A DNA stretch of 64,000 nt, from positions 684,001-748,000 of the forward strand of contig NZ_CP051216.1 in the NCBI RefSeq assembly GCF_012516435.1. Reading direction: 5' to 3'. Source of the stretch: Pseudodesulfovibrio sp. zrk46. GTDB taxonomy: Bacteria > Desulfobacterota > Desulfovibrionia > Desulfovibrionales > Desulfovibrionaceae. Positions 1 to 64,000 of the stretch are shown piece after piece. The position numbers and the translations under genes were made by a program. Under the pieces are notes generated by a model. The model ran no database searches and was not told where the DNA came from. It was given only the letters and a program-made list of their open reading frames with translations. The stretch's first letter is position 1. Every line of letters starts with the position of its first letter.

Positions 1-2
1 TG

Positions 3-110
3 CCCGACGACGAGAAGTATCGCCAGATTTCCTCCAAGGAGAACGAGATCGCCCTGCTGCAGGCAGGCCAGTATACCTTTGCCAAGGCCGGATTCACTCT
101 TTCCGTGTAA
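3..110 (+). CDS. C-terminal end of an unidentified protein (partial)
   Basis: The open frame entering from the left edge reads 35 residues and stops at TAA 108-110; the tail ends in AKAGFTLSV. Only the C terminus is visible, so no family can be assigned. The intrinsic terminator that follows 34 bases later supports this as the real end of a plus-strand transcription unit. Confidence 0.6.
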   Translation, partial: PDDEKYRQISSKENEIALLQAGQYTFAKAGFTLSV

Positions 111-143
111 GATCTGCCTCTCACTTCCCAACCACAGCCAACA

Positions 144-173
144 AGAAAGGCCTGCTTTTCAGCAGGCCTTTCT
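144..173 (+). terminator. Intrinsic terminator hairpin after the partial gene
   Basis: A perfect 13-bp stem (AGAAAGGCCTGCT with AGCAGGCCTTTCT) closes a TTTC loop. Runs of A before and T after make it usable from either side. It ends the plus-strand unit entering from the left edge. Confidence 0.75.
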
Positions 174-186
174 GGTTCTCAGATAC

Positions 187-223
187 AAAAAAACGGCTCT
201 AACCGCCACAGCCTCGGGAGCCG
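187..223 (-). terminator. Probable terminator overlapping the last codons of the HesB-like gene
   Basis: On the minus strand CGGCTC pairs with GAGCCG across an 18-nt loop and is followed by a run of seven T. The 5' arm lies in the last codons of the upstream gene. The stem is short, so this is weaker than the terminators of the two neighbouring paralogues. Confidence 0.45.
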
Positions 224-519
224 CCTTTGGGGTAGATGCCGCAATCGTCGACGATGGGTTTTTCGGAATTAATGGAAAAGCCGACGGGGGTCTTGTCTAT
301 ATATAAGTCGCCTGTACATTCGGCGAGGCGCTTATTTATGATGAAGGTGAAATCCTCACACGTGACTGCCTGATCGCCTGAACACTGGTCATCCAACGCC
401 AAAAGTAGTTGTCGGGTTTTAAGGTTCCCGTTGGCAAGGTGGATGCGGATAGGACGAACCTCTTTATCTCCGAAGAAAGAGGCCAATCCCTGCCTGGCAG
501 ACTCAGTCACGTTAATCAT
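199..519 (-). CDS. Diverged IscA/HesB-like protein lacking the first ligand Cys
   Basis: A 106-residue member of the HesB/IscA (Fe-S biogenesis) fold, third in a tandem set of three minus-strand paralogues. The N-terminal half aligns without gaps to the next copy (IRIHLANGNLKTR against IRIHLIDGGCSGM), which places Leu where the neighbour has Cys and the first copy has selenocysteine. The C-terminal tail keeps two Cys (DDCG, RGCGG) but lacks the neighbours' long Gly/Ser/Cys tail. Loss of the conserved ligand suggests it no longer binds a cluster in the usual way. It may be a structural or partner subunit, or a decaying duplicate; function is unknown. Confidence 0.75.
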   Translation of the reverse strand: MINVTESARQGLASFFGDKEVRPIRIHLANGNLKTRQLLLALDDQCSGDQAVTCEDFTFIINKRLAECTGDLYIDKTPVGFSINSEKPIVDDCGIYPKGGSRGCGG

Positions 520-662
520 ACAGACTCCTGAGGGATGAAATTTCTGGGACTATATAAAGGATTCGTCCACGAAAAACAACAGTCCTGTGAACAATTGCTC
601 CGAAAAGTGGAAAAGTACTATTATTAACTTAACTGTAACCCTACGAAACCCGCTCGCAACAA

Positions 663-694
663 CAAAAAAACGGCGTCTCCACAGGGAGACGCCG
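663..694 (-). terminator. Intrinsic terminator of the middle HesB-like gene
   Basis: CGGCGTCTCC / GGAGACGCCG stem with an ACAG loop; on the minus strand it is followed by seven T. It lies 23 bases past the stop codon. Confidence 0.85.
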
Positions 695-716
695 CGACTG
701 TTGATAGGGGCCTGAA

Positions 717-1055
717 TTAGCAGCCACAACCGCTGCTGGAGCAGCCGCCGGCAGAGCCGCAGGAACCGCTGGCGCAACCGCCACCGCCCACGGGGTTTTC
801 GGAATTTATCGTAAAACCGTATTCGCTCATATCAATGGAGAGTTTGCCCGTGGCTTCGGCAAGCTCCTTGTTGACGAGGAACTGGAAACCTTCCTGATCA
901 ATAGCGTGATCATCGTCACGTTTCTCGTCCAGAGCCAGAGACAGACGCATGCCGGAGCAACCGCCGTCGATGAGGTGAATGCGGATGGGGCTGGCAGTCT
1001 TGTCTTTGAAGTAATCGCTGAAAGCCTGGGCAGCGGGGGGAGTGACACTAATCAT
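717..1055 (-). CDS. IscA/HesB-family protein with Cys-rich tail
   Basis: A 112-residue HesB/IscA-family protein, middle member of three tandem paralogues. The first ligand Cys is in DGGCSGMRLSLALDE; the C terminus is a Gly/Ser-rich tail with seven Cys in GGCASGSCGS, GGCSSSG and CGC. A-type proteins bind or carry Fe-S clusters, and the repeated CxxxC spacing in the tail could hold a cluster or other metal. It has its own terminator at 663-694, and another terminator separates it from the gene upstream, so the three copies are probably separate transcripts. The ATG start follows a plain AAGGAG-like site. The family call is good; the exact role is unknown. Confidence 0.85.
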   Translation of the reverse strand: MISVTPPAAQAFSDYFKDKTASPIRIHLIDGGCSGMRLSLALDEKRDDDHAIDQEGFQFLVNKELAEATGKLSIDMSEYGFTINSENPVGGGGCASGSCGSAGGCSSSGCGC

Positions 1056-1121
1056 ACAAACTCCTTGTTTTTGAATTCCGTCGAGCGGAATGGTTGTCTA
1101 TTCAGGGAAGTGTATGAGGAC

Positions 1122-1154
1122 AAAAAAAAGCGGCGTCTCAAGTAGAGACGCCGC
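1122..1154 (-). terminator. Intrinsic terminator of the selenoprotein gene
   Basis: GCGGCGTCTC / GAGACGCCGC 10-bp stem with a 5-nt loop, followed on the minus strand by eight T. It nearly duplicates the stem sequence of the 663-694 terminator, consistent with duplication of gene plus terminator. Confidence 0.85.
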
Positions 1155-1177
1155 ATTTGGTGCCAGACTGGATCGTC

Positions 1178-1522
1178 TTAGCAGGAGCAACCGCTGCTGG
1201 AGCAGCCGCCGCTGTCGGTGCCGCAGGAGCCGCCGGAGCAGCCACCGCCACCGCCGACCGGTTTTTCGGATTCGACGACGAAACCATAGTAGGTCATGTC
1301 GATCTTTACCTTGCCGGTCTGGCCAAGAAGTTCCTTGTCAATGAGGAAGGTGAATCCACCGGCCTCAAACACTTCGTCTTTATCGTTAGGCTCATCCAGA
1401 GCCAGAGTCAGGCGAGGGCCTGCTCAGCCTCCGGCTGCGAGATAGACACGAACCGGAGAAGGTTCTTTGTCCTGGAAGTAGCCTTCAAGCTGCTTCTGTG
1501 CAGCTTCAGTCAGTTCAAACAT
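1178..1522 (-). CDS. HesB-like selenoprotein (in-frame UGA = selenocysteine)
   Basis: Read through the TGA at 1424-1426, the frame gives a 114-residue HesB/IscA-like protein. It starts at MFELTEAAQKQ (ATG 1520-1522, AGGAGG eight bases upstream) and ends in a Cys-rich tail like its neighbour's. The TGA is codon 33, in AAGG-U-AGPRLTLALDE, exactly where the paralogue at 717-1055 has Cys. Frame and homology continue on both sides, so this is not a frameshift. A stem-loop suited to bacterial SECIS function lies just downstream. HesB-like selenoproteins are an established family in anaerobic proteobacteria. Ordinary gene finders will split this gene or truncate it to the 64-residue downstream part. 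Confidence 0.9.
1389..1426 (-). promoter_or_regulatory. Candidate bacterial SECIS element following the UGA
   Basis: Twenty nucleotides after the UGA the mRNA forms GGCUC-UGGAU-GAGCC, a perfect 5-bp stem with a 5-nt loop whose second base is G. Distance and an early loop G match the known rules for SelB-binding bacterial SECIS elements. An alternative stem, CAGGC-CCUC-GCCUG, lies directly after the UGA and could form part of the lower structure. Confidence 0.75.
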
Positions 1523-1689
1523 TAAATTGCCTCCTATGAATGGTCGGGAATTGAAGAGGTAAGACCAATAGTAATGTTTGTCAAATCGAAAAACGCACAT
1601 TTCTTCCAGGAATGTTGACCCACCTTGGTTCATGGGATAATTCCAAGGTTTGCAAACTTGGCTACACGTGACCTGAGAGGCAATACATT

Positions 1690-2229
1690 ATGAAAGAATG
1701 CGGCACCATCCTGAATGACAAGGAAATGAGCCGGACCCTGGAAAGGCTGGCCGTTGAAGTGATCGAACGTCGCGGAGACAATGAGACTCTGGCGATCATC
1801 GGCATCCAGCGGCGCGGAGCAGACCTGGCCGAGCGGCTGAAGAAGCTGCTGGACGAACGTCTGGGCCGCAAGGTCCCCTTGGGCAAGCTGGACATCAACC
1901 TGTACCGGGACGACTGGACCACCAATCTGGAGCTTGCTCCCACCATCAACTGTTCCGAAATCGGGTTCGATATCGAAGGCGCATCCATCGTGCTGGTGGA
2001 CGACGTACTGTTCTCCGGCCGCACCATCCGTGCTGCCCTCGAAGCGATCCTCGACTACGGCCGCCCGCAGCGCGTCGAATTGCTGGTGATGGTTGACCGC
2101 GGCAACCGCGAGCTGCCCATTCAGGCCGACTACGTTGGCAAGAAGGTGTCCACCTCCGGCAAGCAGCATGTCAACGTGCTGGTCACCGAACGGGATCAGG
2201 AAGACCGCGTCTGCCTCGTTGAGGAGTAG
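1690..2229 (+). CDS. pyrR: PyrR bifunctional pyrimidine regulator / uracil phosphoribosyltransferase
   Basis: A 179-residue type I phosphoribosyltransferase of usual PyrR length. The PRPP-binding loop is VLVDDVLFSGRTIRAALEA, and the N-terminal EMSRTLERLAVEVIER helix and IGIQRRGADLAERL stretch are typical of PyrR. In Gram-positives PyrR binds pyr mRNA and also makes UMP from uracil; in this group the enzymatic or salvage role is the safer statement. No PyrR-binding anti-antiterminator is seen upstream. It starts a three-gene unit with six bases before the next gene. The start follows GAGAGGC. Confidence 0.9.
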   Translation: MKECGTILNDKEMSRTLERLAVEVIERRGDNETLAIIGIQRRGADLAERLKKLLDERLGRKVPLGKLDINLYRDDWTTNLELAPTINCSEIGFDIEGASIVLVDDVLFSGRTIRAALEAILDYGRPQRVELLVMVDRGNRELPIQADYVGKKVSTSGKQHVNVLVTERDQEDRVCLVEE

Positions 2230-2235
2230 TTTTAG

Positions 2236-2772
2236 ATGGCCTTTACTCCCATTCAGCCGGACCCGATCCCGCAGCCCTGCATCACCTTGGTGGGCATGGC
2301 CGCCGCCGGCAAATCCACTCTGGGCGAGATGCTCGCCGAGCGCCTCGACTGGGGCCAGCTCGACACCGACCGCTACATGGAGTCCTACTACGCCATGCCG
2401 TTGCAGACGATCATGGACACTTACGGGCTCCAAGAGTTCCTGCGCATCGAAGAGCATCTGGTCAGCGAGCTGAACCTGACCCGCACCGTCATCTCCACGG
2501 GCGGCAGCGTCATTTACAGCGACAAGGCCGTTACCCAGCTCAAGAGCCTCGGCAAGATGGTGCTCCTCGACATCGACGAGTCCACCTTTCTCGAACGAGT
2601 GGGCGACGCCGAGAACCGTGGCCTCGCCATTGCTCCGGGCAAGAGCCTGAGCGATCTTTACAATGAGCGGCAGCCGCTGTACCGTGCCGCGGCTGACATC
2701 GTTGTCCGCACCGACAAATCCACGCCGGAAGAATGCGTGGAACAGATCATCCAAGCCATAGACCTGATATGA
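2236..2772 (+). CDS. Shikimate-kinase-like P-loop kinase, possibly the homoserine kinase
   Basis: 178 residues with a P-loop (GMAAAGKSTL), the Asp of LDTDRYME, a STGGSV loop and a lid/adenine region ending ERQPLYRAAADIVV, all as in shikimate kinase. Two shikimate-contacting arginines look changed: the usual FR.RE helix reads FLRIEE and the RPLL motif reads RGLAIA. My recollection is that a Desulfovibrio vulgaris protein of this type was assigned as a homoserine kinase from mutant fitness data, which would fit these changes. The substrate is therefore uncertain. It overlaps the next gene by four bases (ATGA), implying coupled translation. Confidence 0.8.
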   Translation: MAFTPIQPDPIPQPCITLVGMAAAGKSTLGEMLAERLDWGQLDTDRYMESYYAMPLQTIMDTYGLQEFLRIEEHLVSELNLTRTVISTGGSVIYSDKAVTQLKSLGKMVLLDIDESTFLERVGDAENRGLAIAPGKSLSDLYNERQPLYRAAADIVVRTDKSTPEECVEQIIQAIDLI

Positions 2773-3383
2773 ACAAGCTGACTCCCAAGGCCGCTTTCCG
2801 CAAGCTGGCCGCCATATACGAAAAAATGGTCGCCCAGTACGGCGAAGCTGCCGAAGCCATCGGCATGACCTGCGACGGCTGCACCGACAACTGCTGCCTC
2901 TCCTTTTTCCAGCATCACACCTACATCGAGTGGGCGTACATGTGGGAAGGGCTCAACCAGCTCCCCGCCGATCAGCTGGAAGCCATCAAGGAAAAGGCCC
3001 AGCAGTACGTGGACGAAGCCCAGCAGGCACTGGCCCGCGGCGAGCGTCCCCACGTCATGTGCCCGCTCAACATCGATGAAAAGCAAGGCATCTGCGGTCT
3101 CTACAAGCACCGCCTGATGATCTGCCGCATGCACGGCGTCCCCAACATGCTGGTGAAGCCAAACGGCCAACAGATCCAGTTCCCGGGCTGCTACCGCTGT
3201 CAGGAACTCACCGAAGAGTATGAAAAGGACGGCAAGCTGGCCCCGGTGGTCAACCGCACCAACCTGTACAAGGATCTGGTCATGCTGGAGATGCAGTTCG
3301 TCGGCAAGAAGCTGCGCCAAATGCCCAAGGTCGACCACACGATTGCCGAGATGATCGTGTTGGGACCACCAAGGTTCAAGTAG
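2769..3383 (+). CDS. YkgJ-family cysteine-cluster protein
   Basis: 204 residues from the ATG that overlaps the previous stop. The N-terminal CDGCTDNCC and the later CPLN, GICGLY, ICRMHG and FPGCYRCQE segments give the spaced cysteines of the YkgJ family, annotated as zinc- or iron-chelating. The biochemical role of the family is poorly defined. An upstream in-frame ATG at 2733 lies inside the kinase gene and is unlikely to be used. It is the last gene of the pyrR unit; a terminator follows 25 bases after the stop. Confidence 0.8.
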   Translation: MNKLTPKAAFRKLAAIYEKMVAQYGEAAEAIGMTCDGCTDNCCLSFFQHHTYIEWAYMWEGLNQLPADQLEAIKEKAQQYVDEAQQALARGERPHVMCPLNIDEKQGICGLYKHRLMICRMHGVPNMLVKPNGQQIQFPGCYRCQELTEEYEKDGKLAPVVNRTNLYKDLVMLEMQFVGKKLRQMPKVDHTIAEMIVLGPPRFK

Positions 3384-3408
3384 TTTTTATAGAGAAGAGA
3401 TAAGGAAG

Positions 3409-3432
3409 GCCGCCCTTTTGGGCGGCTTTTTT
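3409..3432 (+). terminator. Intrinsic terminator of the pyrR unit
   Basis: GCCGCCC-TTTT-GGGCGGC followed by six T. Confidence 0.9.
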
Positions 3433-3485
3433 ATTTGGAAAGATGCGCGCTTTTCAAGCGCGAGAGCTGTCGCTTTGCTCCTCCA

Positions 3486-3705
3486 TGTCCTACGCGGACG
3501 GCGGTTCTTTCTTGGCTGAGCCGCCCCAAGAAAGAACCAAAGAAACGCGGCTTGAGTAGCTCAGCCGCCTCGTGATTTCTCGCCGAGAATCTGATCCCAA
3601 TAGAATGCCTTAGGCTGTACTGCGCGACTTGTCGCTGTGGAAAGAATGTCTTTGATCGGCGGCCTTCGATTGGGTCAGCTTCTAAGGCTCATTCTCAAGG
3701 GCTGA
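3486..3705 (+). repeat. Composite two-hairpin intergenic repeat, copy A
   Basis: First hairpin: GGTTCTTTCTTGG pairs with CCAAGAAAGAACC around CTGAGCCGCC (near 3503-3540). Second: CTGATCCCAATAGAATGCC (from 3591) pairs with GGCCTTCGATTGGGTCAG (to 3679) around a variable centre. The same two-part unit recurs at 39.9, 54.5, 56.5 (inverted) and 59.8 kb (inverted, second half missing). Together with the next two hairpins it fills most of the 3434-4056 gap; I see no gene there. Confidence 0.85.
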
Positions 3706-3779
3706 TGCAGGTCTTCGTAAGAGACAAAGCAACACACTATCGCCCACGCCAACCCCAAATAATCTCACCTAAAAGGGCC

Positions 3780-3798
3780 TTGGGTGCGCAGCACCCAA
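3780..3798 (+). repeat. Short perfect hairpin repeat TTGGGTGC-GCA-GCACCCAA
   Basis: An 8-bp perfect stem with a GCA loop. The same 19-mer and its flanks (AAGGGCC before, CACCG after) recur at 40275-40293, in both cases between the composite repeat and the 122-nt hairpin. Confidence 0.75.
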
Positions 3799-3855
3799 CA
3801 CCGACCTACCGCCCACAGTGCCTAACGGAGCACACTCCCCTCCCCGACCACACAA

Positions 3856-3977
3856 GGTTGGTGAGGGTGGTGCAGCTGTGCATTTTCTCGGGTGCCGGCT
3901 GGCCGGAGGCGTAGCCTAGCTACGGTGAGGACCAGACGGTGCACGAAAAATGCGCAGATGCGCCGCTATCGCCAACC
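3856..3977 (+). ncRNA. 122-nt conserved hairpin element, copy A (possible structured RNA)
   Basis: Nearly the whole 122 nt folds into one rod. The arm from 3856 pairs with the arm ending 3977 for about 31 bp with only two mismatches, both G opposite A. A second stem (CCGGCTGG with CCAGACGG) and an apical CGTAGC-CTA-GCTACG hairpin follow. Wobble pairs are T-G or G-T when read on the plus strand and would be A-C on the other, favouring plus-strand RNA. Two further copies differ by compensatory changes. Whether it is transcribed is not shown by sequence. Confidence 0.6.
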
Positions 3978-3984
3978 GCCCACT

Positions 3985-4055
3985 AAAGAGAAGCTCAAAA
4001 AAGAATAGGCCCGATGCATTCAGCACCGGGCCTATTCTTTTTTGAGCTTCTCTTT
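3985..4055 (-). terminator. Very long terminator-like hairpin after the small unknown gene
   Basis: A 33-bp stem with a single mismatch surrounds a short loop, with the run CTCAAAAAAGAATAGGCCCG on one arm. It starts two bases beyond the minus-strand stop codon and ends eight bases from the 122-nt hairpin. It should stop transcription in both directions. Confidence 0.8.
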
Positions 4056-4056
4056 G

Positions 4057-4254
4057 CTACGCGTCACCGAGATCTCCTGAAACAGCCTGGATGACTTCAC
4101 CCTTGGCGTTGTAGGTACCAGTTGATTCAACCTTAACTAACTGCCGGGCCATTTCTGGATTTTCCAAAACCTCACGTTGCAGGCGCACCTTGCGGATGGA
4201 CTTCATCTGATCCGCTGCGTTAAATGCCTTAACTTCGAAACCACCAACTTCCAT
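4057..4254 (-). CDS. Small protein of unknown function (65 aa)
   Basis: I chose the ATG at 4252-4254 (MEVGGFEVKAFNAADQ) because AAGGAGGT sits seven bases upstream; the longer frame upstream has no such site. The 65-residue product is charged, with no signal peptide, membrane segment or cysteine. The centre (SIRKVRLQREVLENPEMAR) is probably helical, and the tail VESTGTYNAKGEVIQAVSG looks like a short beta pair. I do not recognise the family. It is single-gene, with its own strong site and long terminator, so probably well expressed. Confidence 0.75.
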   Translation of the reverse strand: MEVGGFEVKAFNAADQMKSIRKVRLQREVLENPEMARQLVKVESTGTYNAKGEVIQAVSGDLGDA

Positions 4255-4410
4255 AATTCGTACCTCCTTCCATGGAGCTTTATAAGTAAGACTTATAGCT
4301 CTTATCGGAGAAAACGAGGATATCTTTAGGTTTCTTAAGGGACCGCGAGGCCTGCGGTCGCCAACAATGCGGACTTTCTGTATTTTATTCACGAAATATT
4401 TATCGAATAT

Positions 4411-4445
4411 GGGACAAACAGCACAGATTCAGAGCTGTTTGTCCC
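4411..4445 (-). terminator. Hairpin downstream of hemC
   Basis: GGGACAAACAGC pairs perfectly with GCTGTTTGTCCC (12 bp, 11-nt loop), 20 bases past the hemC stop, and is followed on the minus strand by AT-rich DNA without a clean T run. Confidence 0.6.
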
Positions 4446-4464
4446 GAATAAACGTTGATATCAG

Positions 4465-5397
4465 CTACTCGGACTCGCGAGCGTACACTTCTTCGAGAAT
4501 CTCTTTGCCGCCGGCTTCAAGAACCTGACCGGCGAGAATCATACCGATGTCCCATGCGTTGTCCACGTGGCCCTCGGCCATCTTGCGGATGGGACGGGAG
4601 CCGTCCACGTCGGCAACGAAACCGGTGAGACGAATCTGGTCGCCTTCAATCTCGGACCAGGCAGCGATGGGCACCTGACAACCGCCGTCCAGACCGGTGA
4701 GGAAGCCGCGCTCGGCGAGCACCTGGTACTTGGTGGGCTGGTGGTTCAGGAACTGGAGCATCTCCACAACTTCGGTGTTGTTCACGTTGTACTCGATGCC
4801 GAGTGCACCCTGTGCGACTGCGGGCAGAAAATTCGGGGGACCGAGCACTTCCATCTTGGGAGTGGTCATGCCCAGACGGTTCAGACCGGCAGTGGCGAGG
4901 ATGATGGCGTCGTACTCGCCATCCATGAGCTTGCGCACGCGGGTGTCGAGGTTGCCGCGCAGCCAGGTGATCTTGAGATCAGGACGCAGAGCGGCAAGCT
5001 GGGACTGACGTCGCAGGCTGGAAGTACCGACGAGGGCGCCTTCGGGCAGACCGTCGAGACCGTCATACTTGACGGACAGCAGGGTGTCAGTGGGTTCCTC
5101 GCGCTCGGGGATGATGCCGACTTCAAGGCCTTCGGGCAGTACAGTGGGCACGTCCTTCATGGAGTGGACAGCGAGGTGGGCGCGGCCATCGAGGAGTGCT
5201 TCTTCGATCTCTTTCACAAAGAGGCCCTTGCCGCCGACCTTGGCCAGGGGCACGTCCAGAATCTTGTCGCCCTTGGTCTTGATCTTGAGCAGTTCGACCT
5301 CCAGGCCGGAATGCTCGGCCTCAAGGCAGTCCTTGATGTGATTGGCCTGCCAGAGGGCCAGGGCGCTGCCACGGGTAGCGATGACGAGTTTCTTCAT
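4465..5397 (-). CDS. hemC: Porphobilinogen deaminase (hydroxymethylbilane synthase)
   Basis: 310 residues, normal length. The enzyme joins four porphobilinogens into hydroxymethylbilane for haem, sirohaem and cobalamin synthesis in the cytoplasm. Diagnostic segments are the start [65 protein letters not shown], and the cofactor-binding Cys in [12 protein letters not shown]. It matches the cobalamin genes elsewhere in the window. It stands 45 bases from the FmdB-type gene upstream on the same strand and may be cotranscribed with it. Confidence 0.97.
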
Positions 5398-5442
5398 GGT
5401 TTACCTTATAAATATTTGCTGCGGGGTGAAAAACGGGCCTGC

Positions 5443-5691
5443 CTAGCTGCCGCAACTGGAGCAATCGCCACCGGAACAACCGGCACAACCGCTGGATGCG
5501 GCCGGGGCCGGGGCTGCGGCTTCACCGCCCATGTCGGGCGCGCCACCGCCGATGCGGGAACGCACGGCGCTCATGAGTTTACCGGTGTCTTCCGAGCCAC
5601 ATTTGGGGCACGGGGGGCATTCGTCGCGGTCGAAAACGAGCTCTTCGAATTCTTCTCCGCATGCTTTGCAGTTATATTCAAATATCGGCAT
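5443..5691 (-). CDS. FmdB-type zinc-ribbon protein
   Basis: 82 residues from ATG 5689-5691 (GGAG seven bases upstream). MPIFEYNCKACGEEFEELV and CPPCPKCGSED give the two CxxC knuckles of the FmdB/CxxC_CXXC_SSSS family. After an Ala/Pro linker the C terminus carries CAGCSGGDCSSCGS, another Cys cluster. The family was named for a putative regulator of formylmethanofuran dehydrogenase, but its function is generally unknown. A longer upstream reading frame exists and has no good ribosome site. Confidence 0.85.
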   Translation of the reverse strand: MPIFEYNCKACGEEFEELVFDRDECPPCPKCGSEDTGKLMSAVRSRIGGGAPDMGGEAAAPAPAASSGCAGCSGGDCSSCGS

Positions 5692-5985
5692 GGTCTGCTC
5701 CGATGGGTTGTTGTTCGCCCTGCCGGTTTTAGCCCGGCAGACGGTCTCAATAGCGGAAAACCTGTACGGTGGCAACGCTCGGACGGGGTTTCCGCCAGAG
5801 GCGCTGGCCATAACTAATGCTTCGTCACCAAAAGTCCATAGTGGTTTTATAAAAGACCAATAGAAAGAGAGACGATAATGTTGTACTGCATTAATCCAGC
5901 GGTCAAGCACAGTCGGCCCGCATCAAGATGCTGTCCGACATATTTTTTTGAGGGGGAGGAGGAGTGCGCTTCTCCGAATAATCTT

Positions 5986-6984
5986 ATGGAAGATGCGCGA
6001 ATTAGAGGGGCGGATACCCGTGTGACGAAAAGTAGAGGATGCACCGGACTCGACAATCCAGACGAGCCGTTGAAGTGCGTCTTCTCCACTGTGTCCGAGA
6101 TCAAGGTCGGGACCGGTACCACAGCCAAAAAGCAGAAGAGCTGCCTGCTCTGGTATGTGAAGCAGCAGGACCTCGACGCTTTTGGCGTGCGCAAGATCAA
6201 TCCGCAGTTCGTCCCGGTGGGCGATGAGGAAATCATCGACCGCGAAACCCTCCTGGCCGACTACACACCTGAAGTGGAAATCCACAACACGCAGGTGGAA
6301 CCCGCCATGCAGGGACTCAGCAAGGCGCTGGCCACGGGCGACAAGCACCGCGAAAAAGGCGAATCCCTTTCCGCCGAGATGGAATACAACAAAGCGCTGG
6401 AAGTGGATGTGTCCAACGTCCGCGCCATCTTCGGCCTCGGGCTGGTGTATCTCGACAGAAACGACCGGGAAAAGAGCCGCGCCGTCCTCAAACAGCTCGT
6501 GGGCATGAAGGCCGCCTTTGACGTCAAGCACAAGCACCTGTTCAACGAATTCGGCATCAACCTGCGCAAGAACCAACTCTACGAAGAATCCATCCAGTAC
6601 TACACCCGTGCCGTGGAACTGACCAAGGACGACGAGAACCTCTTCTACAATCTGGCCCGGGTCTTCTACGAAAAAGCAGATTGGGAGAATTGTCTGGAAT
6701 TCCTCTCACGGACACTGACCATGGAGCCCTCACACGAGTATGCTCTGGCCATGTGCCGTTTTGTGGTGGCCCTGTCGGAAAGCGACAAGCTGCTGCAAAA
6801 GCATGGCAAGCCGCCAGTGCCCAAGGAACTCGCGGCAAAGGCCGCATGTCACATTTCAATGGACAACAACGAATCATTCGAGGCCGCAACCGTATCGGGC
6901 AAAAACGACTTCGGCATGGAAGAACTGGGGGTGGAGTTGCCGGTTCAAGGCTCGCCCATGGGTGAAACACCCGAGGAAGGATAG
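5986..6984 (+). CDS. TPR-repeat protein, paralogue 1 of 4
   Basis: About 332 residues. An N-terminal module starting KCVFSTVSEIKVGTGTT and including LLWYV is shared with the three following paralogues and is not a domain I recognise. TPR-like helices follow (AEMEYNKALEVDVSNVRAIF, LFNEFGINLRKNQLYEESIQ, ENLFYNLARVFYEKADWENC). No signal peptide is seen, so it is probably cytoplasmic and a protein-binding scaffold. The start is uncertain: ATG 5986 has no close ribosome site, GTG 6022 follows AGAGGGG, and the frame is open from 5878. Unlike the others it lacks a C-terminal GRARSG motif. Confidence 0.75.
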   Translation: MEDARIRGADTRVTKSRGCTGLDNPDEPLKCVFSTVSEIKVGTGTTAKKQKSCLLWYVKQQDLDAFGVRKINPQFVPVGDEEIIDRETLLADYTPEVEIHNTQVEPAMQGLSKALATGDKHREKGESLSAEMEYNKALEVDVSNVRAIFGLGLVYLDRNDREKSRAVLKQLVGMKAAFDVKHKHLFNEFGINLRKNQLYEESIQYYTRAVELTKDDENLFYNLARVFYEKADWENCLEFLSRTLTMEPSHEYALAMCRFVVALSESDKLLQKHGKPPVPKELAAKAACHISMDNNESFEAATVSGKNDFGMEELGVELPVQGSPMGETPEEG

Positions 6985-6991
6985 CGACCAG

Positions 6992-7588
6992 ATGAACAAG
7001 CGACTTGAGATAACCCTCTTCGGCACCATGTACGTCATAGGCGCGATATATTTACCCCGGCAGATCATCAAGACCGGCGTGAGCGCCTTCGGACAAAGAC
7101 GGTGGCACTCGCTGGTGGGTGACATTGCTTTGGGCGAAGCGGATTCCAAAACGATCCGGGAAGCAAGCGGCGTGGTGGGCCACCCGCTGAAGCCGGGCTA
7201 CAAGACAAAAGGTATCAGCCTGCAGGCCGACGGATTCGGCATCGAAGTTTTTCTGGGCGGCGAGTTCTCTCCCGTCGAAGTGGTGGAAGCGGAAAACAGA
7301 ACGGTCAAGCCCAAGGAGTTGATGCCCAAAGGCGAACCGGGGGACATCCTCGGCGTATATTGGGCCCAGTGCAACAACGCGATGTTCTTTCGCTGGGATG
7401 ACGTGGAGCATCTGGTACAGGAAGATGTGACACTGGTATACGACAGTCTGGCCCTACTCATGGGGCGCAAGCGTTCCTTCGACCTGGTCATGGACGTCAC
7501 ATGGCAGGGGAACGCAGGACGATGGAAGGAGAACGGAAAACCCCCGATACTCCATTCGAGGAAGCACGTACTGCACAAAGTAACATGA
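6992..7588 (+). CDS. Unknown protein inserted between TPR paralogues (198 aa)
   Basis: ATG at 6992 follows GAGGAAGG. The first 25 residues (ITLFGTMYVIGAIYLPRQII) are hydrophobic enough for a single membrane anchor; the rest is soluble-looking and contains one Cys (WAQCNNAMFFRWDD). I recognise no family. It begins seven bases after TPR paralogue 1 and overlaps the start of paralogue 2 by four bases (ATGA), so it is translated within the same operon and probably works with these proteins. Confidence 0.75.
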   Translation: MNKRLEITLFGTMYVIGAIYLPRQIIKTGVSAFGQRRWHSLVGDIALGEADSKTIREASGVVGHPLKPGYKTKGISLQADGFGIEVFLGGEFSPVEVVEAENRTVKPKELMPKGEPGDILGVYWAQCNNAMFFRWDDVEHLVQEDVTLVYDSLALLMGRKRSFDLVMDVTWQGNAGRWKENGKPPILHSRKHVLHKVT

Positions 7589-8634
7589 CGGCGGATGCCA
7601 TTATGACCGAAGAGCGGCGCAAGCTCGATCTGGGCGACGAGCCCGAAGAGACCACTCCGCAAGTGTCAGGATACGATTTCCTGTGCGGGTCTGGAGAACT
7701 GCGCTGCGCCTTTTCCACTTCCAGAACCATCAAAATGGGCATGGGTGCCAACGCTCGCAAGCATGAAAGCGTCATTTACTGGTATGTCGAACAGACAGAA
7801 AATGGCGAATATGAGGGGCGTAAGCTCAACAAGCGCAATGTCCCCGAAGGCGACGCCGAAACTCTCCTCCTGCACACGCTGGTAAACGATTTTACTCCGC
7901 AACTGACCTATTATGAAGAAGTGGTGCTTCCGGCCATGGAGGCCCTTGAAGACATCCTTGATAAGGCCGACGAGCACCGTGAGGACGGACGACACTACAG
8001 CGCAGAGATGGAATACGACCGCGCCCTTGCCATTGAGGAGCGCAATGTACGCGCCCTGTTCGGCCTGGGCCTGATCTTCGCTGCCCGCAACGAACACCAG
8101 CGCACCCGGGAGCTTCTGGCCCAGCTGGTCAAGGTCAAGGCGGCCTTTGACGGCAAGAACCAGCACCTGTTCAATGAGTTTGGTATCGCCCTGCGCAAAT
8201 CCCGGCTGTTTGTCGAGGCGGTGGTCTATTATCGCCGCGCCCTCGATTTCGTCACCACCGATGAAAACCTGTATTACAATCTGGCCCGCGCCCACTATGA
8301 GGAAGGCAACTGGAGTGATTGTCTGGACGCCCTCATCATGTCTCACCGCCTCAATCCACGTCTGGAAGTGGCACACGACCTGTTTGAGGTCATCGTGGGG
8401 CTGGCCGAAGACGAAGAACGGCTCAACCAGTATGGCAAACCCCCTGTACCGCCCAATGTCGCAGCGCGCGCCCGGCAGATTCTGGCGGTGGAAACCGGAC
8501 GTCTACCCTTGGACGAAAATCCGATCCTGCATGGAGGAGTCAGCGACGTGGCACAGGGACGCGCCCGTTCCGGCGCCCAGCTCATGGACGAGTTCGGTTT
8601 CGAAATGGATATTGACGGTTTTGACGACGACTGA
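7585..8634 (+). CDS. TPR-repeat protein, paralogue 2 of 4
   Basis: 349 residues from the ATG that overlaps the preceding stop; ATG 7603 is an alternative. The shared N-terminal module reads RCAFSTSRTIKMGMGANARK and IYWYVEQ, then TPR-type helices: YSAEMEYDRALAIEERNVRA, LFNEFGIALRKSRLFVEAVV, ENLYYNLARAHYEEGNWSDC. Near the C terminus it carries QGRARSGAQLMDEFGF; the GRARSG motif recurs in paralogues 3 and 4. Probably a cytosolic scaffold or adaptor; partners are unknown. Confidence 0.85.
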   Translation: MTADAIMTEERRKLDLGDEPEETTPQVSGYDFLCGSGELRCAFSTSRTIKMGMGANARKHESVIYWYVEQTENGEYEGRKLNKRNVPEGDAETLLLHTLVNDFTPQLTYYEEVVLPAMEALEDILDKADEHREDGRHYSAEMEYDRALAIEERNVRALFGLGLIFAARNEHQRTRELLAQLVKVKAAFDGKNQHLFNEFGIALRKSRLFVEAVVYYRRALDFVTTDENLYYNLARAHYEEGNWSDCLDALIMSHRLNPRLEVAHDLFEVIVGLAEDEERLNQYGKPPVPPNVAARARQILAVETGRLPLDENPILHGGVSDVAQGRARSGAQLMDEFGFEMDIDGFDDD

Positions 8635-8662
8635 TTAGCTACAGACAAACAATAGAGTATCA

Positions 8663-9619
8663 ATGACTGAACAACGATTCATGGACCTGGACCTCGACGA
8701 CGATTTCGGTGACGACGTTCGCCGACACGGCTCAGTCCGCTGCGCCTTTTCATCGTCCGAATCCACTAAAGTGGGCACCGGCACCACCACACGCAAGCAT
8801 GTCAGCAAGATATACTGGTACGTGGAGGAAGCCGAGCCACGCGCTTTTCACGCGCGTCAGATCAATGCCAACTATGTTCCTTCCGGCGACGGCAAGACGA
8901 CTACTGTCAAAGAGCTCATGAACAAATACGTCCCTGAAATCGAATTCTTTGAAGAAAAAGTCATCCCGGCCATGGAGCAACTGGAAGACCATCTGGACGA
9001 GGGCGAACATCAACGGGAAGAGGGCAAACTCTACAGCGCGGAAGGATGCTTCAACAAGGCGCTGGCCATGGATGAGATGAATGTCCGTGCCCTGTTCAAC
9101 CTCGGCATGATCTACATGGAGCTTGAGGACATGGGAAAGGCCCGGGACATGATGGGCAACCTGCTCCACGTCAAGTCCGCCTTTGACGGCAAGAACCAGC
9201 ACCTGTTCAATGAATTCGGCATATCCTTGCGCAAGTCAGGGCTCTTCGATGAGGCCGTGGCCTACTATACGCAAGCCCTTGACTATACGACAGACGACGA
9301 GAACCTCTTCTACAACCTCGCCCGCGCCCACTACGAGCGTTCTGACTGGCAGGGCTGTACCGATGCTTTGGAGCAAATCTTCAAACTCAACCCGTCATTG
9401 GTGATCGCACAGGAGCTGGTGGAGATCGTCCACACCCTCAGCGGCGATTCCGGACTCTGTTCCCGAAAATCCAAGCGATGTATTCCATCTGACATCGCCC
9501 GGCGCATCAATACGTTGTACGCCACCCACGTCAATGCACCGCAGCTGCGTGGTGTCATCCAGATCCAACACAACAAGGGAAGCGCCCCACAAGTGGGACG
9601 TGCGCGCAGTGGAAAGTAG
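8663..9619 (+). CDS. TPR-repeat protein, paralogue 3 of 4
   Basis: 318 residues beginning MTEQRFMDLDLDDDFGDD. The shared module reads RCAFSSSESTKVGTGTTTRK and IYWYVEEAEPRAFHARQIN, followed by the acidic PEIEFFEEKVIPAMEQLEDH and three to four TPR-like repeats. A small Cys pair (GLCSRKSKRC) lies after the repeats. The protein ends in VGRARSGK. It is closest to paralogue 4, which shares the Cys pair at the same place. It starts 28 bases after paralogue 2. Confidence 0.85.
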   Translation: MTEQRFMDLDLDDDFGDDVRRHGSVRCAFSSSESTKVGTGTTTRKHVSKIYWYVEEAEPRAFHARQINANYVPSGDGKTTTVKELMNKYVPEIEFFEEKVIPAMEQLEDHLDEGEHQREEGKLYSAEGCFNKALAMDEMNVRALFNLGMIYMELEDMGKARDMMGNLLHVKSAFDGKNQHLFNEFGISLRKSGLFDEAVAYYTQALDYTTDDENLFYNLARAHYERSDWQGCTDALEQIFKLNPSLVIAQELVEIVHTLSGDSGLCSRKSKRCIPSDIARRINTLYATHVNAPQLRGVIQIQHNKGSAPQVGRARSGK

Positions 9620-9808
9620 CCAGCTACATCTGGACGACACCCTGTCGTGGTAACCCGAGACAAAGCCCCAGCCGCGTGGCTTCAAAACGGCCATCAATGG
9701 ACTCACCAGTGGTTAATAATTGTTTTCGACAACACGACCAAGCTATCAATCTAATTGAAAGGGCATAACGGCAGCCAACAGCGTGCATTCAACACAACGT
9801 AATTTATT

Positions 9809-10789
9809 ATGACCAATCAACCATTTGACGATTCACAACTGAACGGTGTCTTTAGCGAAGGAATTCGCTGTGATGGAGCTGTGCAATGCGTCTTTTCAAC
9901 ATCCGAGACCATAAAAGTAGGCACAGGAACCACGACACGCAAACACGTGACCAAAATATACTGGTACATCGAAGAAATTGAACCGAGAGAATTCCAGGCG
10001 TATCAGATCAATGAAAGCCACGTTCCTTCCGGCGACGGCAAACTCCTCACGTTCACGGATCTCATGAGAGACTATGTGCCAGAGCTTGAGTTTTTCGAAG
10101 ACAAGGTGCTTCCGGCCATGGATGAACTCAGTACCCATCTGAAAGAAGGGGAGACCTATCAGGCAGAAGGGAAACTCTACAGCGCACAAGACTGTTTCAA
10201 CCGGGCACGGGCTATAGATGAACAGAATGTCCGCGCCCTGTTCAACCTCGGTTTGATCTACATGGAGCTTCACGATCTGGACAAGGCTCGCGACATGGTG
10301 CGGGAGTTGCTCAATATCAAATCCGCCTTTGATGGCAAAAACCAGCACCTGTTCAATGAATTCGGCATTGCCCTGCGCAAATGCGGCCTGCTTGATGAAG
10401 CCGTTTCCTACTATTCCCAGGCGCTCGAGTATACGACAGAAGATGAAAATCTTTTCTACAATCTGGCTCGGGTCCACTTTGAGCGTTCAGACTGGCATAA
10501 GTGTACAGATGCCCTCGACAATGTATTTCGTCTCAATCCCGATTTGAAAGTTGCTCGGCAAATGGTTCAGTACATCCATGCCTTGATCGACACTCCATCG
10601 ATGTGTGAACGCAACTCCAAGCAATGTGTCCCACCAGATGTCGCACACCGCATTAACGATTTATACGTTGAGCAGACCCAGCCCAAACAACCAGCCACTC
10701 CCATTGTGTTTGATCTGGAAGAACAAGACAAACCTCAGTTTGGCCGTGCTCGCAGCGGCTGGAATCTTTCTGAGGATCTGGAAAAATAA
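9809..10789 (+). CDS. TPR-repeat protein, paralogue 4 of 4
   Basis: 326 residues beginning MTNQPFDDSQLNGVF. The module QCVFSTSETIKVGTGTTTRK, IYWYIEEIEPREFQAYQIN and the TPR helices (YSAQDCFNRARAIDEQNVRA, ENLFYNLARVHFERSDWHKC) closely match paralogue 3; MCERNSKQC matches its Cys pair and the end carries FGRARSGWNLSEDLEK. It is 189 bases from paralogue 3, more than the other spacings, so it may have its own promoter. Base composition is slightly more AT-rich than copies 1-3. Confidence 0.85.
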   Translation: MTNQPFDDSQLNGVFSEGIRCDGAVQCVFSTSETIKVGTGTTTRKHVTKIYWYIEEIEPREFQAYQINESHVPSGDGKLLTFTDLMRDYVPELEFFEDKVLPAMDELSTHLKEGETYQAEGKLYSAQDCFNRARAIDEQNVRALFNLGLIYMELHDLDKARDMVRELLNIKSAFDGKNQHLFNEFGIALRKCGLLDEAVSYYSQALEYTTEDENLFYNLARVHFERSDWHKCTDALDNVFRLNPDLKVARQMVQYIHALIDTPSMCERNSKQCVPPDVAHRINDLYVEQTQPKQPATPIVFDLEEQDKPQFGRARSGWNLSEDLEK

Positions 10790-10971
10790 TCCACGATCCA
10801 AGCCTTGTGTTCCAGCCGTAGTGGAAGCCCTCTTCCGAAGACACATAAAACGGGCCCAACCTTGTCTCCAATGAGGGACAAAAAAAAATCAGAAATTTGA
10901 AATTATTTTCTGCAACGAGTGCGCAGTATTACCGTCGCGAGTAGCAGTTCATACTCTTCCCAACGCCGCAA

Positions 10972-11093
10972 GGCTGGGGAGAGTGGTGCAGCTGTGCATT
11001 TTCTCGGGTGCCGGCTGGCCGGAGGCGTAGCCTAGCTACGATGAGGACCAGACGGTGCACGAAAAATGTGCAGATGCGCCACTATCCACAGCC
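10972..11093 (+). ncRNA. 122-nt conserved hairpin element, copy B
   Basis: Same length and fold as copy A. Compensatory changes include outer pair three T-A to C-G and pair seven T-G to G-C; the CGTAGC-CTA-GCTACG tip is identical. The two conserved G/A mismatches of the outer stem are kept. Here the element stands alone, without the composite repeat. The rest of 10790-11170 holds no gene that I can see. Confidence 0.6.
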
Positions 11094-11095
11094 GC

Positions 11096-11134
11096 ACAAA
11101 AAAAAGAAAAGGGCTGGTGCTTCCGCACCAGCCC
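11096..11134 (-). terminator. Intrinsic terminator of the minus-strand liv/ligase cluster
   Basis: GGGCTGGTGC-TTCC-GCACCAGCCC, followed on the minus strand by CTTTTC and a run of eight or more T. It ends the long minus-strand cluster that starts near 20.8 kb. Confidence 0.9.
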
Positions 11135-11170
11135 ACTCGATTAGGACCGCAACCCCAGCTAAAAGCCGGG

Positions 11171-12409
11171 TTAATCGAAAGTCCTTTCATCGACGAGCTT
11201 GGGAGCGTCTGCGGGAATGGTCCCGGGCTCTACCACCTCGACGACAGGCTTCAATTTCATAGAGGCTTGGAAATCGGCTGCAAAACCATTCTGGTCCACC
11301 TCTATTGCTGATTCCAATAACACGACCAACACGTCTCGTCCATCGGGATTCTTAACTTGGATCTGCCAATTGGCAACATCGGGATATTTCTGAAAGACAG
11401 CAGCGGCTTGGGACGGGTAAATGAACTGCCCTTTGACCTTGGCGGTGTCGTCGGCGCGCCCCTTCCAGCCCGTGAGTTTCCGGGCCGTACGACCGCAGCC
11501 GCACATGGACACGTCAATGGATGACAGGTCGCCAGTAGCCAGACGTACCAGCGGGTAATCAAGGAAAAACGGCGTAACCACCACCTCGCCTATCTCACCA
11601 TCGGGCAAAGGCAAGCCTGTGGCCGGATCGCAAATCTCTACGTGACGATAGTTGGAAAGATGCATGCCGCCCAGCTCGGAGCATTCGTAGGCAATGCAGC
11701 CCACATCGGCTGTGCCGTAGCCCTGACGGACAGTAATACCGAACATCTCTTCCACATCCTGACGGAGGGATTCCGGCAGCGGTTCGGCAGCCACGTAGGC
11801 CTTCTCCAGTTTGAAATCATTTTCCAGATCATAGCCCATGGCGATGGCCTTCTCGCCGATCACCTTGAGATAGCTGGTCATGCCCACAAAGGCGGTAACA
11901 GGCAGCTGGGTCAGAAATTCGATCTGCTTCTCGGTGTTGCCCGGACCAGCAGGGATGACCGCACAACCGATGTCACGCAGCGGTTCCTCCAGCATCAGGC
12001 CAGCCGGAGTCATGTGATAGGAAAAAGTCATCTGCGCCAGATCGCCGGGACGGAATCCCGCAGCGAAAAACCCCTCGGACCATGCCCAGTAATCGCTCTC
12101 CACACCTTCCGGGTCATAGATGGGGCCGGGAGACTGATAGATGCGCCCCAGCTTCCCGGGTTCGCAGTTCAGGAACCAGCCGAGGCCGTGCTCGGCCTGC
12201 CACTTGATGATGTTTTTCTTGCGCAGCGGTGGGATCTTTACGAAGTCGTCCCAGTCTTTGATATCTTTGACGCATGCACCCAGATCGCGCAGACGCGACT
12301 GAAATTCGCCGGACGATTTTTCGGCTTCCCAAAGGACCTCACGAACGCCCTTCCATTTCCGCTTCATCCGCTTTTCGCGCGGCTCTGTCTCGTATTCGGT
12401 GTAATACAT
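11171..12409 (-). CDS. Phenylacetate-CoA ligase-like AMP-forming ligase
   Basis: 412 residues, usual PaaK length. Segments typical of the family are KIPPLRKKNIIKWQAEHGLG, the ATP-contacting GYGTADVGCIAYEC, DGEIGEVVVTPF, PLVRLATGDLSS and GWKGRADDTAKVKGQFIYP. These enzymes activate aromatic or related carboxylic acids to CoA thioesters. The usual serine/glycine-rich P-loop is weak here (QSPGPIYDP), so activity needs testing. It is the last gene of a transport cluster that also encodes a second acyl-CoA ligase, suggesting that the imported compound or its product is converted to a thioester. Confidence 0.85.
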   Translation of the reverse strand: MYYTEYETEPREKRMKRKWKGVREVLWEAEKSSGEFQSRLRDLGACVKDIKDWDDFVKIPPLRKKNIIKWQAEHGLGWFLNCEPGKLGRIYQSPGPIYDPEGVESDYWAWSEGFFAAGFRPGDLAQMTFSYHMTPAGLMLEEPLRDIGCAVIPAGPGNTEKQIEFLTQLPVTAFVGMTSYLKVIGEKAIAMGYDLENDFKLEKAYVAAEPLPESLRQDVEEMFGITVRQGYGTADVGCIAYECSELGGMHLSNYRHVEICDPATGLPLPDGEIGEVVVTPFFLDYPLVRLATGDLSSIDVSMCGCGRTARKLTGWKGRADDTAKVKGQFIYPSQAAAVFQKYPDVANWQIQVKNPDGRDVLVVLLESAIEVDQNGFAADFQASMKLKPVVEVVEPGTIPADAPKLVDERTFD

Positions 12410-12466
12410 ACATGCCTCCCCGGCCCTTACCGTGTGATTCCCGGCTCCACCGCAACTGCAATCTAA

Positions 12467-12898
12467 CTACTCGATAACCAAACTTCCATCCGGATGAAAT
12501 TTCCAAAAATCCGCATAGGCCACTTCCCAATGATATCCATCAAGGTCTGTGAAGTAGCCGCTGTATCCACCCCAAAATGTATCGGCCGCCTGTTTGACGA
12601 TCTTTCCCCCGGCCTTTTCCGCCATAAGGAGTATCTGATCGACCTCTTCCTTGGTCCTGGTATTATGGGCGAGCGTAATACCGGAAAAAGGCTTTGCACT
12701 TGGCTCCAGATCCTCTGAGATGTCTTCCGCCAGCTTATCCAGAGGATATAGAGCGAGACACGTCCCACCTGTCTGAAACATGACTATGCCGGATTCCGGT
12801 TCCTGCTGAGTAGGAAAACCCAAACCATGTTTATAAAATTCATAGGAACGATCGAAGTCTCTTACGCCTAGTGTAATAATGCTAATTCGTGCTTCCAT
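12467..12898 (-). CDS. VOC-superfamily (glyoxalase/bleomycin-resistance-like) protein
   Basis: 143 residues from the ATG whose A overlaps the TAA of livF (TAATG). The N-terminal ITLGVRDFDRSYEFYKHGLGF and the C-terminal YSGYFTDLDGYHWEVAY form the paired beta-alpha-beta modules of vicinal oxygen chelate proteins. Metal ligand positions are plausible (an early Thr/His site is missing, the late Glu of HWEV is present). The substrate is unknown. Translational coupling to livF makes it part of the transport operon. Confidence 0.85.
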   Translation of the reverse strand: MEARISIITLGVRDFDRSYEFYKHGLGFPTQQEPESGIVMFQTGGTCLALYPLDKLAEDISEDLEPSAKPFSGITLAHNTRTKEEVDQILLMAEKAGGKIVKQAADTFWGGYSGYFTDLDGYHWEVAYADFWKFHPDGSLVIE

Positions 12899-13698
12899 TA
12901 TCCCAACCAACGTTTTCTTCGACGATAGTGTTTCACATCACGATAGCTTCTTTTATCACCGCCATGGCCCATTCCCAAATAAAATTCCTGCACGTCCGGA
13001 TTATTGAGCAGATCATCGGCGGTGCCTTCCATCACAACGCGGCCGTTCTCCATGATGTAGGCGTTCTTGGCCACGGACAGTGCGGCGCGTGCGTTCTGCT
13101 CCACCAGCAGGACGGTGACGCCCTCCACCTGATTGAACTTCTTGATGATGTCGAAAATTTCTTCCACCAGCAGCGGCGCGAGGCCGAGGGATGGTTCATC
13201 AAGCAACAGCAGTTCCGGCTTGGCCATGATGGCACGGCCGATGGCGCACATTTGCTGTTCGCCGCCGGACATGTACCCGGCCAACTGGGTGCGGCGTTCA
13301 CGGAGGCGTGGAAAATACTCGTACACCTTTTCCATGGAGTCCTTGATCTCCGAACGCGGTCTGGTGAAGGCACCGCATTTCAGATTCTCTTCCACTGTCA
13401 GGTCTTCGAAGATACGCCTGCCTTCCATGACCTGAAAGATGCCCTTGCGCACGATCTTCTCCGGGATGATGCCCTGGATCGGTTGGTCCTGATAGATGAT
13501 GGAGCCGTCCGTAACCTCGCCGTCCTCTGTCTCCAATAGACCGGAAATGGCCTTCAGGGTCGTGGATTTGCCTGCGCCGTTGGCACCCAGCAAAGCCGTG
13601 ATCTCCCCTTTCGGGCAGGCCAGTGAAAGTCCTTTCAAGACAAGGACAACATCGTTGTAGACAACTTCCAGGTTCTCGACCTTCAATACATCGTTCAA
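12898..13698 (-). CDS. livF: Branched-chain-type ABC transporter ATPase LivF
   Basis: 266 residues from a TTG start (LNDVLKVENLEVVYNDV) with GGAGG six bases upstream. The longer open frame upstream runs through an intergenic hairpin repeat and is unlikely to be coding. Walker A GANGAGKSTT, signature YMSGGEQQMCAIGRA, Walker B PELLLLDEPSLGLAP and VLLVEQNA are all intact. LivF supplies one of the two ATPases of a HAAT-family permease at the inner membrane. The ribosome site lies inside the repeat sequence GCCTCCGGCGG read on this strand. Confidence 0.92.
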   Translation of the reverse strand: MNDVLKVENLEVVYNDVVLVLKGLSLACPKGEITALLGANGAGKSTTLKAISGLLETEDGEVTDGSIIYQDQPIQGIIPEKIVRKGIFQVMEGRRIFEDLTVEENLKCGAFTRPRSEIKDSMEKVYEYFPRLRERRTQLAGYMSGGEQQMCAIGRAIMAKPELLLLDEPSLGLAPLLVEEIFDIIKKFNQVEGVTVLLVEQNARAALSVAKNAYIMENGRVVMEGTADDLLNNPDVQEFYLGMGHGGDKRSYRDVKHYRRRKRWLG

Positions 13699-13699
13699 G

Positions 13700-13765
13700 G
13701 GATGCCTCCGGCGGCTCAAGAACCTTTTGGAAAAGGTTCTTGAGAATCTCCAAAACTTTTTATCG
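13700..13765. repeat. Hairpin repeat family 3, partial copy upstream of livF
   Basis: CTCAAGAACCTTTT-GG-AAAAGGTTCTTGAG is a perfect 14-bp hairpin (13715-13744) preceded by GCCTCCGGCGG and followed by AATCTCCAAAACTTTTTATCG. Related copies lie near 29.6, 51.2 and 59.7 kb. It could also attenuate or terminate transcription between livK and livF. Confidence 0.75.
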
Positions 13766-13933
13766 CGGCGCTGGCAATATCTACCAACGCCTTCAATCCA
13801 TATGCGCCGATTGAACCTCGTAAGGAAAAGCAACGCAACTCGTGCTGCTACCTGTCCCCTACGGCGCTATCCGACGCTATTTCCCCTTCACTTTACCTTG
13901 CGGCGTAGACCCAAAAGTTTAGGAGGGGGGGAT

Positions 13934-13963
13934 GGGGGAAACCTCTTTCAAGAGGTTTCCCCC
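13934..13963. terminator. Perfect hairpin between livK and livF
   Basis: GGGGGAAACCTCTT-TC-AAGAGGTTTCCCCC, a 14-bp stem 14 bases after the livK stop. It has no T run on the minus strand. It may act as a partial terminator or protect the 3' end of livK mRNA, which would favour high binding-protein levels. Confidence 0.65.
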
Positions 13964-13977
13964 AGTCTTCATTCTTT

Positions 13978-15195
13978 CTAGTGACCGAGCCAGTCGGCGC
14001 GGCGTTCGAGGATCTCTTCCTTGACGAAGGTGAGTTCGCCATTCTTCACGGTGTAGATGAATACAGCCATGTTCGGACGGTGATCATCCGGGAAGTAAGA
14101 GATAAGCGGTGCGAGGCCCATGGGATCGAAATCACGCATGGTCTCGAGGGAGTTCTTGATCGCCTCGCCGGTCATCGGACCGTTGGCGGCAGCGCGCTTC
14201 ATGCCCTCAGCCATAACGAGGACGGAAACGAAACCGCGCACATAGTGGGTCATCTGGTGCTCGCCGTTGGTGAGCTTTTCAATGACCTTCATGCCGGGCA
14301 CGTTCTGACCGTAAACCGCGGCAGCCTGGTTGGAGTAGGCGCCGTTGGCGTCGTCGCCGGCCAACTTGAACAGGTTCTCGTCAGAGCCCCAGATGTTGGT
14401 GAAGAACACGGTGTCCATGCCGATGTTCTTGGCAGACTTCAGGATAACGGAAGTGGACGGAGTGGTACCGCCGATCCAACAGAAGTCGGGAGCGGCTTCC
14501 TTGAGAGGCAGCAGCTCGGTGGTGGCGTCGATGGCCTTGAGGGAGACGTTGGCGTCGCCCACGATTTCATAGCCGAGTTCTTCGGCGTAGGCCTTACCAC
14601 CCTTGATGGGACCGATGCCGTAAGGATGGTCCGGGTAGATGAACGCCAGCTTGGGGGCGCGGGCTTCCTTCCAGTTATCACGGAAGTACTTGAGGGCCGC
14701 ACGCAGCTGGGTGGTGTAGTCAGCTGCAATGAAGAAGTTGTAGGGAGCCTTCTTCGGATCGGTCAGGTGAGCCGAATAGGAAGCAGAAAAATTGGGCACC
14801 TTGTCCTTGGACAGGTTGCGGATCAGAGCTTCGGTGACTGCGGAACCGTAACCCTGAATGCAGACGACCTTGTCGGTGTTGACCATCTTCTTGTAGAGAG
14901 AGAGGCCCTGCTGCACGTTGTAGGCGGTATCCTGCAGATCGAATTCGATCATGCGGCCATCGATGCCGCCGTTCTCGTTGATGTACTTTACCGCGTCTTT
15001 CAGACCGGCAGAGTACGGCACGCCCACCGAGGAAGTGGGACCGGACAAGTCAGTCAGGCCGCCCACCTTGATGGGGGAAGTGTCTTTTGCGTTTTCGGTT
15101 GCTGCCGGTTTCTTTTCCTCGCCTCCACAGCCCATGAGCACCATACCGGCCAAGATGACGGTGCATACTGCGGTTATGATCTTACCTACCCTCAT
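13978..15195 (-). CDS. livK: Periplasmic lipoprotein binding protein LivK-type
   Basis: 405 residues from ATG 15193-15195 with AGGAG five bases upstream. A lipoprotein signal peptide (VCTVILAGMVLMGC, then GGEEKKP) is followed by a periplasmic-binding fold of the Leu/Ile/Val class: KVGGLTDLSGPTSSVG, INENGGIDGRMIEFDLQDT, VCIQGYGSAVTEAL. This group also binds amides, aromatic acids and other small acids, so a branched-chain amino acid substrate should not be assumed. It lies between livM and livF and is set off by hairpins on both sides. Confidence 0.92.
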   Translation of the reverse strand: MRVGKIITAVCTVILAGMVLMGCGGEEKKPAATENAKDTSPIKVGGLTDLSGPTSSVGVPYSAGLKDAVKYINENGGIDGRMIEFDLQDTAYNVQQGLSLYKKMVNTDKVVCIQGYGSAVTEALIRNLSKDKVPNFSASYSAHLTDPKKAPYNFFIAADYTTQLRAALKYFRDNWKEARAPKLAFIYPDHPYGIGPIKGGKAYAEELGYEIVGDANVSLKAIDATTELLPLKEAAPDFCWIGGTTPSTSVILKSAKNIGMDTVFFTNIWGSDENLFKLAGDDANGAYSNQAAAVYGQNVPGMKVIEKLTNGEHQMTHYVRGFVSVLVMAEGMKRAAANGPMTGEAIKNSLETMRDFDPMGLAPLISYFPDDHRPNMAVFIYTVKNGELTFVKEEILERRADWLGH

Positions 15196-15264
15196 GTTGT
15201 CTCCTAAGGGATATAAGGTTTGCACGCCTCCTCACAAAGAAGCGTTGGTTCCATTGTAGAATGG

Positions 15265-15299
15265 GGCGCAAGCTGCGCCGCCGCATCCATTCGTGGATG
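15265..15299. promoter_or_regulatory. Two adjacent hairpins between livM and livK
   Basis: GGCGCA-AGC-TGCGCC and CATCCA-TTCG-TGGATG follow each other in the 115-bp gap. Neither has a T run. They may be mRNA-stabilising or processing structures ahead of livK, or mark a promoter region. Confidence 0.45.
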
Positions 15300-15310
15300 A
15301 ACGGACGATA

Positions 15311-16357
15311 TTAATGGGCGAACGGATAGAGCTTCCAGTACGCCTTGATCAGACGCCAACGGTGCGCCAGTCCTTCGGGCTCGAAGATCAGGAACAGGAT
15401 GAGCACCAGCCCGAACACGCCCTCGCGGAGCGCCACGATGGACTGGGCAATATCCGGGAAGTACCCGCCCACGCTGTTGGCCAACACATTGAGTACCTCG
15501 GGCAGCAGCACGATGAAGACCGCGCCGAACACCGAACCGAGGACAGTTCCCAACCCGCCGATGATGATCATGGCGAGATAGGAGATGGACAGCCCAATAT
15601 TGAACTGCTCGGCCGAGATATACCCGGTGTAATGCCCCCACAGACCGCCTGCCACACCCGCCAGGAACGAGCTGAGACCAAAGGCCGCCAGCTTGTAGCG
15701 GAAGAGGTTCACGCCCACGATCTCTGCCGACAGGTAGAAGTCGCGGATAGACACAAAGGCGCGCCCGTACTTGGTACGCATGATGTTGGATACCATGAGC
15801 AGGGACGCGGCGGCAAAGAAGAAGAGCAGATAGTACATCCGCGCATCCGTATCGAAAGAAAAGCCGAGAATGGTCGGCGGATCAAGCAACAGGCCATTGG
15901 AGCCACCGGTCAGCACGCCGCCGTGTAAAAACACGTATTCCAGCACGAGCTGGGCGGCCAGCGTGGCGATGGCGAGATAGATGCCCTTCAGACGAAGGGA
16001 CGGCACGCCGAAGACCATGCCCACCATGGCCGTGATCAGGCCCGCCACCAATATGGCGAGGGGGAACGGCACGCCGTGCAGGGTGCACTGACCGGCCGCG
16101 TATGCGCCCACGCCGATGAACGCGCCGTGACCGAGTGAAATCTGGCCGCACACGCCGGTGAGCAGGTTGAGCGACACCGCGCCGATGACCGCGATAAAGA
16201 TGAGGTTCATGATGGAGGTCAGGTGCACATTGAGCACAGCCGGAGCCGCCAGGAGCACGAGGATGAACAGGCCCACCATCAGCTTCTGGAAGCCGGACTG
16301 GAAGATCTGCGCCTCGCCCCGGTAGGACGTGAAAAAGAGACCGCATTTACCCTGCAT
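15311..16357 (-). CDS. livM: ABC transporter permease LivM
   Basis: 348 residues with about nine membrane segments starting LMVGLFILVLLAAPAVL. The family signature NLLTGVCGQISLGHGAFIGVGAYAAG and the C-terminal EAA-like loop region SYLAMIIIGGLGTVLGSVFGA are clear. LivM pairs with LivH to form the membrane channel. It starts two bases before the end of livH, so the two are tightly linked. Confidence 0.93.
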   Translation of the reverse strand: MQGKCGLFFTSYRGEAQIFQSGFQKLMVGLFILVLLAAPAVLNVHLTSIMNLIFIAVIGAVSLNLLTGVCGQISLGHGAFIGVGAYAAGQCTLHGVPFPLAILVAGLITAMVGMVFGVPSLRLKGIYLAIATLAAQLVLEYVFLHGGVLTGGSNGLLLDPPTILGFSFDTDARMYYLLFFFAAASLLMVSNIMRTKYGRAFVSIRDFYLSAEIVGVNLFRYKLAAFGLSSFLAGVAGGLWGHYTGYISAEQFNIGLSISYLAMIIIGGLGTVLGSVFGAVFIVLLPEVLNVLANSVGGYFPDIAQSIVALREGVFGLVLILFLIFEPEGLAHRWRLIKAYWKLYPFAH

Positions 16358-16359
16358 GA

Positions 16360-17247
16360 TTAAACCCTCTCAATCTCTTTGGTGCCGAAGAGGCCGTATG
16401 GTTTGATCATCAGGATGATGACGAGGATGATGAAGGCCGCCACCTCGCGGAAGCCGCCCAGACCGAGGAACTGACGGGCTGCGCCGTCGCACACGTTCTC
16501 CAACACACCGATGATCAGGCCGCCGAGGGCTGCGCCAAGCAGCGAATCAAGACCGCCGAGGATAACCGCGGGGAAGACCTTGAGGCCGAGGTGACCGATG
16601 TGTGAGTTGATGCCGTTGATGTTGCCGAGGATGATGCCGCCCACCGCAGACACGATGCAGGCGATGCACCAGCTCATGGCAAAGATGTTCTTGATGCCGA
16701 TACCCATGGACTGTGCTGCCTGCTGGTCGAACGCGGTGGCGCGCATGGCGATACCGGTACGCGAGTATTTGAAGAAGGCAGAGAAGACGGCGAACAGGAT
16801 CACCGAGAGCGCAAAGGCCGCAATATAGACCGGAGCGATGGGCAACCCGGCGATAACAATGGGTTCCGTGGGCAGCACTGACGGGTAGACCCGAATCTGG
16901 GTGCCCCAGAAAAGTTGAACCAAAGATTTAAGAACCGAGCTCATACCCACTGTCACCATGATGACGGAGATGTGCTCCTCACCGATGAGTGGTCGCAGGA
17001 CCATCCGCTCGATGGCTAGACCAAGCAGAATGGAAAACCCGAGGGTAATGAAGAAGGCCCAGACGAACGGGATGTTGTACTGCACGGTCAGGGCGAAGCA
17101 GATGTAGGCGCCCACCATGACCAGCTCGCCCTGGGCGAAGTTCACGACCTTGGTGGCCTTGTAAATAATGACGAACCCGAGAGCCACGAGGGAGTAGATG
17201 CCGCCGACAACCAGTCCGTTAACGATAAGTTGCAGATAATATTCCAC
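16360..17247 (-). CDS. livH: ABC transporter permease LivH
   Basis: 295 residues from GTG 17245-17247 (VEYYLQLIVNGLVVGGIYSL), chosen because GGAGG lies seven bases upstream and the previous gene ends two bases before it. YKATKVVNFAQGELVMVGAY and FPAVILGGLDSLLGAALGG are the LivH hallmarks. About eight membrane segments. It partners LivM. Confidence 0.93.
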   Translation of the reverse strand: MEYYLQLIVNGLVVGGIYSLVALGFVIIYKATKVVNFAQGELVMVGAYICFALTVQYNIPFVWAFFITLGFSILLGLAIERMVLRPLIGEEHISVIMVTVGMSSVLKSLVQLFWGTQIRVYPSVLPTEPIVIAGLPIAPVYIAAFALSVILFAVFSAFFKYSRTGIAMRATAFDQQAAQSMGIGIKNIFAMSWCIACIVSAVGGIILGNINGINSHIGHLGLKVFPAVILGGLDSLLGAALGGLIIGVLENVCDGAARQFLGLGGFREVAAFIILVIILMIKPYGLFGTKEIERV

Positions 17248-17249
17248 GG

Positions 17250-19163
17250 TTAGGCCTCCATGTCCTCGATGCGGATATCGCCGCACATCTCACGCACCCT
17301 GCCGTCCTGGTAGGTGATCTCGGTTTGCAGATTCAGGGTACATTCGTCGGTGTACAGCGCCTCGATCAGGCTGCCGTAGCGTTCATTGATTATCTTGCGC
17401 CGCACCTTGCGGGTACGGGTCAGCTCGCCGTCATCCGCATCCAACTCCTTGTAGAGCAGGCAGAAACGCTTGATGCGCGTCTCCTCGGGCAGCGTCTCGT
17501 TGGTCTTGGCGATCTCGGACTTGATGAGCGCGTAGACTTCATCCTTGGCCGCCAGATCCTGATAGGTGGTGTAGGTGATCATCTGGGTCTCGGCCCAGTG
17601 CCCCACGATGGCCATGTCAATGCAGAGGATGGCGGTGACGAAGTCACGCCCGCCGCCGAGCACCACGGATTCGCGCAGGAACGGAGAGAATTTGACCTTG
17701 TTCTCCAAAAACTGCGGCGAGAACTGGGTGCCGTCATTGAGATGCATGACGTCCTTCAGACGGTCGATGACCACGAGGCGGCCATTGTCGTCGAAGTAAC
17801 CGGCATCACCGGAGAGCAGCCAACCGTCCTCGTCCACGGTCTCCTTGGTGGCTTCCTCATTCTTGTAGTAGCCGAGGAATACCGCCGGGGAGCGGGAGAT
17901 GATCTCGCCATCTTCCGTAATCTTGACCTCGGTCTCGGGAATGGGCGCGCCCACAGAGGTGAAGTCCACTTCGCCCTCTTTGTGGATGCAGGAGATACCC
18001 GCGATCTCGGTCTGGCCGTAAATCTGTTTCAGGTTCACGCCCAGCGCGTGGAAGAAGCGGAAGATGTCCGGCCCCAGCGCCGCACCACCGGTGGTGGCGG
18101 AACGCATCCGCGAGAAGCCGAGGCGATCACGCAGAGCGCGGAACAGGCACATGTCCGCGATCTTGTACTTGAGCTTGAGCATGGCTGACGGCTCTTTGCC
18201 CGCGAACAGGGTGTCCACGTACTCATGGCCGATGGGCAGGAAATAATTGTACATGGCCGCCTTGAACTTGGTGGTCTCCATGATGTCGCCCTGCACCTTG
18301 GCAGCCATGGATTCGTACACACGGGGAGGGGAGAACAGGAAGTGCGGTCCGATCTCGCGGGAGTCGCTCGATGCGGTATCGGGAGTTTCCGGAAAGTTAA
18401 CGCAAAACCCGAACAGCAGGGCCGATGCCACGGCCATCATCTGCTCGCCGATCCATGCCAGCGGCAGGAACGAAACAAACTCGTCCTTGGAGGTCTTGGG
18501 GTCAAACTGCCCAAGGTTGTGCGCCATGGAGAGCAGGTTGATGTGGGAGAGCATGGCCAGCTTGGGCCGCCCGGTGGTGCCGGAGGTGGTGGTGATCAAC
18601 GTGGGATCTTCCGGTTTCAACTCGCGGGCCCAGCGGGTGTAGTCGGCCACGGCTTCGGAGTGTCCTTCGCGACCGATGCGGCGCACGGCCTCGAAATCCA
18701 TCAGGCCGGGGACATCCTTTTCGTAGGCCACGAGGCCCTTGGCGTCGTGGTAGATGATGTACTGAAGATTGGGCAGATTATCGCGGAAGGAGAGGATCTT
18801 ATCCACCTGCTCCTGGTCCTCGGCGATAACGAGTTTGCATTCGGACAGATCGAAGATGTACTCGATCTCTTCTGCGGGAGAGTCCTGATACAGTCCGAGC
18901 GCCATACCGCCCAGTCCCTGAATGGCGAGCTCCGCCCAAATCCATTCGGGCCGGTTGTCACCGATGAGGATGACGATGTCGCCTTTGCCAAGGCCGAGCT
19001 CCTTCAGGCCACAGGCGAACTCCGCGGTGATCCTGAGGTTCTGGCGCCAGGTGACGGCCTGCCACACGCCCCACTCTTTTTCGCGGAGCGCGGTTTTTTC
19101 CGGTCGTTCTTCTGCCTGTTTTATGAGCAGTCGAGGCAGTGTCGTTTTGTACGGCTTTGCCAT
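17250..19163 (-). CDS. Long-chain-type acyl-CoA synthetase (AMP-forming)
   Basis: 637 residues. The AMP-binding motif is LITTTSGTTGRPKLAMLSH, with YGQTEIAGISC, GDAGYFDDNGRLVVIDRLKD and the C-terminal TRTRKVRRKIINERY of the FadD15-like group. It makes acyl-CoA from a carboxylate, ATP and CoA in the cytoplasm. Placement between livG and livH, with livH starting two bases after its stop, strongly couples it to transport. The pairing suggests the substrate taken up, or one derived from it, is a carboxylic acid. Confidence 0.92.
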   Translation of the reverse strand: MAKPYKTTLPRLLIKQAEERPEKTALREKEWGVWQAVTWRQNLRITAEFACGLKELGLGKGDIVILIGDNRPEWIWAELAIQGLGGMALGLYQDSPAEEIEYIFDLSECKLVIAEDQEQVDKILSFRDNLPNLQYIIYHDAKGLVAYEKDVPGLMDFEAVRRIGREGHSEAVADYTRWARELKPEDPTLITTTSGTTGRPKLAMLSHINLLSMAHNLGQFDPKTSKDEFVSFLPLAWIGEQMMAVASALLFGFCVNFPETPDTASSDSREIGPHFLFSPPRVYESMAAKVQGDIMETTKFKAAMYNYFLPIGHEYVDTLFAGKEPSAMLKLKYKIADMCLFRALRDRLGFSRMRSATTGGAALGPDIFRFFHALGVNLKQIYGQTEIAGISCIHKEGEVDFTSVGAPIPETEVKITEDGEIISRSPAVFLGYYKNEEATKETVDEDGWLLSGDAGYFDDNGRLVVIDRLKDVMHLNDGTQFSPQFLENKVKFSPFLRESVVLGGGRDFVTAILCIDMAIVGHWAETQMITYTTYQDLAAKDEVYALIKSEIAKTNETLPEETRIKRFCLLYKELDADDGELTRTRKVRRKIINERYGSLIEALYTDECTLNLQTEITYQDGRVREMCGDIRIEDMEA

Positions 19164-19280
19164 GAGATGTCCTTTGAAAAATCAGATAAGGTTGCCGCGT
19201 TGTGGCGATGTCATGAGACTTCGCCTCCGCGGCCAAAGGGATGAGCCCTTTGGATTCCCGATTAGCTGGCTGTTGCCAGC

Positions 19281-20078
19281 CTACCTACCCGTAAAGGCTG
19301 CGTCTTCGGTGCCTAGATAGGCAGCAATGACGTCCTTGTTGGCCTGCACTTCTTCCGGGGTGCCCTCGGCGATCTTCTGCCCAAAGTCGATGACGACGAC
19401 CTTGTCAGAGATATCCATGACAACACCCATGTCATGCTCGACCAATAGGACGGTAACGCCCCATTCTTCTGCGATGTCGAGTATATAGCGTGCCATGTCC
19501 TCGGTTTCTTCGAGGTTCATGCCCGCCATGGGCTCATCAAGGAGGATCAGCTTGGGTTCCGCGGCTAGTGCGCGTCCGAGTTCAACCCTTTTCTGCACCC
19601 CGTAGGGTAGACGCCCTGCGTGCTGGTGCCGATAAGGCGATAGGTTCAGGAAATCGATGACATCTTCCACCCGGCGACGGTGGGCGTCCTCATGTTTGAC
19701 AGCTTTGCCCCAGTACATGATGGACGACAGAATGCCGTAATTCATCTGACTGTGGCGGCCAACCATGAGGTTGTCTAGAACGGAGAGGCCCTTGAATAGG
19801 GCGATGTTTTGGAAGGTGCGCGACAGCCCCAGCTCCGTGCGTTTGTGCGCGGGCAGAGACAGAAGGCATTCGCCGTCCAGGGAAATTTTACATGGGCCGG
19901 AAGCGCCCCCATCCGGGGTATAGCGACCGCTGATACAGTTGAGCATGGAGGTTTTACCAGCACCGTTGGGGCCAATGAGGGATGCAATAGTCCCTTGCTC
20001 CACGGTAAAGGAAACGCCCATAAGGGCAGCAATGCCCTTGAACGTGAGGGTCACGTCGTTGACGTCGAGGTAAGCCAT
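19281..20078 (-). CDS. livG: Branched-chain-type ABC transporter ATPase LivG
   Basis: 265 residues with Walker A GPNGAGKTSM, the Q-loop LSRTFQNIALFKGLSV, a changed signature (LPYGVQKRVELGRALA in place of LSGGQ) and Walker B PKLILLDEPMAGMN. VLLVEHDMGVVMDISDKVVV is typical of LivG. LPYG instead of LSYG or LSGG is common in LivG proteins tied to ligases. The 117-bp gap before the synthetase gene contains CCAAAGGG-ATGAG-CCCTTTGG, a possible mRNA hairpin. Confidence 0.92.
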   Translation of the reverse strand: MAYLDVNDVTLTFKGIAALMGVSFTVEQGTIASLIGPNGAGKTSMLNCISGRYTPDGGASGPCKISLDGECLLSLPAHKRTELGLSRTFQNIALFKGLSVLDNLMVGRHSQMNYGILSSIMYWGKAVKHEDAHRRRVEDVIDFLNLSPYRHQHAGRLPYGVQKRVELGRALAAEPKLILLDEPMAGMNLEETEDMARYILDIAEEWGVTVLLVEHDMGVVMDISDKVVVIDFGQKIAEGTPEEVQANKDVIAAYLGTEDAAFTGR

Positions 20079-20191
20079 AATCCTGCAATTATGGTTTCGA
20101 GCGCACGCTCCTGCGCGACAAAATCACGGCCGGTCGGTGAATCCCATAACACCGCCCCCGGTCCTGTGATGGTCGGGTGTTCGTGTGGCTC

Positions 20192-20848
20192 TTAGGCCCA
20201 CTCCCCGGAGAAATCCTCGGGAGAGACCAACTTGTAGCCCCGGTCCTTGAGTGCTGCGGCAACAGGAGACGGGTCTTCGGTATCAATTCGGACGACCACT
20301 ACACGGCGTCCGTTATAAAAGAATGTGCCAGTAGAGATGATGGACATCTTCATATTGGCAATAACGCCTGCGACTTCGTAAAGGACGCCGGAGCGATCAT
20401 CCACTTCGATGGTGATTCTGCTGCCGCCCTCACGGTATCCCATCTCTTCGGACAGGACGTCGAGCATGACGCTTCGGTTAATGTACCCGATCAACTCACC
20501 GTCCGTATCGACCACGGCCAGTCCGGCCAGGTTCATCTCGTACATCATGTCGGCCGCGCCCTCGATTTCTGTCTCGGGGGTCACAGTCTTGATGTCGGTA
20601 CGGTAGATTTTTTCCACGGTGAGCTTGCTCATCAGGTAGTTGAGCTCGTGTTTCTCCAGGGAGGTCATGATGCTGGGGAGCGCGGCGGAGATGTCTTCCT
20701 TGCGCACGTAGCCGACCAGCTTGCCCTCGTCGTCAACCACGAGGAGCATCCAGAGTTTGCTGTCTTCCAGCTGTTTCTGAGCGTCCTTGACCAGGGTCTG
20801 TGGGGTGACCTTGACGAAATCGCGAAGCATTTTGAGACCGACGTACAT
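20192..20848 (-). CDS. CBS-pair plus ACT-domain protein
   Basis: 218 residues: two CBS domains (residues about 1-60 and 75-135; QTLVKDAQKQLEDSKLWMLL and IEGAADMMYEMNLAGLAVVD) and an ACT-like domain (RITIEVDDRSGVLYEVAGVI) to the end. CBS pairs bind adenosyl ligands and ACT domains usually bind amino acids, so it may sense the imported compound or energy state. It is the first gene of the liv cluster, about 110 bases before livG. The target it controls is unknown. Confidence 0.88.
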   Translation of the reverse strand: MYVGLKMLRDFVKVTPQTLVKDAQKQLEDSKLWMLLVVDDEGKLVGYVRKEDISAALPSIMTSLEKHELNYLMSKLTVEKIYRTDIKTVTPETEIEGAADMMYEMNLAGLAVVDTDGELIGYINRSVMLDVLSEEMGYREGGSRITIEVDDRSGVLYEVAGVIANMKMSIISTGTFFYNGRRVVVVRIDTEDPSPVAAALKDRGYKLVSPEDFSGEWA

Positions 20849-21095
20849 TGACTATTCCTCCTTGGAGTGCGGCAGATCCGCCTAATTGCAGGACAATTGT
20901 TTTGTATCCGGGCAACATACACGCTTTACAACAAACGCGCAATCAGGCCCGGCCCGCAGGGGTTCTGCCAGCAAGGGGAATTTACAACCAATTTAGTCGG
21001 GTTTCGTCAAGCCAAAAAATGACTGATTGTCAAATCAATGACTCAATTTCTGGTTTAACCCATGGACATTTTTCATTTTTGAAAATTGGCAACGC

Positions 21096-22079
21096 TTACG
21101 ACATTTTCAGGAACATGGGATAAATTTTTCGAAACATGGAAGGCGGCACATCCGCATCCCAGTGCCCGGTCAACTGCGCCCAGACATAGAAGCCCAACAG
21201 CACGGCCACCACGCCGATACCCACCAGCAGCCATGGGGCTTTGCCGCCCCCGGCAACCGAGAAACCGAGGCAACCATCCACCGGGCAGGCCCCCACGCAT
21301 TCGGCGCAACCGATGCATTCAGGTGTGCGCACGGCCAGCTTGCCCTCGACACGAATGCCTGACGGACACTGCTTCGTACACTTGCCGCAGCCGATACAGG
21401 TGTCGGCATCGCGCTTGATGAAGGTGGGGCTGAACCACGAAACGATACCGAGCAGCGCACCATACGGACAGAGATAGCGGCACCATGCGTTGCGCACCAC
21501 CACACCAAACACGACCAGTCCTGCGATAACCCCCAGCGAAAGGGTTGAGGGCGCGAGGAAGAAGTCGAGCATCTTGGCATCGGCCACCATGTTGTAGGGG
21601 CTGTTGATGAACTCGGAGACACCGCGGGCGGGCATGGAAAAGACGATGTATACGAAGAAGCCGAGGCCGCCATATTTGAGGGCGGTCAGCGGGTAGTCGA
21701 TGTATTTGTGCGGCACCATGGCCAGACCGAGCTTGCGCCCCAGTCGTTCCTGTAGGTTGGACAGAAATCCCACCGGGCAGATGTAGCCGCAGAACCCCTT
21801 GCGGAACAGGACGGCCATGCACAGGATGGCCAGAAAGATGGTCAGACCTGCCGGGTGAACCGTGTCCCATACGCCCGTCGAAATCCACTGACGAAGGCCC
21901 AGCAATGCGCTGATGGGCAGGAATCCTTCCACCGCGCCCGGCTTGGGAACAAAGACCTCGGACCGCCCCATGGCCCAGTCAAGAAAGGCGACAAAACGGA
22001 ATCCCACGTAAACACAGAAGAGAGTGAATACGGCCTGCACGGCCAGACGAAAACGTGAAGGGGTCAATATATCTTTCAT
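21096..22079 (-). CDS. Membrane ferredoxin-type protein (NapH/NosR-like)
   Basis: 327 residues with about six membrane segments, two CxxxCP motifs at the membrane face (CGYICPVG and CRYLCPYG) and a pair of [4Fe-4S] motifs, CIGCGKCTKQCPSG and CIGCAECVGACPVDG. This is the polyferredoxin layout of NapH, NosR-C and CcoG proteins, which pass electrons between the quinone pool and periplasmic or cytoplasmic partners. No partner reductase is adjacent, so the electron acceptor is unknown. A TGAC-N4-GTCA dyad sits about 53 bp before the start. Confidence 0.88.
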   Translation of the reverse strand: MKDILTPSRFRLAVQAVFTLFCVYVGFRFVAFLDWAMGRSEVFVPKPGAVEGFLPISALLGLRQWISTGVWDTVHPAGLTIFLAILCMAVLFRKGFCGYICPVGFLSNLQERLGRKLGLAMVPHKYIDYPLTALKYGGLGFFVYIVFSMPARGVSEFINSPYNMVADAKMLDFFLAPSTLSLGVIAGLVVFGVVVRNAWCRYLCPYGALLGIVSWFSPTFIKRDADTCIGCGKCTKQCPSGIRVEGKLAVRTPECIGCAECVGACPVDGCLGFSVAGGGKAPWLLVGIGVVAVLLGFYVWAQLTGHWDADVPPSMFRKIYPMFLKMS

Positions 22080-22129
22080 AAGTACCTGTGCTCTTTTTCG
22101 GGCTGTCTACGCCTCTGATTCCGCACAGG

Positions 22130-22149
22130 CAATGACTTACGTCAATTTG
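22130..22149. promoter_or_regulatory. Candidate FNR/CRP-type operator in a divergent promoter region
   Basis: AATGAC-TTAC-GTCAATT has the TTGAC-N4-GTCAT symmetry and spacing of FNR/CRP-family sites. It lies between the divergent membrane ferredoxin and binding-protein genes. One site alone is weak evidence. Confidence 0.35.
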
Positions 22150-22250
22150 CACAATATCAGCAGAACCATTCGGCCTTATTCGCCATATTGTCGTTAGACC
22201 TTAAATAATAATTCAAACGCCCCGCTCTATTCATAATACTAAGAAGCACC

Positions 22251-23027
22251 ATGAAGACATTTCTTTCGATCCTTGTGCTGCTCCTGCTTCCCGGTCTCGT
22301 CTCTGCGATGGACCGGGAGATCGTCGTTGCTTCCGGAGAGTGGCCACCATGGACCGGAAAAGCGCTTCCCCACTACGGTTTTATCAATCACGTTGTCGAA
22401 GAAGCATTCGCGCGCGAGGGCTATACTGTCACTTTCGAATTCTACCCTTGGACACGCAACATACATCTACTTGAGCATGGCGAGATTGACGCGGCTTCAT
22501 ACTGGTACATGAATAAACGTCGGCAGGAATTCGCCCTGTACAGTGCGCCACTGTCCGAGGAGGAAGTAGTATTCTTTCATCTCAAGGGCAAAAAGCTCCC
22601 TGACTGGCAGGACCTCTCCGAACTCATGGGATACCGCATCGGCATGGTCCACGGCATTCCATACTTGGACCAACTGTGGGAGTTGAAGAGCGCAGGAGTT
22701 CTTCATCTCTTTTTCTCCAACACCGAAAAAGAAAACTTCCAAAAGCTGCTGCGCAGGAGAATCGACATTTTCCCCTCTGCCCGCCGCATGGGTGAGGAGG
22801 TTTTGAAAAACGAATTCCCACCAAAGGAGCGGGACGTTATCACCTATACTCCCAAAGCACTCATTACGCACAAAGGGTACATCCTGTTCCCCAAAAACCG
22901 CCCTGAAAGCGAGCAGCTCCGCAAGGCCTTCAATACCGGACTCAAGAAACTCCGCGCCGACGGCACATATCACCGCTTGTTCAAGGCCATGGACCGGGGG
23001 GCATACGCCCTACCGCCTGAACAATAA
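22251..23027 (+). CDS. Periplasmic solute-binding protein, SBP_bac_3 type
   Basis: 258 residues with a signal peptide (FLSILVLLLLPGLVSAMD) and the family-3 opening EIVVASGEWPPWTGKALPHYGFI, then VEEAFAREGYTVTFEFYPW. The usual Arg/Asp amino-acid contacts are not obvious. Such standalone proteins without permease genes are abundant in Desulfovibrio and may serve as sensor inputs or orphan subunits. A second protein of this class lies at 31495-32247 with only distant similarity. Confidence 0.85.
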   Translation: MKTFLSILVLLLLPGLVSAMDREIVVASGEWPPWTGKALPHYGFINHVVEEAFAREGYTVTFEFYPWTRNIHLLEHGEIDAASYWYMNKRRQEFALYSAPLSEEEVVFFHLKGKKLPDWQDLSELMGYRIGMVHGIPYLDQLWELKSAGVLHLFFSNTEKENFQKLLRRRIDIFPSARRMGEEVLKNEFPPKERDVITYTPKALITHKGYILFPKNRPESEQLRKAFNTGLKKLRADGTYHRLFKAMDRGAYALPPEQ

Positions 23028-23060
23028 AAAAGGGCCGTCCAACAGAACGGCCCTTCTCAT
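23026..23060. terminator. Bidirectional terminator between convergent genes
   Basis: AGGGCCGT / ACGGCCCT with an 8-nt loop, a run of A on the left and TTCTCATTTTT on the right. Serves the binding-protein gene and the PocR gene opposite. Confidence 0.8.
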
Positions 23061-23077
23061 TTTTCTATGTCAGTACG

Positions 23078-23569
23078 CTACGCCAGAGCCTCGGCGACAC
23101 GCTCCTGAATGAAATCCTGGATTTCCTGCACACGGTCCTCGGATGCAACGGACACGCCTTTGGCAGCCTGAGTGATGAGCTCAGCGTCCAGATCACTCAT
23201 CATTTCGATGGTGAACCCGTCCACCTCACCTTCATCAGCCACGAGCCCGCAGCCGCCGACTGCGCCAAGGAACTCGCCATCTTTCAAGACCGGCACGCAC
23301 ACACGCATCATTCCCGCGTCACATTCTTCTGCGAACGGCTTCTGGCCCTTCTGCATCAGCTGCAGAAACATCTGGCCCGCAGGCGCACAGATGGCGCCGA
23401 ATCCCTTGGCGTCCTCACGGATGGCCTTGCACAGGTCATTGCCCCAGGTGTTGTCGCGCAGGCGCTTGCCTTCCTTGTTCATGACATCGGCATTCAGATT
23501 GAACCGCTGGTGCAATTCATTCTGCAATGCCACCCATCCCTCTTCCGGCATGAAATCCGTGAGTTCCAT
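23078..23569 (-). CDS. Stand-alone PocR-domain protein, copy 1
   Basis: 163 residues from ATG 23567-23569 (AAGGA upstream). The whole chain is a PocR-type sensory domain: TWGNDLCKAIREDAKGFGAI, CAPAGQMFLQLMQ, FAEECDAGMMRVCVPVLKDG and GAVGGCGLV, followed by a predicted helix ending VQEIQDFIQERVAEAL. PocR domains are thought to bind small hydrocarbon derivatives such as 1,3-propanediol and normally sit on AraC regulators or kinases; here no output domain exists. Cys positions are shared with the second copy. Confidence 0.85.
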   Translation of the reverse strand: MELTDFMPEEGWVALQNELHQRFNLNADVMNKEGKRLRDNTWGNDLCKAIREDAKGFGAICAPAGQMFLQLMQKGQKPFAEECDAGMMRVCVPVLKDGEFLGAVGGCGLVADEGEVDGFTIEMMSDLDAELITQAAKGVSVASEDRVQEIQDFIQERVAEALA

Positions 23570-23709
23570 CGAGAAATCCTTCCTTTGATATGGTTTCGCA
23601 TATCGCTCCAGCCCCTCAGCGGCGATACACCAAAGGGGGATTACGCCCATTTCAACGCCTGTGCAAGTGTTCATGGGAGTTGAGCCGGAAGGATTTCTCT
23701 TTGATTCTC

Positions 23710-24312
23710 CTAGACTTCCGCCGTGTAAGGCGGCGCGGGATCGTACTGCAGGATCTTCCTGACCATTCGAGCGTGATCCGGAGTGTGGATTTCGCCCACA
23801 AGCCAGAGCGCCATGTCGATTCCGGCAGACACGCCCTGCGAGGTCACGACCTTGCCGTCACGAACATACCGCTGCTCGGGCAACTCGGTCACTTCGGGAT
23901 CATTGGTCAGGGAATCCATGAGCATCCAGTGCGTGGTTGCCTTGCGGCCTTTGAGTAGACCAGCTTTCTGCAGGATGAGGCCTCCGGTGCAGACAGCGGT
24001 CATGTAGTCGACCTTGTCATACTGCTCCCGGACCCACTCGATGGCCTTGTCATTGCCGAGGGCGTACTCGTCGACTTCCGCCGTGCCGGGCAACAGCAGC
24101 ACATCCAGCGGCGGTGCATCGTCCAGACTGTAGTCGGGTATCACCTGCAAGCCGCCGACACCACGTATGGGCCGGGTGTCCGCAGCAATGGTCACAACCT
24201 GCCCGCTGTTCAGGAGGTGATTCGAAGCCTGAAACACCTGCATGGGGCCGACGAAATCCAGTTCCGCGACCTGTTCATAGATGAATATCCCGTAGGTAAG
24301 ACCTTTGGTCAT
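23710..24312 (-). CDS. PfpI/DJ-1-family protein, isonitrile-hydratase-like
   Basis: 200 residues from ATG 24310-24312 with AAAGGAG upstream. The opening LTYGIFIYEQVAELDFVGPMQ and the nucleophile elbow YMTAVCTGGLILQKAGLLKG, followed by ATTHWMLMDSL, are characteristic of the isonitrile hydratase / GATase1 branch of the DJ-1 superfamily, with Cys in AVCTGG as nucleophile. It overlaps the 3' end of the AraC-type gene by 38 bases, so it is probably under that regulator's control. Confidence 0.87.
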   Translation of the reverse strand: MTKGLTYGIFIYEQVAELDFVGPMQVFQASNHLLNSGQVVTIAADTRPIRGVGGLQVIPDYSLDDAPPLDVLLLPGTAEVDEYALGNDKAIEWVREQYDKVDYMTAVCTGGLILQKAGLLKGRKATTHWMLMDSLTNDPEVTELPEQRYVRDGKVVTSQGVSAGIDMALWLVGEIHTPDHARMVRKILQYDPAPPYTAEV

Positions 24313-25285
24313 AGTATTCTCCTTTGGTAAAATGGGCTCGATATTGAGCCGGGCTGACGCCAAGCCTTCGCTGGAAGGCACGGCGCAGTCGCTCCTCGCG
24401 GCCGAAACCGGCTTCAAGGGCGACGTGTTCAAGGCCTTCGGCACCTGATTCGAGCAGTTCGCGCGCGCGATCGATCCGCATCTGCTCTATGAACCGGGCC
24501 GGGCTCATGCCTGTTTCCGACGGAAAAATTCGTGCAAAGGTCCGCGGGCTCATGTGCGCCTTTTCAGCGAGCTGCTCCACGGTCAGCTTTTGATCAAGAT
24601 GGGTTTCGACCCAATCCATGAGGGGCTTGAAGCGCTTGCCCACTTTGGCCTGCAACGCAAGGGTTGCACTGAACTGGCTCTGACTGCCGGGACGGCGGCG
24701 ATAGAGAAGAAGGAGCCGGGCGACCTCAATGGCCAGATCTGGACCGTAATCGTCCTCCACCATGGCAAGGGCCAGATCGATTCCCGCCGTCACCCCCGCG
24801 CTGGTGGCGACATCTCCGTCCTGCACATAGATGGCGTCCGCTTCCATTTGAATATCGGGATAAAGTTCGGCCAGCCTGTCAGTCATCATCCAGTGGGTCG
24901 TCACCCTGCGCCCGTCAAGGACGCCTGCAGCGGCCAACAGAAAGGCTCCGGTGCAGACAGACACCACCCGACGAGCCTTCCCTGCGGCCTTACGGACGGC
25001 ATCAGCTACTGAGGGCTCGGTGGAAACAGCCTCTGCCACCATGCCTCCCGGCACCAGCAGGGTATCCACTTCGGCCATGCCGGGGCGTACGTCCGCATGA
25101 AACCGCAGCCCGGATGACGTCGGCACCGGACCGGGCCTGATGGCGGAGAAGATCAGCTCGTAGCCGTCCTCTTCCCTGCCGTTTCGTGAAAGCATCTCGT
25201 CCGCAGCGTGAAAGACCTCCAAAGGACCGGAAACATCCAAGGCCACCATGCCGGGGTACAGAAAAAATTCCATGCGCTTCTTCAT
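24275..25285 (-). CDS. GlxA-type AraC-family regulator with DJ-1-like N domain
   Basis: 336 residues: an N-terminal GATase1/DJ-1-like domain (MEFFLYPGMVALDVSGPLEV, VVSVCTGAFLLAAAGVLDGR, VTTHWMMTDRLAEL) then two AraC helix-turn-helix motifs (LTVEQLAEKAHMSPRTFARI and LEHVALEAGFGREERLRRAF). It regulates an unknown target, most likely the overlapping PfpI gene. The start at MKKRMEF is one of two close ATGs. Its N domain resembles the neighbouring PfpI protein, suggesting one arose from the other. Confidence 0.9.
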   Translation of the reverse strand: MKKRMEFFLYPGMVALDVSGPLEVFHAADEMLSRNGREEDGYELIFSAIRPGPVPTSSGLRFHADVRPGMAEVDTLLVPGGMVAEAVSTEPSVADAVRKAAGKARRVVSVCTGAFLLAAAGVLDGRRVTTHWMMTDRLAELYPDIQMEADAIYVQDGDVATSAGVTAGIDLALAMVEDDYGPDLAIEVARLLLLYRRRPGSQSQFSATLALQAKVGKRFKPLMDWVETHLDQKLTVEQLAEKAHMSPRTFARIFPSETGMSPARFIEQMRIDRARELLESGAEGLEHVALEAGFGREERLRRAFQRRLGVSPAQYRAHFTKGEYYDQRSYLRDIHL

Positions 25286-25445
25286 GGAACCAAAATAGAG
25301 AGAAACTGACATGGCAGCAATGACAAAAAACACGCATTTTCTGCCAGACATTCCACCAAACTCGCGCCGCCGTAACGATTGCCACGCGATTTCTAGTTTG
25401 CAGGCTTCGGGAAAATGGATAGAACGGTGGTCGGAGAGATATTAC

Positions 25446-26324
25446 ATGTTTGATTTCGAGACTAAAAACAAATTTCGCGCCATCACTTTCGGCGTACCGT
25501 GGAACCTGATGCTGCTGACATTCGGGTCGTTCCTCATCGCCTTTTCCGTCAAAGCCGTGGCCGTTCCGCACGGACTGCTCACCGGTGGCATGTCAGGTAT
25601 CGCCCTGCTGTTCTATTACGCCTTTGGCGGACTGAGCACAGGTCAGTGGTACCTGCTGCTCAACCTCCCGGTCTTTGTGCTGGGCTGGGTGTTCGTCAGC
25701 AAACGGTTCTTCTTCTATTCCTTATATGGAATGGTGGCGGTGTCGATCTTCATCGACATGATCACCTATTCCATGCCCATTCAGGATGTCTGGCTGGCCG
25801 TGATGACAGGCGGCGGCATACTGGGTGCGGGCGTGGGCATCGCACTGCGGTCCCTCGGCTCCACAGGCGGTGCGGATATTCTGGCCGTCATCTGCAAGGA
25901 AAAGTTCAACATGTCCATGGGGGCCTTCGAGTTCTGGTTCAACGCCATCGGGTTCATAGGCGGTTTCCTCTTTCTGGACATCCAGATCGTGCTCTACTCC
26001 GTGGCCATGACCTTTGTCATCGCCGTGGCCATCGAATACGTCATGGGCTTCGGCAGTGAGCGCAAGATGGTCATTGTGGTATCGGAGAAGCACGAAGAGA
26101 TCCGTCAGGAAATTCTGGTGAAGCTGGATCGCGGCGTGACCATGCTCAAGGGCACGGGCGGCTACTCCGGCGACCCCAAGGAAGTGGTGCTGACCATGAT
26201 CTCTTCCATCCAGCTCAAGCGGCTGGAAGAGTTGGTGTATACGATTGATCCGGATGCGTTTTTCATCATGGGCTCGGGCTTCCACGTTCTGGGGCAGGGC
26301 TTTTCCTCAAGGAAGGTATATTGA
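25446..26324 (+). CDS. YitT-family membrane protein with DUF2179-type tail
   Basis: 292 residues from ATG 25446 (GGAGAGA upstream). Six membrane segments start at WNLMLLTFGSFLIAFSVKAV; GLLTGGMSGIALL and LRSLGSTGGADILAVI are YitT motifs. The last 90 residues (GYSGDPKEVVLTMISSIQLK) form the usual cytoplasmic domain of the family. Function unknown, likely a small-solute exporter or sensor. Its TGA overlaps the ATG of the SAM hydrolase gene. Confidence 0.88.
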   Translation: MFDFETKNKFRAITFGVPWNLMLLTFGSFLIAFSVKAVAVPHGLLTGGMSGIALLFYYAFGGLSTGQWYLLLNLPVFVLGWVFVSKRFFFYSLYGMVAVSIFIDMITYSMPIQDVWLAVMTGGGILGAGVGIALRSLGSTGGADILAVICKEKFNMSMGAFEFWFNAIGFIGGFLFLDIQIVLYSVAMTFVIAVAIEYVMGFGSERKMVIVVSEKHEEIRQEILVKLDRGVTMLKGTGGYSGDPKEVVLTMISSIQLKRLEELVYTIDPDAFFIMGSGFHVLGQGFSSRKVY

Positions 26325-27145
26325 TGTTCAAGTCCAAGAAAGAGTCGCCCCCGCCGTGCACCATCGGTCTGCTCACGGACTTCGGCCTGTCCGACCCTTA
26401 CGTGGGCCAGATGAAAGCCGTGTTCGCCAACAAGGCCCCGGCCTGTAAAGTGGTGGACATCACCCACGGAGTAGCCCCGTTCAACGTGGCGCAGGCTGGC
26501 CTTTTTCTGACCGCGAGCTATGTGCATTTCCCCAAAGACTCTGTCATCCTGTCCGTGGTGGACCCCGGCGTGGGCACCGACCGCCGCATCGTGGGTCTGA
26601 AGCTCGACGACCGCCTGCTCATCGCCCCGGACAACGGTCTGCTCTCGCTGGCCCTCAAGACGGCGTGGGCCAATACCATCCGCGCCTTTGATCTTTCCCG
26701 CGCCATGGATGCGCCAGAGAAGGTCTCGCACACCTTTCATGGCCGCGACGTGTTCGCGCCGCTCACGGCATGGCTCGCGCTGGGCGGTAATCCCGCGGGG
26801 CTTGGCGGTGAGATCGACCCGTCCGACCTGCTCACGCAAGATTGGTCACAGCCCGCCATCAAACGCAACGAGGCCACGGCCCACGTCCTGCACATCGACC
26901 GCTTCGGAAACTGCGTGCTCAATCTCGAGGCCGGGGATATCGGCAATCCAGCCAACCTGACCCTGATCAATCCGGCTGGCGGCCCGCTGGCCTATGTCAC
27001 CACCTACGCCGACATGCCCGAGGGCGCGCCCGGCCTGCTGGAAGGCAGTCAGGGTTTCCTCGAAATCGCTGTCAACCAGAGCTCGGCGGCCCGCCGCTTC
27101 GGTCTGTCCATGGGCGACACCATCAACCTCACCTGGGATCTCTAG
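26324..27145 (+). CDS. SAM hydroxide adenosyltransferase (DUF62 / SAM hydrolase)
   Basis: 273 residues from the ATG in TGATG. The fluorinase-like fold is marked by TIGLLTDFGLSDPYVGQMKA, VVDITHGVAPF, SVVDPGVGTDRR, APDNGLLS and FHGRDVFAPLTAWLA. Family members convert S-adenosylmethionine and water to adenosine and methionine. In this operon it lies between a YitT permease and CobS, with all three genes touching or overlapping, which might indicate salvage or turnover of adenosyl compounds. Confidence 0.9.
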   Translation: MFKSKKESPPPCTIGLLTDFGLSDPYVGQMKAVFANKAPACKVVDITHGVAPFNVAQAGLFLTASYVHFPKDSVILSVVDPGVGTDRRIVGLKLDDRLLIAPDNGLLSLALKTAWANTIRAFDLSRAMDAPEKVSHTFHGRDVFAPLTAWLALGGNPAGLGGEIDPSDLLTQDWSQPAIKRNEATAHVLHIDRFGNCVLNLEAGDIGNPANLTLINPAGGPLAYVTTYADMPEGAPGLLEGSQGFLEIAVNQSSAARRFGLSMGDTINLTWDL

Positions 27146-27883
27146 ATGCTCTCCTTCCGCTGCTATCTCGATAACCTCGCCTTCATGACCCGTCTGGCCC
27201 CGTCGCGCATCATTCCTGATGAAAATTTCGGCCGCCTCATGGCCTACATGCCCGCCGTGGGCCTGACCCTCGGCGCAGTCGTGGTACTGCCCTTTGCCCT
27301 CGGCCTGTTCGGCTCGGCCCCATGGGTGCAGGCGTGGCTGATGGTGATGCTCTCCATCTACCTCACCCGCGGCCTCCACTTTGACGGCGTGGCTGACGTG
27401 TCCGATGCAGTCACCACCCACACCGACCCCGAGAAGTTCTGGCAGGTCATCAAGGACTCCCGCTCCGGCGCGTTCGGCATTGTCGGCCTGATCTGCGTTG
27501 CGGTTGGTCAGATCATCCTCTTTCACGAGATGGCCGCAGCAGGCGCATACGCCGCCATTGCATGGGCCTTTGTCCTCGGCCGCACCGCCTGTGTCGGTTT
27601 CGGCTACGTCGTCCGCCACCTGACCCGCCCCGGGTTGGGCAAGCTGCACATCGACGGCGCATCGCTCCCCGTAGTGCTCGGTACCACCGGCGCGACCATT
27701 GTGCTCGGCGTCTTCATGGCAGGCCCGCTGCCCACCATCGGCGCCATGCTCTTCACCACGGCCGCCCTGTACCCGCTTCACAAGCTCGCAGAGCACGTCA
27801 AAGGGGCCAACGGCGACTTCCTCGGCTGCTCGATTCTCATGGGCGAACTGGCAGCAGGACTGGGCTTCGCGCTCTTCATTTAG
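27146..27883 (+). CDS. cobS: Cobalamin synthase CobS
   Basis: 245 residues, mostly membrane helices, usual length. GLHFDGVADVSDAVTTHTDP and IKDSRSGAFGIVGLICV correspond to the conserved Asp-rich and DG.FG motifs, and NGDFLGCSILMGEL to the C-terminal GDVLGA-type motif. CobS joins adenosylcobinamide-GDP with alpha-ribazole in the inner membrane. It starts at the base after the SAM hydrolase stop. The other cobalamin gene in the window, cobD-cobQ, is 29 kb away, so the pathway is scattered. Confidence 0.92.
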   Translation: MLSFRCYLDNLAFMTRLAPSRIIPDENFGRLMAYMPAVGLTLGAVVVLPFALGLFGSAPWVQAWLMVMLSIYLTRGLHFDGVADVSDAVTTHTDPEKFWQVIKDSRSGAFGIVGLICVAVGQIILFHEMAAAGAYAAIAWAFVLGRTACVGFGYVVRHLTRPGLGKLHIDGASLPVVLGTTGATIVLGVFMAGPLPTIGAMLFTTAALYPLHKLAEHVKGANGDFLGCSILMGELAAGLGFALFI

Positions 27884-27996
27884 CCGTACCGCGGCTGACG
27901 CATCTGGACATACGCGGTTACCGGACTTATGTTTTAATTCCGACCTGTTCTCCATTTTTAGGCCGGGCAAGTGTTTAGCATTCAGGAGATATTGAA

Positions 27997-28500
27997 ATGA
28001 AAATGACGGACCTGATGACCGTTGAAGAGTGGCAGGCTCTGGAAAAGGAGCTTCACGAAAAGTTCAAGATCAACGCCGAAGTCGTCGAGGAAGACGGCAA
28101 GCGCGTCACTGGCAAACGCCTCTGGTGTAACGACCTGTGCAAGACCATTCGCGAGAGCGACAAGGGCGTGGGCGGCATCTGTGCCCCATCCGGACAGGAA
28201 TTCGTCCGCCTGACCCGCGAAGAGCGCAAGCCCTTCATCGAGGAATGTGACATCTGTCTGGCCAAGATCAACGTACCGGTCGTGGTCAACGATGAACTGA
28301 TCGGCGCAGTCGGCGGCTGTGGGCCCCTGCCAGAAGGCAACGAACTGGAAGAGTTCATGGTCTCCGTCACCATGGGATTGGAAGAAGGCGAGATTGCCCA
28401 GCTGGCTGAATCAATCCCCACGGCCTCACAGGAGAGGTTGGAAGAGATTCAGGCCTTCATCGAAAACAAGGTCGCCGAAGTCTTGGCCAGAAACTCCTAG
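27997..28500 (+). CDS. Stand-alone PocR-domain protein, copy 2
   Basis: 167 residues (MKMTDLMTVEEWQALEKEL; GGAGA upstream). It matches the copy at 23078-23569 over its length: LWCNDLCKTIRESDKGVGGI, CAPSGQEFVRLTRE, FIEECDICLAKINVPVVVND, GAVGGCGPLPEG, and a C-terminal helix ERLEEIQAFIENKVAEVLA. Five Cys are shared, suggesting metal or heme-like ligand binding, which is my inference. No output domain or neighbouring regulator is fused. Confidence 0.85.
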   Translation: MKMTDLMTVEEWQALEKELHEKFKINAEVVEEDGKRVTGKRLWCNDLCKTIRESDKGVGGICAPSGQEFVRLTREERKPFIEECDICLAKINVPVVVNDELIGAVGGCGPLPEGNELEEFMVSVTMGLEEGEIAQLAESIPTASQERLEEIQAFIENKVAEVLARNS

Positions 28501-28519
28501 CCCTCACAACGAACCTACC

Positions 28520-28553
28520 GAAAGCCGCTTCAAACGAGGCGGCTTTCTTTTTT
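28520..28553 (+). terminator. Intrinsic terminator after the second PocR gene
   Basis: GAAAGCCGC / GCGGCTTTC stem with a 10-nt loop and a run of T. Confidence 0.88.
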
Positions 28554-28624
28554 GCACCCCCTTGGCAAAGTGGGGGGATCGTCGTACCCTGCCCGGAAAC
28601 AGAAACCTATCTTTCGGAGGTCTT

Positions 28625-29602
28625 ATGCATTTTCGCCATATACTCACTCTGCTCGCGCTCATCCTCATCCTGCCGGGATGTGCGCCCAAGCTGAAAATTT
28701 TCGCCGCGCCAACCACAGAACCGCTTCAGGAGTTCACCATTGAAGGAGAAGGGGAAGGCAAGGTCGCGCTCATCTACCTCACCGGGTTCCTCGCGTCCCA
28801 GCCGAAGCAGGGCTTGATGCGTCCCACTCCCAGTCAGGTACAGGAGCTGGTCAGCGCGCTCCGTATTGCCGAGAAGGATGAAGAGGTCGGTGCCGTAGTC
28901 GTGGCCATTGATTCTCCCGGCGGCACCACCACAGCCTCCGACATCATCTATCACGAGCTCATGGGCTTCAAGCAGCGCACCGGCAAGAAAGTCGTCGCCG
29001 CCATGTTCGACGTGGCCGCATCCGGCGGTTATTACGCAGCCCTGCCAGCCGACTGGATTCTGGCCCATCCCACCACGGTCACCGGCTCGGTCGGTGTCAT
29101 CTTCATGCGTCCCAAGGTGCAAGATCTCATGGACAAGGTCGGTGTGGATGTCGAAGTGTCCAAGTCCGGCCGCGACAAGGACATGGGCTCGCCCTTCCGC
29201 GCAACCACGCCTGAAGAGGCCGCCCTGTTCCAAGGCATCATTGACGACTACGCCTACCGTTTCCACACGCTGGTGGCCAAGCATCGCAAGCTCACCGCCA
29301 AGGACATGGAGCAGGTCAAGACCGCCCGCGTATTCACTGCCAATCAGGCCAAGGCTGTCGGGCTCGTGGATCAGGTCGGCTATGTGCAGGACGCCTTTGC
29401 CAAGGCCCGCCAGCTGGCCGGGCTGGGCAAGGATGCCCGCATTGTGACCTATCGTCGCGACACCTATCCCAATGACAACCCGTACAACACCATGTCTGCC
29501 ACCGACACCGGCAAAATCACCATGCTCGGCGTGGATGCAAGTTTCCTTATGCCGCCCAAGGCCGGGTTCTATTATGTCTGGCCGCAGGGCATGAGTCAGT
29601 AA
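28625..29602 (+). CDS. sppA: SppA-type signal-peptide peptidase, lipoprotein
   Basis: 325 residues from ATG 28625 with GGAGG five bases upstream. The N terminus is a lipoprotein signal (LTLLALILILPGC). One S49 peptidase domain follows: VVVAIDSPGGTTTASDIIYH, the serine in DVAASGGYYAALPADWI, TVTGSVGVIFMRP and the lysine region SKSGRDKDMGSPF. SppA digests leftover signal peptides in the membrane. Short single-domain forms like this are common outside enterobacteria. A longer upstream reading frame belongs to the PocR gene region and is not used. Confidence 0.9.
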   Translation: MHFRHILTLLALILILPGCAPKLKIFAAPTTEPLQEFTIEGEGEGKVALIYLTGFLASQPKQGLMRPTPSQVQELVSALRIAEKDEEVGAVVVAIDSPGGTTTASDIIYHELMGFKQRTGKKVVAAMFDVAASGGYYAALPADWILAHPTTVTGSVGVIFMRPKVQDLMDKVGVDVEVSKSGRDKDMGSPFRATTPEEAALFQGIIDDYAYRFHTLVAKHRKLTAKDMEQVKTARVFTANQAKAVGLVDQVGYVQDAFAKARQLAGLGKDARIVTYRRDTYPNDNPYNTMSATDTGKITMLGVDASFLMPPKAGFYYVWPQGMSQ

Positions 29603-29606
29603 GATT

Positions 29607-29716
29607 GCCTCCGGCGGGCCCTCGCCGGGCGGGCATCTCCGACGGCTTAAGAACCCTTTGGGAAAAGGGTTCTTAAGAATCTCCTAAACCTTTTATCGCT
29701 CGCTTCGCTCGAGGCC
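29607..29716 (+). repeat. Hairpin repeat family 3, full copy
   Basis: Contains GCCTCCGGCGGGCCCTCGCC, CGGGCGGGCATCTCCGACGG, the hairpin TTAAGAACCC...GGGTTCTTAA and CTCGCTTCGCTCGAGG. The same order recurs near 51.2 kb (inverted) and 59.7 kb. The remainder of 29717-29940 holds several small inverted repeats (CCAAAGGCC...GGCCTTTGG, GCAGGGTTGAAAACCCTGC) but no gene. Confidence 0.75.
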
Positions 29717-29940
29717 GTCCGACATAAATGGATAAACCTTGCGCCGACAGGCGCAGATGGGATTCCAAAGGCCCTCGGCCTTTGGTCGGGTGCAGGGTTG
29801 AAAACCCTGCTTGCTCATTCTTCATCCGCCCGCATGGGCGGCTCTTCTCCCAAAACAAAACGGCCTCGCAGCTCATTGTTGCGGGGCCGCATTCTTTTCC
29901 GTACAGTGTCGGCTCAAATCAGAACCAGAAGGAGAGTCTC

Positions 29941-31128
29941 ATGCAACTTATTTCATCCCAGATGACTGGATATATGGAAAAGGCTTCCTGGATTCGCAAG
30001 ATGTTCGAAGAGGGCATCAAGCTGAAACAGGAATTCGGTGTAGATAACGTACACGACTTCAGCCTCGGCAACCCTGACCTGCCGCCGCCGGCCGCCATCA
30101 AGGACGCCCTGGCCGAACTGGCCGATCAGGCCGACCAGCCGTTCTTCCTGGGATACATGCCGAACTTCGGCTACCCTGATGTTCGCCAACGCCTGGCCGA
30201 GGAAGTGTCCAAGGAACAGGGCGTGGAAGTGCCTGCCGATTGTCTGGTCATCACCTGCGGCGCAGCCGGTGCGCTGAACTCCGTGTTCCGCGCCGTGCTC
30301 GAACCGGGCGATGAAATTCTGACCCCGGCTCCGTTCTTCGTTGAGTACGGTTTCTACGCCGAGAACCACGCCGCCACCCTCAAGACTGTCCCGTCCAAAC
30401 CGCTGACCTTCGAGCTGGACCTCGACGGCATTGACGCCGCCATCAATGACAAGACCCGCGTGGTGCTCATCAACTCGCCGAACAACCCGACCGGCGCAGT
30501 GTACACCCGCGAAGAGCTGGACGGCCTTGCCGCCATCCTAGAGAAGCACAACGCCAAGCGTGATCGTCCGATCTACATTCTGTCTGACGAGCCGTACCGT
30601 TTCCTCGCCTTTGACGGCGTGGAAGTGCCGAGCCTGCTCGACGTCTACAAGTACTCCATCGTCTGCTCCTCGTTCTCCAAGAACCTGTCCATGGCAGGCG
30701 AGCGCGTCGGTTACGCCTGCGTAAACCCGGCCATCGAGAACAAGGAACCGCTGATGGGTGCCATCATCATGGCCAACCGCATCCTCGGTTTTGTCAACGC
30801 CCCGGCGCTGGCTCAGAAGCTGCTCGGCAAGGCGCTCGGCACCTCTGTTGATGCCTCCATCTACGACAACCGCCGCAAGGCCATGGCCGAAGTCCTCGAT
30901 AACGCAGGCTTCAAATACACCATGCCCAAAGGCGCGTTCTACTTCTTCCCCGAAGCTCCGGGCGGCGACGATATCGCCTTCTGCGCCAAGCTGCAGGAAG
31001 AGAAGATTCTGGCTGTTCCCGGCACCGGCTTCGGCTGCCCCGGCTACTTCCGCCTCGCCTTCTGCGTAGGCGAAGATGTCATCCTGCGAGCCAAGGACGC
31101 CTTCAAACGCGCCATGGACAAAGCATAG
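29941..31128 (+). CDS. Class I/II aminotransferase (PLP)
   Basis: 395 residues from ATG 29941 with AAGGAGAG upstream. The fold-type I signature is complete: FSLGNPDLPPPAAIKDAL, TCGAAGALNSVFRAVL, VVLINSPNNPTGAVY, ILSDEPYRFLAF and the PLP lysine in CSSFSKNLSMAGERVGYAC; the C-terminal Arg is in YFRLAFCVGEDV. Similar Desulfovibrio genes are usually annotated aspartate/aromatic aminotransferase; I cannot fix the substrate. It is a single-gene unit with a strong terminator. Confidence 0.9.
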   Translation: MQLISSQMTGYMEKASWIRKMFEEGIKLKQEFGVDNVHDFSLGNPDLPPPAAIKDALAELADQADQPFFLGYMPNFGYPDVRQRLAEEVSKEQGVEVPADCLVITCGAAGALNSVFRAVLEPGDEILTPAPFFVEYGFYAENHAATLKTVPSKPLTFELDLDGIDAAINDKTRVVLINSPNNPTGAVYTREELDGLAAILEKHNAKRDRPIYILSDEPYRFLAFDGVEVPSLLDVYKYSIVCSSFSKNLSMAGERVGYACVNPAIENKEPLMGAIIMANRILGFVNAPALAQKLLGKALGTSVDASIYDNRRKAMAEVLDNAGFKYTMPKGAFYFFPEAPGGDDIAFCAKLQEEKILAVPGTGFGCPGYFRLAFCVGEDVILRAKDAFKRAMDKA

Positions 31129-31148
31129 CGACACGCCCATTCAAGGAG

Positions 31149-31184
31149 CCCGGAAGATCTGTGATCTTCCGGGTTCTTTTTTTT
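31149..31184 (+). terminator. Intrinsic terminator of the aminotransferase gene
   Basis: CCCGGAAGATC-TGT-GATCTTCCGGG followed by TTCTTTTTTTT. Confidence 0.93.
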
Positions 31185-31224
31185 GCCCACCGTCATACAG
31201 AGACTGTGGTTCAGTTTTTTGTCC

Positions 31225-31282
31225 GGTTTAAAAATTTGTCCTTTCAACCTGCCTTTGTGATGGAAGTTGAAATTTTTGAACC
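31225..31282 (+). promoter_or_regulatory. 58-bp dyad: upstream activator site of small-RNA copy 1
   Basis: GGTTTAAAAATTTG and GAAATTTTTGAACC are inverted arms 58 bp end to end, with TGGAAGTT inside as in copy 2 (copy 3 has GCAAGTA, copy 4 GAGAAGTT at that place). The near edge is 112 nt from the -12 element, against 111-113 in copies 2-4. This is the expected position of an enhancer for a sigma54 activator. Confidence 0.65.
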
Positions 31283-31382
31283 AAAGACACGAAAACTCGC
31301 CACTCTTGCCACCAATAAAATTGGCCATCATGTTCCTGAAATATAAGGATATAAAATTTATTTTTGATCGTTCAAAAAGTTT

Positions 31383-31397
31383 GGCACGCTGAATGCT
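31383..31397 (+). promoter_or_regulatory. Sigma54 promoter of small-RNA copy 1
   Basis: TTTGGCACGCTGAATGCTAT has the invariant GG-N10-GC (31383-31384 and 31395-31396) and the TGGCAC -24 box. Predicted start is near 31408. Confidence 0.8.
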
Positions 31398-31407
31398 ATA
31401 AAGAAAG

Positions 31408-31469
31408 CATCTTCCTTTTATTTGCACACGAGAAAACAACAAGCCTCCTCCGGGAGGCTTTCTCGTTTT
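31408..31469 (+). ncRNA. Sigma54-dependent small RNA, copy 1
   Basis: A predicted 62-nt transcript: CATCTTCCTTTTATTTGCAC, then ACGAGAAAACAAC, then the stem AAGCCTCC-TCCG-GGAGGCTT and TCTCGTTTT. The last part pairs with CGAGAAA to extend the terminator. The unit is virtually identical to copies 2-4 at 63.0-63.8 kb, whereas the flanks are not. No start codon lies inside the transcript, so it is non-coding. The unpaired CUUCCUUUU could pair with AAAAGGAAG-type ribosome sites (inference). Confidence 0.75.
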
Positions 31470-31494
31470 CTGAGGGCAGAATCCCAAAAACAGA

Positions 31495-32247
31495 CTAGCG
31501 ATAAATCTTGCAGTGCTTGACGATGATTTCGTCAAGGCGGCCTTCGGCCTCGAGGGCTTGGAGAGCGCGTCGCACCTTCTCTACGGTGGCGGGAGGGGTA
31601 GCGTGTCCGAAAGCCATGTAAATATCTTCCTTGAAGAGAGGAAAGACCTCCACCCAGTAATCCTCCGGGAGTTTGGCGTGCCGGAGCCAGCAGGCAAGGG
31701 ATCGGGGATCGCCGGTGGTCATGTCGATGCGCATGGTTTCCGGGGCGGACTTGAGGGTGTTCTGCTGTTCGCAATTGACCGGGAAGAGGTTCACATTTTC
31801 CTTGAAGCCTTTGGAACGCAAAAAGTGATGAGTGGATGTTTCCCGGGTCACACCGATACGGTAGAGCTTGGCCTCTTCCAATGACTTGATTTCGATGTCG
31901 CGCCATTCGGGCCGGAACAGGGACATGGTGACAGCCAGTCCCTCGATCTTGATCCACTGAAAATCATCTTCTCGGACGGGCAGGCGGAAAACCGGATACA
32001 GCAGGACATAGGGCTGCTGGCGGGCCGTCTCGTAGGACCGGGCAAAGGGATAGACTTCGATCTTGTGCTCCAGACCGGACCGATCCAATACCTCGTGTAC
32101 GATCTCGGACACAAAGCCCTTGATCTCACCGTCTTCAGTAAAGGTATAAGGAGGCCACTCTTCAGTGACCGCAATGATAGCCTCTCCCCGAGCATGCCCA
32201 GCACACATCAGCACGAGAAGAGCAACAATCAGCAGCACTCGACGCAT
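31495..32247 (-). CDS. Periplasmic solute-binding protein, SBP_bac_3-like
   Basis: 250 residues with a signal peptide (LLIVALLVLMCAGHARG) and the opening EAIIAVTEEWPPYTFTEDGE. VSEIVHEVLDRSGLEHKIEV and YRIGVTRETSTHHFLRSKGF fit the PAAT fold. No permease or ATPase gene is adjacent. It converges on small-RNA copy 1, whose terminator lies 25 bases from the stop codon. Confidence 0.82.
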   Translation of the reverse strand: MRRVLLIVALLVLMCAGHARGEAIIAVTEEWPPYTFTEDGEIKGFVSEIVHEVLDRSGLEHKIEVYPFARSYETARQQPYVLLYPVFRLPVREDDFQWIKIEGLAVTMSLFRPEWRDIEIKSLEEAKLYRIGVTRETSTHHFLRSKGFKENVNLFPVNCEQQNTLKSAPETMRIDMTTGDPRSLACWLRHAKLPEDYWVEVFPLFKEDIYMAFGHATPPATVEKVRRALQALEAEGRLDEIIVKHCKIYR

Positions 32248-32338
32248 GTCTATCCTTTTGAGGCTATCCGCCGATGCAGGGAATTCCGCACCTCTAGCCT
32301 CGAATAGTAATATATAGACACGGTTGAACGAGTTATGT

Positions 32339-33841
32339 CTAGTCCTGCTTTCTCTTTTTTATGCGACGGAAGGAGTTTGAAAAGGATTTAAGGAAGCGTT
32401 TGCCCTTTCCTGCAGTCTCACGGGCCGCCTCCACGGTCTCGGCCTCAACCTCGCGACTGGTCTTCACCACCTGCTCGGCTTTCTTCTCGACGCTCTTTCG
32501 CGCACCCGCCACCTTTTCAGCGGTCTTGCTGGTCACGGCATTGACCTTTTCGCGAACAGATTGCCCGGCCTTGCGCGCACCGTCCCCCACCTTGGCAGTG
32601 GCCTGCTTCACACCGAGTCCGGCCTTCTTGGCACCGTCGCCCACGGCATTGGCCGCGCCCTTTACACCGGAACCCACGGCATCCACGGCGCTCTTCACGC
32701 CGCTGCCCACGGTCCCGGCTGCTCCCTTGACGCCTTCACCCACCTTCCGGGCTCCACCGCCAACGGCATCGGCCGCACCTTTCACACCGCTTCCCACGGC
32801 CCCCGCAGCATCCTTCACACCACCGCCGACCGCTCCGGCTGCGCCTTTCACGCCACCACCGACCTTACGAGCGCCCGAACCGACAGCTTCAGCCGTTCCG
32901 GAGATGGTATTGCCAACGGAACGGGCTGCCTTGCTGGAACCTTTCTTGACCGCGCCAGCCGCACCCTTGACCAACGCCTTGGTGACGTAGGTCACGGTCT
33001 CACCGGACATGGTCATGAAAACCTTGGACGCCTCCAGCGTAGCCGAACGACGCATGGCACCCTTGGCGTCGAGATCAAGGCTCAGGTAGTTGCGAGCCAC
33101 GATGCCGCACCGCAGGGTGAGCAGGCAGTTGGTGGTACCGTCCAGCACCGACGTAGTGATGGTCCCGGCAATGGCCTGTGCGCCCGGCACTGCCCCGATG
33201 GCAGAACCGCCGATGAGCGGCCCCATGAGTTCGTGGACATATTCCTCAATACCAAATTCCTCGATGGAACCGGCCAAGAACGAGGTCGCCCCGATATTGG
33301 CAAAGAGATTGACCATCTCCCGCCAATGGGGACGCTGATTGTAAATGTGTGCAATGCGCCACGTCAGACGCACCAGCATGAAGAGCACTACCAGCGAATC
33401 GAGCCGCCCGTTCTGGGAGATACCCGTGGCAATGAAAATACGCTTGGCCGTGTCGCGAATTTCGATGTCAGACTGCTCGCGGAGATAGGCCAGCCCCGCC
33501 TCCATGTCGGCCTCTTCGTTGATGACCAGTTCGGCGTCACGCAACAGCTTGTTCTTCTTCAAGCGACGATAGAGCTCGCGCCTGAAGGCTGCCAGATCTT
33601 CTTCTGAGGGATCGGCATAGACCATCATGGGTTTGGGTCGCATGAACGCGATGGCTCCGCCCCATGCGAGGCATGCGCCCACCGCACCAAGCAGGGACCA
33701 GAAAACCCACGGCTCAAGGGCAGGATTGAAACGGGCCGCAAACAGGGCCAGACCGGAAACGCAATTATAGAGGAACGCCAGAAAGGCCCCGATAATGATC
33801 AGGCCTGCCAGCGTAATAAAATTTTTCATGTATTTGGGCAT
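32339..33841 (-). CDS. DUF697-like membrane protein with long Gly/Ala/Lys repeat tail
   Basis: About 500 residues from ATG 33839-33841 (weak ribosome site; a longer frame exists). Two membrane segments (TLAGLIIIGAFLAFLYNCV, WVFWSLLGAVGACLAWGGAI) precede a domain like the YcjF/DUF697 group (IATGISQNGRLDSLVVLFML, PLIGGSAIGAVPGAQAIAGT). The last 180 residues are about a dozen 11-residue units of type AVGSGVKGAAD, then a Lys/Arg-rich end. The tail resembles LEA-type amphipathic repeats. The role is unknown, possibly membrane or envelope stress. Confidence 0.7.
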   Translation of the reverse strand: MPKYMKNFITLAGLIIIGAFLAFLYNCVSGLALFAARFNPALEPWVFWSLLGAVGACLAWGGAIAFMRPKPMMVYADPSEEDLAAFRRELYRRLKKNKLLRDAELVINEEADMEAGLAYLREQSDIEIRDTAKRIFIATGISQNGRLDSLVVLFMLVRLTWRIAHIYNQRPHWREMVNLFANIGATSFLAGSIEEFGIEEYVHELMGPLIGGSAIGAVPGAQAIAGTITTSVLDGTTNCLLTLRCGIVARNYLSLDLDAKGAMRRSATLEASKVFMTMSGETVTYVTKALVKGAAGAVKKGSSKAARSVGNTISGTAEAVGSGARKVGGGVKGAAGAVGGGVKDAAGAVGSGVKGAADAVGGGARKVGEGVKGAAGTVGSGVKSAVDAVGSGVKGAANAVGDGAKKAGLGVKQATAKVGDGARKAGQSVREKVNAVTSKTAEKVAGARKSVEKKAEQVVKTSREVEAETVEAARETAGKGKRFLKSFSNSFRRIKKRKQD

Positions 33842-34039
33842 GAGCGGACAATACCCATTTTCATCCTGCCGGGAAAGTAGTGTGCATAATCCCGCACAAA
33901 TTCGGGAGAATCCCCCATTTTTCACCGCGGCCATTGCCAAATTTGTCACCGTACGTTAACTGGCTTAATCCAAACTTAATATTGGTTATTTTTCATCTTC
34001 AGCCCGATATGCACCTCGGGCCATCTCAAAGGGACACCC

Positions 34040-35659
34040 ATGGAACCCATCGGACACATTACGGTATGCCACGGCGCGGCAACGGCAACCGGCGAAGACG
34101 GCACTCGAGAGCTCACAGAAGGCTCTCCTCTCTATGAAAATGACGCCATTCTGACCGCCAAGGGCGGCTCCGTTGAAATCAAATTCATCGACAACGCCCT
34201 CCTGGCCCTCGGCGAGGAAAGCGAAGTGGTGCTCGACAAGTACGTCTACTCCGACGATATGGGCGATGCGGTCATCAAGATGGTGGAAGGCACCTTCCGC
34301 ACCACCACCGGCGCGCTGGTGGATGTGAATCCCGAAGGTTTCCTGCTCGAAACTCCGCTGTCCACCGTGGGTATTCGCGGCACTGACATCGGGGTCAACG
34401 TCCCCGGCGGAGGAGAGCCGGATCAGGTCTTCCTGCTGGAATTCGACGGCAAACCCGTAGTGGTTGGCTCTACCATTCCTGGAAGGGCTCCGGTCATCCT
34501 GACCACATCTGGCAGCCTGACTACAATCACGCCATCCGGTCCCGGCCCGATAGAACCGATGACGCCGCAACAGTTCCAGTTCTTCGATCAGTTCACACCC
34601 GACAGTTTGCGCCAAAGCCCACCGGCCCAGCAGGAGTTATCCGAAGACGACACGGGTGACGATGGCGGAGTCGATGGAGACGAAGCAGGAAGCGAGATGC
34701 CCGGCGAGCTGGCTGACGCAGGAGAACAAGGCGGCTCCGGCGAAGGCGGCGAGCAGTTGACGCTGTTCGGCGCGGATGGAGGGGACGAACCGCATGCCGA
34801 CGGTCCGCACCAATTATTCCATGCGCAATTCGGGTTGATGCCCAACGGCGGATTACTCCCCGCTACGCCCGGCAACTTTGCACTCCCCCAACCAATTCAA
34901 CCCATTGAAGAAACCCAGTACGACGATGCAGGTACAGGGAGCGATAGCGACACCACGCTCATCAGCATTCAGGACATGCCTTCCTTTGGCAGGGACTCCG
35001 ACGGCACAGACGTGGATCAGACAGGCTTCACCGTGGATGAAAAGACCGACGGGGCCGACACCTTTGATGGCAGCCTTGCCGACAGCACCATGGTCATTGC
35101 CCATGACGGCGACGACGACATTTCTGGAACAATAGGCGATGACTGCATGCTCTTCGGCGGCGGAGGCGATGACGAGCTCTCCTGCTACGGCGACACATGC
35201 GTCCTGTCTGGCGGCACAGGCAACGACACGCTGATCGGCACCAATGGGGACTCTCTCGTGGGCGGCTCCGGCAGCGATCTATTTGGCGTGGGCGGCGCTT
35301 CTGCCGGCACCTTCAATTTCACCGTACTCGATTTCAGCAGCGCCGAGGGCGACAAGATCGGTTTCACCAACGTGGTCACTGAATTCGTACATGACGACAA
35401 CAGCGACGGGGTCCTGGACTCAAATTACTTCGCCAGCTTCGAGAACTACGGCGACTATGACCCCAGCTACGGCGCATTATCAGGCGGCAATTCGGACCAC
35501 AAGTTCGTCTACGCCCCCATCGATGCAGGCGAAACCCAATGGGGACTCTACTACTGCAGTGACGGCACCGGAGCCGGAACTAACGGCGAACTCTTTGTCA
35601 CTTTTGACAGCGATGTGGACCTGACAGCAGACGACATCACCTTTCCGACCATCACATAG
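34040..35659 (+). CDS. FecR-domain protein with C-terminal RTX-type repeats
   Basis: 539 residues. The N-terminal FecR-like region (LTEGSPLYENDAILTAKGGS, VEIKFIDNALLALGEESEVV, ETPLSTVGIRGTDIGVNVPG) lacks a signal peptide. A long acidic, Gly/Pro-rich middle follows, then calcium-binding nonapeptide-like repeats (DGDDDISGTIGDD, GGGGDDELSCYGD, GGTGNDTLIGTNGD, GGSGSDLFGVGG) and an aromatic C terminus (ADDITFPTIT) suited to type I secretion. Secretion without an N-terminal signal is expected. No type I transporter gene lies nearby. Role unknown; adhesin or surface protein is plausible. Confidence 0.82.
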   Translation: MEPIGHITVCHGAATATGEDGTRELTEGSPLYENDAILTAKGGSVEIKFIDNALLALGEESEVVLDKYVYSDDMGDAVIKMVEGTFRTTTGALVDVNPEGFLLETPLSTVGIRGTDIGVNVPGGGEPDQVFLLEFDGKPVVVGSTIPGRAPVILTTSGSLTTITPSGPGPIEPMTPQQFQFFDQFTPDSLRQSPPAQQELSEDDTGDDGGVDGDEAGSEMPGELADAGEQGGSGEGGEQLTLFGADGGDEPHADGPHQLFHAQFGLMPNGGLLPATPGNFALPQPIQPIEETQYDDAGTGSDSDTTLISIQDMPSFGRDSDGTDVDQTGFTVDEKTDGADTFDGSLADSTMVIAHDGDDDISGTIGDDCMLFGGGGDDELSCYGDTCVLSGGTGNDTLIGTNGDSLVGGSGSDLFGVGGASAGTFNFTVLDFSSAEGDKIGFTNVVTEFVHDDNSDGVLDSNYFASFENYGDYDPSYGALSGGNSDHKFVYAPIDAGETQWGLYYCSDGTGAGTNGELFVTFDSDVDLTADDITFPTIT

Positions 35660-35680
35660 TTTTTTCACCGCGCACCAACA

Positions 35681-35713
35681 AAAAAAGGCCGGGCATAACG
35701 CCCGGCCTTTTTT
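35681..35713. terminator. Bidirectional terminator between FecR-RTX gene and mrp
   Basis: AAGGCCGGGC-ATAAC-GCCCGGCCTT with A run left and T run right. Confidence 0.92.
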
Positions 35714-35732
35714 ATTTCAGTAACTATCCGCC

Positions 35733-36611
35733 CTACGCCATTTTGATCGGGTCGGGGAGGTCCAGCATGGGAGCGATGATCTCCTTCATGGCCTGACCAG
35801 TGGCGGTATCTTCCTTCACCTTCATGAAGGGGAAACCTTCGTCGCCGGAATGGGCGACAGCCGGGTCCATGGGGATGCGACCGAGGAAACGGACGCCAGC
35901 TTCTTTGGCGAGGTCTTCGCCGCCGCCGGAATTGAAGATGTTGTGCACCTTGCCACAGTCGGGGCAGGCAAATCCGGACATATTCTCGACAAGGCCGAAG
36001 ACGCGGTTGCCCACATCACCCACGAAGGAAAGGGAGCGGCGAACGTCATCGATGGCCACGCCCTGCGGGGTGGTCACGACCACGGCCATTGCGGTGGGTC
36101 CGAGGGTCTGCAGGGTGGACAGGGGCTCGTCGCCGGTGCCCGGAGGGCAGTCAACAATGAGGTAGTCCAGATCGCCCCACATGACGTCTTCCACGAACTG
36201 CTTGATCAGGCCCACTTTCACGGGACCACGCCAGATGACGGCCTGACGCTCGTCTTCCAGCAGAAAACCGAGGGACATGACGGAGAGGTTCTTGCTCCAG
36301 GGGACCGGCTCCATGCAATCCACGCCCATGTGCGGCTTCTCACCCTTGAGGGAGAGGAGGCGCGGCACGCTGGGACCGTGAACGTCTACATCGAGGAGGC
36401 CGACCTTCTTGCCTGCCAGAGACAGGGCCACGGCGATGTTGGTGGCCACGGTGGATTTACCCACGCCGCCCTTACCGGACATGACCACGATCTTGTGCTT
36501 GATCCGGCCGAGGGTCTTCTGAAGCTTGTCATCCACCGGCTGATCGCAACCAGTGGAGCTGGCACAAGTGCCATCGGAATTTGCCGAGGAGCAACCGCTG
36601 CATCCGCTCAT
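35733..36611 (-). CDS. Mrp/NBP35-type P-loop ATPase for Fe-S cluster assembly
   Basis: 292 residues. The N terminus is Cys-rich (CSGCSSANSDGTCASS), followed by MSGKGGVGKSTVATNIA, LLDVDVHGPSVPRLL, LIVDCPPGTGDEPLS and the cluster-binding FACPDCGK. Mrp proteins scaffold or transfer [4Fe-4S] clusters. The neighbours are a NifX-like protein and a sigma54 activator, the same gene types as the Desulfovibrio orp (orange protein, Mo-Cu cluster) locus. Confidence 0.92.
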   Translation of the reverse strand: MSGCSGCSSANSDGTCASSTGCDQPVDDKLQKTLGRIKHKIVVMSGKGGVGKSTVATNIAVALSLAGKKVGLLDVDVHGPSVPRLLSLKGEKPHMGVDCMEPVPWSKNLSVMSLGFLLEDERQAVIWRGPVKVGLIKQFVEDVMWGDLDYLIVDCPPGTGDEPLSTLQTLGPTAMAVVVTTPQGVAIDDVRRSLSFVGDVGNRVFGLVENMSGFACPDCGKVHNIFNSGGGEDLAKEAGVRFLGRIPMDPAVAHSGDEGFPFMKVKEDTATGQAMKEIIAPMLDLPDPIKMA

Positions 36612-36749
36612 ATCTTTTCTCCTAAAAAATGACGGTCAAACGGCCGCCGTTGGGTATCAAAATTCACCGCCCATGCCGGGCGGTCAGCAACAAATAATCA
36701 CCGTTGTGGGAAAGTCAAATACCAGAGTTGTGAAGTCTGCTATTCCGGC

Positions 36750-37112
36750 TCACTGATCAAACGCCGCCCGGCAGCCGGGCATGGCGAGTGAGACGAGATT
36801 GTCTGCCTTGAAAGCATCCAGCACGCACTCCACATCGCCGCTGAGCCAGGGGAATACGGTCACGCCGTTCAGCTCCAGCCTTGCCCGGGCCTGTGTACTG
36901 AGCGCGCCGCACAGCAAAAGGGATACCCCGCAGGCCAATATGGCGGATGTCCTGTCCATAGGGTCCTTTGAGGGAAGGGATAGGAGGCCTGCGGGGTAAA
37001 TATTGTCATCTTGTATTTCAAACAGCCTTAGCTCGTCTGCAGTATCACAGACAGAAGCCAGCCGATCTCTATAGCACGCCAGACAAAGCAGCGTTCTGTT
37101 GCTTGCACACAT
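36750..37112 (-). CDS. NifX-like (dinitrogenase Mo-Fe cofactor binding) protein
   Basis: 120 residues from ATG 37110-37112 (GGAG six bases upstream; a sigma54 promoter ends about 30 bases before it). The fold MCASNRTLLCLACYRDRLAS and LELNGVTVFPWLSGDVECVL is that of NifX/NifY/NafY-type cofactor carriers. Cys residues in LACYRD, ACGVSLLLCGAL and PGCRAAF are numerous and might bind metal. It is followed by mrp on the same strand. Confidence 0.78.
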   Translation of the reverse strand: MCASNRTLLCLACYRDRLASVCDTADELRLFEIQDDNIYPAGLLSLPSKDPMDRTSAILACGVSLLLCGALSTQARARLELNGVTVFPWLSGDVECVLDAFKADNLVSLAMPGCRAAFDQ

Positions 37113-37154
37113 AATCGCTCCGTCCGGCGAACCCAAACCGGCCGGATTGATCGA

Positions 37155-37168
37155 GCATGGAACGTGCC
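37155..37168 (-). promoter_or_regulatory. Sigma54 promoter upstream of the NifX-like/mrp genes
   Basis: Minus-strand TTGGCACGTTCCATGCTC has GG-N10-GC and the full TGGCAC -24 box. The predicted start is near 37143, 31 bases before the NifX-like ATG. The gene just upstream encodes a sigma54 activator, the obvious candidate regulator. Confidence 0.75.
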
Positions 37169-37262
37169 AAAAAACAACCACTGTCAATTCAATGCGTTAC
37201 TGAAAAGCAGCACACAAAAACGGGCGCACAGTTCGCCCTGCGACTACTTTCAAGACGAATTA

Positions 37263-38591
37263 TTAGCCCTCGTCATCCTTTGCGAGCATTCGTCGCAACG
37301 TGTCCTTGGAGATTCCCAGTTCACGGCAAGTTGCCATGCGCTTGCCCTTATTACGGGCCAAAGCCACCCGTGCGGCCCTGCGCTTGATCTCGTCCATGGT
37401 GCCATAGAGGCCGCTGGTTCCTTCGCCTCCGGCGGCATCGGGCTGGAGATGGTCAGGCAAGTGTTCCATCTGGATGAAGCCCGACGAACAGAGAATAAAG
37501 GCGTACTCGAGAATATTCTCCAGCTCGCGCACATTGCCGGGAAAGTCGTGCCGCATCAGCACATGCAGGACGTCCTCACTGATGCCCTCGATCTCCTTAC
37601 CTTGCACCGTATTGAACTCGCCGACAAAGTGCTCGACCAGCAGCGGGATATCCTCACGTCGCTCGGTCAAAGGCGGCAGGTCCATAGTCACGACGTTGAG
37701 GCGATAGTACAGGTCCTGCCGAAACCGGCCGTCCGCCACCCGTTTTTTCAGGTTACGGTTGGTGGCAGCCACGATGCGCACATCCGCCCGAACCTCGCCA
37801 AGCCCGCCCAGGGGCTCGAAGGTGCGTTCCTGCAGGAAGCGCAACAGTTTCACCTGCAATGCGCCGGGCAGGTCGCCGATCTCATCAAGAAACACAGTGC
37901 CACCCTCGGCCATCTCCAACCGCCCCGGCTTGTCCGTACGGGCGTCGGTGAATGCCCCGGCCTTGTAGCCGAACAGCTCCGACTCCAGCAGGGTGTCCGG
38001 CAGCGCGCCACAGTTCACGGCCACGAACGGCTTGTCCTTGCGCGGACTCAAGTTATGGATGGCGCGGGCGAACAATTCCTTGCCTGTTCCCGACTCGCCG
38101 AGCAGCAGGACGGTGGCCGAACTCTGGCTCACCTGCGGCATGATGCGAAATATTTTTTCCAGCGCCGTGCTGCGCCCGATGATGTCCTCGAACCGATAGA
38201 GGTCCTTGACCTTGCGCCGCATGACATGGATCTCGGACAGATCGCGGAAGATCTCCACGCCGCCCACCACTTCGCCCTGTGCATTGGTCAGGGGCGAGGC
38301 CGAGATGGACACCGGGACCTTGGTGCCGTCGCTGCGAATGATAAAGATGGATTTGTTGATGATCCGCTTGCCCGCGTGGATGCACTCACCAATGGCACAC
38401 TGCCCGTCGCACACGCTGGACCGGAACACGTCACGGCACTGGCTGCCCACGGCCTCACTGGCCGGGATGCCGGTGATACGCTCGGCAGACTCGTTGAAAT
38501 AGGTGATGTTCCAGTCCGCATCCACGGTAAACAAACCGTCGGCAATGGAGGCGAAGACATCCTTCAATGGTAGATTCTCGGGGAAAGACAT
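37263..38591 (-). CDS. PAS-domain sigma54-dependent transcription activator
   Basis: 442 residues: an N-terminal PAS domain (FASIADGLFTVDADWNITYF) with Cys in SVCDGQCAIGEC that could sense redox or a metal; an AAA+ domain with LLGESGTGKELFARAIHNLS, the sigma54-contacting GAFTDA loop and GGTVFLDEIGDLP; and a Fis-type helix-turn-helix (GKRMATCRELGISKDTLRRM). It probably controls the NifX-like/mrp promoter directly downstream. Its position matches the DVU2106-type activator of the D. vulgaris orp locus. Confidence 0.93.
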   Translation of the reverse strand: MSFPENLPLKDVFASIADGLFTVDADWNITYFNESAERITGIPASEAVGSQCRDVFRSSVCDGQCAIGECIHAGKRIINKSIFIIRSDGTKVPVSISASPLTNAQGEVVGGVEIFRDLSEIHVMRRKVKDLYRFEDIIGRSTALEKIFRIMPQVSQSSATVLLLGESGTGKELFARAIHNLSPRKDKPFVAVNCGALPDTLLESELFGYKAGAFTDARTDKPGRLEMAEGGTVFLDEIGDLPGALQVKLLRFLQERTFEPLGGLGEVRADVRIVAATNRNLKKRVADGRFRQDLYYRLNVVTMDLPPLTERREDIPLLVEHFVGEFNTVQGKEIEGISEDVLHVLMRHDFPGNVRELENILEYAFILCSSGFIQMEHLPDHLQPDAAGGEGTSGLYGTMDEIKRRAARVALARNKGKRMATCRELGISKDTLRRMLAKDDEG

Positions 38592-38670
38592 GGCGAAACA
38601 CTACGCACCCGAATGGAACTTGCCAATGGGAAAACGCCTTTTCCGGGCGGCATTTTCTCCCGATGGACGA

Positions 38671-38705
38671 AAAAAGCGCCCACTCGCATGTGCGGGTGGG
38701 CGCTC
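38671..38705 (-). terminator. Intrinsic terminator downstream of hypB
   Basis: GCGCCCACTCGCA / TGCGGGTGGGCGC stem followed on the minus strand by a run of T. Confidence 0.85.
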
Positions 38706-38727
38706 TGAATGTCGATAGAGGGCTGGC

Positions 38728-39387
38728 TTACAGCTTTTCAGCGCGCTTTTCACGCAGCCACTTGTACCACTCTTCCATGTTCTCACCGCTGCGGGCGGAG
38801 ATGGGCATGACCTCGATGTCCTTGTTCAGCTTGGTGGCGTGGCCCTTGGCCTTGTCGAGGTCGAAGTCGACGTAGGGGAGCAGGTCCACCTTGTTGAGCA
38901 GCATGACAGCGGAGATGTGGAACATGAGGGGGTATTTTTCCGGCTTGTCGTCACCTTCGGCAACGGACAGCAGGGTGACCTTGTAATCTTCGCCCACTTC
39001 AAATTCTGCGGGGCAGACCAGGTTGCCCACGTTTTCCACGAACAGGATGTCCAGACCTTCGAGGTCGAGTGCCTTGAGGGAATCCAGCACCATGCCGGAA
39101 TCGAGGTGGCAGCCGCCTTCGGTGTTGACCTGCACGGCCTGGGCGCCGGTGGCGGCCACGCGCTGTGCGTCATTATCGGTCTGGAGGTCGCCTTCGATGA
39201 CCGCCATCTTGAACTCTTCCTTGAGGTCGGTCAGGGTGCGTTCCAGCAAGGTGGTCTTGCCTGCGCCCGGAGAGCTCATGAGGTTGAGGCAGAGAATCTT
39301 CTTCTCTTTAAATTTAGCTTTAAGTTCCTCGGCAAGCCGATCGTTGGCCTCGAGGACATTGCGTACGATGGTGACTTCCTGTGCCAT
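38728..39387 (-). CDS. hypB: Hydrogenase maturation GTPase HypB
   Basis: 219 residues. Core motifs: NLMSSPGAGKTTLLERTLTD, VIEGDLQTDNDAQRV, NTEGGCHLDSGMVLDSL, FVENVGNLVCPAEFEVGE and LLNKVDLLPYV. HypB delivers nickel to the large subunit of [NiFe] hydrogenase. It lacks a His-rich N-terminal nickel store. It follows hypA by 21 bases on the same strand. Confidence 0.96.
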   Translation of the reverse strand: MAQEVTIVRNVLEANDRLAEELKAKFKEKKILCLNLMSSPGAGKTTLLERTLTDLKEEFKMAVIEGDLQTDNDAQRVAATGAQAVQVNTEGGCHLDSGMVLDSLKALDLEGLDILFVENVGNLVCPAEFEVGEDYKVTLLSVAEGDDKPEKYPLMFHISAVMLLNKVDLLPYVDFDLDKAKGHATKLNKDIEVMPISARSGENMEEWYKWLREKRAEKL

Positions 39388-39408
39388 GAATAACTCCTCA
39401 ATATGTTA

Positions 39409-39762
39409 CTACTCGTCGTCGATTTCAATCGAATCGATGAGCATTTCCTTCCCTTGCAAAACCTTATGTCCAAGTAACTGATCGCACTTCGGACACGGCA
39501 TGCACCGCGAATGCTCAGGGACAAATTCCTCGCCGCAATCACCGCACGCCACTCTGATGGGGATTTCAACAATCTCCAGCTCGGCTCCGTCAAAGCCTTC
39601 AGTGGGTGTCAGCGCATCCCAGGCGAACTTCAGGGATTCAGTGACCACACCGGCGAGCGCGCCGTTTTTGATGACCACTTTCTTGAGCTTCTTGCCGTCG
39701 TGCTTGACCATTTCCTCGCGCAGGATGCCGAGTATGGATTGAACTATAGACATTTCATGCAT
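39409..39762 (-). CDS. hypA: Hydrogenase nickel-insertion protein HypA
   Basis: 117 residues from MHEMSIVQSILGILREEM, where the His after the initiator Met is the nickel ligand. The zinc motif is VACGDCGEEF...CPKCDQL (two CxxC pairs). Usual family length. An upstream in-frame ATG exists but would bury the essential N-terminal His. Acts with HypB to load nickel into [NiFe] hydrogenases; the hydrogenase genes are elsewhere. Confidence 0.95.
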   Translation of the reverse strand: MHEMSIVQSILGILREEMVKHDGKKLKKVVIKNGALAGVVTESLKFAWDALTPTEGFDGAELEIVEIPIRVACGDCGEEFVPEHSRCMPCPKCDQLLGHKVLQGKEMLIDSIEIDDE

Positions 39763-39830
39763 GGAAATTTGGCTTACCCCTTTTTCAAGGGTGCGGCAAG
39801 GGAGATTCGGCATTTCGGATAAAAGAAAAG

Positions 39831-40210
39831 AGGAAGTCGCCTTCGGCTCCGATTTTATTGAGATAAAGTTTGAAAGGCAAAAATGGAAGACCGCCTATCG
39901 GCGGCGATTGTTGTACTCATTCCCTGCCGGAGGCGTCCTACGCGGACGGCGGTTCTTTCTATCTCTGCTGTCCTCATCCGTAAGCCTCGAAAATCTCGGC
40001 AACGGCTGACGGCTGGCTGAGCCGCCCCAAGAAAGAACCAAAGAAACGCGGCTTTGTGTGCTCCCCGCCTCGTGAGCTTTCGCCAAGAATCTGATCCAAA
40101 TCGAATGCCTTGTATTGCCCCTCGCGAACGAGTTCGCTTCATTTTGCCTTCGTAAACAAGCGGCATTCAATTTGGTCAGCTTCTACAGCTTAGGCTCAAG
40201 GGCTGGTCCA
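39831..40210 (+). repeat. Composite two-hairpin intergenic repeat, copy C, with 50-bp insert
   Basis: Order is GTCGCCTTCGGCTCCGATT, CCTGCCGGAGGCGTCCTACG, first hairpin, second hairpin (CTGATCCAAATCGAATGCC with GGCATTCAATTTGGTCAG). The first hairpin carries about 50 extra bases (from ATCTCTGCTGTCCTCATCCG); a similar insert is found in copy F. The second-hairpin pairs are CCAAAT/ATTTGG here but CCCAAT/ATTGGG in copy A. Confidence 0.85.
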
Positions 40211-40274
40211 ATCCTTTGTGTAAAGGCAAAAAGCCCAGATTCCCCCATATCCCCCAAAAAACACCCCAAGGGCC

Positions 40275-40293
40275 TTGGGTGCGCAGCACCCAA
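40275..40293 (+). repeat. Short perfect hairpin repeat, second copy
   Basis: TTGGGTGC-GCA-GCACCCAA, identical to the copy at 3780-3798 and in the same place relative to the longer elements. Confidence 0.75.
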
Positions 40294-40348
40294 CACCGTG
40301 TTAACGCCATACACTACCAACAAGCGTACGCCACCTCCCCGCCTTCAA

Positions 40349-40469
40349 GGCTTGTGAGAGTGGTGCAGCTGTGCATTTCTCGGGTGCCGATCGGCCGGAG
40401 GCGTAGCCCAGCTACGGAGAGGACCGGGCGGTGCACGAAAAATGCGCAGATGCGCCGCTATCGCAAGCC
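40349..40469 (+). ncRNA. 122-nt conserved hairpin element, copy C
   Basis: Same fold as copies A and B at 121 nt. Compensatory changes include outer pair five G-C to T-A and, in the inner stem, T-A to C-G. The apical hairpin is CGTAGC-CCA-GCTACG. The outer-stem G/A mismatches are conserved. It ends 48 bases before the FMN riboswitch. Confidence 0.6.
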
Positions 40470-40516
40470 GGAGCAACGCAATCAATTGACAAACGATGCA
40501 AAATATCGGATGTTCG

Positions 40517-40662
40517 CCCCGTTCTCAGGGCGGGGTGAAAGTCCCCACCGGCGGTGAGCCATTAGTGGTAAGCCCGCGAGCGCCTCCCTCTGTTGGGAGG
40601 GTCAAGCAGACCCGGTGTGATTCCGGGGCCGACGGTGATAGTCCGGATGGAAGAGAATACGA
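40517..40662 (+). promoter_or_regulatory. FMN riboswitch (RFN element)
   Basis: Textbook RFN blocks in order: CAGGGCGGGGTGAAAGTCCC, ACCGGCGGTGAGCC, AAGCCCGCGAGC, a variable CCTCCC/GGGAGG arm, CAGACCCGGTGTGATTCCGG, GGCCGACGGTGATAGTCCGG and ATGGAAGAGAAT closing on CGTTCTC. It binds flavin mononucleotide and lowers expression of the following gene. About 110 bases separate it from ribB, with several GC-rich hairpins that may form the expression platform. Confidence 0.97.
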
Positions 40663-40771
40663 CGGTTCGCCGTGGCCGCGCTTCGGTGCGGTACGTCCAC
40701 GCGCCCTTGCGTGGCGTGTGCGAGCGTCCTTTCCTGCGCCCTGATTCACCATCTCTACCGAAAGGAGAAAC

Positions 40772-41428
40772 ATGATGAATCAGTCTCAACTCGAACAGTT
40801 CGGCGACTCCATCGTGCGAGTCGAAAGAGCGCTCCAGGCCCTCCGCGAGGGCAAGGGCATTCTTGTCACGGACAACGAAGACCGCGAAAACGAGGGCGAC
40901 CTCATCTTTGCGGCAGAGACCCTTACCGACGAACAGATGGCTTTGCTGATCCGCGAATGCAGCGGCATCGTCTGCCTGTGCCTGACCGATGAAAAAGTTC
41001 GCTCCCTGGAGCTGCCCATGATGGTCGAGGAGAACAACTCCCAGTACCAGACTGCCTTCACGGTCACCATCGAAGCAGCCGAAGGCGTCACCACCGGCGT
41101 TTCCGCGGCTGATCGCGTCACCACCATCAAGGCAGCCATTGCCGAAGGCGCCAAGCCTTCCGACATCGCCAGCCCCGGCCACGTATTCCCGCTCCGCGCC
41201 CGCAGCGGCGGCGTGCTGGAACGCGGCGGCCACACCGAAGCCACCGTGGACATGACCCGCATGGCAGGCCTCGCTCCGTGCGGCGTGCTCTGTGAGCTGA
41301 CCAACCCGGACGGCACCATGGCGCGCCTGCCCGAAATCATTGAATTTGCCCTTAAGCACGATATGCCCGTCTGCACCGTGGACGACATCGTCGCCTACCG
41401 CAAACTCAACGAAGCCGTGGCTGCATAA
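40772..41428 (+). CDS. ribB: 3,4-dihydroxy-2-butanone 4-phosphate synthase
   Basis: 218 residues, single-domain form (not fused to RibA). Key segments: [20 protein letters not shown] with acidic metal ligands, [53 protein letters not shown] and [13 protein letters not shown]. Makes the four-carbon unit of riboflavin from ribulose 5-phosphate. Riboswitch-controlled. Two adjacent ATGs are possible starts after AAAGGAGA. Confidence 0.97.
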
Positions 41429-41472
41429 CGCCACGCAACAGAGCCTCCCGCTCTGCCAAAACAAAAATATCG

Positions 41473-41505
41473 AGGGCCGTTACCGATGAGGGACGGCCCT
41501 TTTTT
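41473..41505 (+). terminator. Intrinsic terminator of ribB
   Basis: AGGGCCGT / ACGGCCCT with a 12-nt loop and TTTTTT. Confidence 0.9.
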
Positions 41506-41604
41506 CATGCCTGTTTCTACACAAAAGATATAACCACCTTGCACCGTTATCCCTGAAAGAGTACGATTCCTTCGGTTGGTAAAATGCCACGCAGTGGAGC
41601 GCGC

Positions 41605-43470
41605 ATGAAACTGAGAAATATTGCTCTCACGAGCATCTTCATATTAGTCCTTGTGGCAATGGCCACGGAATTCACGGTCTCGCACCTGATCGTTCAGGAC
41701 GGCTTCAACAATCTGGAACGACAACAGGTCGAGACAGATGTTCAGCGAGTGAAAAATGAAATCGCAAGGGAAGCCGAAGGCCTCGACACCTTTCTGTGGG
41801 ACTGGGCTTCATGGGATGACACCTATAACTTCGTGCAGACCGGCAATCCGGAATACCTCAAGTCCAATCTTCCCATCGGCACCTTTCTCGACCAGAACCT
41901 GAATCTCGTCATCATTCGCGACAACGCAGGGACTGACGTCTATGCAAAGGCAGTCAACGCTGATGAAGAATTCGACCCACAACTGGTTCGGGACTTCAAC
42001 AGCCTGACAAGAGGCGTTGAGCTCCCGGAACGGGCCGAAGAAGCCGGCCGTGGAGGCATCGTTCTTATCAATGATGTCCCGTTCATCTTCTTTACCCGGC
42101 CGATTCTGACATCTGAAGAAGACCTGCCCAGCATTGGTACCATGATCATGGGACGTTTCCTCTCATCGGAAATAGTCGAAGCCATAGCCGCCCGCATGGA
42201 GATCACCCTGAGCATTCACCCAACGTCCATCGAGCATCAGAACGAAAGGTCCGTAAAACGAGAATTGGCGACGGGGCTCAAGGCGGTTGTCATCGCCCAA
42301 AACGCCGACATCATCAACGGGTACGGCGTTGTTGAGGACATTACCGGGCAGCCCGCGCTTATGATCGAAATCAGCGAACCAAGACACATCGCTGCCCACG
42401 GTCGTTCTGTGGCGATGTACAACACCCTATTTCTCGCCGCCCTGCTGCTGGTCTTCAACGCCATGCTCTACTTCCTCATTCAGTACCGGGTCATCTCGCG
42501 AGTGGAACGGCTGAACAGTCAGGTCCGCGAGGTGGATCTGGAAAGTGAGACCGCCATGCGCGTCAATACCGACGGCGATGACGAGCTCTCACAGTTGGGA
42601 ACCAACATCAACGCCATGCTGCAACGCCTCGCGCTAGACCAGAAGAAGTTGCACGAAGCCCACGACCTGCTGGAGGCCAAGGTAGCCGAGCGTACCCTTG
42701 AGCTTGAAGAAGCGAATGTGGAGTTGCAATGCCTCGACAAGGCAAAGTCGCAATTCCTCTCATCCACTTCCCATGAGCTGCGCACGCCGCTCACGGCGAT
42801 ACTCGGCTTCATCAAGCTCATGGAGCGAACCTTCCGCAAGCACTTCCAGCCCCACCTGAACAATGTGGACGAAGCCACCCAACGCATGGGCACCTTCCTT
42901 GAGAATTTCAAAATCGTGCGCAAGGAAACCGATCGCCTCGGCCGCCTGATCAACGATCTGCTCGACCTCAACAAAATCGAGGCCGGGCGAGTGGAATGGC
43001 GTGACACCGACGTGGATGTATCGAAGCTGGTACGCCATGTGGGTGACACCATGGCCGGTCAGTTCAACGACCTGCCTGCAGTGGACTTCTTCGTTGTCAC
43101 TTCTCCGGATCTTCCTTCACTCCACATCGATGAGGACCGGCTCCATCAGGTACTGGCCAATCTCGTAAACAACGCTGCCAAATTCACGGACGAGGGGATC
43201 GTGAGACTCAGCGTGCGGCAGACCAAAGACAACATGCTCGAGTTCTCGGTGGAAGACTCCGGGCCCGGCATTCGGGAAGAAGACGTTGAACGGATCTTCG
43301 ACACCTTCTATCAAAGCCAGCATGACTGGGAGCGCCCGGGCACGTCTCTCGGGACCGGGCTTGGCCTCGCCATCTGCAAGGAGATCATCGAGCACTACAA
43401 CGGCAGCATATGGGTGGAATCCCGCCGTGGAGAAGGGTCCAATTTCAAATTCAAACTCCCCCTGCCCTAA
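41605..43470 (+). CDS. CHASE4-type sensor histidine kinase
   Basis: 621 residues from MKLRNIALTSIFILV (GGAG upstream; an ATG seven codons earlier is also open). One membrane segment, an extracytoplasmic CHASE4-like domain (TFLWDWASWDDTYNFV), a second membrane segment (NTLFLAALLLVFNAMLYFLI), HAMP, a coiled coil, HisKA with the phospho-accepting His in SSTSHELRTPLTAILGF, and an HATPase domain (NLVNNAAKF, DSGPGIREED, GTGLGLAICKEII). No response regulator gene is adjacent. The signal is unknown. Confidence 0.93.
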   Translation: MKLRNIALTSIFILVLVAMATEFTVSHLIVQDGFNNLERQQVETDVQRVKNEIAREAEGLDTFLWDWASWDDTYNFVQTGNPEYLKSNLPIGTFLDQNLNLVIIRDNAGTDVYAKAVNADEEFDPQLVRDFNSLTRGVELPERAEEAGRGGIVLINDVPFIFFTRPILTSEEDLPSIGTMIMGRFLSSEIVEAIAARMEITLSIHPTSIEHQNERSVKRELATGLKAVVIAQNADIINGYGVVEDITGQPALMIEISEPRHIAAHGRSVAMYNTLFLAALLLVFNAMLYFLIQYRVISRVERLNSQVREVDLESETAMRVNTDGDDELSQLGTNINAMLQRLALDQKKLHEAHDLLEAKVAERTLELEEANVELQCLDKAKSQFLSSTSHELRTPLTAILGFIKLMERTFRKHFQPHLNNVDEATQRMGTFLENFKIVRKETDRLGRLINDLLDLNKIEAGRVEWRDTDVDVSKLVRHVGDTMAGQFNDLPAVDFFVVTSPDLPSLHIDEDRLHQVLANLVNNAAKFTDEGIVRLSVRQTKDNMLEFSVEDSGPGIREEDVERIFDTFYQSQHDWERPGTSLGTGLGLAICKEIIEHYNGSIWVESRRGEGSNFKFKLPLP

Positions 43471-43474
43471 ACAA

Positions 43475-43516
43475 CAAAAAAAGAGGCCGCCTCGTTAAAG
43501 GCGGCCTCTTTTTTTT
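43475..43516. terminator. Bidirectional terminator between kinase and transporter genes
   Basis: AGAGGCCGCC / GGCGGCCTCT with A-rich left and T-rich right flanks. Confidence 0.9.
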
Positions 43517-43529
43517 GGATGATATCAGG

Positions 43530-44159
43530 TTACGCAGCTACAGGACGAACCTTACCCTTGAGCGCTGTCACGAGCATGTACACGATGGGCGTGTCGCAGG
43601 CGGCAATGAGCAGCTTCACGAGCCACTGGCCAAGGATGACATCGCCCACCGGGAGAATGCCATAGAAGGCCACGGTCACGAAGATGGTGGAGTCGATGAG
43701 TTGGGAGACCATGGTGGAAAGATTGTTGCGCAGCCAGAGGAAGCGACCGTTGGTGCGATCTTTCAGCAAGTGGAAGAGCCAGATGTCGTGCTTCTGACTG
43801 ACGACATAGGCCAAGAGGGAGGCGGCCACGATGCGCGGGGTGTTGCCGATGACTCCAGCAAAGGCCTCCTGATTGTGCCAGAACGGGGCGGCAGGCCAGG
43901 CAACGGCCAGCCATGCGATGGCAGTGATGAAGATGAGGGTGACGAACCCGCAGGTCACGGCTTCGTTGGCCATCTCCTTGCCCCAGACTTCACTGATGAC
44001 GTCGGAGACCACGAAGGTCAGAGAATATGCCAGTACCCCGGCGGGAACGGCGAGGCCGAAGACGGTGATGATTTTGCTGGAGATGACAGCAGCAATGACC
44101 AGCCCGCCGATGAACAGGCTGAGCAGCAAGGCATACACCTTGCGTTCGAAGGTTTCCAT
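43530..44159 (-). CDS. Queuosine precursor transporter (YhhQ/VUT family)
   Basis: 209 residues from METFERKVYALLL, with GGGAG upstream. About six membrane segments; the family motif is AYSLTFVVSDVISEVWGKEM, with NNLSTMVSQLIDSTIFVTVA and CDTPIVYMLVTAL. These proteins import queuosine precursors such as preQ0 or preQ1. The divergent neighbour is queF, which supports the substrate. Confidence 0.9.
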   Translation of the reverse strand: METFERKVYALLLSLFIGGLVIAAVISSKIITVFGLAVPAGVLAYSLTFVVSDVISEVWGKEMANEAVTCGFVTLIFITAIAWLAVAWPAAPFWHNQEAFAGVIGNTPRIVAASLLAYVVSQKHDIWLFHLLKDRTNGRFLWLRNNLSTMVSQLIDSTIFVTVAFYGILPVGDVILGQWLVKLLIAACDTPIVYMLVTALKGKVRPVAA

Positions 44160-44320
44160 GTTTTCTCCCTTGGATTGAACTGTCCAAAAGTTAATACGAT
44201 TCATCCGCTTGGGGGAAAGACTGTCCCCGGCGGCACCATAGTGTTTCGCAGGACTTGCCATTGTCCCCCGGAAAAGTCAAAATGCGCCCCGCTTTTCCAC
44301 ATCGGAACAAGGAGAAAAAC

Positions 44321-44818
44321 ATGTCCAAAAGCCAAGACCAGACCGGCCACCTGAAGACCCTCGGTGAAGGCGGTCAGACCAAATATCAGATGGATTCGCC
44401 CCACGCCGGCATCCTCGAAGCATTTCCCAACAACTATCCGGACCGCCCCTACGTGGTGTCCATTTCCTTCCCGGAATACACCTCCCTCTGCCCCATGACC
44501 GGCCAGCCCGATTTCGGCACCATTGTCATGGAGTACATGCCGGACCAGAAGATCGTGGAGTCCAAGAGCTTCAAGCTCTACATGTTCGCCTACCGCAATC
44601 ACCAGTCCTTCATGGAGACCCTGACCAACAAGATGCTCGACGATTTCGTCGAGACCCTCGATCCCCTCTGGTGCCGCGTCAAAGGCATCTTCGCCCCGCG
44701 AGGAGCCACCGACCTGCACGTCTTTGCCGAGCATTTCAAAACGGATTCCCCGCGCATCGACGAGGTAAGAGCCATGGTTTCCGAGTGGAAACAGGAAGCG
44801 AACAGACACGGGGCGTAA
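44321..44818 (+). CDS. queF: preQ0 reductase QueF (NADPH-dependent)
   Basis: 165 residues from MSKSQDQTGHLKTL (AAGGAG upstream). The catalytic Cys is in YTSLCPMTGQPDFGTI, with the NADPH motif ESKSFKLYMFAYRNHQSF and a substrate-binding DDFVETLDPLW. It reduces 7-cyano-7-deazaguanine to preQ1 for queuosine tRNA modification. This is the short YkvM-type form. The 161-bp divergent region shows no recognisable preQ1 riboswitch. Confidence 0.94.
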   Translation: MSKSQDQTGHLKTLGEGGQTKYQMDSPHAGILEAFPNNYPDRPYVVSISFPEYTSLCPMTGQPDFGTIVMEYMPDQKIVESKSFKLYMFAYRNHQSFMETLTNKMLDDFVETLDPLWCRVKGIFAPRGATDLHVFAEHFKTDSPRIDEVRAMVSEWKQEANRHGA

Positions 44819-44837
44819 CTTCTCTCGCCATATAAAC

Positions 44838-44868
44838 GAAAAAGCCGTCTCTTAGACGGCTTTTCTTG
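44838..44868 (+). terminator. Intrinsic terminator of queF
   Basis: AAAAGCCGTCT-CTT-AGACGGCTTTT followed by CTTGTTT. Confidence 0.88.
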
Positions 44869-44983
44869 TTTGTGCTTCAGCGGCCCAGACACCCTGCTCT
44901 ATTATGCTCACGAACAGAAAAGAGTTTTTCGCTGACCATGGTTTATTTTCTCCATGGGCATGGTATGGAAAGGTAGGTTCAAA

Positions 44984-45016
44984 GGCTCACGCTCCTCCCC
45001 GATGAACGGGAGAAGC
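44984..45016 (+). other. Leader hairpin ahead of the molybdo/tungstoenzyme gene
   Basis: GGCT...AGCC encloses CTCCC-CGATGAAC-GGGAG in the 5' leader, about 55 bases before the start codon. It might be a regulatory fold; I could not match it to the known Moco or Tuco RNA consensus by eye. Confidence 0.3.
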
Positions 45017-45072
45017 CCCCTCTTAAAGGGAAAGCGAATCAACTGCCTTGAAATATCTCAGGGAGGAACACC

Positions 45073-47256
45073 ATGGAAGTACGAAGAAGCTATTGCGGGC
45101 TATGCCACCCTCGCTGCGGCATGCTGTTGCATATTGATAACGGCAAGGTCGTGAAAATCACTGGCGACCCGGACCATCCGATCTCTCGCGGCGCTCTTTG
45201 TGAACGTGGCCGACTGATGCTGGACCACATCTATCACCCCGACCGCCTGAATTATCCGCTGAAACGCGTCGGCGAACGGGGCGAAGGCAAATGGGAGCGG
45301 ATCAGCTGGGAGCAGGCTCTGAATGAAGTGGCCGAGAAGCTCTCCAAGCTGCGCGAGGAATTCGGGGCCGAGACGCTGACGTTCACCCACGGCACAAAGC
45401 GGACGTACCACTGGGACTGCCGCCGTTTCTTCAACCTCTTTGGCTCCCCCAACACCTGTGGCGTGAATACCATCTGCATGTGCCCGAGTTACGCCACCGA
45501 ATATGCCACCTATGGCGGCATGGTCATGGGAAGCGACATCGTCCATTCGCAATGTGTCGTCATGTGGGGATGCAACGCATCCAAGTCGAACCCGATGGGC
45601 CTGACTCCAATGATCGCAGCGGCACAAAAGAACGGCGCCAAGCTCATGGTCGTTGACCCGCGACGGACAAAAGAGGCTGAAAAGGCCGACCTGTGGTTGC
45701 AGATTCGCCCCGGCACGGACCTCGCTCTGATGCTGGGCTGGATTCGCCACATCATTACGAACGATTTGTACGACAAGGATTTCGTTGCCAATCATACTGT
45801 CGGCTTTGACGAGCTCAAGGACGCCGTGGAATCCTACACCCCGAAAAAGGTCGAGGAGATCACTTCGGTTCCGGCGGCCCTCGTGGTCGAATCCGCCACC
45901 ATGTACGCGACAGCCGCGTCGGCCGTGATTCCCTTTGGCCTCGGTCTGGACAAACAGGGCGTGAACTCGACACAGTGTGCCCGTGGTCGAGCCATCTTGC
46001 GCGCCATCACCGGCAACCTCGAAGTTCCCGGCGGCGACATCTTCAGTCAGGCAGCCAATGTGGGCAAGGTCCACGACTGGGAATACCTTGAATTGAACGA
46101 CATGATGCCCCAGGGCCAAAAGGCCAAGCAGCTCGGCGCGGATAAGTACCCGTTCTTCGGCTTCCCCGGCTGGGAGCGCAACTATGCCGCCAACAAGAAG
46201 CTGCCCCAAGGCTACGCCATGCCCCCTGAAGCGTGGCATTCAAATCTGGCCCACGCCAGAGAGGTCATGAACGCCATCATTACCGGGAAGCCATATCCGG
46301 TGAAGGCAGCCATCACCCTGGCGAGCAACCCGCTCCTCTCCCTGCCCAATACGCAGCAGGTCTTCGAGGCGCTCAAGGCGCTCGACCTCTATGTGGTCAT
46401 GGAATACTACATGACCCCCTCGGCAGCCATGGCCGACTATGTTTTCCCGGCGTCCACCACGGTGGAACAGCCGGAGATCTGGTTGACCAGCGGGTTCTGC
46501 GTCGCCTGTCCGCAGGGGATCGACCCAATTGAGGAACGGAAGGACAGCTACTACTTCTACAGGCAATTGGGACTGCGACTTGGTCAGGAAGAGCACTGGC
46601 CGTGGGAGACCATCGAAGACGTTTACGACCACTGCCTCGAACCTGTCGGACTGACATTCCAGAAGCTGGCCGAACAGAATGGCCTTTTTGGGGAGATGGA
46701 GTTCCGTCGATACGAAAAGTACGGATTCGGTACACCCTCAGGTAAGGTGGAACTCAAATCGTCCATCTTTGAGGAGCTGGGCGCCGACCCGTTACCCGTG
46801 TATCACGAGCCTGTCTGGAGCCCGGAGAGCAAGGAGCCTGAGCTGACGGAAGAGTACCCGCTCATCCTCATCACCGGCAGTCGCTTCATGCCCATGTATC
46901 ACTCCGAGCAGCGGCAAATCGAAAAGGCACGCAAGAAAGTGCCCGATCCCCTGCTTTCGATCCACCCGGACACGGCTGCCGAGCTTGGCCTCGCAGAGGG
47001 AGACTGGGCAGTCATCTCAACCCCGTCCGGTTCCATCCGCCAGCGGGTCCACATCACGGATGTGATGCACCCGAAGATGGTCGACGCACAGCACTCCTGG
47101 TGGTTCCCCGAACGCAACGAAAAGCTGCCAGACCTGTTTGGCGTCTTCGAATCCAACGCGAACATGCTCTGCCCTGACGCTCATGAATTCTGCAGCCCGG
47201 AAATCGGCAGTTGGCCACACTCCGCGCTCATCTGTCGGGTTGAAAAAGAACAGTAG
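45073..47256 (+). CDS. Molybdopterin oxidoreductase of the acetylene-hydratase-like group
   Basis: 727 residues. The N-terminal [4Fe-4S] site is CGLCHPRCGM...ALCERGR. WERISWEQALNEVAEKLSKL, RRFFNLFGSPNTCGVNTICM, DPRRTKEAEKADLWLQIRPG and TDLALMLGWIRHIITNDLYD closely follow the pattern of Pelobacter acetylene hydratase. The Cys in ICMCPSY is at the metal-ligand position and could coordinate W or Mo. No Tat signal is present, so the enzyme is cytoplasmic. No Fe-S or membrane partner gene is adjacent, which also fits a non-redox or soluble-partner enzyme. The substrate is unknown. Confidence 0.85.
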   Translation: MEVRRSYCGLCHPRCGMLLHIDNGKVVKITGDPDHPISRGALCERGRLMLDHIYHPDRLNYPLKRVGERGEGKWERISWEQALNEVAEKLSKLREEFGAETLTFTHGTKRTYHWDCRRFFNLFGSPNTCGVNTICMCPSYATEYATYGGMVMGSDIVHSQCVVMWGCNASKSNPMGLTPMIAAAQKNGAKLMVVDPRRTKEAEKADLWLQIRPGTDLALMLGWIRHIITNDLYDKDFVANHTVGFDELKDAVESYTPKKVEEITSVPAALVVESATMYATAASAVIPFGLGLDKQGVNSTQCARGRAILRAITGNLEVPGGDIFSQAANVGKVHDWEYLELNDMMPQGQKAKQLGADKYPFFGFPGWERNYAANKKLPQGYAMPPEAWHSNLAHAREVMNAIITGKPYPVKAAITLASNPLLSLPNTQQVFEALKALDLYVVMEYYMTPSAAMADYVFPASTTVEQPEIWLTSGFCVACPQGIDPIEERKDSYYFYRQLGLRLGQEEHWPWETIEDVYDHCLEPVGLTFQKLAEQNGLFGEMEFRRYEKYGFGTPSGKVELKSSIFEELGADPLPVYHEPVWSPESKEPELTEEYPLILITGSRFMPMYHSEQRQIEKARKKVPDPLLSIHPDTAAELGLAEGDWAVISTPSGSIRQRVHITDVMHPKMVDAQHSWWFPERNEKLPDLFGVFESNANMLCPDAHEFCSPEIGSWPHSALICRVEKEQ

Positions 47257-47303
47257 GCTAAAAATATACACGGGGCGTACGTAATCCCTTGAACAATAAC
47301 AAT

Positions 47304-47346
47304 GGCCGGACTTGCGGATTTCTCCCGCAAGTCCGGCCTTCAAATT
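47304..47346. terminator. Bidirectional terminator between convergent genes
   Basis: GGCCGGACTTGCGG / CCGCAAGTCCGGCC, 14-bp stem with a 7-nt loop, followed by TTCAAATTTT. Confidence 0.85.
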
Positions 47347-47354
47347 TTCCGGTA

Positions 47355-47984
47355 CTATCGGTTACTAGCTGCGAGTCCGATCCCGGCGCCGATAAACGTG
47401 CCGCCGATGACCTTCTTCACATACTTCCCGACCTTTGCCTTGGAGAAGACGGAGATCACTTTCTGCCCGCTCACGGCGTAGATCATGAAGCAGACAAATG
47501 CGATCACAGCGCAAATTCCCAACAGCACACTGGACTGAGTCATATACGCCATTTCCGGGTTAATAAACTGGGGGAATATCGCGGTGAAGAAAACGATCGC
47601 TTTCGGATTTCCCGCTGTCACCAAGGCGCCCTGCATGAACATTTTTCTCGAAGAAACACGCTCCCCGGCCTGCCCGGTCTCGTCTTCTGAAATCAATGCT
47701 CCTGAAGACAGGAGAAGTGTCGCACCGATATACACCAAGTAGGCTGCGCCCGCCCATTTGACCAAGTGGAACACGGCCTCCGATGCAACCAGAATGGTTC
47801 CCAGACCGGCAATGGAGATCGAGGCCTGAATCAAGGTGACGACAACATTGCCAAGGGCCGATGCAACAGTTTTCCTTGCCCCGTACTGCATCCCGTGGGT
47901 CAACGCCAGCAGCATGCTGGGACCGGGAATAATGGAGGCAACAAACACCGTTACAGAGAACAAAAGAACAAAGTGAAATGTCAT
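47355..47984 (-). CDS. LysE/RhtB-family amino-acid exporter
   Basis: 209 residues from MTFHFVLLFSVTVFVAS, six predicted membrane helices. The family motif IIPGPSMLLALTHGMQYGAR and LVTAGNPKAIVFFTAIFPQF are clear. It exports amino acids or derivatives; the substrate is not evident. The ribosome site is weak and longer upstream frames are open. It converges with the molybdoenzyme gene. Confidence 0.88.
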   Translation of the reverse strand: MTFHFVLLFSVTVFVASIIPGPSMLLALTHGMQYGARKTVASALGNVVVTLIQASISIAGLGTILVASEAVFHLVKWAGAAYLVYIGATLLLSSGALISEDETGQAGERVSSRKMFMQGALVTAGNPKAIVFFTAIFPQFINPEMAYMTQSSVLLGICAVIAFVCFMIYAVSGQKVISVFSKAKVGKYVKKVIGGTFIGAGIGLAASNR

Positions 47985-48220
47985 TACAGCACGCCCATTG
48001 ATTGTTTCTGCCGTGAATCGGTCACGGTCATCGATTGGTAGAACCCCTGTGATTAGAGAAGAAAGATATGGCCATGAACCCCACGAGTCAAATCCCCTCA
48101 CTCAATATTCATCAAACATTTTTGGGTCCATCTAAACATTTCTTTATATAACTATCATGGAAACCTGCTACTTAGCTCCTATTCTATAGCAAAAGACGCG
48201 AACCAGCAGCAGGCTCTCAC

Positions 48221-49213
48221 ATGGCACAGAAGCACGACATCGACACGCTGAAAGAAAAGATCCATGCCCTTGAGGATGAGTTGGAATCATACAGGCGGAA
48301 CCTGTCTGACCGTTCCAGCAAAATTGATTTCCTGCAGGAGGTGCTGGACCAGTCACTGGCCAAGGTCTACGCCCTTGATGGCGAGCAGTTCACCTATGTC
48401 AGCCGTTCTTTTGCCCGGGCATTCGGCTATGACTCCCCCTCGGAAATCGTCGGGAAAATTCCGATCATCGAACTCGTCGCCCCGGAATGCAGGAAGCTGG
48501 TGGCCGAGAATCTGCGCAAACGCAGTAGCGGCCGGACGCGGGAGATGCACTACACGTTCACCGGGCTCCTCAAAGACGGCTCGTACAGCATGGTGGAGGT
48601 ACAGGGAAGCGCCATGCAGGTCGGCACCCAGAATCAGGTTGTCGGCGTCATCGTGGATGTCAGCCACTACAACAAGATCAGTAACCTCGCCTATTACGAC
48701 GCCCTGACCGGCCTACCCAACCGGGTGCTTTTCGCCGACAGGCTCGAGGCCGCGGTGATGCTCGCAGAAACGACAGGCGGGAGCTTTTCCCTGATGTTCA
48801 TTGATCTGGACGACTTCAAAAAGGTGAACGACTCCGTCGGCCACGCGGCAGGAGATTTCGTGCTCAAGGAATCAGCCAACCGCATGATCGAACAGATCAG
48901 GCAAGGCATGGACACCGTGAGCAGAATCGGCGGCGACGAGTTCGTCGCCATCCTCGGCGAAACCGGCTGCCGCGACCACTGTGCGGATCTGGCCGGAAAG
49001 ATGATCAAGGAACTCGAACGCCCCATGCCGTTCTGTGACCACGACATCAGCGTCAGCGCCAGCATCGGCATCAGCGTCTTCCCCACCGACGGCCACGACG
49101 CCACATCCATCATCAAGGCCGCGGATATGGCCATGTACAAGGCCAAACGAGGCGGCAAGGGGACGTTTGCATTTTATGACGGCTCCAACCGCCTGAAGTG
49201 CTCTTTAAAGTAA
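48221..49213 (+). CDS. PAS-GGDEF diguanylate cyclase
   Basis: 330 residues: an N-terminal coiled coil (DTLKEKIHALEDELESYRRN), one PAS domain (SLAKVYALDGEQFTYVSRSF) and a GGDEF domain with DALTGLPNRVLFADRL, FIDLDDFKKVNDSVGHAAGD and the active-site SRIGGDEFVAIL. An inhibitory RxxD is not obvious. Cyclic di-GMP synthesis is expected. No membrane segment, so cytosolic. Confidence 0.93.
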   Translation: MAQKHDIDTLKEKIHALEDELESYRRNLSDRSSKIDFLQEVLDQSLAKVYALDGEQFTYVSRSFARAFGYDSPSEIVGKIPIIELVAPECRKLVAENLRKRSSGRTREMHYTFTGLLKDGSYSMVEVQGSAMQVGTQNQVVGVIVDVSHYNKISNLAYYDALTGLPNRVLFADRLEAAVMLAETTGGSFSLMFIDLDDFKKVNDSVGHAAGDFVLKESANRMIEQIRQGMDTVSRIGGDEFVAILGETGCRDHCADLAGKMIKELERPMPFCDHDISVSASIGISVFPTDGHDATSIIKAADMAMYKAKRGGKGTFAFYDGSNRLKCSLK

Positions 49214-49218
49214 GCCCA

Positions 49219-49251
49219 CAAAAAAGGCCGCCCCAAACGGGACGGCCTTTT
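49219..49251. terminator. Terminator, left copy of a direct repeat
   Basis: AAGGCCGCCCC-AAAC-GGGACGGCCTT with flanking A and T runs. Almost the same 40 bases recur at 50301-50335, flanking an AT-rich two-gene insert. Confidence 0.88.
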
Positions 49252-49293
49252 ATTTTCTATCGCATCTATTCGGATTCAACATGTAAAGGAACT

Positions 49294-49608
49294 TCACGAA
49301 ACACCCTTGTCATAATCCTCCGATTCAACGTCATAAGCCCCTCCCAACTCTTCCCGAAGTCTCCGAAAGAGACTTTCTCCTTCCAATTGAAAAGCTTGCC
49401 ATAACAGCTTATCCGCACGTTTGGAGGAAAAGCCTGAATCGGGTGGATACCGTTGGTCCAAAGTAGACTGAAAAATTCTATCCCACTCTGCAATGTCGTG
49501 CTTCAAGTCGTCACTAATAGGCAATGTTTCTGGATCGGTTGGCTCACCGCAGCCGTCTGAATCATCTATCCAGATGGGATGACACATCCATTCTAAAAAG
49601 AAACGCAT
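49294..49608 (-). CDS. Small acidic protein of unknown function (possibly immunity-like)
   Basis: 104 residues from MRFFLEWMCHPIWIDDSDGC; an ATG eight codons earlier is also open. WDRIFQSTLDQRYPPDSGF and EGESLFRRLREELGGAYDVE recall small proteins sometimes found as polymorphic-toxin immunity genes, but this is from memory and weak. The gene is clearly more AT-rich than its neighbours. It is downstream of the lipoprotein gene on the same strand. Confidence 0.6.
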   Translation of the reverse strand: MRFFLEWMCHPIWIDDSDGCGEPTDPETLPISDDLKHDIAEWDRIFQSTLDQRYPPDSGFSSKRADKLLWQAFQLEGESLFRRLREELGGAYDVESEDYDKGVS

Positions 49609-49652
49609 TCTTCTCAACACACAAAACCCCACACAGTTATGATATCTTCATC

Positions 49653-50207
49653 TTATGAGCGATTATCCAAACCGTTTTCTAGACGTTTTTCCCGAATTAA
49701 ATCTCTGCTCTCGTCAACATGGCGTTTCAACTTTTCCAATCCAGATATAACTGATGCATATATATCTTTATTCTCTTCTTTATCGAGAAATTTATCTGGA
49801 TGTTCGTTATGCCACTTAATTGCTTCATCAATCGTCATAATCCATTCATCGACATTCCCGCCGATGTATCCATTCATGGTCGGGCCGACAGTATGTATTA
49901 AGGATGCAAACAGGGCGGGATCTTCTGATGCTTTGAGCGAAGGATTTGCTTTCAGATAGGCTCTAAAGCGAATCTGTCCTACATAGAACCACATCACACC
50001 TTTCTGGAAATCCCCCTCTGAAAACACTTTTGAGGCTTGAGTAAAATAATTCCCAGGGTGTCCTTTAACCAGTGCACTTTCAACTTCAGATGGGCTCATG
50101 CTTGAAAAGTCTGAAGGGGTAATTATGTACTCTGCATTCAAGCCTTTTTTCGTGGAAGTACAACCGAAAACCAAAAAGCAAATCAACACTAAAGCAAATC
50201 TTTTCAT
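49653..50207 (-). CDS. Lipoprotein of unknown function in an AT-rich insert
   Basis: 184 residues from MKRFALVLICFLVFGC, a standard lipoprotein signal with the lipidated Cys at the end, so membrane-anchored. The body has VMWFYVGQIRFRAYLKANPS and TMNGYIGGNVDEWIMTIDEA, and a Lys/Glu-rich helical C terminus. No family recognised. Low GC and the flanking direct-repeat terminators mark it as acquired. Confidence 0.7.
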   Translation of the reverse strand: MKRFALVLICFLVFGCTSTKKGLNAEYIITPSDFSSMSPSEVESALVKGHPGNYFTQASKVFSEGDFQKGVMWFYVGQIRFRAYLKANPSLKASEDPALFASLIHTVGPTMNGYIGGNVDEWIMTIDEAIKWHNEHPDKFLDKEENKDIYASVISGLEKLKRHVDESRDLIREKRLENGLDNRS

Positions 50208-50300
50208 GCTCAATCTCACAGGTTTATTTAAACAAGAACAGATTGCTGCCATAGTTCTACATTTTACGCAAACCGCCCAATATTCTGCCTTCTTAATAAT

Positions 50301-50335
50301 AAAAAAAAGGCCGCCCCAAACGGGACGGCCTTTTC
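50301..50335. terminator. Terminator, right copy of the direct repeat
   Basis: AAGGCCGCCCC-AAAC-GGGACGGCCTT as at 49219-49251, then TTCTATTTCTATC. Serves lepB on the minus strand. Confidence 0.88.
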
Positions 50336-50354
50336 TATTTCTATCTCAACGATC

Positions 50355-50975
50355 CTAGTTGAAGATCGTTCCGATTCGATTGAAACGGATATCGGTGAGG
50401 GAGCCCCAGGACCAGTAGATGATCAGAGCCTTACCCACGATCTTTTCGCGCTTGACCGTTCCCCACCAGCGGGAGTCGAAGGAGCCTTCGCGGTTGTCAC
50501 CGAGCATGAAGTAGCGGCCTTCGGGGATGGTGTAGGGACCGAAATTGTCACGGATGGGCTGCATGTCTGCCTTGGTGTGGCGCACGTAGGGCTCATCCAG
50601 CGGCTCGCCGTTGATGTAGACCACCTTGTTCTTGATCTCCACGGTGTCGCCGGGCAGGCCGATGACGCGCTTGATGTAGTCCTTGGTCTCGTCCTCGGGG
50701 AACTTGAAGACCACGATATCGCCGCGCTCGGGGTCGCCCACCTTGTACAGCACTTTGCCGTCAGTGGTATCGAGCCAGACATTCGACGGCAGGCGCACGT
50801 CGTAGGCGAACTTGGTCACCAACAGGTGGTCGCCGATCTGGAGGGTATCCAGCATGGAGCCGGACGGAATCTTGAATGCCTGTACGATGAAGGCGCGAAT
50901 GACAAAGGCCAGCAGCAAGGCCACAACTACGGCCTCGATGGTGTCCCGGAACTGTTTCATGGAATCATGTGTCAT
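50355..50975 (-). CDS. lepB: Signal peptidase I
   Basis: 206 residues from MTHDSMKQFRDTIEAVVVAL. One membrane segment, the catalytic serine in FKIPSGSMLDTLQIGDHLLV, the lysine in DETKDYIKRVIGLPGD, and the GDNREGSFDSRWWG box. Cleaves signal peptides at the outer face of the cytoplasmic membrane. Same strand as lepA, in the lepA-lepB order common in bacteria, but about 300 bases of repeat-rich DNA separate them. Confidence 0.96.
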   Translation of the reverse strand: MTHDSMKQFRDTIEAVVVALLLAFVIRAFIVQAFKIPSGSMLDTLQIGDHLLVTKFAYDVRLPSNVWLDTTDGKVLYKVGDPERGDIVVFKFPEDETKDYIKRVIGLPGDTVEIKNKVVYINGEPLDEPYVRHTKADMQPIRDNFGPYTIPEGRYFMLGDNREGSFDSRWWGTVKREKIVGKALIIYWSWGSLTDIRFNRIGTIFN

Positions 50976-51009
50976 GTATATATGTCCTAAAATCAGATGA
51001 ATAAAATCA

Positions 51010-51275
51010 GAGTCGGAGGTCGCCTTCGGCTCCATTGTCAGATGACGTCGCCTCCGGCGGCCAAAGGGCTATACCCTTTGGAATCCCTTTCGTGCCTTTG
51101 GCGTGGGCCAGTCTATGCTTATACTCAGTTAAATCAAGTTCCCATTTTTTTTGCACACACCCCACCCTCGAGCGAAGCGAGCTACAAAAAGTTTATGAGG
51201 GTGTCGGGAACCCTTTACAAAGGGTTCCTGACCCGTCGGAGACGCCCGTCCGGCGAGGACCCGCCGGAGGCTTCT
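51010..51275 (-). repeat. Hairpin repeat family 3 and related fragments between lepB and lepA
   Basis: Holds an inverted copy of CGAGCGAAGCGAG, GGGTGTCGGGAACCCTTTAC, AAAGGGTTCCTGACCCGTCG, GACGCCC and GGCGAGG...GCCGGAGGC, plus a fragment GTCGCCTTCGGCTCC of the composite repeat. The final GGAGGC is two bases past the lepA stop region. No gene seen. Confidence 0.7.
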
Positions 51276-51276
51276 C

Positions 51277-53082
51277 TTATTCCTCGTCTGCCTTCAAGAC
51301 AGAGAGGAATGCTTCCTGCGGGATCTCGACGTTGCCCATGCGACGCATGCGCTTCTTACCTTCCTTCTGTTTCTCGAGCAGCTTGCGCTTACGAGAAATA
51401 TCACCACCGTAACACTTGGCGGTAACGTCCTTGCGGAAGGGTGCGTTGCGCTCCTTGGCAATGATCTTGTTGCCGATGGCGGCCTGAATCACGACCTCGA
51501 ACATCTGGCGCGGGATGGAGCGCTTCAGCTTGAGGGCGAGAGAACGACCGATGCGCTGCGAGTTCTCACGGTGCACGATGCAGGAGAAGGCATCCACGGG
51601 ATCGCCGTTGATCAGGATGTCGAGACGCACGAGGTCGGCGTCGCGGTAATCGATGATCTCGTAATCGAGGCTGGCGTAGCCCTTGGTGGAAGACTTCAGC
51701 TTGTCGAAGAAATCGTACATGACCTCGGCGAAAGGCATCTCGTAGGTGATGACCACGCGGTTTTCGGTGATGTACGCCATGTCCTTCTGAATGCCGCGTT
51801 TCTCTTCGCAGAGGGCGAGCACCGCACCAACGAACTCGTTGGGCACGTGCACTTCGAGGCGCACGAAAGGCTCGCTGATGCGACCGATCTTGGTCGGATC
51901 AGGCAGCTTGGACGGGTTGTCGATGGTCAGGACTTCGCCCTGCACGTCCTCCACCTCGTAAATAACCGAGGGGGCGGTGGTGATGAGCTTGGCCTCGAAT
52001 TCGCGCTCCAGACGCTCCTGAATGATCTCGATGTGGAGCAGACCGAGGAAGCCGCAACGGAAGCCGAAGCCGAGCGCCTGAGAAGTCTCGGGCTCGTAGC
52101 TGAAGGCGGCGTCGTTGAGCTGGAGCTTTTCCAGCGCGGCCTTGAGAGTTTCGTACTCACTCGGCTCCACCGGATAGAGACCGGAGAAGACCATGGGCTT
52201 GACCGGCTTGAAGCCGGGGTACGGCTCGGTCACCGGACGGGCAGCATGGGTGATGGTATCGCCCACGGGCGCATCGCCCAGCTCTTTCATGGAGGCGCAG
52301 AGGAATCCAACCTCGCCGGGCCCCATGGACTTGATGTCCACGGCCTCAGGCATGAACGCACCGAGTCGAGTGACTTCGAAGTCCTTGCCGGAGGAAAAAA
52401 TTCTGATCATGTCTTTCTTCTTCAGCGTACCGTCGAGGATACGGAAGAGCACGACCACACCCTGATAGGAGTCGTACCAGGAGTCGAAGATCAGGGCCTT
52501 GAGCGGCGCGTCCGGATCGCCCTTGGGCGGCGGCAGCATGTGAATGACTGCGTCCACGACATCCTGCACGTTCAGGCCGGTCTTGGCAGAAACGGAGATG
52601 GGGTTGGAGCAGTCCAGCCCGATGACCTCTTCGATCTCGTGGCTGATGCGTTCCGGATCGGCGCTGGGCAGGTCGATCTTGTTCAGGACCGGGATGACCT
52701 CCAGGTCGTTGTCCAGCGCGAGGTACACGTTGGCCAGCGTCTGGGCCTCAACGCCCTGGGTGGAGTCGACCACCAGCAGCGCGCCCTCGCAGGACGACAG
52801 CGAACGGGACACCTCGTAGGAGAAGTCCACGTGGCCGGGCGTATCAATAAGGTTCAGAATGTATTTCTCGCCGTCGCTATCGGTGTACGGAATACGTACG
52901 GTCTGGGCCTTGATGGTGATGCCGCGTTCTCGTTCCAGTTCCATTTTGTCGAGGTACTGGTCTTTCTTGTCTCGGTCGCCGACCATGCCGGTCAGTTCGA
53001 GGATGCGGTCCGCCAAGGTCGACTTGCCGTGGTCGATATGGGCGATGATGCTGAAATTGCGGATTTTATCTATTTTGCTCAT
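51277..53082 (-). CDS. lepA: Elongation factor 4 (LepA)
   Basis: 601 residues from [22 protein letters not shown], normal length. G1 [10 protein letters not shown]2 [16 protein letters not shown]3 [17 protein letters not shown]4 [13 protein letters not shown] and the LepA-specific C-terminal region ([38 protein letters not shown]). Ribosome-associated GTPase promoting back-translocation or initiation quality. Start three codons downstream of the first ATG. Confidence 0.98.
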
Positions 53083-53231
53083 AGTTCTCATAGCTAAGAG
53101 GTTTCATGTCATAGGCAATACGGTAAGACCCCATCGCCGGGCATGTGGAGTGGGTTGTAAAGGATTTGGGGGTGGTTGTCTAATATATATGGGCGAGCTT
53201 ATGAAGCCATGATTGCATAAAAGCCGCACTG

Positions 53232-53278
53232 ACAAAGAAGGCCTCCCACTGAATACACCAGCGAAAGGCCTTCTTTGT
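53232..53278. terminator. Terminator-like inverted repeat upstream of lepA
   Basis: ACAAAGAAGGCCT and AGGCCTTCTTTGT pair perfectly (13 bp) around a 21-nt loop, 18 bases after the stop codon of the VPLPA-CTERM gene. Confidence 0.75.
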
Positions 53279-53295
53279 AATCGGAGGGAAAAGCT

Positions 53296-53796
53296 CTACG
53301 CCGTAGCTTTCCGGCGAAGGCCGACGAGTCCGACAAGGCCGGACCCCAGCAGCCAGACAGCACCGGGGAGAGGAGTCGGTGAAGTTCGTTCTTCCAACGA
53401 GTTGAATCCACTTGCACTCTTCAGAAATCCCAATTGTGTAGACAGATACATGGGGCCAGCATAATTTTGAAACACAGCAGCATCCATAGCACCGCTAATC
53501 AAAGGCTCTGGTGTGTAAAGGTAAAAATATGACATGTCGTCAATGGCTACCAAAAGGTCGGTGAAAACGTATTCCAGCTGCATGATGCCAGTGTTAACCG
53601 ATATTCCTCCGAATATGGAGCCATCACTATCAATGTCTGGAGAGTCTGTTACCCAGCCGGTAAAAGGAGCAGAAATCGGGTTTGTTTCATACTCTGTAAA
53701 CGTCCCAGAGAAATCATAAATTGTAGCGTGTGCGCTCCCTACCATGGACATCACGACAGCCAGCGACATAACAATCCGAACCAGTGACATTTTCAT
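53296..53796 (-). CDS. VPLPA-CTERM exosortase-target protein 1
   Basis: 166 residues from ATG 53794-53796 (AGGAG upstream). A signal peptide (VMSLAVVMSMVGSAHA) leads into a beta-rich body. The C terminus is SPTPLPGAVWLLGSGLVGLV, then GLRRKATA: motif, hydrophobic segment, basic tail, as in VPLPA/PEP-CTERM exosortase substrates. The product is exported and probably anchored or processed at the surface. No exosortase gene is in the window. Confidence 0.85.
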   Translation of the reverse strand: MKMSLVRIVMSLAVVMSMVGSAHATIYDFSGTFTEYETNPISAPFTGWVTDSPDIDSDGSIFGGISVNTGIMQLEYVFTDLLVAIDDMSYFYLYTPEPLISGAMDAAVFQNYAGPMYLSTQLGFLKSASGFNSLEERTSPTPLPGAVWLLGSGLVGLVGLRRKATA

Positions 53797-53835
53797 CTAC
53801 ATATCTCCTGAACAATCAACACAAAGTTGCAGCGA

Positions 53836-54399
53836 TTACGCGTTCATCTTCCGACGCAAACCCACGAGTCCGACAAGGCCGGACCCCAGCAGCCAGACAG
53901 CGCCGGGGAGAGGAGTCGGAGCCGGGGCGTCTGCCGAGGTCACGACGATGTCGATGTCTGCATCCAAAATATTACCCGGACCTATACCATACATAAATTC
54001 ATATATAGTCCCAGTGTAAAGAGGCTCTAAATCGTCAACATTGGAGAAGCTCTCAAGCCCATATGTAGTAGGCCAGTAATGATCGACCAGCTTTACCATA
54101 CCATCAATCATTAGTGTCGAAGTCGCACTAGAAACACCAGCTACTGTAACAAACTGAGAAAAACTCACATCCACAAGGCGCTCGATATCTCTCCCATAAT
54201 CAGAGAAAATCGTCAGCGCCCCACGAAACATGATATATTCCTGTAAATTGGTCGCATCTAAGGAAACCCCGTTATCGATGCTCCTGCTTGAAAAGATTCC
54301 GCTATTAAGAGAGTTCCCCGAGAACTCAATATAGTAGGCCTGCGCAGAGCACGGGATTGCCAGAATGACAGCAACGATGAGTGTGTAGACGAGCTTCAT
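53836..54399 (-). CDS. VPLPA-CTERM exosortase-target protein 2
   Basis: 187 residues. Signal peptide (LIVAVILAIPCSAQAYYIEF), a beta-rich middle (SGNSLNSGIFSSRSIDNGVS) and the tail APTPLPGAVWLLGSGLVGLV, then GLRRKMNA. The body has no visible similarity to its neighbour, but the sorting signal is the same and even the DNA is nearly identical over about 55 bp. Probably a surface or matrix protein. Confidence 0.85.
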   Translation of the reverse strand: MKLVYTLIVAVILAIPCSAQAYYIEFSGNSLNSGIFSSRSIDNGVSLDATNLQEYIMFRGALTIFSDYGRDIERLVDVSFSQFVTVAGVSSATSTLMIDGMVKLVDHYWPTTYGLESFSNVDDLEPLYTGTIYEFMYGIGPGNILDADIDIVVTSADAPAPTPLPGAVWLLGSGLVGLVGLRRKMNA

Positions 54400-54540
54400 A
54401 AGTCCTCCGATAAAATTTTATCGACTTATGCATAAATCACACCCATTTTAATCTGCTGTGCAAAAACAGGTTGTTATTGAGGTTGCGTTGGGAATGGTGG
54501 CGGGGAGTGGGGATTTTTCTGGATTTATTGGACAATAGAG

Positions 54541-54812
54541 GAGGTCGGCCTTCGGCCTCCGATTATTGGAAGATTCCTGCCGGAGGCGTCCTGCGCGGAC
54601 GGCGGTTCTTTTTTGGCTGAGCCGCCCCAAAAAAGAACGAAAAAAGCGCGGCTTTTCTAGCTTGGCCGCCCGGCGTGAGCGGCTGAGAATCTGATCCAAA
54701 TAGAATGCCTTGAGCCGCGCTGCGCGACGTTCGTCGCTGCCCGATAACCTACGGCCATGGGCGGCATTCGATTTGGTCAGCTTCTAGGCCACTCTCTTGA
54801 GGGCTGGGAAAG
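54541..54812 (+). repeat. Composite two-hairpin repeat, copy D (left flank of IrrE/PIN cassette)
   Basis: Hairpin 1 is GGTTCTTTTTTGG with CCAAAAAAGAAC, in which two C-G pairs of copy A have become T-A. Hairpin 2 is CTGATCCAAATAGAATGCC with GGCATTCGATTTGGTCAG. Together with copy E, in opposite orientation, it encloses the next two genes. The inner end is GGTCAGCTTCTA. Confidence 0.85.
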
Positions 54813-54900
54813 TTGACCTGTTCTGAACTCAAATATTGACAACTTGTTATCAACAATAAAAATGTATAAGAATCTTAATAGACAGTTGAGGTGAGTCGAT

Positions 54901-55935
54901 TTGAATTCCAGAAAAGTAATAGCAGATAGACTCAATTTTGAGTTCTCCAAACGTAATTATTCATCACACGATGTCGCCAAACTTTGTGACATCGATGAGA
55001 TTCTTGTTGATAATTACCTAAACGCAAAAGCAGAACTCAAGGTTTCAGAATTAAAAGAAATCTGCTCATGCCTTAACTTCAATTTCCTTTATTTACTCAA
55101 ATCGAACTATCAACCGACTTCGGTCAGCTTTAGAAACATTGATTCCGAGGCCAAAACATTTGCATCAGGAATAGAGAACGCCTTTCACATTGTTAAAGAA
55201 CTGATCCCCAACATCAACGAATCAAAAATCAAGCCACAGAAAAACTATCCAACTGAATGGCTAGAACTTATCGTTATTGCAAGGAATCACGTTAATGCAG
55301 TAAAAAAAGAATACAACAATTCGTTAAGTTGGGCATGCACGATGCTCAATGTTACTTTCTTCACTTCCAAATCTGATATTGATGTAGACGGTTTTTATCT
55401 TACTGATAATTCGAAAAATGCAATATACATAAATACAAACTATCCACCGTGCAGAATACGTTTCACCATCGCACATGAGTTGTCACACCTATTATTCGAC
55501 CATGACGCCGCAGTCAGCTCCGACAACCTGAAGTTCAATCCATATTCAAAGAATATTGACAAGAAAGATATTCCTGAATTCCTTGCAACAAAGTTTGCTC
55601 AATTCTTTTTGATTCCATTTGAAAAGGCTAATCGTTGGGCCATGCAGTGGCCTAATAATATTGACCTCGATGATGTACAAAGAACTATCTTTGAGAACAA
55701 AACCAGTGTTGATGTAGCTATCAATGCTTTATATGATTTATTGTACATTTCTGGAAAAACAGAACAATACAAGAACATCAAAGAGAAACTTTCTCACCTT
55801 TACTCAAGTAGTGACGATGACATCTTAACTCTTCTAAAACGGAACAAACAAAGATTTTCTAATATCATTAGTGACAATAAAGACTCTTTCTCAGAATCTG
55901 TCTATTCTCGTATTGAATCTGAACTTGAGCTATGA
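54901..55935 (+). CDS. ImmA/IrrE-type zinc peptidase with helix-turn-helix
   Basis: 344 residues from TTG 54901 (GAGGTGAG upstream). The N terminus is a helix-turn-helix-like region (SSHDVAKLCDIDEILVDNYL). The peptidase motif is IAHELSHLLFDHD (HExxH with a following D/E). IrrE/ImmA proteins cleave repressors or act in toxin-antitoxin and mobile-element control. AT-rich relative to the core genes. It overlaps the next gene by four bases. The target is probably cassette-encoded or chromosomal; unknown. Confidence 0.85.
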   Translation: MNSRKVIADRLNFEFSKRNYSSHDVAKLCDIDEILVDNYLNAKAELKVSELKEICSCLNFNFLYLLKSNYQPTSVSFRNIDSEAKTFASGIENAFHIVKELIPNINESKIKPQKNYPTEWLELIVIARNHVNAVKKEYNNSLSWACTMLNVTFFTSKSDIDVDGFYLTDNSKNAIYINTNYPPCRIRFTIAHELSHLLFDHDAAVSSDNLKFNPYSKNIDKKDIPEFLATKFAQFFLIPFEKANRWAMQWPNNIDLDDVQRTIFENKTSVDVAINALYDLLYISGKTEQYKNIKEKLSHLYSSSDDDILTLLKRNKQRFSNIISDNKDSFSESVYSRIESELEL

Positions 55936-56525
55936 CTATGACAACAGAACACTTCTTAGACTCTTCTTTTGTTTCCCAGCTGTATAGAGTAGACGATACT
56001 TGTGAACTGCTAGCATGGATTCCCACATTATTAGAAAAAGAATGTTTAGTTTCAACGGACCAGTTTTACAAAGGAAAATGTAATCAATCAGATCACTACT
56101 GTGCTGTTTTAGAAGATAAAGTTTCTGAGGAAGATGCAATCGACTTTTGGATCAATTGCAATGATCAAGTTCAACTTGAGCGAATCTATGATGTCGACTC
56201 AAAGACGGGTGACATCTATGACTTATTAGCAGTGGCCTATGCAGCACAAACGACATGTGAAATTTTTAGCTGTGACAGAAGACTCTTAATAGTCTGCAAA
56301 CAAATGACTGTTCCTCATAAGTGCTTTAAGTCAGTCATGTGTGATCTAGATAGCAAAGAAGACCTTTTCTCTAATGACCACTTCGAACTCTGTAAGATGC
56401 ACGATCCGAAAGGAGATGATCCATTCTTCCACTTTGCATCAAACACAAGATGCAAAGAATGCTGTAACAACATCTGCGTCTTCCCATTAATCCCTAGGCA
56501 TAGCATCAAACCACCAAAGCCTTAG
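55932..56525 (+). CDS. Putative PIN-like protein paired with the IrrE-type gene
   Basis: 197 residues; ATGA overlap with the preceding stop. FLDSSFVSQLYRVDD and GDIYDLLAVAYAAQTTCEIF, then SCDRRLL, resemble the first and third acidic motifs of PIN-domain nucleases (D...E...D), but the match is loose and the Cys-rich C terminus (CKECCNNICV) is unusual. If PIN-like, the pair would be a toxin-type/peptidase operon. AT-rich like its partner. No second family is evident. Confidence 0.55.
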   Translation: MTMTTEHFLDSSFVSQLYRVDDTCELLAWIPTLLEKECLVSTDQFYKGKCNQSDHYCAVLEDKVSEEDAIDFWINCNDQVQLERIYDVDSKTGDIYDLLAVAYAAQTTCEIFSCDRRLLIVCKQMTVPHKCFKSVMCDLDSKEDLFSNDHFELCKMHDPKGDDPFFHFASNTRCKECCNNICVFPLIPRHSIKPPKP

Positions 56526-56772
56526 AAGCTGACCAATCGATGGAGCGACTCTTTCGAATCGTTACGAGCCATACGAGATCGCACACCATCGATTCGGGGA
56601 GCGGAGCCGATTGGATCAGATTCTTGGGCGTGGATGGCAGCGGCCAAGCTAGGGAAGCCGAGTTTCTTTGGTTCTTTCTTGGGGCGGCTCAGCCAAGAAA
56701 GAACCGCCGTCTGCGTAGGACGCCACCCGGCAGCGATGGTTCATCAATCGGAGCCGAAGGCGACCTCCTCTA
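56522..56772 (-). repeat. Composite two-hairpin repeat, copy E (inverted; right flank)
   Basis: Read on the minus strand: GAGGAGGTCGCCTTCGGCTC, then CCTACGCAGACGGCGGTTCT, the hairpin and CTGATCCAATC...GATTGGTCAG. It is inverted relative to copy D. TAGAAGCTGACC at its inner edge mirrors GGTCAGCTTCTA of copy D. Confidence 0.82.
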
Positions 56773-56786
56773 AATTCTTCCAACTA

Positions 56787-56815
56787 AAAAGGCCGCTCCA
56801 TCGGAGCGGCCTTTT
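56787..56815. terminator. Bidirectional terminator
   Basis: AAAAGGCCGCTCC-ATC-GGAGCGGCCTTTT. Ends the cobD-cobQ unit from the right. Confidence 0.88.
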
Positions 56816-56848
56816 CTTCTCTTCAATCAAATAAACCTAGCGTAGCGT

Positions 56849-59530
56849 CTACCCGCCAAACTGATAAAACAAACTCGCCTGTGTACAACACCCGCTGAAG
56901 CCGAGCGATTTATACACCGTTTCCATACACACGGCTTCCCTGACGACGCCCGCCAAGTGATCTAAGGCGTCTTCCAGATCGAAGCGCACCTGTACGTCCT
57001 CTAACGGCGACAGGCCTTTGTCCATTCGGAGCTGATCGATAAACCAGCGGCGGAATTCGTCGGCGTCGAACAGGCCGTGGAGGTAGGTTCCCCAGACGCG
57101 GCCGTCGGGGCGGGCAAAGCCGAGGGGATCGCCGCTGTTGTCGCGCAGGGCGATGCGGAGATTCTCGGACAGCGGTTTGGTTTCGCCGTGGTGGATTTCG
57201 TAGCCGTGGACCCGGCGGCCTGATTTGGAGTGCTGGCCCCAGGTGCGGGTGAGGGTCTTTTGCGGCAGCAGCGTGGTCTGGACCGGGAGCAGACCAAAGC
57301 CGTCCACGCGGGTGGTTTCGGACTCCAGCCCGTAGGGGTCGTCCACGATCTCGCCGAGCATTTGGAAGCCGCCGCAGATGCCGACCACCTTGGTTTTGTG
57401 GCCGCCATTGGACAGCTCGCGGATCACGGCGGCGATGCCGGAACCTTTCAGCGCCTTCATGTCCGGCACCGTGGATTTGGAACCGGGGATGATGATGGCG
57501 TCCGGCTTGCCGATATCATGGGCGTCGCTCACCACGCGGATGCGCACATCCGGCTCGGCATGGAGCGGGTCGATGTCATTGAAATTCGATATGCGCGGCA
57601 GGTCGATGACCACGATATCCACGCACTCGTCCTCGGGCATCTTGCTGCCCTCGGGGCGGAATCCTTCCTTGAAGGAAACCGAATCCTCCTCGGGCAATCC
57701 AAGGGACTGGATGTACGGAATGGTGCCCATGACCGGCTTGCCCGTGTGCTCGAACATCTGCCCGAAGGCGGGGTCCAGCAGACTGGCGTCGCCCCGGAAG
57801 CGGTTGATGATAAACCCTTCCACAAGGTCGCGTTCCTGCGGGGTGAGCAGGTTCATGGTGCCGACAATGGAGGCGAACACGCCGCCGCGGTCGATATCGC
57901 CCGCCAGCAGCACGCGGGCGTCAGCATACTTGGCCATGGCCATGTTCACGATGTCATGGTGCTTGAGATTCACTTCGGCCGGGCTGCCCGCGCCTTCCAG
58001 CACGATGATGTCATGCTCGTTGGCAAGGGAGTCGTAGGCGGTCTTGACCGCTTCCCACGCGCGCGGTTTGTAGCGCACGTATTCCTGCACCGACATGTTG
58101 CCCACGGGCTGGCCCATGACGATGACCTGCGAGCCCACATCCGAGCCGGGCTTGAGCAGCACCGGATTCATGCGCACATCAGGCTTGAGGCGACAGGCCA
58201 TGGCCTGCGTCACCTGCGCACGGCCCATCTCGCCGCCCGTATCCGTGACGAACGAGTTGAGCGACATGTTCTGCGCCTTGAACGGAGCCACCGAGTAGCC
58301 GTCCTGCAGGAAAATTCGACAAAAGGCCGCTGTCAGCACGGACTTGCCCGCGTTGGAGCTGGTGCCCTGCAGCATCAGCGCCGGGGTGCGTTTGGTGCGC
58401 TTGATGATGGGCGCGCGGGCCGTGCCGCTCACCGCTTCCATGGCATTGATGAGGCGCTCGTTGTCCTTCTCATTACGCACGGCCACGCGGAACCAGTTGT
58501 TGTCCAGCCCCTCGTAGTTGCCGCACAGACGGATGGCGATGTGGTGTTCGGCCAGCAGCCGTTCATAGAGTGGCACTGCATCCTGTCCGATGCGGTCCAC
58601 GCGGCAGAGCAGGTAGTTCGCCGTGCCGGGGAGCACCTTGATGCCCGGGATTTCGCGCAGTCCTGCCGCCAGATTTTCGCGCAGCAGCGCGGTCTGTTCG
58701 CGGGTGTATTTGCCATACTGCACATCGCGCAGGCAGCGTGCGCCCACCTTCTGGGCGAGCACGTTGACCGACCACGCGGGCATGGCCTGCTTGATCTTGA
58801 GGATGACGTCCGGGTCCGCGAAAGCCAGCCCCAGACGGATGCCGGGGATGGCGTAAAATTTGGTCATGGACAGGACCGTGATCACATTGGACGGCCTGTT
58901 TCTGATGAGGCGGTCCGTACCGTCAGGCAGGAAGTCCGCAAAGGATTCGTCCACGATGAAGCGGCACTTCGGGAACATCTCCGCCACTTCGCGCAGGTCG
59001 GCAGCGGAAAAGGTCGTGCCCGTGGGATTGTTCGGGCTGCACAAAAACACCAGCGACGGTGTGCGCAGCAGCGATCCCATGGCCGGGAAGTCCACGTGAA
59101 AGTCCTCGGTCATGGGCATTTCCACGGTCTTCACCCGGTGCGCCTTGCAAGCGCGCGCGTAATCCACATAGGCAGGCGAAGGAATGATGGCCTGTCCATA
59201 TCCGCCCAGTCCGGCGATGGTGAACAGCAGCTCCGATGCGCCGTTACCCGCGATCACCTGCGTAGGCCACACCTTGTAGACCTCGGATGCGGCCATGAGC
59301 AGGTCATGCGAATCCGGGTCCGGATAGGAGTCCACGCTCTGCAGCGCCTGCCCCACCACCTGCCCGAGCCACGGCGGCGGCCCCAGCGGATTCACATTGG
59401 CGGAGAAGTCGAGGATTTCCTCGGGAAGGCATCCGGCCATCTCGGCCATCTTGCGCAAGTTGCCACCATGGGCGAACTTCTGCTCATCCAATACATCAGG
59501 AATGCCTGCAAAAACGGATTGCTTGACCAT
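56849..59530 (-). CDS. cobQ: CobD-CobQ fusion (threonine-phosphate decarboxylase / cobyric acid synthase)
   Basis: 893 residues from ATG 59528-59530 (a TTG five codons earlier is also open). Residues about 15-370 are a PLP aminotransferase-fold Cob[45 protein letters not shown] with the PLP Lys. Residues about 385-890 are Cob[50 protein letters not shown], and the GATase C domain with [12 protein letters not shown] (nucleophile Cys). The fusion couples aminopropanol-phosphate supply to amidation of the corrin ring, in the anaerobic cobalamin route. Confidence 0.93.
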
Positions 59531-59661
59531 ACGTAAAACTGCCAACCTCTTGAATTTAAGGGCCGAATTTTAGCCCTGCGAAAACAAGTCTAGAAAATGT
59601 CGAGACTCAAATCTCTTCTACGTCGAATACGGTTGGGAGACAAGGGAAAATAGAAGGAAGA

Positions 59662-59772
59662 TGCCTACGGCGTGCCCTCGCCGGGCGGGCGTCTCCGACG
59701 GGTCAGGAACCCTTTGTAAAGGGTTCCCGACACCCTCCTAAACTTTTTTGCGCTCGCTTCGCTCGGGGGGCC
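59662..59772 (+). repeat. Hairpin repeat family 3, full copy
   Basis: GCCTACGGCGTGCCCTCGCC, GGGCGGGCGTCTCCGACGGG, the hairpin GGAACCCTTTGTAAAGGGTT and TTTTTTGCGCTCGCTTCGCT. Same order as the copies near 29.6 and 51.2 kb. Confidence 0.75.
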
Positions 59773-59819
59773 ACTAATTACTTGGCTATCGCTCAATCCC
59801 CCTTCCCCAAAACGAAGCC

Positions 59820-60030
59820 CTGCACCAGCCCTTGATTCATAAGGCGGGAATCACACAAAAGCCGCGTTTCTTTGGTTCTTTCTTGGGGCGGCTCAGGCAG
59901 CCTCAGCCGTTGCCAAGTCTTCGAGGCTTACGGATGAGGACAGCAGAGATAGAAAGAACCGCCGTCCGCGCAGGACGCCCCCGGCAGGAATCTTGCCAGC
60001 AATCGGAGGCCGCAGGCCGACCTCAGCTCT
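59820..60030 (-). repeat. Composite repeat, copy F (inverted, second hairpin absent)
   Basis: On the minus strand: GAGGTCGGCCTGCGGCCTCC, CGGCGGTTCTTTCTATCTCT, the same 50-bp insert as copy C, then CCCAAGAAAGAACC, AAAGAAACGCGGCTTTTGTG and AAGGGCTGGTGCAGGGC. The second hairpin of other copies is missing. With the family-3 repeat at 59662-59772 it fills most of the 59.5-60.1 kb gap; the rest is plain. Confidence 0.8.
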
Positions 60031-60065
60031 CTTACTGCCTTCAGTGCCAAAGGCGCCTCTTCCAT

Positions 60066-60095
60066 AAAAAAAAGCCGCCCGTCCCCGGGCGGCTC
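60066..60095 (-). terminator. Intrinsic terminator after the YHS gene
   Basis: AGCCGCCCG / CGGGCGGCT stem with a CCC-type loop, and T run on the minus strand. Confidence 0.85.
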
Positions 60096-60118
60096 CCCAC
60101 TCCCTCAAATCCCCACAA

Positions 60119-60370
60119 TCACCAGAACTTGAGAAAATTCCAGATTCCCTTCTTCCCCACATACTTCTTGGGATTCTGCACAAACTTCGTCATGCACCGG
60201 GTATCGCAGAAGTAAAACACTGCCCCTTCCCAGTTCAACTGCCGCACGCCTTCGCTATTGCAATCCAGCTTCTTGCCACACACCGGATCACGGGCAACAA
60301 TCTTTGCCTCGGGTTCGCGATACCGATCCTTGGAACAGACGCACCCCTGACCACCGCATACATTCGACAT
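60119..60370 (-). CDS. YHS-domain protein
   Basis: 83 residues from MSNVCGGQGCVCSKDR (AAAGGAGG upstream). The YHS motif is ARDPVCGKKLDCNSEG, then AVFYFCDTRCMTKFVQNPKK with the paired Cys. The short N-terminal CGGQGCVC could bind a metal. YHS proteins are associated with metal handling; the role here is unknown. Confidence 0.85.
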   Translation of the reverse strand: MSNVCGGQGCVCSKDRYREPEAKIVARDPVCGKKLDCNSEGVRQLNWEGAVFYFCDTRCMTKFVQNPKKYVGKKGIWNFLKFW

Positions 60371-60575
60371 AGCCGCCTCCTTTGCCGAAAAATCCTGACA
60401 GAGACCTATCTGGATGTATTTTAACACATCGCGATAAAGGGTGCATCTATCATGGGAAAAGCCCGTGGGGCGTGGTATTCAAACAGCTGCTCCAGTCCAA
60501 AAGAGTTGACAGGCGCAGACAATAGAGTTGAACTACCCCTCCAAATCATATCTACGCATTAAGGAGAGAGAATAG

Positions 60576-62237
60576 ATGCGAAGCAAGAAAATGACTGGTG
60601 GCTTGGAAAAGGCCCCTCACAGGTCGCTGCTTTACGCGACCGGATTGTCCAAAGAAGAAATGGACAGGCCGCTCATCGGCGTATGTAACGCCGCCAACGA
60701 AATCATCCCCGGTCATGTGCATCTAGACACCATTACCGAGGCCGTTAAGACCGGCATCCGCATCGCGGGCGGTACCCCCATGGAATTCCCGGCCATCGGC
60801 GTTTGCGATGGTCTGGCCATGAACCACGAGGGCATGAAGATGTCCCTGCCCAGCCGCGAAATCATCGCCGACTCCGTGGAGATCATGGCGACCGCGCACC
60901 CGTTCGACGCCATCGTCTGCATTCCCAACTGCGACAAGATCGTCCCGGGCATGCTCATGGCCATCCTGCGCATGAACATCCCGGCCGTGGTCGTCTCTGG
61001 CGGTCCCATGCTGGCCGGTCGCAAGAAGACCGCCGACCTCATCAACGTCTTCGAGGGCGTGGGCAAGGTCAAAGCAGGTAAAATGACCATGGAAGAGCTG
61101 GAAGACTTTGAAAAGTCCGCCTGTCCCACCTGTGGCTCCTGCGCGGGCATGTTCACTGCCAACTCCATGAACTGTCTTTCCGAATCCATCGGCCTGGCAC
61201 TGCCCGGCAACGGCACCATCCCGGCGGTCATGTCCGCCCGTACGCGCCTTGCCAAACAGGCAGGCATGCAGGTCATGGAAATGCTGGAGCGCAACATCTG
61301 CCCGCGTGACATCGTCACCGAGAAGGCTGTGCACAACGCCGTGACCATGGATATGGCGCTGGGTTGCTCCACCAACACCACCCTGCACCTCCCGGCCCTG
61401 TTCGCCGAGGCGGGCCTCGACCTGAATCTCGAGATGTTCAACGAGATCAGCAAAAAGACCCCGAACCTGTGCAAGCTCTCCCCGGCAGGCCCTCACTTCA
61501 TGGAGGACCTGAACGAGTCCGGCGGCATCCCCGGCGTCATGAGCGAGCTGGTCAAACGCGACCTGCTCAACCTCGACGTCATGACCGTCACCGGTAAGAC
61601 GCTGGGCGAGAACCTCAAGGACCTCGACGCCAAGGTCACTGACACCAACATTGTTCGTCCCATCGACAACCCGTACTCCGAGGAAGGCGGCATCGCTATC
61701 CTGTACGGAAACATCGCTCCCGAGGGCTGCTGCGTAAAACAGTCTGCCGTGGCTCCCGAGATGATGCAGAACACCGGCGTGGCCCGCGTGTTCAATTCGG
61801 AAGAAGAATGCGTCGAGGCGATTCTGGGCAACCAGATCAAGCCCGGCGACGTGGTTGTTGTCCTGTACGAAGGCCCCAAGGGTGGCCCCGGCATGCGCGA
61901 GATGCTCACCCCCACCTCTGCCATCTCCGGCATGGGTCTGGGCGAATCCGTTGCGCTGATCACGGACGGTCGCTTCTCCGGCGGCACCCGCGGCGCTGCC
62001 ATCGGGCACATCTCCCCGGAAGCTGCTGCTGGCGGCCCGGTCGGCCTGATTCAGGAAGGCGACAAGATCGAGATCGACATCCCAGCCCGCAAGATCAACC
62101 TGCTGGTAGACGATGCCGAACTGGAAGAACGCAAGAAGACCTTCAAGCCGGTTGAGAAGCCGGTGAAGTCTGCCTTCCTGCGCCGCTATGCCAAGCTCGT
62201 CACCTCCGCCTCCCGCGGTGCCGTGTACGAGAAGTAA
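60576..62237 (+). CDS. ilvD: Dihydroxy-acid dehydratase
   Basis: 553 residues from [20 protein letters not shown] (AAGGAGAG upstream). The [4Fe-4S] ligand Cys residues lie in [13 protein letters not shown] and [20 protein letters not shown]; the substrate and Mg region reads [12 protein letters not shown], then GFRGGTRG-type loops near the C terminus ([20 protein letters not shown]). Makes 2-oxo acids for valine, isoleucine and leucine. Monocistronic with a strong terminator. Confidence 0.98.
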
Positions 62238-62256
62238 GCGCTGAAGCAATTAATCG

Positions 62257-62295
62257 AGCGGGGCTGGTAGCTGATGCTGCCAGCCCCGCTTTTTT
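62257..62295 (+). terminator. Intrinsic terminator of ilvD
   Basis: AGCGGGGCTGG / CCAGCCCCGCT, 12-nt loop, then a run of six T. Confidence 0.92.
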
Positions 62296-62385
62296 GTCCT
62301 CACAATTAATAATTGTACTGAGGACGCCACAGTTGCAGTATCCACTACAATATTAACGACATGACTCTGAAGAACGGAGGGTCAC

Positions 62386-62907
62386 ATGAAAATGAAAGGT
62401 CAACGCGTCCTGATGTTTGTGGACGATGTATTTGAGGATATGGAGTTGCTGTATCCCTACTACCGCCTGATCGAAGAAGGCGCTGAAGTTGTCGTGGCCG
62501 GGCCGGAAGCCGGTGCGGTCTACAAGGGCAAGCATGGCTATCCTTTCCGCTCCACCGCCGCCATTGCCGATCAGCAGGCTGGCGATTTCGACCTGCTCGT
62601 CATTGCCGGCGGTTTTGCGCCGGACAAGCTCCGCCGCGATCCCAAGGTGCTGGAGCTCACCCGTGAAATTTTCGAAGCTGGAAAGATCGTCGCCCACATC
62701 TGTCACGCCGGATGGATCCCCATCTCCGCTAAGATCATGGACGGTTTCACCTGCACCGCCACCCCCGGAATCAAGGACGACCTTGAAAACGCCGGTGCCA
62801 CCTGGGTCGATGAAGAAGTCGTGGTGGACCGCAATCAGATCTCTTCCCGCAAGCCGGACGACCTCCCGGCCTTCTGCCGAGCGATCATTGAGCAGGCGAC
62901 CCGCTAA
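62386..62907 (+). CDS. PfpI/DJ-1-family protein (YhbO/YajL-like)
   Basis: 173 residues (MKMKGQRVLMFVDDVFEDME; GGAGG upstream). The nucleophile elbow is IVAHICHAGWIPISAKIMDG with Cys in ICHAG, and AGGFAPDKLRRDPKVLEL is typical of the protease-I-like branch, related to protein or nucleotide deglycases and chaperones. No clear relationship to the other PfpI proteins in the window apart from the fold. Monocistronic. Confidence 0.88.
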   Translation: MKMKGQRVLMFVDDVFEDMELLYPYYRLIEEGAEVVVAGPEAGAVYKGKHGYPFRSTAAIADQQAGDFDLLVIAGGFAPDKLRRDPKVLELTREIFEAGKIVAHICHAGWIPISAKIMDGFTCTATPGIKDDLENAGATWVDEEVVVDRNQISSRKPDDLPAFCRAIIEQATR

Positions 62908-62937
62908 GGTCATCCTCTTTCGCTATCGACAAGACAA

Positions 62938-62976
62938 AGCCCCTCGCGATTCAAATTCGCGAGGGGCATATTTTTT
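62938..62976. terminator. Bidirectional terminator, boundary of the small-RNA array
   Basis: GCCCCTCGCGA / TCGCGAGGGGC stem, T-rich right flank. Ends the PfpI gene and backs onto small-RNA copy 2 on the other strand. Confidence 0.88.
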
Positions 62977-62998
62977 CTCTACGGAACACTGACCCCAG

Positions 62999-63060
62999 AA
63001 AACGAGAAAGCCTCCCGGAGGAGGCTTATTGTTTTCTCGTGTGCAAATAAAAGGAAGATG
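62999..63060 (-). ncRNA. Sigma54-dependent small RNA, copy 2
   Basis: Minus-strand transcript of about 62 nt: CATCTTCCTTTTATTTGCAC, ACGAGAAAACAATAAGCCTC, the stem GCCTCC-TCCG-GGAGGC and TTTCTCGTTTT. It differs from copy 1 at a single base (AACAAT for AACAAC). No start codon lies within the transcript. First of three tandem units, each about 320-420 bp apart. Confidence 0.8.
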
Positions 63061-63071
63061 CTTTCTATAAA

Positions 63072-63085
63072 GCATACGTCGTGCC
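63072..63085 (-). promoter_or_regulatory. Sigma54 promoter of small-RNA copy 2
   Basis: Minus-strand TTTGGCACGACGTATGCTTT: GG-N10-GC with the TGGCAC -24 box. ATGCTTT-ATAG-AAAGCAT spans the -12 region and start site as a 7-bp dyad. Confidence 0.82.
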
Positions 63086-63184
63086 AAACACTCACACAAT
63101 TTCAAATAAAAATTTTATCGCATCAATTCAGTAGTTTAGACATGTCCTCTCTGCATTCTTGATACATCAAAACAACGCCCAAAA

Positions 63185-63242
63185 GTACAAACAATTGAAC
63201 TTCCAGCGTATTACGAGGTGTCGAGGCTAAAAATTTGTATTC
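63185..63242 (-). promoter_or_regulatory. 58-bp dyad upstream of small-RNA copy 2
   Basis: Minus strand: GAATACAAATTTTTAGCCTC at one end, GGAAGTTCAATTGTTTGTAC at the other, TACAAA and TTTGTA facing each other, 58 bp overall, 111 nt from the -12 element. Candidate activator binding site. Confidence 0.7.
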
Positions 63243-63320
63243 TCACCACGCGACGCAAAAAGTGATTCTAGTCGGTAGAGGCAAAACGAAAAGGTGGATC
63301 CAAATTTCATCGTAGGCAAG

Positions 63321-63382
63321 AAAACGAGAAAGCCTCCCGAAGGAGGCTTGTTGTTTTCTCGTGTGCAAATAAAAGGAAGATG
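63321..63382 (-). ncRNA. Sigma54-dependent small RNA, copy 3
   Basis: Core sequence identical to copy 1 except in the terminator loop (CCTCC-TTC-GGGAGG). Just upstream of the predicted start, GAAATCATC replaces GAAAGCATC. Terminated by TTTCTCGTTTTC. Confidence 0.8.
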
Positions 63383-63393
63383 ATTTCTATAAA

Positions 63394-63407
63394 GCATACG
63401 CCGTGCC
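63394..63407 (-). promoter_or_regulatory. Sigma54 promoter of small-RNA copy 3
   Basis: Minus-strand GTTGGCACGGCGTATGCTTT with GG-N10-GC. The dyad over the start site seen in copy 2 is broken here. Confidence 0.82.
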
Positions 63408-63506
63408 AACCGCGCACAGAATTTCGATAAATGTTTTTACAGTATATTTTCAGCAACTTACAGGATGATCTACCAACAACATCATCAAGATGAAAAACGG
63501 CTTTTG

Positions 63507-63564
63507 GTACAAACAATTGTACTTGCGGCCGATTAGGAAGTGTTGAGGCCGAAAATTTGTATTC
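63507..63564 (-). promoter_or_regulatory. 58-bp dyad upstream of small-RNA copy 3
   Basis: Minus strand: GAATACAAATTTTCGGCCTC to GCAAGTACAATTGTTTGTAC; same length, arms and 111-nt distance as copy 2. Confidence 0.7.
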
Positions 63565-63737
63565 TCTCAGGGGGGAAAGTGTGATTCCAAAAAATAGAAG
63601 CATACCCTTTCACCGTTCCATCATCATACAACCGACAATGTCGAAAGTGACACCGGACCAATTTCATATCGACAGATCCGATCGAGTACCGAAATGTTGA
63701 AGACGGGACAGGAATGCAGTGAATGCTCCAGACGCCA

Positions 63738-63799
63738 AAAACGAGAAAGCCTCCCGGAGGAGGCTTGTTGTTTTCTCGTGTGCAAATAAAAGGAAGATG
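63738..63799 (-). ncRNA. Sigma54-dependent small RNA, copy 4
   Basis: Identical to copy 1 over the predicted transcript (CATCTTCCTTTTATTTGCAC to the terminator stem), although the two are 32 kb apart and on opposite strands. Ends in TTTCTCGTTTTTGG. Confidence 0.8.
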
Positions 63800-63810
63800 C
63801 TTTCTTTATA

Positions 63811-63824
63811 GCATTCGGCGTGCC
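63811..63824 (-). promoter_or_regulatory. Sigma54 promoter of small-RNA copy 4
   Basis: Minus-strand TTTGGCACGCCGAATGCTAT with GG-N10-GC; differs from copy 1 at a single base in the spacer. Confidence 0.82.
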
Positions 63825-63925
63825 AAAGAATTGTGCAACTTCAAAATTATTTTTTACTCGCATTATTTCAGTGTGTTACGGTGGAGTAAACATTGACCCA
63901 ACACTCTCTCCAAACATGCCTTTGG

Positions 63926-63983
63926 GTACAAAATATTTAACTTCTCACCATCTGGGGCTGTTCAGGACCAAAAATTTGTATGC
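63926..63983 (-). promoter_or_regulatory. 58-bp dyad upstream of small-RNA copy 4
   Basis: Minus strand: GCATACAAATTTTTGGTCCT to GAGAAGTTAAATATTTTGTA, then C; 58 bp, 113 nt from the -12 element. It lies 17 bp from the window edge, so further units may follow. Confidence 0.68.
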
Positions 63984-64000
63984 CCGATCACGCTGCAGCG

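What the first reader, a model, noticed from the sequence alone, without database searches (positions are those of the whole stretch)
62999..63983. Tandem array of sigma54-dependent small RNAs with fixed upstream dyads
Seen: three units on the minus strand, each with GG-N10-GC, a ~62-nt near-invariant transcript, a terminator hairpin and no start codon. Between units the DNA diverges except for a 58-bp dyad. Known: multicopy sigma54-driven regulatory RNAs exist (Qrr RNAs of Vibrio quorum sensing). Inference: a comparable but sequence-unrelated regulatory system in Desulfovibrionaceae, with an activator that reads the dyad and RNAs that act through the unpaired CUUCCUUUU stretch on AAAAGGAAG-like ribosome sites. 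Several copies would give dose-graded output.
Basis: partly seen in the sequence, partly recalled or inferred. Interest (0 to 1): 0.92.

Follow-up and report, generated by a model that had tools for sequence, protein, structure and literature searches.

The report
Multicopy sigma54 small RNAs targeting porins
Many sulfate-reducing bacteria of one order appear to carry several near-identical tiny RNA genes behind a special type of promoter, and the free end of each RNA matches the ribosome-binding site of the cell's main outer-membrane pore protein, which points to an undescribed way of controlling what enters the cell.

Summary
Three minus-strand units (62999-63983) each carry two palindromic sites 40 bp apart, a sigma54-type -24/-12 promoter, a ~62-nt RNA and a terminator. 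A fourth copy lies at 31224-31475 (+), a fifth elsewhere in the genome (Pseudodesulfovibrio). A covariance model finds the unit in 159 of 348 Desulfovibrionales genomes (36 of 36 in the genus), often in tandem; the hairpin shows compensatory changes; Rfam has no match.

A likely target was found: porins of family DESULF_POR1 (judged the family of DVU0799, major porin of D. vulgaris). Here 17 of 18 bases pair across the porin ribosome-binding site. Over 21 genera, RNAs fit their own porins better than swapped RNAs do (0 of 100,000 permutations as good), although six genera rank eighth or lower. Sites like those upstream of the RNAs also stand upstream of 40 of 68 porin genes examined.

Inferred mechanism: an unidentified enhancer-binding protein switches on several short antisense RNAs that block porin translation, and also acts at porin promoters. 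Transcription, the activator, Hfq and the signal are untested.

The parts
63924..63943 (-). unit 1, promoter-proximal upstream site (GGGTACAAAATATTTAACTT on +)
   Evidence: position matrix, 21.8 bits; 40 bp from its partner
63964..63983 (-). unit 1, promoter-distal upstream site
   Evidence: 14.5 bits
63865..63877 (-). unit 1, IHF-like element (TAAC-N3-CTGA type)
   Evidence: conserved columns at about -52 to -40 of the -24 box in 50 copies; the name IHF is recalled, not tested
63811..63825 (-). unit 1, sigma54-type -24/-12 promoter TGGCACGCCGAATGC
   Evidence: sequence
63738..63800 (-). unit 1, small RNA with terminator; start placed 12 nt after the -12 GC by rule
   Evidence: alignment, covariation and folding
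63505..63524 (-). unit 2, proximal upstream site
   Evidence: 15.3 bits
63545..63564 (-). unit 2, distal upstream site
   Evidence: 11.6 bits
63394..63408 (-). unit 2, sigma54-type promoter TGGCACGGCGTATGC
   Evidence: sequence
63321..63383 (-). unit 2, small RNA with terminator
63183..63202 (-). unit 3, proximal upstream site
   Evidence: 15.7 bits
63223..63242 (-). unit 3, distal upstream site
   Evidence: 15.0 bits
63072..63086 (-). unit 3, sigma54-type promoter TGGCACGACGTATGC
   Evidence: sequence
62999..63061 (-). unit 3, small RNA with terminator
31224..31243 (+). fourth copy, distal upstream site
   Evidence: 18.2 bits
31264..31283 (+). fourth copy, proximal upstream site
   Evidence: 18.3 bits
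31382..31396 (+). fourth copy, sigma54-type promoter TGGCACGCTGAATGC
   Evidence: sequence
31407..31470 (+). fourth copy, small RNA with terminator
   Evidence: 99% identical to the array over 90 bases; folding z -4.97

Best explanation
Each unit is the gene of a trans-acting antisense small RNA. Shown by sequence: a sigma54-type -24/-12 promoter, two fixed upstream sites, an RNA with a ~20-nt mostly single-stranded 5' end and a terminator hairpin, in several copies per genome and across the order. Strongly supported by co-variation: the 5' end pairs with the ribosome-binding site of DESULF_POR1 porin mRNAs. Inferred: an enhancer-binding protein binds the paired sites and, with DNA bending, starts transcription of the copies together; the RNAs block ribosome access and lower synthesis of the porin. 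Inferred, less sure: the same protein also binds upstream of the sigma70-type promoter of many of these porin genes, so that transcription and translation of the porin are set by one regulator, as OmpR and MicF do for OmpF in E. coli (recalled).
For: Own genome: 17 of 18 bases pair over the porin ribosome-binding site, positions -23 to -6; among 732 gene calls in 864 kb (21% of the genome) this site has the best duplex energy. Across 34 genomes of 21 genera, own RNA-porin energies average -25.1 against -20.4 (sd 0.66) when genera are swapped, 0 of 100,000 as good; a first run with 29 genomes gave 0 of 20,000. Examples: RNA UUUUGCUGA with mRNA UCAGCAAAAG in G304, and UUUUGUUGA with UCAACAAAAG in G305 of the same genus; duplexes of 20 bp in G086, 17 in G131 and 16 in G130. 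In 30 genomes 14 of 455 control genes reach the best porin's energy; 22 genomes have none. Porins of the family are in 35 of 35 chosen RNA-bearing genomes and 0 of 14 controls. Upstream sites above 13 bits stand within 300 nt of 40 of 68 porin genes against 28 of 3349 random windows and 19 of 674 AT-rich ones.
Against: No transcript, mutant or binding data. In one search, 18 of 20 shuffled RNAs reach a best energy as low as the porin's on some gene, so the single-genome energy is not significant by itself. Own pairing is not the best for several genera: g13 ranks 17 of 21, g56 13, g2 and g28 10, g25 and g46 8; 6 of 21 genera rank first. Genera are not fully independent. The RNA ends resemble an anti-Shine-Dalgarno, so other mRNAs may be targets; only 21% of this genome was examined. 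The activator was not identified. Hfq was not looked for. The link between upstream sites and pairing strength over 68 porins is weak (Spearman -0.13, p 0.30).
Confidence: 0.78

Rival explanations
1. The RNA is a sigma54-driven antisense RNA but a broad anti-Shine-Dalgarno regulator of many mRNAs; porins are only one visible target.
For: The core CCUUCCUUU resembles the 16S tail (recalled); 14 of 455 control genes pair as well as the best porin; swapped RNAs still pair at -20.4 on average.
Against: RNA and porin leaders change together between genera, including the GCAAAAG part outside the Shine-Dalgarno.
Confidence: 0.3
2. The units are a mobile or selfish repeat that carries a promoter and terminator without a regulatory role.
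For: Several copies per genome, some in tandem.
Against: Compensatory hairpin changes, site spacing of exactly 40 or 52 bp in 50 of 50 genus copies (on which the matrix was learned) and in 22 of 26 two-site copies from other genera, co-variation with the porin. No inverted-repeat pair was reported at 62400-64000.
Confidence: 0.03
3. The upstream sites bind a regulator that is not the enhancer-binding protein, for instance a porin regulator of another family, while the sigma54 activator uses sites not recognised here.
For: The same sites stand upstream of sigma70-type porin promoters, which is unusual for an enhancer-binding protein (general knowledge).
Against: Two sites at fixed spacing about 116 and 156 bp upstream of a -24/-12 promoter with an IHF-like element between is the usual enhancer layout (general knowledge).
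Confidence: 0.2

Closest known systems
Qrr RNAs of Vibrio (recalled)
   Same: Several near-identical copies, sigma54 promoter, enhancer-binding activator, Rho-independent terminator, antisense action.
   Different: No Rfam match to Qrr; a ~62-nt RNA with one main hairpin; target a porin family rather than quorum-sensing regulators; regulator-type sites also at the target's own promoter.
MicF, MicC, RybB, OmrAB type porin-repressing RNAs of enterobacteria (recalled)
   Same: Antisense pairing at the ribosome-binding site of an outer-membrane porin; with MicF the transcription factor also acts on the porin promoter.
   Different: Sigma54-type promoter, several copies, other sequence, other porin family, other order.
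NcS25 of Burkholderia cenocepacia (PMC10117139, passages seen)
   Same: Conserved small RNA whose conserved predicted targets are porins.
   Different: The passages report no sigma54-like motif upstream of ncS25 and constitutive expression.
Four sigma54-dependent ncRNAs of D. vulgaris Hildenborough in the regulons of DVU0653, DVU0679, DVU1419 and DVU2359 (PMC4641369: abstract, sections 5 and 6, passages; PMC3333781: section 21 and passages)
   Same: Sigma54-dependent non-coding RNAs in the same order.
   Different: Each belongs to a different regulator, and the words porin and DVU0799 occur in neither text. Whether one of them is a member could not be checked, as their sequences were not seen.

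Membership tests
Qrr RNA (Rfam) | match to the family covariance model | tested here: not met
   Not among matches at gathering score nor among the 10 matches up to E 5 at 62900-64000
sigma54-dependent RNA | GG-N10-GC promoter at the start | tested here: met
   50 of 50 genus copies aligned, which were selected partly by this motif; 28 of 29 weak model hits
sigma54-dependent RNA | transcription lost without RpoN | not testable with these tools
   needs a mutant
sigma54-dependent RNA | upstream activator sites | tested here: met
   two sites above 8 bits in 26 of 33 copies from other genera, at least one above 10 bits in 33 of 33
porin-repressing antisense RNA | conserved pairing with a porin leader | tested here: met
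   co-variation over 21 genera, with the exceptions listed
porin-repressing antisense RNA | lowers porin synthesis | not testable with these tools
   needs reporter or mutant
Hfq-dependent RNA | Hfq in the genome and binding of the RNA | not tested
   no search for Hfq was made
previously predicted D. vulgaris ncRNAs | same locus or sequence | not testable with these tools
   sequences not in the text seen; no enhancer-binding gene was found in the held DNA around three copies in Desulfovibrio sp. A2 (two of the three loci end close to the copy on one side)

The most novel reading that the evidence does not exclude
One enhancer-binding protein works in two modes: with sigma54 it fires several porin-silencing RNAs, and from helically phased sites it acts on the sigma70-type promoter of the same porin genes, forming an order-wide feed-forward control of the outer-membrane pore. 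In support, a TTG[CA][CA] box lies 25-27, 35-37 or 44-46 bp from the site start in 22 of 34 cases (2000 shuffles of the downstream DNA: mean 1.5, maximum 8; bins chosen after seeing the data, species related).
Probability: 0.4. Interest if true: 0.92.

Novelty: new variant of a known kind. Interest (0 to 1): 0.87.

Why it matters
No small RNA with a known target was seen for this order in the searches made (listings of open-licence PubMed Central papers only). An RNA family and a target that can be followed over 21 genera make post-transcriptional control in sulfate reducers directly testable. The target family includes, as judged from its NCBI name and the paper's description, the major porin DVU0799, reported as highly abundant and suggested to be essential (PMC5686591, passages), so the circuit may govern uptake of sulfate and other solutes. 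RNA-leader pairs with compensatory differences give ready-made experiments.

Tried and rejected
Porin found by a detour: the first target pattern, GTGCAAA-N0-12-GGAAGA, in 36 genus genomes gave the RNA genes themselves plus scattered other hits; it missed the porin because its leader has TTGCAAA. The porin came from the site scan.

Activator: the enhancer-binding gene in the window (37263-38591) was first suspected because it lies near a copy in several genomes. It was dropped: its GAFTDA loop equals that of DVU2106 in the published table, and it was not the best match of any enhancer-binding gene examined in three RNA-bearing genomes of another genus (30 of 51 listed matches had loci). Best reciprocal matches of L061 and L059 were found in all six other RNA-bearing genomes examined, but L061 also in three genomes without a detected RNA, so co-occurrence does not decide. 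L061 was linked to DVU3220 only by its GSFTGA loop, which DVU2394 shares. At 20 ammonium-transporter loci no paired upstream sites were found, and two single weak ones.

Structure: a first hairpin register was one column off (71.0% paired; model R1, not used further) and was replaced.

Rows dropped: G056 (porin fragments only), leaving 34 of 35 genomes; L536 (no start found) and L499 (contig end, G036); 68 of the 113 porin matches were used, the extra ones chosen by hand; L485 was kept although its start codon is uncertain. The 80 loci are a capped list. Model hits were listed in part only. A note of mine says 25 of 29 porins with a site above 14 bits; the recount is 24 of 29.

Full report
What is there. 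The minus strand of 62999-63983 holds three units. Each has, in order, two imperfect palindromes 40 bp apart, an A/T-rich stretch with an IHF-like TAAC-N3-CTGA element about 52 bp before the promoter (column counts over 50 copies; the name is recalled), TGGCACG-N5-TGC, and an RNA of about 62 nt with a mostly single-stranded AUCUUCCUUUUAUUUGCAC end and a terminator hairpin (folding z -2.66 to -4.97 for the four window copies). A fourth copy stands at 31224-31475 on the plus strand and a fifth, diverged, at C1:2910269-2910374 of the same genome. Rfam has no match to these at gathering score; up to E 5 only ten weak matches below cut-off appear.

How far it goes. A DNA search found matches in 28 of 118 genomes: 27 of the genus, own included, and one weak outside. 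Fifty copies were aligned; their hairpin has 97.1% paired cells and 49 double-sided changes against 16.1 in shuffles, 0 of 500 as high, while the number of pairs with such changes is ordinary. A covariance model finds matches in 159 of 348 genomes of the order, in 29 of 59 genera, and in 36 of 36 of the genus. With laxer filters, 17 genomes without a match were searched again together with 12 others; 28 of the 29 matches carry GG-N10-GC, a CUUCC-like or CCUUC-like core by eye, and at least one upstream site of 12 bits or more. Several genomes of other genera have two or three copies within about 1 kb. Record titles and equal contig lengths name the genus as Pseudodesulfovibrio and G142 as Desulfovibrio sp. 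A2.

Upstream sites. In the 50 genus copies, on which the matrix was learned, the two sites are 40 bp apart in 37 and 52 bp in 13. In 33 copies from other genera, not used for learning, all have one site above 10 bits and 26 have two above 8 bits, 22 of these at exactly 40 or 52 bp. An exact-pattern scan of named genomes returned 80 stretches (capped) with 81 matches: 50 of 51 matches in Desulfovibrionales-type records have a site above 8 bits, the exception being cut by a contig end, against 1 of 30 in other records. The latter serve as an internal control.

The target. A scan of 864 kb of this genome for the upstream site led to C1:75391, where CGGTAAAAAAATTTTTACTT, 21.5 bits, lies 131 bp before the start of a porin gene. 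The protein matches NCBIfam DESULF_POR1, outer membrane homotrimeric porin, 531.7 bits against a cut-off of 250. Its leader reads TGCAAACAAAAGGAAGAT over the ribosome-binding site; 17 of 18 bases pair with the RNA. Among 732 gene calls this is the best duplex, but 18 of 20 shuffled RNAs find an equally good duplex on some gene, so this alone proves little.

Co-variation. The porin family is present in 35 of 35 RNA-bearing genomes chosen and in none of 14 controls. For 34 genomes of 21 genera the best own RNA-leader energy was compared with swapped pairs: -25.1 against -20.4 (sd 0.66), 0 of 100,000 permutations as good. Genera are treated as independent, which they are not fully. Single cases are telling: G086 pairs over 20 nt, G131 over 17, G130 over 16; within one genus a C to U change in the RNA of G305 is met by G to A in its porin leader. 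Against this, g13 ranks 17 of 21, g56 13, g2 and g28 10, g25 and g46 8; six genera rank first. Control genes of the same genomes pair as well as the best porin in 14 of 455 cases.

Porin promoters. Of 68 porin upstream regions examined (of 113 porin matches), 40 have an upstream site above 13 bits within 300 nt, against 28 of 3349 random windows and 19 of 674 AT-rich windows. Downstream of the site a TTGCC-like box lies mostly 26, 35-36 or 45-46 bp away (22 of 34 distances in bins chosen afterwards; shuffled mean 1.5, maximum 8; 12 of the 40 have no such box), as expected for a protein that touches polymerase from one face of the helix. In 11 of 13 genomes with both kinds, porins with the site pair better with the RNA, but over all 68 the relation is not significant. 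Whether the protein raises or lowers porin transcription cannot be told.

The activator. This genome has 30 matches to the sigma54-activator domain, 28 of them strong. None could be assigned. Best reciprocal matches of L061 and L059 are in all six other RNA-bearing genomes examined, L061 also in three without a detected RNA.

Known work. D. vulgaris has four published sigma54-dependent ncRNAs under four regulators (PMC4641369: abstract, sections 5 and 6 and passages; PMC3333781: section 21 and passages); the words porin and DVU0799 occur in neither. DVU0799 is described as the major porin, highly abundant and perhaps essential (PMC5686591, passages). No paper on a porin-directed RNA in this order was listed.

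Verdict. What remains inferred is transcription itself, the activator, Hfq and the direction of control at the porin promoter.

Noticed in passing
window 40517-40662 (+): FMN riboswitch, 111.4 bits, in front of a ribB-like reading frame at 40772 (by eye).
   Followed up: no
window 37263-38591 (-): Enhancer-binding protein with PAS and AAA domains and a GAFTDA loop next to an Mrp-like ATPase frame; looks like the DVU2106 regulator of D. vulgaris.
   Followed up: partly
L195:7564-8940: A further enhancer-binding gene lies between RNA copies in genome G133; none was seen near the array of its relative G062 (L191).
   Followed up: partly
L433:15366-15450: The porin promoter of this genome holds an inverted repeat AACCTTCTTGG / CCAAGAAGGTT around the upstream sites.
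   Followed up: no
L265, L276, L279, L284, L288: RNAs of genera g25 and g56 keep AUCCUUCCU but lack the UUUUGC block found in most others.
   Followed up: no
terminator hairpins of many copies, e.g. L026, L191, L262: Hairpin loops recur as GGAUGGUCC, GGACGGUCC or GGGUGGCUCC across genera; meaning unknown.
   Followed up: no
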